Source: a virus
Length of the DNA: 22,439 nucleotides
Reading direction: 5' to 3' (one strand)
Virus record (IMG/VR): IMGVR_UViG_3300042294_004974
Span: 1-22,439 of that record
The notes beneath the pieces were generated by a model. That model saw nothing but the letters and a program-made list of their open reading frames with translations. It was not told the origin of the DNA and searched no databases. This document shows, piece by piece, positions 1 through 22,439 of the stretch. The position numbers and the translations under genes were made by a program. How positions within the stretch are numbered: the stretch's first letter is position 1; each line of letters begins with the position of its first letter.

Positions 1-1
1 T

Positions 2-322
2 AAAAATAACAAGGATACCGATAAACAAATTGCTGAACTTATTGAAGCAATAAAACCAATGATTAGTAATCCTGGTTCTGCTGTTATGCTTATGCCTACA
101 GTTAAAGATTTAATTGATGTTAATGTTAAAAATAATGATCAATTAATTAAAATGGCAGGTATTGCACAACGTGCTGCTTCTAGTAATAATGCTACTGGTA
201 ATGATTCATTTTTTGACCCAGATGAAATTCAAGCGTTGCTTGAAGAACAAAATCACATTAAAGAAGAAGGACAAAAATTATTAGAAACAACTAGTGAAGT
301 CCAAAAACAAATAGAACAATAA
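2..322 (+). CDS. C-terminal end of an unidentified virion or baseplate protein (5' partial)
   Basis: The reading frame is open to the left edge of the window: codons upstream of the first ATG (position 59) read K-N-N-K-D-T-D-K-Q-I-A-E-L-I-E without a stop. ATG 59 is therefore probably an internal methionine, and this is the tail of a longer protein. The visible 106 residues are polar and mostly helix-forming. A charged stretch at the C-terminus (E-E-Q-N-H-I-K-E-E-G-Q-K) looks like a coiled coil. The stop TAA overlaps the next ATG by one base (TAATG), so the two genes are probably translationally coupled. I do not recognise the family. Its place just before a spike-like protein and baseplate wedge genes suggests a tail or baseplate component, which is inference from context. 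Confidence 0.7.
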   Translation, partial: KNNKDTDKQIAELIEAIKPMISNPGSAVMLMPTVKDLIDVNVKNNDQLIKMAGIAQRAASSNNATGNDSFFDPDEIQALLEEQNHIKEEGQKLLETTSEVQKQIEQ

Positions 323-1491
323 TGAGAGTAAGAGAAAATCTATCAGGTATAGTTTCTTCTATAGGTAAAAATGGAGGTAACCCCTCATTTAATTCTCAAA
401 TAGGTAAGGTATATGGTGTAATAACTACTGAAAATACACCAACAAAAGAATTATTTAATGCTAATGGAGGGTATAATGGAGTAGGTACTATTTTTTATCT
501 TGATTATAATTCATCTAAAAATACAAACACCTTAAAAGTTAATTTAAATACTTGTAAAGTTGCTAAACCTTTTCATTCTAGTAATCAAAATTATCCATTA
601 GTAGGAGAATTAGTAGAATTAATAGATGCTCCATCTCCATCCTCTCAAGAAGGTAATAATTTATCTCAAAAATATTATAAAGGTGTTATAAATATATGGA
701 ATAATTCTCAACAAAATTCCCCCACAGATGATGCATTAGGTAAAACATTTAGTGAAAATAGTGATATAAGAAACTTAATTTCATTTGAAGGGGATAGAAT
801 ATATCAAGGAAGAAAAGGAAATGGGTTAAGATTTGGTAGTACTGTAAAATCAAAATTAAATTTAAATGAATGGAGTAAAGTAGGTAATGACGGAGATCCT
901 ATTACAATTTTAGTAAATGGATATGTTACTACTGATTTAAAAAATATTGCTCCAAACGTAGAAGAAATTAATAAAGAATTATCCTCAATATACTTAACAT
1001 CAACTCAACAACTTCCATTACTTCCAGATAGAAATGATATTTTAAATCCAATTACAAAACCTCTTCAAGTAAATAAATATTTTGGTAAACCTCAATTATT
1101 ATTTAATAGTGATAGATTAATACTAAATTCTCGTACTGATGAAGTAATGATATTTGCTAAGACAAATATTGAATTAAATACTAATAATGTAATTAATTTA
1201 AATGCTGGTGAAAGAACTCATTTAAATTCTCCAAAAAATTTTATAGGTACTAGTTCTGACGGAACCTTACCCACAGAACCATTATTATTAGGTAATAAAA
1301 CAATAGAATTACTTTCAGATTTAATGAAAGCTCTTGGTGATTTTGGAAGTGACGCTTCATCTGTAGTAACACCACCAGCAGGATCACCATTAGTTGATAT
1401 AAATACTGCTGGGGTTAAACTTGCATCTAGCATCAAAAATTTAATGGGTAAATTAGAAAGAATTAAATCACAACAAAATTATACTTCATAA
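322..1491 (+). CDS. Baseplate spike / gp5-like OB-fold and beta-repeat protein (putative)
   Basis: 389 residues. The N-terminal part (about residues 25-105) contains a beta-rich segment with G-K-V-Y-G-V-I-T-T and G-E-L-V-E-L, as in OB-fold domains of central tail spike proteins. A conserved-looking element at about 157-173 (E-G-D-R-I-Y-Q-G-R-K-G-N-G-L-R-F-G-S) is followed by I-T-I-L-V-N-G. Residues 258-305 hold short beta-repeats (S-D-R-L-I-L-N-S, then I-F-A-K-T-N-I-E-L-N, then I-N-L-N-A-G) of the kind that build beta-helical needles in gp5 and VgrG proteins. No lysozyme domain is visible, unlike T4 gp5. It overlaps both neighbours by one base (TAATG) and lies upstream of gp25 and gp6. The likely role is the membrane-puncturing spike or hub of a contractile tail. 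The family call comes from motifs and context and is moderate. Confidence 0.55.
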   Translation: MRVRENLSGIVSSIGKNGGNPSFNSQIGKVYGVITTENTPTKELFNANGGYNGVGTIFYLDYNSSKNTNTLKVNLNTCKVAKPFHSSNQNYPLVGELVELIDAPSPSSQEGNNLSQKYYKGVINIWNNSQQNSPTDDALGKTFSENSDIRNLISFEGDRIYQGRKGNGLRFGSTVKSKLNLNEWSKVGNDGDPITILVNGYVTTDLKNIAPNVEEINKELSSIYLTSTQQLPLLPDRNDILNPITKPLQVNKYFGKPQLLFNSDRLILNSRTDEVMIFAKTNIELNTNNVINLNAGERTHLNSPKNFIGTSSDGTLPTEPLLLGNKTIELLSDLMKALGDFGSDASSVVTPPAGSPLVDINTAGVKLASSIKNLMGKLERIKSQQNYTS

Positions 1492-2804
1492 TGGCTGGAA
1501 ATACTAATGTTTCTTCTTTAATTCCCTCAAGTATAAATAATACTTTATCCCAAATATCTACCCCTAAGGCTTTTGGAGATCAAGTTATTAATAATAGTGT
1601 TACTAAATTAAAAACATCATCACTAGGTAGAATTGAAATTCTTAAGAATGATATTCAAGTAATAGTAAAAAAAATATTAGATCTAGAAGTTAAACATACT
1701 AAGACTTTAGAAGAATTAAATTTTAAATTTAATCCACCACCTCCAACAAAACCTTTATTAACTCAAGAAGAATATACTCAATCAGTTAATAATGAAAATA
1801 TAAGTTATACAGAAGAAAAAACACTATTAGAACAAGAAAAATTATCACTACAACAAAAACTACAAGATATATTAAATGATCCGTATAAAAAATTAAAAGA
1901 TAGTAGTTTTAGATTAAAGAAAAAAATAAATTCTCAAAAACAACGATTAGATAATAAAAAAAATAAAGAAAAAAAACGTTTATCTTTAAAAGTTTTAAAA
2001 AATGCTGGTAAATCACTTACACCAATAATAGCACTTCAAGGCACTAAATTATTATTTGAAATAGTAACTAATAATCAAAAATTACAAGATTTAGTTGATA
2101 ATACTAATGCTGTAATAGATGCTGCTATTACTCAACAAGATATAAATAATGCTAGAGTTTTAAGAAATTCTACATTATCTATATTAAATAATAATGAAAG
2201 AAAATTAACATCTTTCTCAAAAATTATTTCTAATCTTAATAGAGTAGTATTTGTACTTAATATAGTATTAAGACTAGCCAAAAGAATATTACCTATACCA
2301 ACCCCTCCAGGATTTGCACCTGATATTGTAACTCCCCCTAAAGAAAGATTTAGATTTAGATATGAAACTGCTGGGAAATTAGTAGATGGATTAAATGTAT
2401 TAATTTCTATATTTCAAGGTGTATTAGATGCTCAACTTAGTGATTTAAATGATTTAAAAAATCAATTACAAAATATAAATGATCTATTAGATAATGCTGC
2501 TTTAAACAATTTATCTGATAGTGAATTACAAGATTTAATTAATAATTTACAAAACCAAGTTTCATCTATAAATACTCCAACATTCCCTGAGTATAAAGGA
2601 TTTAAATTTGCTATTAAAGAAGAAGAAACTTTAGGAGCACAACAAGCAATAATAGTTAGAGGTACAATAAAACGAAGATATGCTGTTGCTATTAATAGAG
2701 ATGGAATTGAAGTATTAAAAAGTGAATTATCTTTTACATTAGATCCACCTGATTTAGTAGAACAATTAAAAATAATAATAGATCAACAAAATTTACAAGG
2801 ATAA
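1491..2804 (+). CDS. Coiled-coil structural protein, possible baseplate hub component
   Basis: 437 residues with no recognised domain. A proline cluster (P-P-P-P-T-K-P, about residues 82-88) precedes a long, highly charged helical region at about 105-170, rich in Lys, Glu and Gln and probably coiled coil. Further amphipathic helices follow, such as L-N-D-L-K-N-Q-L-Q-N-I-N-D-L-L-D. The C-terminal 60 residues look beta-rich (A-I-I-V-R-G-T-I-K-R-R-Y-A-V-A-I-N-R-D-G). No signal peptide or clear membrane segment is seen; a mildly hydrophobic stretch near 245-262 is too polar to call. The start overlaps the upstream stop (TAATG), so it is coupled to the spike-like gene. A tail-hub or baseplate-assembly role is inferred from position only. 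A short tape-measure-like protein is an alternative, but the length is small for that. Confidence 0.6.
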   Translation: MAGNTNVSSLIPSSINNTLSQISTPKAFGDQVINNSVTKLKTSSLGRIEILKNDIQVIVKKILDLEVKHTKTLEELNFKFNPPPPTKPLLTQEEYTQSVNNENISYTEEKTLLEQEKLSLQQKLQDILNDPYKKLKDSSFRLKKKINSQKQRLDNKKNKEKKRLSLKVLKNAGKSLTPIIALQGTKLLFEIVTNNQKLQDLVDNTNAVIDAAITQQDINNARVLRNSTLSILNNNERKLTSFSKIISNLNRVVFVLNIVLRLAKRILPIPTPPGFAPDIVTPPKERFRFRYETAGKLVDGLNVLISIFQGVLDAQLSDLNDLKNQLQNINDLLDNAALNNLSDSELQDLINNLQNQVSSINTPTFPEYKGFKFAIKEEETLGAQQAIIVRGTIKRRYAVAINRDGIEVLKSELSFTLDPPDLVEQLKIIIDQQNLQG

Positions 2805-2805
2805 A

Positions 2806-2814
2806 ATATTTATA
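2806..2814 (+). promoter_or_regulatory. ATATTTATA motif, candidate late promoter element
   Basis: The nine bases ATATTTATA, followed by C, lie between the stop of the upstream gene and the ATG at 2818, with only three bases between motif and start. The same nine bases recur upstream of five other genes in this window. A promoter role is inferred from that recurrence. The very short spacer here would give an almost leaderless transcript if transcription starts just downstream. Confidence 0.4.
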
Positions 2815-2817
2815 CGT

Positions 2818-3159
2818 ATGAAAGTAGACTTATTCAAAAAACTAATTAAAGAAGCTGTTGCCGAAGCGGTAAGAGAAGAATTAAATACTATTTTTAGTGA
2901 GGCACCAAAACAAAAGCCTATTCAAGAATCACAAACATTAAACTTTACAAGTAATGATGTTATGACTGTTCGTACTAACATTCGTGAAAAAATGGGTAGT
3001 ATGTTTGGATTTGATCAAAATTCAAATATGGGTGGAAACTCATCAAATAGTACTTTACAAGTAGATACGAATGCTGAAAATCCATATTTAGCATTTATAG
3101 CAGATTCTGCGGCTACTATGACTCCTCAAGAAAGAGCGGGTTTAAAAAACTTAGGATAA
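2818..3159 (+). CDS. Small protein of the baseplate operon, unknown function
   Basis: 113 residues. The N-terminus is an amphipathic helix (K-V-D-L-F-K-K-L-I-K-E-A-V-A-E-A-V-R-E-E-L). A low-complexity Asn/Ser/Gly linker follows at about 66-80 (F-D-Q-N-S-N-M-G-G-N-S-S-N-S), then a short C-terminal segment ending P-Q-E-R-A-G-L-K-N-L-G. I do not recognise the family. It starts 13 bases after the upstream stop, ends one base before the gp25 gene and is preceded by an ATATTTATA motif. The helix-linker-motif layout would suit a small adaptor or assembly protein, but nothing in the sequence proves that. Confidence 0.6.
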   Translation: MKVDLFKKLIKEAVAEAVREELNTIFSEAPKQKPIQESQTLNFTSNDVMTVRTNIREKMGSMFGFDQNSNMGGNSSNSTLQVDTNAENPYLAFIADSAATMTPQERAGLKNLG

Positions 3160-3160
3160 T

Positions 3161-3580
3161 ATGCCAATTCCAACGGTAATAAGAATTAATCCATTAGATT
3201 TGCAAAAAAATATTGCGATTGGATTATCTTTACCTTTTGGATTATGTGGTGGAGATAAATTATTTAATCAAACCTATAGTACTAAAGATCAAATTAAATC
3301 AAATTTAATTAATCTTTTATTAACTAATAAAGGAGAACGTGTATTAAATCCCGAATTTGGATCAGACTTAAAAAGAATATTATTTGAACAAATTACACCC
3401 TCAACAGAAAATAATATAATAGATACAATTAATACAGCAATTAATATTTATGTACCAGAGGTAACTACTGACGAGATTATTATAAATAATAATCCGGATA
3501 GTAATACTATTGGTATAACTGTTAATTATATATTAAATCTACCAGGTACTTCAGATCAAATAACCATTGAATTTCAATAA
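3161..3580 (+). CDS. 25: Baseplate wedge protein, gp25-like (GPW/gp25 family)
   Basis: 139 residues, close to T4 gp25 (132). The diagnostic stretch of the GPW/gp25 family is present: I-K-S-N-L-I-N-L-L-L-T-N-K-G-E-R at about 45-60, followed by N-P-E-F-G-S-D-L at about 63-70. The C-terminal half is a beta-strand run (I-G-I-T-V-N-Y-I-L-N-L) as in the family. In contractile tails gp25 bridges the wedge to the first sheath ring and is needed to start sheath polymerisation. Its place directly before a gp6-like gene is the usual order in T4-like phages (gp25-gp6) and corresponds to W-J in P2. The gene starts two bases after the upstream stop, with no clear Shine-Dalgarno beyond an A/T-rich leader. 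The family call is firm. Confidence 0.92.
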   Translation: MPIPTVIRINPLDLQKNIAIGLSLPFGLCGGDKLFNQTYSTKDQIKSNLINLLLTNKGERVLNPEFGSDLKRILFEQITPSTENNIIDTINTAINIYVPEVTTDEIIINNNPDSNTIGITVNYILNLPGTSDQITIEFQ

Positions 3581-3588
3581 CATATAAA

Positions 3589-5418
3589 ATGTCAGATAAA
3601 AATATATCATATTTAAATAAAACATTTACAGATTTTAAGTCTAATTTGGTTAATTATGCTAAAACATATTTTCCAACTACTTATAATGATTTTTCGGAGG
3701 CATCACCCGGTAATTTATTTATTGAAATGGCATCTTATGTAGGAGACGTAATGTCATTTTATGTAGATACTCAAATACAAGAAAACTTTTTATTATATGC
3801 TAAAGAAAAAGAAAATTTATATGCTTTATCTTATGCATTTGGATATAGGCCTAAATCATCATATGCTTCTTCTACTATAGTTGATATATATCAATTAGTA
3901 CCTTCACAAACTATTAATAGTGTAAATAGTCCTAATTTTAATACTTATGGATTAATTATTCCTGAAAATACCTCTATAACAGCTAATAGTAATGGTACTA
4001 AATTTATTACTACTGAAAAAATTGATTTTACTGACACGGGTTCTACAGAAATTACTTTTGTAGATTCAGATTATTATTTATTTAAAAAATCTGTAAAAGC
4101 TATATCTGCTGAAATAAAAACTACTACTTTTACTTATGGAGCTCCCCAAAAATTTCAAATATCAACAATCACCGATACTAATATATTACAAATATTAGAT
4201 GTAACAGGTAGTGATAGTAATAAATGGTATGAAGTACCTTATTTAGCTCAATCAAGTATATTTGAAGCAGTTGCAAATCCAACTTATAATACTGATCAAG
4301 TACCTTATTTATTAACATTAAAAAGAACTCCAAGACGATTTGTATCTAGAATACTATCAGATAATACTTTACAATTAGAATTTGGAGCTGGTATTTCTAA
4401 TTCATCAGATAATCAAATCATTCCAACACCTGATAACATTCAATTAGGATTAGTACCGGGAATATCTGATTTAAGTGATAATTATAATAAAGCTTCTGTT
4501 TTCTTTACTAAAGAATATGGTTTAGCTCCATCTAATACTACATTACAAGTTAGATATTTGATAGGTGGTGGTATTACATCTAATGTACCATCTAATGATT
4601 TAACAAAAATAGACACCTCAGGAGTTTATTTTAAAAATGGAAATCCTGGAGGAGCTATATCAACCACAATATTAGGAAGTGTTGTTTCAACTAATCCAAC
4701 CCCAGCTATTGGTGGTAGAAATGGTGATGAAATAGAAGAAATTAGAAATAATGCTTTATTTTCATTTACCTCCCAAAATAGAGCTGTTACTAAAGATGAT
4801 TATATAATTAGAACTTTATCTTTACCTGCAACTTATGGTAATATAGCTAAAGTATATATAACTCAAGATTTTGAACGTTCTAATACTTTAGAAACATCTA
4901 CATCTACTAAAAATCCATTAGCATTAGATTTATATGTTTTAGCATATAATTCAAATAAACAATTAATACCATCATCAACAACATTAAAAGATAATTTAGT
5001 AACTTATTTGAACCAATATAGAATGATTACTGATGCTATTAACATTAAAGATGCATTTTATATTAATATAGGTGTTAATTTTGATATTACAGTTCAATCC
5101 GGGTATAATAATCAAGATGTTATTACTAATTGCATTTTAATGTTACAAGACCATTTTAATACAGAAAAATGGCAAATAAATCAACCCATTATACTATCAG
5201 AAATTAATTCAAAATTATTACAAGTTCAAGGAGTACAATCAGTAGTTAAAGTAGAAATTATTAACAAACAAGATAATACAGGTATAATCTATTCTCAATA
5301 TGGATATGATTTATCAGGAGCTACTAAAAATGGTAATATCTACCCATCATTAGATCCTTCAATATTTGAACTAAGATATCCAAATACTGATATTCAAGGT
5401 AGAGTTGTAGCATCTTAA
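3589..5418 (+). CDS. 6: Baseplate wedge protein, gp6-like (baseplate J family)
   Basis: 609 residues, near the size of T4 gp6 (660). The N-terminus carries the conserved wedge signature F-S-E-A-S-P-G-N-L-F-I-E-M-A-S-Y-V-G-D-V (about 35-54), then F-Y-V-D-T-Q-I-Q-E-N and A-L-S-Y-A-F-G-Y. Around residue 395-415 is the baseplate-J element (N-R-A-V-T-K-D-D-Y-I-I-R-T-L). The C-terminal region holds strand-rich modules with V-Q-G-V-Q-S-V. In T4, two gp6 copies plus gp7 form each wedge core; J plays this role in P2 and TssF in type VI secretion systems. It follows gp25 by eight bases. A terminator-like hairpin lies 20 bases downstream, suggesting this is the last gene of its transcription unit. The family call is firm. 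Confidence 0.9.
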   Translation: MSDKNISYLNKTFTDFKSNLVNYAKTYFPTTYNDFSEASPGNLFIEMASYVGDVMSFYVDTQIQENFLLYAKEKENLYALSYAFGYRPKSSYASSTIVDIYQLVPSQTINSVNSPNFNTYGLIIPENTSITANSNGTKFITTEKIDFTDTGSTEITFVDSDYYLFKKSVKAISAEIKTTTFTYGAPQKFQISTITDTNILQILDVTGSDSNKWYEVPYLAQSSIFEAVANPTYNTDQVPYLLTLKRTPRRFVSRILSDNTLQLEFGAGISNSSDNQIIPTPDNIQLGLVPGISDLSDNYNKASVFFTKEYGLAPSNTTLQVRYLIGGGITSNVPSNDLTKIDTSGVYFKNGNPGGAISTTILGSVVSTNPTPAIGGRNGDEIEEIRNNALFSFTSQNRAVTKDDYIIRTLSLPATYGNIAKVYITQDFERSNTLETSTSTKNPLALDLYVLAYNSNKQLIPSSTTLKDNLVTYLNQYRMITDAINIKDAFYINIGVNFDITVQSGYNNQDVITNCILMLQDHFNTEKWQINQPIILSEINSKLLQVQGVQSVVKVEIINKQDNTGIIYSQYGYDLSGATKNGNIYPSLDPSIFELRYPNTDIQGRVVAS

Positions 5419-5438
5419 AATAATTAATTATAATATTT

Positions 5439-5470
5439 GAAGGCTTCAATTATAAAAAATTGGGGCTTTC
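5439..5470 (+). terminator. Terminator-like hairpin after the gp6-like gene
   Basis: Arms 5439-5451 (GAAGGCTTCAATT) and 5458-5470 (AATTGGGGCTTTC) can pair along all 13 positions when three G-U wobbles are allowed. The loop is six bases of A and T. The following bases are TATATTTATA rather than a pure T run, so it is an imperfect intrinsic terminator. It sits in the 82-base gap after gp6, the clearest break in the structural gene cluster, and an ATATTTATA promoter-like motif begins immediately after it. Confidence 0.55.
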
Positions 5471-5471
5471 T

Positions 5472-5480
5472 ATATTTATA
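5472..5480 (+). promoter_or_regulatory. ATATTTATA motif, candidate late promoter element
   Basis: Identical to the motif at 2806-2814. It lies one base after the hairpin at 5439-5470 and 20 bases before the ATG at 5501. Hairpin followed at once by this motif looks like the end of one transcription unit and the start of the next. The function is inferred. Confidence 0.45.
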
Positions 5481-5500
5481 CCATATATAAAACACAATAA

Positions 5501-6598
5501 ATGGCTGTATATAAAATATTTCCCGAAAAAAGCGCTACTCTATATTCATTTTACCCCTTAACAAATACAGGATTAGATGAAATAATTGAAATTAGTACTT
5601 TTGAATCTATTAATAGTACTAATGAAGTATCTAGAGGTATTATAAAATTCCCAACTGACCAAATTACTGATGTTATTGCTAATAAAGTAGGAAATAATGC
5701 TTTCGATACTTATCTAAAATTATATTTAGCAAATGCATCATCAATACCTGTAGATTATACATTATATGTTTATCCAATTTCAGGAAGTTGGGAAAAAGGA
5801 ACTGGAAGATTAGCAAATGTTCCTATTACTAGTAATGGTGCTATGTGGTCATACAGAGATCAAGATAGTGGTAGTGTTTGGTTTACAGGTACAACATTTC
5901 CTTCACAAACTACAGGTTCATTCCGTTCAGGATCTAATTCAGGAGGAGGTTTATGGTTTACTGGTTCTTATGAATCAACACAATCTTTTACATCTATTTC
6001 TTCAAAAGATATTGAGGTAAAAACAACATTTACCGTAAATAAATGGTATTCTGGTTCAATAACAAATAATGGATTTATTATAAAACATTCATCCACAACA
6101 GAATTCACTACACAATCTAAATTTGAATTAAAATATTTTTCAGAAAATACCCATACAATATACCCTCCTTGTTTAGAAATTAGATGGAATGATTTTTCTT
6201 ATTCTACAGGATCATTATCTACAATAACTTCTGATTTAGTTGTTGCTAGTATTGTTAATAACAAAAATGAATATCAACAAGATTCAATTCAACGTTTTAG
6301 AATTAATATAAGAGATAAATATCCTGCTAGGAGTTTTCAAACATCTTCTGTATATTTAAATAATAAATTATTACCTACTGCTTCATATTGGTCAATAAAA
6401 GACTTAGATACTGATGAGATAGTTATAGATTACGATACAACATATACAAAAATAAGTGCTGATTCAACAGGTAATTATTTTGATGTATATATGAATGGTT
6501 TAGAACCAGAACGTTATTATAAATTATTATTCCAAACTACAATAAGTGGTAGTACAATAATATTAGATAATAATTATTATTTTAAAGTTATAAGATAA
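5501..6598 (+). CDS. DNRLRE-like virion protein of the outer baseplate (putative)
   Basis: 365 residues, beta-rich with no lysozyme or enzyme motif. The first 110 residues (K-I-F-P-E-K-S-A-T-L-Y-S then R-G-I-I-K-F, L-K-L-Y-L-A-N and S-W-E-K-G-T-G-R at about 96-103) resemble the beta-sandwich layout of DNRLRE-type modules: an atypical-ends strand, a load of short strands, then a tryptophan followed by G-T-G. Residues 115-165 are Gly/Ser-rich with the pattern W-F-T-G twice (about 127-130 and 152-155), a small internal repeat. The C-terminal 100 residues look like another strand domain. It follows a hairpin and an ATATTTATA motif and overlaps the next gene by one base (TAATG). The role in the virion is inferred from being embedded among baseplate genes. 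Confidence 0.55.
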   Translation: MAVYKIFPEKSATLYSFYPLTNTGLDEIIEISTFESINSTNEVSRGIIKFPTDQITDVIANKVGNNAFDTYLKLYLANASSIPVDYTLYVYPISGSWEKGTGRLANVPITSNGAMWSYRDQDSGSVWFTGTTFPSQTTGSFRSGSNSGGGLWFTGSYESTQSFTSISSKDIEVKTTFTVNKWYSGSITNNGFIIKHSSTTEFTTQSKFELKYFSENTHTIYPPCLEIRWNDFSYSTGSLSTITSDLVVASIVNNKNEYQQDSIQRFRINIRDKYPARSFQTSSVYLNNKLLPTASYWSIKDLDTDEIVIDYDTTYTKISADSTGNYFDVYMNGLEPERYYKLLFQTTISGSTIILDNNYYFKVIR

Positions 6599-6939
6599 TG
6601 TCACAAATACCTATTCAAAGAACAGTATTTGATAAAGATCAATTTACTAAAGTAGTTGATACTAATTTTAGTCAATTAATTAATAATCAAACATTAGAAG
6701 AACAACCTTCTTTTACTTTAGATGATTTTTTTCAATTATATGATGATCTATTTAATCAAATTCCAATAGAAGGTGATATAAATTCTCATCAATATATCCT
6801 ACAAAGAGAAGCAGATTATTTAGGAGTACAAATTAATAAAGATGATTTACAAGCATTATTAGATGAAATTACTTCTTTAAGACAAGAAGTATTAGATTCT
6901 CAAACTATAATAAACGATTTAACAAATAATAATGGCTAA
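6598..6939 (+). CDS. Small acidic protein with C-terminal coiled coil
   Basis: 113 residues, acidic. Residues 35-60 are rich in Asp and Phe (L-D-D-F-F-Q-L-Y-D-D-L-F). Residues 83-108 form a heptad-like helix (L-Q-A-L-L-D-E-I-T-S-L-R-Q-E-V-L-D-S), probably a short coiled coil. The start overlaps the upstream stop by one base and the end overlaps the next gene by eight bases, so expression is tightly coupled to both neighbours. No family is recognised. A chaperone or small bridging subunit for the very large protein that follows is plausible from the overlap, but this is inference. Confidence 0.6.
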   Translation: MSQIPIQRTVFDKDQFTKVVDTNFSQLINNQTLEEQPSFTLDDFFQLYDDLFNQIPIEGDINSHQYILQREADYLGVQINKDDLQALLDEITSLRQEVLDSQTIINDLTNNNG

Positions 6940-9900
6940 TATTCAAATAGTAGGTGAAATTTTAAATAGTTCAACTATTTCACGTTATTCTGACCAAGAT
7001 ACTAATCTTATAGCATCTCAAGAGATACAAGATGATTTTGGAGCTAGTAATGATTATATTGAATATTATATATATGACGCTGGAGGTAATTTACTAAATT
7101 CAACATATGAATATAATGATTTTAAATTACCATCAAATTCAAGTTTAACACCACCCCCAAACTCCTCTACTTCAAATACAATAAATTCAATCCCTTCAAC
7201 TGATGTAGGTATTGTTTCTAATACAAATACCCAATCAGGATCATTATATCCTATTATTGAAATAGATCCAGTTCAAGATTTACAAAATAATGAATACACC
7301 TCAGGAGAATTTGTTGTTCAATATAATTTTTTTAGAAATAAAATTGGTAATCCAACTTCTTCTTTCTTCATTAAAGAAATATCCCCAGATAGAACAGAAA
7401 TAGGAATAATATCTACTACGTTAACGAATGAAGAAATAGAACAAGGTTTTAATACATTAGTTAGTGAAATAAGTGGATCTATATATTTTGTAGATTATTT
7501 ATTAAATTTTGGTAATAATCAACAAGTATTAACTGTTAACGTAGCTTTAAATAAACTTGATTCTGGATATGAAATGTATTTTAAATTATACGATCCACTT
7601 CCTGAAGATATAGTTGAAAAAACATCATTATGGGTTGTTGATGAAAAAGTAGATCCTTATACTTTTAATATTAATTTAGATACTTTAATTTTACCACCAC
7701 CAAGTTTACAATTAAGAGGTCCTAATTTTAATATTCCTATTGAACAACAAGGAACTATATCTACATCATATCAAAATTATGATAATTTATTAAATAATTT
7801 ACAATCAATACAAAGTTCTTCGTATAGTAAAATATTAAATTTACTTACAACTCAAAGTATTGATATAAATGTAAATTATACTAATTTTTCTGAATTTTCA
7901 TTTTTTGGATCTTCTAAACAACGTTTAGAAAATTTTTATACAAAAGTAAAAGAAATTGAAGATTATAACAATCTTATAAATACTTATGTCCCTAATGTTG
8001 CTACAACAAGTAGTCTTCAATTAGAAATTTCTTCATCTAGAAATAATATAAATGATATAGTTTCTAAATTTGATGGATTTGAATATTATTTATATTTTGA
8101 ATCAAGTTCATATGCTTGGCCTAAATTAAACTCTACACTCCCTTATACTTTACTCTCTACCGGAAGTGCTATTGCATTAAATTGGTATAATGCATACACT
8201 AGTTCAGCAGAATCATATGATAATAATAACGTCAATTTATTAAAAAATACATTACCCTCCTTTATATTAGATGACTGTTCTAATGATCAGTATATAGTTT
8301 TTATTAATATGATGGGCCAATATTTTGATAATATTTGGATATTCTTAAAAGCAATTACTGATGTTAATTTAGCTAATAATAATTTAGAACAAGGTGTATC
8401 TAAAGATTTAGTATACCATGTTTTAAAATCATATGGTATTAAATTATATAATTCTCAAGGTGGTGAAGATTTAGACCAATTTTTAATTGGTGCTAATTCA
8501 GGTAGTGCTGTTTTTGATAATAATTTTAGTCCTACTGGAAGTTATTTAAATAATATTCCTCGTAAGGATTTATTATCTGAAATATATAAACGTATTTACC
8601 ATAATTTACCTTATTTAGTAAAAAATAAAGGTACTGTTGCTGGTGTTGAAGGATTAATTACTACATTTGGTATTACAGGTAGTATATTAAATACTAAAGA
8701 ATTTGGTGGTGGAACTAAATCTTCATTACTTAAAGGATATAATAACGAAAAAGTAAGAATAGTAGACAATACTATTACTGGTAGTGTATTATCTGCATTT
8801 ATTCCTTTACAACAATCACCTACAGCATCTAATGAATTTAGAGATGATGATTTAAACTATTTAGATGTATCATTTTCCCCACAAACACAAATTGATACTT
8901 ATATTTCAGGAGCTATTGCTTCTAATAATCCTACATTTATTTTAGATGATTATATAGGGGATCCTAGACAACAATATGATAATGTATATCCTGATTTAGA
9001 AACACAACAAAAATTATATTTTGAAACTGGTGTACCTGGATATAGTGGATTTACTGGTTCATTTATGGATTATAATGGGTTTATCCGTTTAATTCAATTC
9101 TTTGATAATGCTTTATTTAAAATGATAACTGACTTTGTTCCTGCAAGAACAAGTTTATCAACAGGTGTTACAATAAACTCCCCAGTATTAGAACGTAATA
9201 AAGTATCATATGCTGAACCATTAGTTAATAATCAATTTGTTTATGATGCTGATTATAATGATAGTACTAGAATTAGTCCTCAATATGGTCAATTATATGA
9301 TAATCTTACTGGTTCTAAAGCTGCATTTTTTACAGGAGAATTAAGTGGTAGTGGAATAGATATATATAATAATTATTTTGAACCAGCTAATAGTAATTAT
9401 TATTTACATCCAACATCAAGTTTAACAACTAATGATTTAGATATATTTAATCATTCTGACTTTAATGTAATGTTAAATAATGTTACTAGTAGTAGATTAT
9501 CATTAACAAGACAAGGAATTGAATATATTATAGGCAATACTGGTAGTTTATTAAATAGAACTATACTAACTCCAGTTCAATTACAAGATTCATATCAATC
9601 ACTTACTTCATATAATACCTCACGTTACAGTGGAAGTAAAGTAACAAGTGCAACTTATAACACTTATACAATAGGTGATGAATCATTTGGAAAAACAGCG
9701 GCAATTGATCATCAAGTTAGAAAAATTGCTTTATTTTCTGAAATAAAATCAAGTTCATTATTTAGTAATTATAATAATGTTGCTATAAAATATTTAGTAG
9801 ATGAATTTGGTGGTCTAACAGAATTAAACCAAAGAAATGAAAATTGGGAGGAAGTTCAAAATACATTTAAACAAAGCTCTACTTTAGCAATTTCACAATT

Positions 9901-12028
9901 TGATAACCAAAAATACAGTAATCAAAAAAATACTGATGGTGTTAAATTAATATATAATAGTGGTTATTCATATAGTCCTGTTCTTTATTTATCAAGAGAT
10001 ACTGTTACTTTAAATTTTAGAACAGAAGGATTTAAACCCGATATTAGTGTAACAGCTCTTAATAGTGGATCTAATAATATTGTTGGATATATTCCCAATG
10101 GTTTTCCATTAAGTAGTACTTATAAAATAATTTCTAATTTTGGAAATTTTGATGATGAACCTACAGGACTAAATAATTTTTACACAGGTTCTTCAGGTAC
10201 AGATAATGTTAATTTATTACCAACATACAGTTCAAGTCTTTCTACTCAATATGCTATTCAAGTAACAGCTTCTATTCAAGTAACAGAATCAATTACTCAA
10301 CAAGGATTTGTAACATATGAATTAGGAGCATATAAACATAATGCCTCTAACCCTTTAGATTTAGCAAACTCAGGTAGTTATTTAGTATCGTCTGTTTCTG
10401 CTAGCTATGTTAATCTACTTGCTCAAACATATACTAATGCTTCAGGATTAGTAGGTATGAATGTTACTCAATCATTTACTTTTTCTACATTATCAGCTTG
10501 GAATACTTTTACTAAAAAAACTCCTTCTAACAGATTAATCGTTACTGTAACAAACTCAACCCGTTTTGTATCTGGTACTAATAGATACTCTACTACTTTT
10601 TTAGTAAATATAAATGAACCTTTACAAGGTAACGAATTTATAGAAATAGGACATGCTAATGGTACTGTTTTTCATATAATTGTAGATGAAATTATTGTTG
10701 ATAATGGTGAGATAAATTCTCAAATTATAAAATTATCTACAAGAATTCAAGACATAATACAATTACCTACAAGTACATTTAATACTTGGATACAAGGAGG
10801 ACTTTTTACTGGTGTTGGAATTTCAGAACTAACTTCTAATTCATTTAAATTTACCTTTGAACATAGAGAAACATTTAGTAATAGTTTAGTAGGAGGTGCT
10901 GCTTATACAAGTTATTTTGGTATAGCAAATGAAGGAACATTTACTCCTGGAAGCGACATATATGATGGTTCAACATTATTAGTATCTGCCGGAACTACAC
11001 TATATAAATACACTTTAAAAGATATGGATCTAACCACAGGTGCTGGTACAACTAGAATCTTATTTTCTAAAGATAGTGAACTTCAACTTAGATATAAAAA
11101 CAATCCATCTTCAACGACATCATTAAGATATATACCAAATTTTATGGATGCTGGTACTTATGATAATTATGTATTATTTTCAACATTTTATCTTCCAATA
11201 GCAGATATGAATGGTTTATATAATATACCTGATACTTCTCTTGTTGCTATAAAGGATAGTGGTAAAACGTTAAATCTTAATTTATCATTAAATAATTATT
11301 TTATAGCAGAAGGAGATAAATTAACATTTATTTTAAAACAAAAAGCAATTTCCCTTCCATGGAATGGATTTTATAAAGCCCAATTTAATTCTAATATACA
11401 AAATAAAATTAAAGTAAGTGGTGATTCTAATATTAGAGCAATTACAAACGATAATATAGCTTTACTAAACCCAACATTAAGTTTAAGACAAGATCCATCA
11501 AATAATAATTTTACTACCTTATATCTTAATTCAGATTTAAGTAGCGTATATACCCCTCTTACTTCATCAGGAGACCAAATATTTTATGCACCTAATATCG
11601 AAGGTGATATATCAGATATTTATAGTAAATATGGAGACGTTGATTATGCTTTTCATATGAATATAGGTGATTCTATTATTTTAAAAGATGCTAGAAATTT
11701 CACCTATGAATTTGGAGTTAAAGAAGTAGTTTATGATAGCGTTAATAAATGCTATGGATTTAAATTACTTTCAACAATGGATTCAACTTTATTTAATGAA
11801 TTATTTTTTGATACTGATAATAAAAGGTATTTTGAAATATTATATTTAAATAAAATTAAAGACGAAACTAACGTTCTAGCAGTATTTACTAAAAAAGATG
11901 GTAGAACATCATATGGATTTATTATTCCTGATAATTTACATCCTGATGTTTTAGCAAATATAGATACAATAACAAAAGAAGTAAAACAAAAATTATTAGC
12001 TGATCAACAAGGAACAGTAACAGGTTAA
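6932..12028 (+). CDS. Giant baseplate/tail structural protein, possible gp7/P2 gpI-like wedge part
   Basis: 1698 residues, the largest gene in the window. No enzyme motif is seen. About residues 442-470 hold F-I-L-D-D-C-S-N-D-Q-Y-I-V-F-I-N-M, and about 556-580 hold N-L-P-Y-L-V-K-N-K-G-T-V-A-G-V-E-G-L. The K-G-T-x-x-G motif before a glycine-rich helix resembles P2 gpI-type tail proteins, which correspond to T4 gp7 in the wedge. About 725-740 hold a conserved-looking F-K-M-I-T-D-F-V-P-A-R. The C-terminal two thirds look like a series of Ser/Thr/Asn-rich beta modules typical of tail peripheral proteins. The N-terminus overlaps the preceding small gene by eight bases. A gp7-like wedge fused to peripheral or fibre-anchoring modules fits position and motifs, but is not proven. 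It could instead be a long side-fibre base. Confidence 0.5.
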   Translation: MANIQIVGEILNSSTISRYSDQDTNLIASQEIQDDFGASNDYIEYYIYDAGGNLLNSTYEYNDFKLPSNSSLTPPPNSSTSNTINSIPSTDVGIVSNTNTQSGSLYPIIEIDPVQDLQNNEYTSGEFVVQYNFFRNKIGNPTSSFFIKEISPDRTEIGIISTTLTNEEIEQGFNTLVSEISGSIYFVDYLLNFGNNQQVLTVNVALNKLDSGYEMYFKLYDPLPEDIVEKTSLWVVDEKVDPYTFNINLDTLILPPPSLQLRGPNFNIPIEQQGTISTSYQNYDNLLNNLQSIQSSSYSKILNLLTTQSIDINVNYTNFSEFSFFGSSKQRLENFYTKVKEIEDYNNLINTYVPNVATTSSLQLEISSSRNNINDIVSKFDGFEYYLYFESSSYAWPKLNSTLPYTLLSTGSAIALNWYNAYTSSAESYDNNNVNLLKNTLPSFILDDCSNDQYIVFINMMGQYFDNIWIFLKAITDVNLANNNLEQGVSKDLVYHVLKSYGIKLYNSQGGEDLDQFLIGANSGSAVFDNNFSPTGSYLNNIPRKDLLSEIYKRIYHNLPYLVKNKGTVAGVEGLITTFGITGSILNTKEFGGGTKSSLLKGYNNEKVRIVDNTITGSVLSAFIPLQQSPTASNEFRDDDLNYLDVSFSPQTQIDTYISGAIASNNPTFILDDYIGDPRQQYDNVYPDLETQQKLYFETGVPGYSGFTGSFMDYNGFIRLIQFFDNALFKMITDFVPARTSLSTGVTINSPVLERNKVSYAEPLVNNQFVYDADYNDSTRISPQYGQLYDNLTGSKAAFFTGELSGSGIDIYNNYFEPANSNYYLHPTSSLTTNDLDIFNHSDFNVMLNNVTSSRLSLTRQGIEYIIGNTGSLLNRTILTPVQLQDSYQSLTSYNTSRYSGSKVTSATYNTYTIGDESFGKTAAIDHQVRKIALFSEIKSSSLFSNYNNVAIKYLVDEFGGLTELNQRNENWEEVQNTFKQSSTLAISQFDNQKYSNQKNTDGVKLIYNSGYSYSPVLYLSRDTVTLNFRTEGFKPDISVTALNSGSNNIVGYIPNGFPLSSTYKIISNFGNFDDEPTGLNNFYTGSSGTDNVNLLPTYSSSLSTQYAIQVTASIQVTESITQQGFVTYELGAYKHNASNPLDLANSGSYLVSSVSASYVNLLAQTYTNASGLVGMNVTQSFTFSTLSAWNTFTKKTPSNRLIVTVTNSTRFVSGTNRYSTTFLVNINEPLQGNEFIEIGHANGTVFHIIVDEIIVDNGEINSQIIKLSTRIQDIIQLPTSTFNTWIQGGLFTGVGISELTSNSFKFTFEHRETFSNSLVGGAAYTSYFGIANEGTFTPGSDIYDGSTLLVSAGTTLYKYTLKDMDLTTGAGTTRILFSKDSELQLRYKNNPSSTTSLRYIPNFMDAGTYDNYVLFSTFYLPIADMNGLYNIPDTSLVAIKDSGKTLNLNLSLNNYFIAEGDKLTFILKQKAISLPWNGFYKAQFNSNIQNKIKVSGDSNIRAITNDNIALLNPTLSLRQDPSNNNFTTLYLNSDLSSVYTPLTSSGDQIFYAPNIEGDISDIYSKYGDVDYAFHMNIGDSIILKDARNFTYEFGVKEVVYDSVNKCYGFKLLSTMDSTLFNELFFDTDNKRYFEILYLNKIKDETNVLAVFTKKDGRTSYGFIIPDNLHPDVLANIDTITKEVKQKLLADQQGTVTG

Positions 12029-12060
12029 TAATAATAACTCATAAATTTTTTAATTTTAAT

Positions 12061-12069
12061 ATATTTATA
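12061..12069 (+). promoter_or_regulatory. ATATTTATA motif, candidate late promoter element
   Basis: Located in the 59-base gap after the giant gene, 18 bases before the ATG at 12088, within a run of A and T that holds no other structure I can support. Same nine bases as the other five upstream motifs. Confidence 0.4.
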
Positions 12070-12087
12070 ATATATACATAACACAAT

Positions 12088-12753
12088 ATGGCAATATTAA
12101 ATAACAGCACAGTAACAGTAGATGCTATTTTAACCACAAAAGGACGTGAATTATTAGCACGTAATGATGGTTCCTTTCAAATTACCCAATTTTCTTTAGG
12201 AGATGATGAAATTGATTATACTTTGTATAATCCGTTACACCCTTCAGGTTCAGCATTTTATGGTGAAGCAATAGAGGCAATGCCTGTAATTGAAGCTTTC
12301 CCTAATGAATCTCAAATAATGAGATACAAATTAGTAACTTTACCTCGTGGTACAAGTAGACTACCAGTAGTTAATTTAGGATATAGTAGCATTATTTTAA
12401 AACAAGGTGCTTCATTAACAATTACTCCTCAAACACTTAATTATTTAGGTGCTACTTCAACATTTGAAGCTAATGGATACATTGCTACCGTAGCAGATAG
12501 TAGATTATTATCATCATTCCAAGGAACTGGTGTAACAACAACTACTACTGGTATTACAGATTTAAATACCACTACTGGCACAGTATTATCGTTAAGTCAA
12601 CTAGGTACTTCGTTTACCATAACCGGTACTACAATTAATACTTTATTTGGATCAACGTTGACTTCATTATCAACTACTATAACAGTTATTGGTAGAGATA
12701 GTGGTGCTAGAGTAACAATTCCATTAAACATACAAAAAGTATCAACAACCTAA
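12088..12753 (+). CDS. Structural protein of the fibre/decoration region, unknown family
   Basis: 221 residues. The N-terminal half is distinctive (T-V-D-A-I-L-T-T-K-G-R-E-L-L-A-R, then F-S-L-G-D-D-E-I-D-Y, and later Y-K-L-V-T-L-P-R-G-T), reminiscent of conserved virion proteins where the first 30 residues form a docking helix and strand. The C-terminal 100 residues are Thr/Ser-rich and almost lysine-free (T-G-V-T-T-T-T-T-G-I-T-D), probably a beta domain similar to bacterial Ig-like folds. It is separated from the giant gene by 59 bases containing a promoter-like motif and is followed 13 bases later by another structural gene. It could be a fibre-attachment or collar protein. I cannot name the family. 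Confidence 0.5.
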   Translation: MAILNNSTVTVDAILTTKGRELLARNDGSFQITQFSLGDDEIDYTLYNPLHPSGSAFYGEAIEAMPVIEAFPNESQIMRYKLVTLPRGTSRLPVVNLGYSSIILKQGASLTITPQTLNYLGATSTFEANGYIATVADSRLLSSFQGTGVTTTTTGITDLNTTTGTVLSLSQLGTSFTITGTTINTLFGSTLTSLSTTITVIGRDSGARVTIPLNIQKVSTT

Positions 12754-12766
12754 TTTAAAATAAAAT

Positions 12767-13738
12767 ATGTCATTTGTAAGATATAATACAGAAGATTCAG
12801 TAATAAGTGCAGAAACCGTTGTAGCTGGTTTATGGAGTGGAGATAACAATAATTTATCTACTTTTTTTACAGCAAGTGGATACACTGAATATTATTTAGA
12901 TGTATATAATACAGGATCTACCGCTTCAGGATCATCAATTCAATTTGATATTCAATATGGAAATCTTTATGGATCTGGATCTACTGCTATAAATGCTTCT
13001 GTTCCTGGTAATACACCAAGTAGAATAGTTTATGGTCAATATAGAAATTTAGTTTATGGAACTGAAAATACTAATTTTAGTTTTGATGGTGGTAATACAA
13101 CGTCAAATGAAATTTTTATAATTAATATTTCTAGAGCAAGATATAAAGAATCTTTATTACCTGGATCATTTAATTTAAAATTAACTAGTGGAAGTAGAAC
13201 ATTTAATTTAACTGATGATAGTGGTACTACTAATTTAACTCGTTTTGTTGGAGAAAATAGATATTTTAATATTATAAGTGGAAGTAATGGTAGTGGTAGT
13301 ATGTCTGATACTGTTTATTATGGTTTATTCTTTCCTGATTTAGATATTATAATATTAAACCCAAGTTCTTCAATATCATCTTCTATAGGACCGGCTACTG
13401 GAACCAATAATCATTTAAGATTATTTACATCCATATCATCAGGAAGTTATGGTGTAAATTCAGGTAGTTTTCAATTAAAGTCTCAAGAAACTGTTTCATC
13501 TCGTTTCTTCTTTACTCGTGTAAAAAATAGTGATTTTAATTATACTACTAATCCATCTATTATAGATGATAACGGAAACTTATTATATACAACATTAATT
13601 AATAACCCACAAACATACATTACTACAGTAGGTATGTATAATGACAATAATGAGTTATTAGCTGTAGCAAAATTATCTAAACCATTAGTTAAAGATTTTA
13701 CAAAAGAAGCCCTTATTCGAGTTAAGTTAGATTATTAA
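12767..13738 (+). CDS. Tail-associated structural protein with a C-terminal module shared with the 20444 gene
   Basis: 323 residues, rich in Ser, Gly, Thr and Asn. Residues 247-323 (bases 13505-13738) contain F-F-T-R-V-K-N-S-D-F-N-Y, N-P-S-I-I and Y-I-T-T-V-G-M-Y-N-D-N-N-E-L-L-A-V-A-K. The same module makes up most of the 100-residue protein at 20444-20746, so the two are paralogues over this domain. The N-terminal 245 residues are beta-rich with G-S-G-S spacers and no enzymatic motif. It starts at ATG 12767 after an A-rich leader and ends five bases before the large Hint-bearing stalk gene. A fibre-attachment or decoration role is likely from context. Confidence 0.55.
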   Translation: MSFVRYNTEDSVISAETVVAGLWSGDNNNLSTFFTASGYTEYYLDVYNTGSTASGSSIQFDIQYGNLYGSGSTAINASVPGNTPSRIVYGQYRNLVYGTENTNFSFDGGNTTSNEIFIINISRARYKESLLPGSFNLKLTSGSRTFNLTDDSGTTNLTRFVGENRYFNIISGSNGSGSMSDTVYYGLFFPDLDIIILNPSSSISSSIGPATGTNNHLRLFTSISSGSYGVNSGSFQLKSQETVSSRFFFTRVKNSDFNYTTNPSIIDDNGNLLYTTLINNPQTYITTVGMYNDNNELLAVAKLSKPLVKDFTKEALIRVKLDY

Positions 13739-13743
13739 TATGT

Positions 13744-16700
13744 ATGTCATCATTCAAAAAACTCAACTCTTCAGATGTTACGATAGTACCATATGCTGCC
13801 AATAAACAATGGGACTTAGATTTTTGTGCTTATCCAACCGATGACTCTTACATAACAATTTATAAAGGTACTAAATTAACTAGTAGCTTTGATCCTGAAA
13901 CAGATCCAAAAACCGATGGACAATATGAAAGATTAATATATGATTCTATTAATCATTTATTTTATCAATCATATAGTGGGAGTTTATTAAACACCTCTTC
14001 TTTAGCTAATTCAATATTTTATGAATCAGCATCTGAACAAAGACGTACTCAATCTTATTTTAATTATAACGAAAATCCTGCATTAATTAAAAATTTCCCA
14101 TCAGGAAATTTAGAAGGTATTCGTGTACTAGCTATTAATCAAGGAATATTTGGTTCACAAGTATTACCTTACAATTTTATACTATCTTCATCAGCTTATT
14201 TTGTTGTTGATGATGGTAAAGGAAATTTATTTGATATTGCTAATGCTATTGGTAGTGATTATGTTAGTGCTAGTTATGTTTCTGGAGGATATTTTACAGA
14301 ATTTATAACAGGATCTGATCATATTGGAAATGTATTTTATGCTCATGGTTTAGGAGTGATTACTGATCAAAATTATCAGTTAATGTTCCCATTACCTCCA
14401 CTAGCTAATAACGATAATTATACTTATAAATTAAGTGATCCTCAAAAACCAATTACTCCATTAGATAATGACGTAGCTAGAAGTGGTACATTAGTACCTT
14501 CTTCAATAATATTATCTGGTAGTCAATCATCCTTTTTTAATATTCAATCTAATGGTACTGGTAGTGTAACAGCTAGTGTTACTGGTTTATATAAAACATA
14601 TTATACTGTTGGAGCTAGTTTAGGTAATGGATGTCCTAATTTAATAAGTAATCAAGCTTTAATTAAAGTAAATATTACTGATCCGGATTGTGATTTTACA
14701 TTTATAGCAGTAAGAGTACCAGATCCATCACCATCTCCTACTCCTAGTATTACTCCAAGTATTACTCTATCAAATACCCCAACTCCCACAACTACTCCAA
14801 GTTTAACACCATCAATTACATCCACACCAAGTATAACTCCATCAATTACATCTACACCAAGTATAACACCATCAATTACATCCACCCCATCACCTTCACC
14901 TATTGATTGTAGTGTTAACGGGGGATCTGCTGTAATTATTCCACCATCACCTTCACCATCACCTTCAATATCACCTTCAATAACACCATCAATATCTATT
15001 AGCTCAACACCTTCAATTACTCCTTCAGTAACCCCTTCATTAAGTATAAGTGCTACTCCATCAGTAACTCCTTCTATTAGTATTAGTACTACACCTTCAA
15101 TAACACCTTCAATATCTATTAGTCAAACTCCAAGTATAACACCATCAATAACTCCTTCAATATCTATTAGTCAAACTCCTAGCATAACACCTTCAATAAC
15201 ACCTTCTATTACTATAACACCAAGTATAACACCATCAATTACACCTACAATTTCAGTTAGTCCTACTTTAGAAGCTTCTCCATCAACAACTCCTTCAGTA
15301 ACTCCTTCAATTACACCAAGTATTAGTTTAACCCCTTCAATAACACCTAGTATTTCAATTACTCCTAGTATATCAATCACTCCGAGTATATCAATTACTC
15401 CAAGTATAACAATAACACCAAGCATTACACCGTCAAATTCAATTACACCTAGTATTAGTTTAACACCTTCAATTACCACGACACCATCAATAACAATTAC
15501 TCCTAGTATTACTAGTACACCATCAGTAACTCCTAGTATTACTATTACGCCATCAATTACACCTAGTATATCAATAAGTGCAACACCATCAATTACACCT
15601 AGTATTACTATTACCTCAACACCATCAATAACTCCTTCGATATCAATAAGTACAACACCAAGCATTACTCCTAGTATTACAATAAGTGCAACACCATCAA
15701 TTACACCTAGTATTACTAGCACACCTTCAATTACACCTTCAATATCTATAAGTGCAACACCTTCGGTAACTCCTTCAATATCTATAAGTGCAACACCAAG
15801 TGTAACACCTTCAATTAGTATATCTAGTACACCAAGTATTACCCCTAGTATATCTATTAGTGCAACTCCTAGCGTAACACCAAGTATTTCAATATCAAAT
15901 ACTCCTAGTGTAACACCTAGTATAAGTATATCTAGAACACCTTCAATAACTCCTTCTATTAGTATATCAAAAACACCTTCAGTAACACCATCAATTACTC
16001 CATCACCATCACCAGCAGATATAGGAACTATAACTGTAAAAAACATAGAAGACTCACCAGGTTGTGCTAGTACATCAGCTGCTAGAAATGGTACTTATGA
16101 TTTATTTGCCAGTGGTAATAATACAGTATCAGGATCAATAGCTGTAGATGTTACATTTGCTGGTTCTATTTCTTCTGATTGCTACGGTAGTGTATCATTA
16201 TATGTTAATAGCACAACAAGAGGAAATTTATTTGCAGGTAGTGATGGTAATAACGATAATCCTACTGTAACATCAGGCACATATACAAGACAAGCAGGAG
16301 AAAATATAAGTATAACAGGATCTTTTGTCGCAGCTGAACCTCCTCCTCCATGTTTTGTTGCCGGAACTATGATTACTTTATCTGATGGAAATCAGGCAGC
16401 AATTGAAACATTATCAGTTGGAGTTGAATTAGAATCTTCTTTAATTAATACCCTAGAAGATACTAATAACGTTGCTGCTTTATATGAATGGTCTTCAAAT
16501 GAATTATTAGAAACTAGAACTACATCTACTATAGCTAAATTCTACCCTGAAGATGTTACTAAAACTATTATTGTAAATAATGGTCTATTAGAAGCTACTG
16601 AAAATCACACCCAGTTGGCGAAAGTTGACGATTCATGGAGAATGATTAGTATGGAAGAATTAACAGTTGGTAATATATTATATGCTTCTAACGGTGATTT

Positions 16701-16818
16701 AATACCTGTAACTAGTATTGAAATTAATACAGAACCTAGAACAGTTTACAAATTAACATTATCGGAAGAGTCTCATACTTACTTTGCTAATAACATATTA
16801 ACTCACAATATTAAATAA
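13744..16818 (+). CDS. Stalk-type tail fibre/adhesin with Pro-Ser-Ile-Thr repeats and a C-terminal Hint domain
   Basis: 1024 residues in four parts. (1) Residues 1-327 are a non-repetitive head beginning F-K-K-L-N-S-S-D-V-T-I-V-P-Y, probably the virion-docking part. (2) Residues 328-758 are a long P-S-I-T-P-S-I-S-type stalk, interrupted at about 387-399 by a short Cys-containing segment (I-D-C-S-V-N-G-G). (3) Residues 759-869 are a beta module with S-T-T-R-G-N-L-F and T-R-Q-A-G-E-N-I, also present at the end of the 17203 gene. (4) Residues 870-1024 are a Hint/intein-like domain: C-F-V-A-G-T-M-I-T-L-S-D-G at 870, T-E-N-H at 952-955, and Y-F-A-N-N-I-L-T-H-N near the end. The stalk has almost no charged residues. 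The product is inferred to be a receptor-binding or adhesive fibre that may process itself. A SET-domain gene follows after five bases. Confidence 0.7.
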   Translation: MSSFKKLNSSDVTIVPYAANKQWDLDFCAYPTDDSYITIYKGTKLTSSFDPETDPKTDGQYERLIYDSINHLFYQSYSGSLLNTSSLANSIFYESASEQRRTQSYFNYNENPALIKNFPSGNLEGIRVLAINQGIFGSQVLPYNFILSSSAYFVVDDGKGNLFDIANAIGSDYVSASYVSGGYFTEFITGSDHIGNVFYAHGLGVITDQNYQLMFPLPPLANNDNYTYKLSDPQKPITPLDNDVARSGTLVPSSIILSGSQSSFFNIQSNGTGSVTASVTGLYKTYYTVGASLGNGCPNLISNQALIKVNITDPDCDFTFIAVRVPDPSPSPTPSITPSITLSNTPTPTTTPSLTPSITSTPSITPSITSTPSITPSITSTPSPSPIDCSVNGGSAVIIPPSPSPSPSISPSITPSISISSTPSITPSVTPSLSISATPSVTPSISISTTPSITPSISISQTPSITPSITPSISISQTPSITPSITPSITITPSITPSITPTISVSPTLEASPSTTPSVTPSITPSISLTPSITPSISITPSISITPSISITPSITITPSITPSNSITPSISLTPSITTTPSITITPSITSTPSVTPSITITPSITPSISISATPSITPSITITSTPSITPSISISTTPSITPSITISATPSITPSITSTPSITPSISISATPSVTPSISISATPSVTPSISISSTPSITPSISISATPSVTPSISISNTPSVTPSISISRTPSITPSISISKTPSVTPSITPSPSPADIGTITVKNIEDSPGCASTSAARNGTYDLFASGNNTVSGSIAVDVTFAGSISSDCYGSVSLYVNSTTRGNLFAGSDGNNDNPTVTSGTYTRQAGENISITGSFVAAEPPPPCFVAGTMITLSDGNQAAIETLSVGVELESSLINTLEDTNNVAALYEWSSNELLETRTTSTIAKFYPEDVTKTIIVNNGLLEATENHTQLAKVDDSWRMISMEELTVGNILYASNGDLIPVTSIEINTEPRTVYKLTLSEESHTYFANNILTHNIK
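14725..16017 (+). repeat. Coding Pro-Ser-Ile-Thr stalk repeat, long block
   Basis: The encoded protein repeats P-S-I-T-P-S-I-S, P-S-V-T and S-A-T-P variants, mostly as 12-base (four-codon) steps. Longer super-repeats such as I-S-I-S-A-T-P-S-V-T-P-S recur in the second half. Synonymous codons vary widely: serine is written TCA, TCT, AGT or AGC, and threonine ACA, ACT, ACC or ACG. The DNA is therefore much less repetitive than the peptide. A non-repeat insert lies at about 14902-14940. Confidence 0.95.
16351..16818 (+). other. Hint/intein-like autoprocessing domain at the fibre C-terminus
   Basis: Part of the 13744-16818 gene. It begins at Cys870 after P-P-P-P and ends at His1021-Asn1022, followed only by Ile-Lys and the stop. 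Intein/Hint hallmarks are visible: block A C-F-V-A-G-T-x-I-x-L-x-D-G, block B T-x-x-H (Thr952, His955), a middle E-E-L-T-V-G-N-I-L, block F V-Y-K-L-T-L-S-E-E-S-H-T-Y-F-A, and block G H-N. At about 153 residues it is the size of a minimal Hint domain with no homing endonuclease. The residue after Asn is Ile rather than Cys, Ser or Thr, so normal splicing is not expected. Cleavage or ester formation at Cys870, as in bacterial intein-like domains, is the likelier outcome. Confidence 0.85.
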
Positions 16819-16823
16819 AAAAT

Positions 16824-17156
16824 ATGTTTGAATTAAGAGAATCAGATGTTAACGGAACCGGAGTTTTTGCTACACAGGATATTCCTTCAGGTACTGAATT
16901 AGGAATATGGTGCTGCAAAGATGTATCAAAAGGAGTACGTTACCTTTTTAATGAAGGAATGGAATGTAAATGGTATGAAACAGCTATTTTAGGCAGATAC
17001 TGTAACCATAGTTCAACCCCGAATACATCAGTTACTAAAAATAATGATGAGCTAATATTAATATCAAATGGTATATTAAATGGAGAAGAAATATTAACTA
17101 ATTATAATTGGGCTACTGAACATATTGGATATAATATAGATACTTCAGGATTATAA
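16824..17156 (+). CDS. Small SET-domain protein (putative protein lysine methyltransferase)
   Basis: 110 residues forming essentially only a SET domain. The motifs in order are G-T-G-V-F-A-T-Q-D-I-P-S-G-T at 11-24, R-Y-C-N-H-S-S-T-P-N at 58-67 (the N-H-S/x-x-P-N signature of S-adenosylmethionine and target binding) and N-G-E-E-I-L-T-N-Y at 86-94 with the catalytic-site tyrosine. Pre-SET and post-SET cysteine clusters are absent. Family members transfer methyl groups from S-adenosylmethionine to lysine side chains of proteins. The gene begins five bases after the Hint-bearing fibre gene and is followed by another stalk gene, so it is very probably co-expressed with virion fibres. Its target is unknown. 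The nearly lysine-free stalks are poor candidates, whereas the fibre heads or host proteins are possible. Confidence 0.82.
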   Translation: MFELRESDVNGTGVFATQDIPSGTELGIWCCKDVSKGVRYLFNEGMECKWYETAILGRYCNHSSTPNTSVTKNNDELILISNGILNGEEILTNYNWATEHIGYNIDTSGL

Positions 17157-17181
17157 AAAATATTAAAATAAAATTAATTAT

Positions 17182-17190
17182 ATATTTATA
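17182..17190 (+). promoter_or_regulatory. ATATTTATA motif, candidate late promoter element
   Basis: In the 46-base gap between the SET-domain gene and the second stalk gene, 12 bases before the ATG at 17203. The gap is otherwise A/T-rich with no hairpin I would call a terminator. Confidence 0.4.
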
Positions 17191-17202
17191 AAACATTAAA
17201 CA

Positions 17203-18240
17203 ATGCAAGTAACAATATCAGCAACTAGTATAGGAGGTAATGCAGGTCCGTTTACAATAACGGATAACCTAGGCAATACTATTGATACTGGCGTGACTAG
17301 ATCTCAAATACTTGCTGGGTATGTAGCAACGGTAAATGATGTCGCTAGTTCTATTAATTTGATAAGTAGTGGAATATGCACTAATACAACTAATATTAGT
17401 ATAATTTCTCCTCCTCCAACACCATCAGTAACACCAAGCATAACTGTATCTCCGTCAGTTACACCAAGTATAACTATATCACCCACAGTAACACCTAGTA
17501 TTACACTTTCACCATCAGTAACACCAAGTATATCTATATCACCATCAATAACACCTAGTATAACAATTACACCTACTATAACACCAAGCATTACTTCATC
17601 ACCTTCAGTTACACCTAGTATAACAGCAACACCAAGTATAACAGCAACACCTAGCATTACAACAACACCAAGTATTACACCAAGTATTACACCAAGTATT
17701 ACACCGAGTATTACACCAAGTATTACAATAAGTACAACACCAAGTATTACTCCAAGCATTACAATAAGTACAACACCAAGTATAACACCTAGTATTACAC
17801 CAAGTATTACAATAAGTACAACACCAAGTATTACTCCTAGTATTACAATAACACCTAGTGTAACATTAACACCTACACCAACCAGAACAATAACTCCAAC
17901 CCCTTCATTACCTTCAGCTACTGGTAGTTTAAGTATGAATTTAATACTAAACCCAGCATATGTAACAGGTACTGTTAGTGTAACTAAAAATTCAAATGCA
18001 TATTTAACTCGAAATAGTACTGGTAATACCTCAGGAATATTAGCTACTGGGGATAGTTTTGTAGCATCATTATCAGCAGGTATTATTTATGCTAGACAAT
18101 TAACTGTAGAAAGTAGTACAAGAGGTGTTTTATATGATGTAGCTACTGCTCCTGATGAAGGTGGTTTCTTAAATTATTCAGATACACGACAAGCAGGTGA
18201 AGATATAATTGTAAGTGCTGGAGTAGTAGATTTTGGTTAA
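17203..18240 (+). CDS. Second Pro-Ser-Ile-Thr stalk fibre protein
   Basis: 345 residues in three parts. Residues 1-69 are an N-terminal module (N-A-G-P-F-T-I-T-D, then I-L-A-G-Y and S-G-I-C-T-N-T-T-N-I-S-I) shared with the 18720 protein. Residues 70-238 are a P-S-I-T/P-S-V-T stalk with very few charged residues. Residues 239-345 are a C-terminal beta module with S-S-T-R-G-V-L and T-R-Q-A-G-E-D-I, matching the module before the Hint domain of the 13744 protein. It therefore looks like a chimera of the flanking stalk genes' end domains. No Hint domain is present. It starts at ATG 17203 after an A-rich leader and an ATATTTATA motif. The likely role is a minor fibre or an alternative receptor-binding protein. 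Confidence 0.68.
   Translation: MQVTISATSIGGNAGPFTITDNLGNTIDTGVTRSQILAGYVATVNDVASSINLISSGICTNTTNISIISPPPTPSVTPSITVSPSVTPSITISPTVTPSITLSPSVTPSISISPSITPSITITPTITPSITSSPSVTPSITATPSITATPSITTTPSITPSITPSITPSITPSITISTTPSITPSITISTTPSITPSITPSITISTTPSITPSITITPSVTLTPTPTRTITPTPSLPSATGSLSMNLILNPAYVTGTVSVTKNSNAYLTRNSTGNTSGILATGDSFVASLSAGIIYARQLTVESSTRGVLYDVATAPDEGGFLNYSDTRQAGEDIIVSAGVVDFG
17410..17916 (+). repeat. Coding Pro-Ser-Ile-Thr stalk repeat, second gene
   Basis: Four-codon repeat. At 17668-17727 the DNA itself is almost perfectly tandem: CCAAGTATTACA occurs five times in a row with a single CCA-to-CCG change. Just after it, a unit encoding I-S-T-T-P-S-I-T-P-S-I-T recurs three times up to about 17840. 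This part looks recently expanded, unlike the codon-scrambled array in the first stalk gene. Confidence 0.93.
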
Positions 18241-18250
18241 AATTATTAAT

Positions 18251-18703
18251 ATGAAAACAATATCAATTAACATACAAAGTTTATATGCAATATATGAGGA
18301 TTTAAAAGGTAGAACATATCTTAATAATACTAATATTGTAACTAAAATTGGAGTACTTAATAATACTAATGTATCTGAAACTACTAAAAATATTTTATTA
18401 GATATTACTCAAAAAATAGAAAATAAATTAGCTGAAGTAGAAACAGCTAAACAACAAATATTAGTTGATTTAGGAACAGATGACGGTAATGGCAATTATT
18501 ATATTCCTAAAATAACATCAACAGAAACTAATGAACATGGTCATTTACATACTATAGTTACAAATGAAGAATATATTAATTATATATCACAAATTGGATT
18601 ATTAAAAATGACTAAATTTGAATTAACTTATGAAGATTTTGATAAGGAAGAATTAGTTAGTATATTAGGATATGAACCTACATTTTTAATAAAGTATTTA
18701 TAA
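18251..18703 (+). CDS. Unidentified 150-residue protein of the fibre cassette
   Basis: An upstream in-frame TTG at 18233 would lie inside the preceding gene, so ATG 18251 is the better start, giving M-K-T-I-S-I-N-I-Q-S. The N-terminal half is helical, with a probable amphipathic helix I-T-Q-K-I-E-N-K-L-A-E-V-E-T-A-K. The middle holds D-D-G-N-G-N-Y-Y-I-P-K-I-T followed by H-G-H-L-H-T-I-V, a histidine cluster that could bind metal. The C-terminus is acidic (Y-E-D-F-D-K-E-E-L-V-S-I-L-G). No family is recognised. It sits between two stalk-fibre genes, ten bases after the first, so a chaperone or accessory role in fibre assembly is possible but unsupported by any motif. Confidence 0.6.
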   Translation: MKTISINIQSLYAIYEDLKGRTYLNNTNIVTKIGVLNNTNVSETTKNILLDITQKIENKLAEVETAKQQILVDLGTDDGNGNYYIPKITSTETNEHGHLHTIVTNEEYINYISQIGLLKMTKFELTYEDFDKEELVSILGYEPTFLIKYL

Positions 18704-18704
18704 A

Positions 18705-18713
18705 ATATTTATA
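18705..18713 (+). promoter_or_regulatory. ATATTTATA motif, candidate late promoter element
   Basis: Immediately after the stop at 18703 and six bases before ATG 18720, followed by C. An overlapping weaker copy (TATTTATA) lies at 18695-18702 across the upstream stop codon. Confidence 0.4.
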
Positions 18714-18719
18714 CAATAG

Positions 18720-20012
18720 ATGAGTAAGAGTTTTTTATTAACATTATCAGGAACAACACCCGGCCCCTTTGATATTTATCTGGATTCAGTAAGTGCGGGC
18801 AATCTTCTATTAAGTAATATTGATAGTGGAAGTTTATTAGGTGGTTATATGATTACCACCCCCAATACTTCTTCATTTGTTATATTAAAAAATAAAGCAA
18901 ATGGGTGTGAAAATACTTTTACAGTTAGTATTGTTGATCCATCCCCTTCAGCAACACCATCATTAACACCATCTAATACTCCAAGTATCACCCCTAGTAT
19001 TACAATCACACCAAGTATAACTCCATCTATTACACCATCAATTTCAATTACTCCAAGTATTACACCATCAATTAGTATTACTCCAAGTATTCCTGCTTCA
19101 ATTTCTTCAACACCATCAATAACTCCTACAAAAACACCAAGTATTACACCAAGTATTACACCAAGTCTTCCATGTTTAAGTAAATTACATGACTTTGTAA
19201 TTTCATCTGTTGATATTTTTGATGCAACCGGAAACGTATTCTTTAGTACCGAAAACAATAAAGTAAGTATTTTTTATGATAATGTAGATGGAGACTCAAT
19301 TTTTACATCATATACAACTCCTGGTACTCGTACATTCTGTGTTAATACAACAATGAATACTGTATCTGCTAGTTTATATTATTATAAAAATGATACACTT
19401 ATATTCTACCCAAGCACTGTATCTACAGTAACTAACACTGGAGTTTGCTGTACAGGTAATCCAGGAACATCACCATCCCCAACTCGTTCACCTTCAAAAA
19501 CACCTAGTGTAACACCTTCCATCACATTAACACCAAGTATATCACCTTCAATAACACCAACAATCACTGTTAGTCCTACTTTTGGAGCTTCTCCATCTGC
19601 AACTCCTTCAGTAACACCATCAATTACAGTAACACCAAGTATAACACCATCAATTTCAATAACACCAAGTGTTACAAAAACACCAAGTATTACACCGTCA
19701 CCATCAAGACCAAATTTACGCTATATAACCACAGATACTTTTGCTTATACTAATCAAGTTCCTTTAAATTCAATTGATTACTGTTATCAAGATTTTTATG
19801 ATTTTACTATATCTATTACAGATGTAAGTTGTAATCCAGTATCATCCCACCCAGATTATACATTTACTATATTAACTAATGGAATAAATCCTCAAAATTA
19901 CACAATATTTAATGGTTCATCAAGTGTCACTATTACTTATATGAAATCTGATGGATGTACAGGTAATACAGAGACAATATCAGTTAACTCAGCTCCAGTA
20001 GCTCTTTGTTAA
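18720..20012 (+). CDS. Third Pro-Ser-Ile-Thr stalk protein, with two stalks and three globular modules
   Basis: 430 residues. Residues 1-73 are the N-terminal module shared with the 17203 protein (P-G-P-F-D-I-Y, then L-L-G-G-Y and N-G-C-E-N-T-F-T-V-S-I). A first stalk follows at about 74-151. Next is a cysteine-containing beta module at about 152-250, ending G-V-C-C-T-G-N-P-G. A second stalk spans about 251-331, and a last beta module about 332-430 ends P-V-A-L-C. The several cysteines in the globular modules could form disulphides or bind metal. The second stalk contains the unusual S-P-T-F-G-A-S-P-S-A-T-P-S-V, nearly matching S-P-T-L-E-A-S-P-S-T-T-P-S-V in the 13744 protein. No Hint domain is present. 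It is likely a fibre or adhesin. The stop is followed two bases later by the next ATG. Confidence 0.66.
   Translation: MSKSFLLTLSGTTPGPFDIYLDSVSAGNLLLSNIDSGSLLGGYMITTPNTSSFVILKNKANGCENTFTVSIVDPSPSATPSLTPSNTPSITPSITITPSITPSITPSISITPSITPSISITPSIPASISSTPSITPTKTPSITPSITPSLPCLSKLHDFVISSVDIFDATGNVFFSTENNKVSIFYDNVDGDSIFTSYTTPGTRTFCVNTTMNTVSASLYYYKNDTLIFYPSTVSTVTNTGVCCTGNPGTSPSPTRSPSKTPSVTPSITLTPSISPSITPTITVSPTFGASPSATPSVTPSITVTPSITPSISITPSVTKTPSITPSPSRPNLRYITTDTFAYTNQVPLNSIDYCYQDFYDFTISITDVSCNPVSSHPDYTFTILTNGINPQNYTIFNGSSSVTITYMKSDGCTGNTETISVNSAPVALC
18939..19172 (+). repeat. Coding Pro-Ser-Ile-Thr repeat, first stalk of the third gene
   Basis: Repeats of P-S-I-T and P-S-I-S with varied synonymous codons. 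The block ends at L-P-C, where a cysteine-containing module begins. Confidence 0.9.
19470..19712 (+). repeat. Coding Pro-Ser-Thr-rich repeat, second stalk of the third gene
   Basis: A second block, beginning S-P-S-P-T-R-S-P-S-K-T-P-S-V. It includes a stretch at 19569-19625 that is close at DNA level to 15256-15312 in the first stalk gene (six differences in 57 bases by eye). Confidence 0.9.
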
Positions 20013-20014
20013 TA

Positions 20015-20431
20015 ATGAGAGATATTATTAAACACAAAATTAAACTAATAAATCAATTAACAAAAGAAAACGTTATATTTGGAGGAAGTGTATCAACTTA
20101 TTTTAATGGTGGTACTACTGAAATAAATGATATAGATATTATTATTAAAGATAAAATTTATTTTCCTCAACTTCAAGAATTAGGAGAAATTAAACCATCT
20201 ATTAATAAATCTAATATATTTGGAGATGAGGTTGATCCTTACTATATTAATAGTAATGGTGTAGTAATTGATATATTCATTAGACAAAATAATATAGAAA
20301 CTAAAGAAATTATATTAGATAATAATATTATTAAAATAAGAACATTAAATAGTCAAATTGAATTCTATAAAAATTTATCTGCAATTAATGATAAATTCCA
20401 AAATACACTAGATAAACTTCTAAGCATATAA
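20015..20431 (+). CDS. Nucleotidyltransferase-fold protein (putative)
   Basis: ATG 20015 follows the upstream stop by two bases; an in-frame TTG at 20006 would overlap the previous gene and is unlikely. The 138 residues show nucleotidyltransferase-fold hallmarks: G-G-S at 23-25 (I-F-G-G-S-V-S-T-Y-F), a paired-aspartate strand N-D-I-D-I-I-I at 38-44 (Asp39, Asp41), and a third strand V-V-I-D-I-F-I with Asp86. These are the usual metal-binding positions of the superfamily, which includes aminoglycoside nucleotidyltransferases, MNT-type antitoxins and AbiEii-type proteins. The substrate cannot be told. Placed between stalk-fibre and structural genes, it could modify a virion or host component. 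It could equally be a small defence or counter-defence gene carried in the cassette. Confidence 0.68.
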   Translation: MRDIIKHKIKLINQLTKENVIFGGSVSTYFNGGTTEINDIDIIIKDKIYFPQLQELGEIKPSINKSNIFGDEVDPYYINSNGVVIDIFIRQNNIETKEIILDNNIIKIRTLNSQIEFYKNLSAINDKFQNTLDKLLSI

Positions 20432-20439
20432 TATTTATA
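20431..20439 (+). promoter_or_regulatory. ATATTTATA motif, candidate late promoter element
   Basis: Overlaps the last base of the upstream stop and lies four bases before ATG 20444, followed by C. It is the last of the six copies located before genes. Confidence 0.4.
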
Positions 20440-20443
20440 CAAT

Positions 20444-20746
20444 ATGGCAATAACTCACACAGGATCCTTTAATTTATCATTCAAAAATGAGCACATCATT
20501 TATGAAAATGAGGTACGTTGTGTTGTTAAAGAAAGTGAATTTAACCTAAGTTATAATCCATCCTTAACATCAGACGAAAGTGGATCTCTATATGGATTTG
20601 CAACATCATCATCATTTAATCCTTACGTTACAACATTAGGATTATATAATGATAATAACGAATTACTAGCAGTAGCTAAATTCGGAAAACCACTTCTAAT
20701 ATCTCCAGATACAGATATGACGTTTGTGGTTAAATACGATTTATAA
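20444..20746 (+). CDS. Small structural protein, stand-alone copy of the module ending the 12767 protein
   Basis: 100 residues, nearly all of it one module: V-V-K-E-S-E-F-N-L-S-Y-N-P-S-L, then Y-V-T-T-L-G-L-Y-N-D-N-N-E-L-L-A-V-A-K and F-G-K-P-L. The same order occurs at residues 247-323 of the protein encoded at 12767-13738. The stand-alone form suggests the module folds by itself, perhaps as a fibre-docking or decoration subunit. It is the last structural gene before the nuclease and primase. A duplication or module transfer is implied. Confidence 0.65.
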   Translation: MAITHTGSFNLSFKNEHIIYENEVRCVVKESEFNLSYNPSLTSDESGSLYGFATSSSFNPYVTTLGLYNDNNELLAVAKFGKPLLISPDTDMTFVVKYDL

Positions 20747-20761
20747 AATAAAAATAAAGTT

Positions 20762-21211
20762 ATGGCTCAAATTACAGTTGATGATTTAATCAACAATGAA
20801 AGTTTTGATATTAATGAATATGAAGGTTATATCTATATAACTACAATTCTAGATACTGGTAGAAAATATATTGGTAAAAAGAATTTCTTTCACAATACTA
20901 ACGTTAAATTAGGTAAAAAAGAATTAGCTAATTTACCTACTGCTCGAGGAAAAAAACCAACTAAAAAGAAAGTTACTAAAGAATCTGATTGGAAAACATA
21001 TTATGGTTCTGCTCAAGAAATCAAAGACAGTGTTAAACAATACCCAAAAGAACGCATTACACGTACTTTAATTCGTCTGTGTAAATCCAAGAAAGAGTTA
21101 ACATATTACGAGTGTAAATACTTATTTGATTATAATGTATTAGAACCTAATAGTGGGTTTATTAATGATAATATACTAGGCAAGTTTTATAGTAAAGACT
21201 TGGTTGTCTGA
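20762..21211 (+). CDS. GIY-YIG nuclease, Seg-like, of T4-type phages (putative homing endonuclease)
   Basis: 149 residues. The GIY-YIG core is at the N-terminus: G-Y-I-Y-I-T-T at 22-28 and G-R-K-Y-I-G-K-K at 33-40. A basic region follows (K-K-P-T-K-K-K-V-T-K), then the conserved E-S-D-W-K-T-Y-Y-G-S at 74-83. T-Y-Y-E-C-K-Y at 114-120 contains Glu117 as the likely metal-binding catalytic glutamate, and the C-terminus reads N-D-N-I-L-G-K-F. This arrangement is common in T4-like phages, annotated as Seg-like endonucleases. It lacks an obvious separate DNA-recognition domain, so true homing activity is uncertain; a role in DNA processing is possible. It lies at the junction between structural and replication genes. 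It is one of two genes here that stop with TGA. Confidence 0.82.
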   Translation: MAQITVDDLINNESFDINEYEGYIYITTILDTGRKYIGKKNFFHNTNVKLGKKELANLPTARGKKPTKKKVTKESDWKTYYGSAQEIKDSVKQYPKERITRTLIRLCKSKKELTYYECKYLFDYNVLEPNSGFINDNILGKFYSKDLVV

Positions 21212-21215
21212 GCTA

Positions 21216-21236
21216 ATGTCAGTATATTTCGCCTAA
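21216..21236 (+). other. Six-codon leader ORF directly upstream of the primase
   Basis: ATG at 21216 opens a frame reading M-S-V-Y-F-A and stops at TAA 21234-21236, which overlaps the primase ATG as TAATG. A terminating ribosome could re-initiate on primase. It may be chance in a 24-base gap, and no conservation can be assessed. Confidence 0.2.
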
Positions 21237-22189
21237 TGGAAAATGCTGCTTTAATAGTATTATTGGAATCTATACTGGGAAAAGGCCAATCAACAAGCAA
21301 AGGTAACTATGCTTTTAATTGTCCTCTTTGTACTCATCACAAACCAAAATTAGAAATTAATTTAAAAACAAATGCTAAGAAGGAAAATCCATGGCATTGT
21401 TGGATATGTGATTCTAAAGGTAAAACTATTAGATCATTGTTCAAAGCAATTAAAGCACCATCAAATAAATTATCCGAATTAAAATTAATTATACAACCAG
21501 GAGCTAGAGAAGAATATACTACTCATGAAGCTATTGAATTACCTAAAGAATTTATTCCATTAAGTAATTTAACATCTCAAGTAATTAAAGATAAAGTTGC
21601 ACATATTGAATCAAAACATGCGTTTAGATTTTTAAAACAAAGAGGCATTATGCCTGAAGATATTATTAAATATAATATTGGATTTTGTAATGATGGTCCA
21701 TATGGAGGTAGAGTAATTATTCCTTCTTATGATGATAATGGTAAATTAAATTATTTTATAGCCAGAGATTATAAAGGATTATCACCAAGAAAATATAAAA
21801 ATCCCCCAATGTCTGTAAAAGACATTATTGGTTTTGAATTATATATAAATTGGAATGCTCCAATTATACTTTGTGAAGGTATGTTTGATGCCCTTACAAT
21901 TAAAAGAAATGTTATACCTTTATTCGGTAAGGTATTACATCAAAAGTTAATGACAAAACTAGTTAAATCCGAAGTAGATAAAATTTATATAGCCTTAGAT
22001 AAAGATGCTATTAAAGATGCTTTAAAACACTGTGAGAAATTAATGTCTTATGGTAAACAAGTATATTTGGTAGAGATGGAAGGAAAAGATGCAAACGAAA
22101 TAGGCTTTGAAAGTTTCTTAAACACAATAGAAAATACATATCCGTTAACTTTCCATGGATTGTTAGCAAAAAAACTAGAATCAATATGA
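21236..22189 (+). CDS. 61: DNA primase, DnaG/T4 gp61-like
   Basis: 317 residues, close to T4 gp61 (342). An N-terminal zinc-binding domain shows C-P-L-C at 29-32 and W-H-C-W-I-C at 53-58. A middle region has R-G-I-M-P-E-D-I-I-K-Y-N-I-G-F, typical of DnaG-type primases. The TOPRIM catalytic domain shows C-E-G-M-F-D-A at 213-219 (Glu214), A-L-D-K-D-A at 253-258 (Asp255, Asp257) and G-K-D-A-N-E-I at 283-289. It makes RNA primers on single-stranded DNA for lagging-strand synthesis, working with the replicative helicase (gp41 in T4). It starts at ATG 21236, overlapping a six-codon ORF, and overlaps the next gene by four bases (ATGA). The family call is firm. Confidence 0.9.
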   Translation: MENAALIVLLESILGKGQSTSKGNYAFNCPLCTHHKPKLEINLKTNAKKENPWHCWICDSKGKTIRSLFKAIKAPSNKLSELKLIIQPGAREEYTTHEAIELPKEFIPLSNLTSQVIKDKVAHIESKHAFRFLKQRGIMPEDIIKYNIGFCNDGPYGGRVIIPSYDDNGKLNYFIARDYKGLSPRKYKNPPMSVKDIIGFELYINWNAPIILCEGMFDALTIKRNVIPLFGKVLHQKLMTKLVKSEVDKIYIALDKDAIKDALKHCEKLMSYGKQVYLVEMEGKDANEIGFESFLNTIENTYPLTFHGLLAKKLESI

Positions 22190-22439
22190 TCGAAAAAACC
22201 AACAACATTCTAAAAGACAAAAAAATTAAACGTATTTTAGAATACAATGATGATTCCAAACAGATTACTATAGGTGATCAACGTTTTTACCAAAGAAAAC
22301 CAAAAACATTTTATCCATCTGTAACGTATGTTTTATCATATTTTCCAAAAGGTAAGTTTTTTGAAAATTGGATGAAAGATGTAGGACACAATTCAGATAT
22401 TATTGCTAGAAAAGCAGCTGATGAAGGTACTGAAACTCA
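22186..22439 (+). CDS. N-terminus of a probable PD-(D/E)XK-type exonuclease (3' partial)
   Basis: ATG 22186 overlaps the primase stop (ATGA). The frame stays open for 84 codons to the window edge. The visible part reads R-F-Y-Q-R-K-P-K-T-F-Y-P-S-V-T-Y-V-L-S-Y-F and then I-I-A-R-K-A-A-D-E-G-T-E. The P-S-V-T-x-V-L followed by a helix ending A-x-x-G-T is the usual start of Cas4/RecB-like nucleases in T4-like phages, where the catalytic residues come later. Those residues are outside the window, so the call rests on the N-terminal pattern and on sitting next to primase. Confidence 0.6.
   Translation, partial: MIEKTNNILKDKKIKRILEYNDDSKQITIGDQRFYQRKPKTFYPSVTYVLSYFPKGKFFENWMKDVGHNSDIIARKAADEGTET

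What the first reader, a model, noticed from the sequence alone, without database searches (positions are those of the whole stretch)
16351..16818. Complete Hint/intein-like domain at the very end of a phage stalk fibre
All hallmark positions are visible (Cys870, Thr952/His955, His1021-Asn1022), yet only Ile-Lys follows, so there is no C-extein to splice. The domain sits behind a long rigid-looking stalk and a beta module. A reasonable model is self-cleavage, or a thioester at Cys870, that releases the Hint part and either exposes a mature tip or attaches the tip covalently to a nucleophile such as a surface amine. In hedgehog proteins the same chemistry attaches cholesterol. Hint domains are known in bacterial secreted proteins and toxins; the role on a phage fibre is inference.
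Basis: partly seen in the sequence, partly recalled or inferred. Interest (0 to 1): 0.75.

Follow-up and report, generated by a model that had tools for sequence, protein, structure and literature searches.

The report
Self-processing fibre tip with methyltransferase partner
A phage tail-fibre protein ends in a complete intein-like self-processing domain that always leaves a short "any residue, then lysine" end, and in its closest relatives this domain comes with a neighbouring gene for a SET (protein-lysine methyltransferase-type) protein, an apparently undescribed two-gene fibre-maturation cassette.

Summary
Fibre residues 870-1022 (window 16351-16809) form a full Hint domain. It passes the Pfam PT-HINT cut-off, and its AlphaFold model matches bacterial-intein-like (BIL) domains best: Tetrahymena BIL2, Z 20.4. 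Cys1, the block-B and block-F His and the terminal His-Asn are present; only Ile-Lys follows.

In 37 distinct relatives the domain ends THN-x-Lys: Lys at +2 in 37 of 37, Cys/Ser/Thr at +1 in none, and nothing conserved after the Lys. These are type-A BIL-like domains, not inteins or Hedgehog domains.

All 11 close relatives of the next gene (16824-17156), a small SET-domain protein, sit directly behind such a Hint. None of the distant viral SETs does. The Hint-SET pair occurs behind unrelated fibre bodies in phages and Flavobacterium genomes, co-diverges (r = 0.875), is under purifying selection, and was swapped as a unit in one phage.

Likely mechanism: autoprocessing removes the Hint from the fibre tip, perhaps ligating the tip to the retained x-Lys. 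SET is its cognate partner, possibly modifying a lysine. Catalysis, the Lys acceptor role and SET's substrate are inferred. This is a new variant of a known kind.

The parts
13744..16818 (+). Fibre A: 1024-aa protein carrying the Hint at its C-terminus
   Evidence: baseplate operon context
13744..14370 (+). N-terminal domain (residues 1-209), homologous to residues 1-235 of Flavobacterium phage immuto gp166
   Evidence: blastp E 1e-8
14728..16014 (+). Ser/Thr-Pro-Ser-Ile repeat stalk (about residues 329-757)
   Evidence: read from the sequence
16015..16350 (+). Beta-rich tip module ending ...EPPPP, directly before Cys870; 53% identical in L002; a related module ends fibre B without a Hint
16351..16809 (+). 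Hint / type-A BIL-like domain, Cys870 to Asn1022
16351..16353 (+). Cys870 (position 1), conserved 36/37; TGA in L026
16597..16608 (+). Block B Thr952-x-x-His955 (T or S 37/37; H 37/37)
16774..16776 (+). Block F His1011 (37/37)
16804..16809 (+). Terminal His1021-Asn1022 (37/37)
16810..16815 (+). Ile1023-Lys1024: invariant x-Lys tail (Lys at +2 in 37/37, +1 never C/S/T)
16824..17156 (+). SET-domain protein (110 aa), cognate partner gene 5 nt behind the Hint stop
   Evidence: PF00856 36.0 bits, SET fold, linkage
17923..18237 (+). C-terminal module of fibre B (17203-18240), related to the tip module of fibre A, without a Hint
   Evidence: E 7e-4 in a four-sequence comparison
20444..20746 (+). Displaced C-terminal domain of the gp166-like gene, now its own ORF, 6 kb from its N-terminal part
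   Evidence: 43% identity, E 3e-24

Best explanation
The end of fibre A is a type-A BIL-like (Hint) autoprocessing domain. Together with the next gene, a small SET protein, it forms a mobile two-gene fibre-tip cassette. SHOWN by computation: the fold, the complete catalytic set, the C-terminal position with an invariant x-Lys tail, the Hint-SET linkage and co-divergence, and cassette exchange. INFERRED: after the fibre folds, Cys870 turns the Pro869-Cys870 bond into a thioester. Asn1022 cyclises and cuts after itself. The thioester is resolved by water (free tip) or by the amine of the retained Ile-Lys piece (alpha-amine as in type-A BILs, or Lys epsilon-amine as reported for BIL2), so the Hint leaves and the tip matures. 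SET binds the precursor or product as its dedicated partner, most simply as a lysine methyltransferase of the fibre or Hint. I put catalytic activity of the Hint at about 0.8, loss of the Hint from the mature virion at about 0.6, Lys+2 as acceptor at about 0.25, and SET acting on the fibre/Hint at about 0.4.
For: Hint fold with BIL domains ranked first; the family profile also finds BIL2 (E 2e-10) and the C. thermocellum BIL (E 4e-8) before any intein. C1 36/37, block-B His 37/37, block-F His 37/37, terminal HN 37/37. Lys+2 37/37 while +1 takes 8 residues and +3 takes 11. dN/dS of the Hint is 0.04-0.21. A SET gene directly behind the Hint in all 7 closest viral loci, in 11 of 11 close SET relatives versus none of the distant viral SETs, in further Flavobacterium genomes, with one decayed relic in the slot. 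Hint and SET distances correlate, r = 0.875, 0 of 5000 permutations. In L026 the Hint and SET come from an L024-like parent while the fibre body comes from an L023-like parent, with breakpoints about 8-12 codons before Cys1 and near the SET end. Precedents: type-A BIL splicing without a +1 nucleophile (PMC4031507); BIL2 forming an isopeptide bond to lysine (PMC8616854).
Against: No biochemistry. Pro at -1 in window and L002 is expected to slow the N-S shift (general knowledge, not tested). SET-less relatives keep Lys+2, so Lys+2 is not explained by SET. The SET GxG motif is missing in about half of the linked SETs, so methyl transfer is not assured. A two-residue C-extein makes splicing as such nearly pointless for the fibre, unless the tail or the release matters.
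Confidence: 0.55

Rival explanations
1. The Hint is a folding or trimerisation aid at the fibre end, comparable in position to the S74 endosialidase chaperone, and is cut off only as a by-product of maturation. SET takes the tail-fibre-chaperone slot behind the fibre gene.
For: In L028 and L033 a S74-like chaperone follows the Hint directly; the fibre clusters hold S74 fibres; the SET gene sits where fibre assembly genes usually sit and swaps together with the fibre end.
Against: Hint folds are monomeric in the solved structures known to me; catalytic residues are conserved beyond what folding needs; Gly linkers before the Hint in the SET-less clades argue against a rigid templating role.
Confidence: 0.18
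2. Hedgehog-like transfer: the tip thioester is attacked by a foreign nucleophile (host-surface amine, neighbouring fibre chain or small molecule), so the fibre becomes covalently attached.
For: C-terminal Hint with no real C-extein; BIL2 is reported to conjugate its N-extein to other proteins (PMC8616854).
Against: Conserved Asn and x-Lys tail point to reactions at the C-terminal side as well, which Hedgehog lacks; no acceptor-binding region; relatives continue for up to 85 residues after the Hint.
Confidence: 0.12
3. The Hint is a decaying selfish intein stranded at a gene end and has no role; SET is an unrelated hitchhiker.
For: L026 has a stop at the Cys1 codon; L119 has lost SET; window fibre B has a related tip module without a Hint.
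Against: dN/dS 0.04-0.21, lower than the attached fibre part at 0.36; 37/37 conservation of the active site; no homing endonuclease; repeated C-terminal placement on unrelated fibre bodies with the same SET partner.
Confidence: 0.06
4. The Hint is structurally retained in the virion as a receptor-binding tip domain and its chemistry is incidental or slow (Pro at -1).
For: Pro at -1 in window and L002; exposed position at the fibre end; cassette swapping resembles receptor-binding-domain swapping.
Against: Surface-exposed receptor-binding ends usually diversify, but this domain is the most conserved part of the protein.
Confidence: 0.09

Closest known systems
Type-A bacterial intein-like (BIL) domains
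   Same: Hint fold, terminal His-Asn, no Cys/Ser/Thr at +1, variable flanks; best structural and profile matches are BIL2 and the C. thermocellum BIL
   Different: Here at the very end of a phage fibre, with an invariant Lys at +2 and a linked SET gene; activity untested
Tetrahymena BUBL1 BIL2 (6y75)
   Same: Closest fold (Z 20.4); reported to join its N-extein to a lysine epsilon-amine (PMC8616854)
   Different: Lies between ubiquitin-like domains and the acceptor lysine is in the next domain; here the only invariant lysine is two residues after the Hint
Inteins (Pfam PF14890, TIGR01443)
   Same: Same fold and C-terminal motif; weak sub-threshold profile matches
   Different: No +1 nucleophile, no C-extein beyond 2-12 residues in most, not inserted at a conserved enzyme site
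PT-HINT of polymorphic toxins (PF07591)
   Same: Passes the Pfam cut-off
   Different: No toxin domain follows the Hint
Hedgehog autoprocessing domain
   Same: C-terminal Hint; fold match Z 17.9
   Different: Terminal His-Asn-x-Lys instead of a sterol-binding region
vSET of chlorella virus PBCV-1 and other SET lysine methyltransferases
   Same: Small one-domain SET; fold match Z 11.5 to vSET, 12.5 to MLL1 SET
   Different: Linked to a fibre Hint; GxG motif lost in about half; substrate unknown
Hint proteins of uncultured tailed phages and phage NCTB
   Same: Hint domains in tail-fibre genes, already annotated automatically
   Different: NCTB Hints lack HN-x-K and a SET neighbour; no description of a Hint-SET pair found

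Membership tests
Type-A BIL domain | Hint (HINT) fold | tested here: met
   Z 20.4 / 19.1 to two solved BILs
Type-A BIL domain | C-terminal His-Asn | tested here: met
   37/37
Type-A BIL domain | No Cys/Ser/Thr at +1 | tested here: met
   0/37
Type-A BIL domain | Autocatalytic cleavage or splicing | not testable with these tools
   needs expression and mass spectrometry
Intein | Nucleophile (C/S/T) at +1 | tested here: not met
   Ile at +1; none in 37 relatives
Intein | Inserted in a host protein with functional N- and C-exteins | tested here: not met
   C-extein of two residues
Hedgehog (Hog) domain | Sterol-recognition region after the Hint | tested here: not met
   stop two residues after Asn1022
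PT-HINT (PF07591) | Profile score above gathering cut-off | tested here: met
   28.5-30.1 against 27.7 bits
PT-HINT polymorphic toxin | Toxin domain behind the Hint | tested here: not met
BUBL BIL2-like lysine ligation | Lysine available as acceptor | tested here: inconclusive
   Lys+2 invariant, but its use is untested
SET lysine methyltransferase (16824-17156) | SET profile and fold | tested here: met
   PF00856 36.0 bits against 22.4; Z 12.5 MLL1, 11.5 vSET
SET lysine methyltransferase (16824-17156) | Catalytic Asn (NHS) and Tyr, GxG cofactor motif | tested here: inconclusive
   Asn61 and Tyr94 invariant; GxG present in window but lost in about half of the linked SETs
SET lysine methyltransferase (16824-17156) | Methyl transfer to lysine | not testable with these tools
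   needs an assay

The most novel reading that the evidence does not exclude
A dedicated lysine-based fibre-maturation module: the Hint transfers the fibre-tip carboxyl to the epsilon-amine of the invariant +2 lysine (its own or that of a neighbouring chain in the fibre), making an isopeptide-ended or cross-linked tip, and the linked SET protein controls the reaction by methylating that lysine or the tip.
Probability: 0.15. Interest if true: 0.88.

Novelty: new variant of a known kind. Interest (0 to 1): 0.64.

Why it matters
Hint domains are common in phage fibre genes, but what they do there is open. This family gives a defined, conserved and experimentally tractable case. It has a fixed C-terminal end (HN-x-K), a cognate enzyme gene of a class usually tied to protein-lysine methylation, natural knock-outs (L026 without Cys1, L119 without SET) and relatives in culturable Flavobacterium. 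If active, it would be a self-maturing receptor-binding tip, a new role for SET proteins in phages, and a possible source of ligation tools that need no +1 Cys or Ser.

Tried and rejected
True intein: +1 is never C/S/T and there is no C-extein. Hedgehog: no sterol region. Polymorphic toxin release: nothing follows the Hint. Frame-shifted continuation into the next gene: that gene is a complete SET domain with its own start. Trans-splicing with the displaced domain ORF at 20444: the Hint is complete and no second Hint was found in the window. Lys+2 as a by-product of a ribosome-binding site for SET: rejected, since SET-less clades with tails of 5-85 residues keep it. The tip module was found in only one other contig. 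Searches for papers on phage Hint plus SET, or Flavobacterium phage Hint, returned none; most subscription journals are not held. No paper on Pro at -1 was found. The Flavobacterium fibre clusters were not proven to be prophages: no head gene was recognised in the 30 kb read. SET-Hint complex prediction was not possible with the tool.

Full report
WHAT IS THERE. The ORF 13744-16818 encodes a 1024-aa protein inside a baseplate operon. Upstream genes match baseplate wedge families and are syntenic with Flavobacterium myophage immuto (46% identity for the wedge protein, 62% for the gene at 12088). The protein has an N-terminal domain shared with immuto gp166, a long Ser/Thr-Pro-Ser-Ile stalk, a beta-rich tip module and, from Cys870 to Asn1022, a Hint domain followed only by Ile-Lys.

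THE HINT. PT-HINT passes its cut-off. An AlphaFold model from 20 sequences has pLDDT of about 90 over most of the Hint. The best solved structures are BIL domains (BIL2 of Tetrahymena BUBL1, Z 20.4, 138 residues at 1.8 A; C. thermocellum BIL, Z 19.1), then inteins and Hedgehog. A profile of ten relatives finds the two BILs first by sequence as well. In 37 distinct relatives Cys1 (36/37), Thr/Ser-x-x-His of block B, His of block F and the final His-Asn (each 37/37) are kept. Cys1, the block-B Thr and His and the C-terminal Asn are the residues named for the splicing steps in PMC4031507.

THE END. In the family the tail is THN-x-Lys: Lys at +2 in 37/37, eight different residues at +1 but never Cys, Ser or Thr, and no conservation from +3 on, with tails of 2 to 85 residues. 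More distant fibre Hints often have Lys at +1. One 1838-aa phage protein carries at least six tandem Hints, five of the junctions being a single Lys (HN-K-C). By the published definition (PMC4031507) the sequence is type-A BIL-like. Such domains are reported to splice through the free amine of the C-terminal piece, and BIL2 is reported to make a lysine isopeptide bond (PMC8616854). A role of Lys+2 as acceptor is a hypothesis; a structural role is not excluded.

THE PARTNER. The next gene, 5 nt downstream, is a 110-aa SET-domain protein (PF00856, 36.0 bits; SET fold, Z 12.5 to MLL1 and 11.5 to vSET). In all seven closest Hint loci a SET gene follows. Searching in reverse with the SET alignment gave 58 viral and 14 genomic loci. 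All 11 close relatives (window included; L041 and L098 hold the same sequence) have the Hint directly upstream; of the distant ones none does, apart from two unrelated Hints kilobases away. The pair also lies in Flavobacterium genomes: 17 of 299 sampled have the Hint, some with a SET-coupled copy and a SET-less copy about 6-8 kb apart. The SET-less Hints sit behind Gly-rich linkers; the SET-coupled ones join the tip directly. L119 holds a decayed SET relic in the slot. On a tree the SET label needs 4 changes against 11.3 in shuffles, and the Gly-linker Flavobacterium clade (support 100/99) looks like a loss.

FUNCTION IS UNDER SELECTION. dN/dS is 0.04-0.21 for the Hint, about 0.16-0.22 for SET in the informative pairs and 0.36 for the attached fibre part (the close pair L024-L026 has too few changes to weigh). 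Hint and SET distances correlate, r = 0.875 over 12 loci, 0 of 5000 permutations; shared ancestry alone would also give this for a linked pair. In phage contig L026 the fibre body follows L023 and the Hint plus SET follow L024, switching 8-12 codons before Cys1 and back near the SET end, apart from a 14-nt island between the genes. The cassette therefore moves as a unit. L026 also has TGA at the Cys1 codon, so its fibre ends where cleavage would end it; a sequencing error is possible.

HOW IT PROBABLY WORKS. Folding places Cys870 and Asn1022 in the Hint active site. An N-S shift and Asn cyclisation remove the Hint. The tip ends at Pro869, or carries Ile-Lys by peptide or isopeptide bond. Pro at -1 in the window and L002 should slow the first step (general knowledge), which may delay it until assembly. 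SET, with invariant catalytic Asn and Tyr but an eroding GxG motif, is the cognate partner, either a lysine methyltransferase of the precursor or a SET-fold assembly factor. Window fibre B, with a related terminal module and no Hint, is compatible with the tip being complete without it.

KNOWN OR NEW. Hint domains in phage fibres are known from automatic annotation. The C-terminal HN-x-K family and its SET linkage were not found in the papers held. Among 50,697 phage records only two gave distant Hint matches and one a distant SET match. I rate it a new variant of BIL-type autoprocessing, with an undescribed partner.

Noticed in passing
window 13744-14370 and 20444-20746: An immuto gp166-like gene is split: its N part starts fibre A, its C-terminal domain is a separate ORF 6 kb downstream, with three PSIT-repeat fibres, Hint, SET and small genes in between.
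   Followed up: partly
L144, protein of 1838 aa: Phage structural protein with at least six tandem Hint domains, several joined by a single lysine (HN-K-C).
   Followed up: no
L026 6998-7000: TGA at the Cys1 codon of an otherwise intact Hint, next to a recombination breakpoint.
   Followed up: partly
L028 and L033: The Hint is followed by a S74-like endosialidase chaperone domain.
   Followed up: no
L024 8779-10553: Canonical intein (HN-C) with an apparent endonuclease ORF interrupting a ligase-like gene that is intact in L023 and L026, close to the Hint-SET cassette.
   Followed up: no
window 20762-21211: SegE-type GIY-YIG endonuclease gene behind the fibre block.
   Followed up: no
window 17203-18240 and 18720-20012: Two more fibre-like ORFs with the same Ser/Thr-Pro-Ser-Ile repeats.
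   Followed up: partly
L147, L148 (Flavobacterium collinsii): Fibre cluster with S74 fibres, a DUF285 repeat protein and a VWA-like protein but no head genes seen in 30 kb; prophage or tail-like particle not settled.
   Followed up: partly
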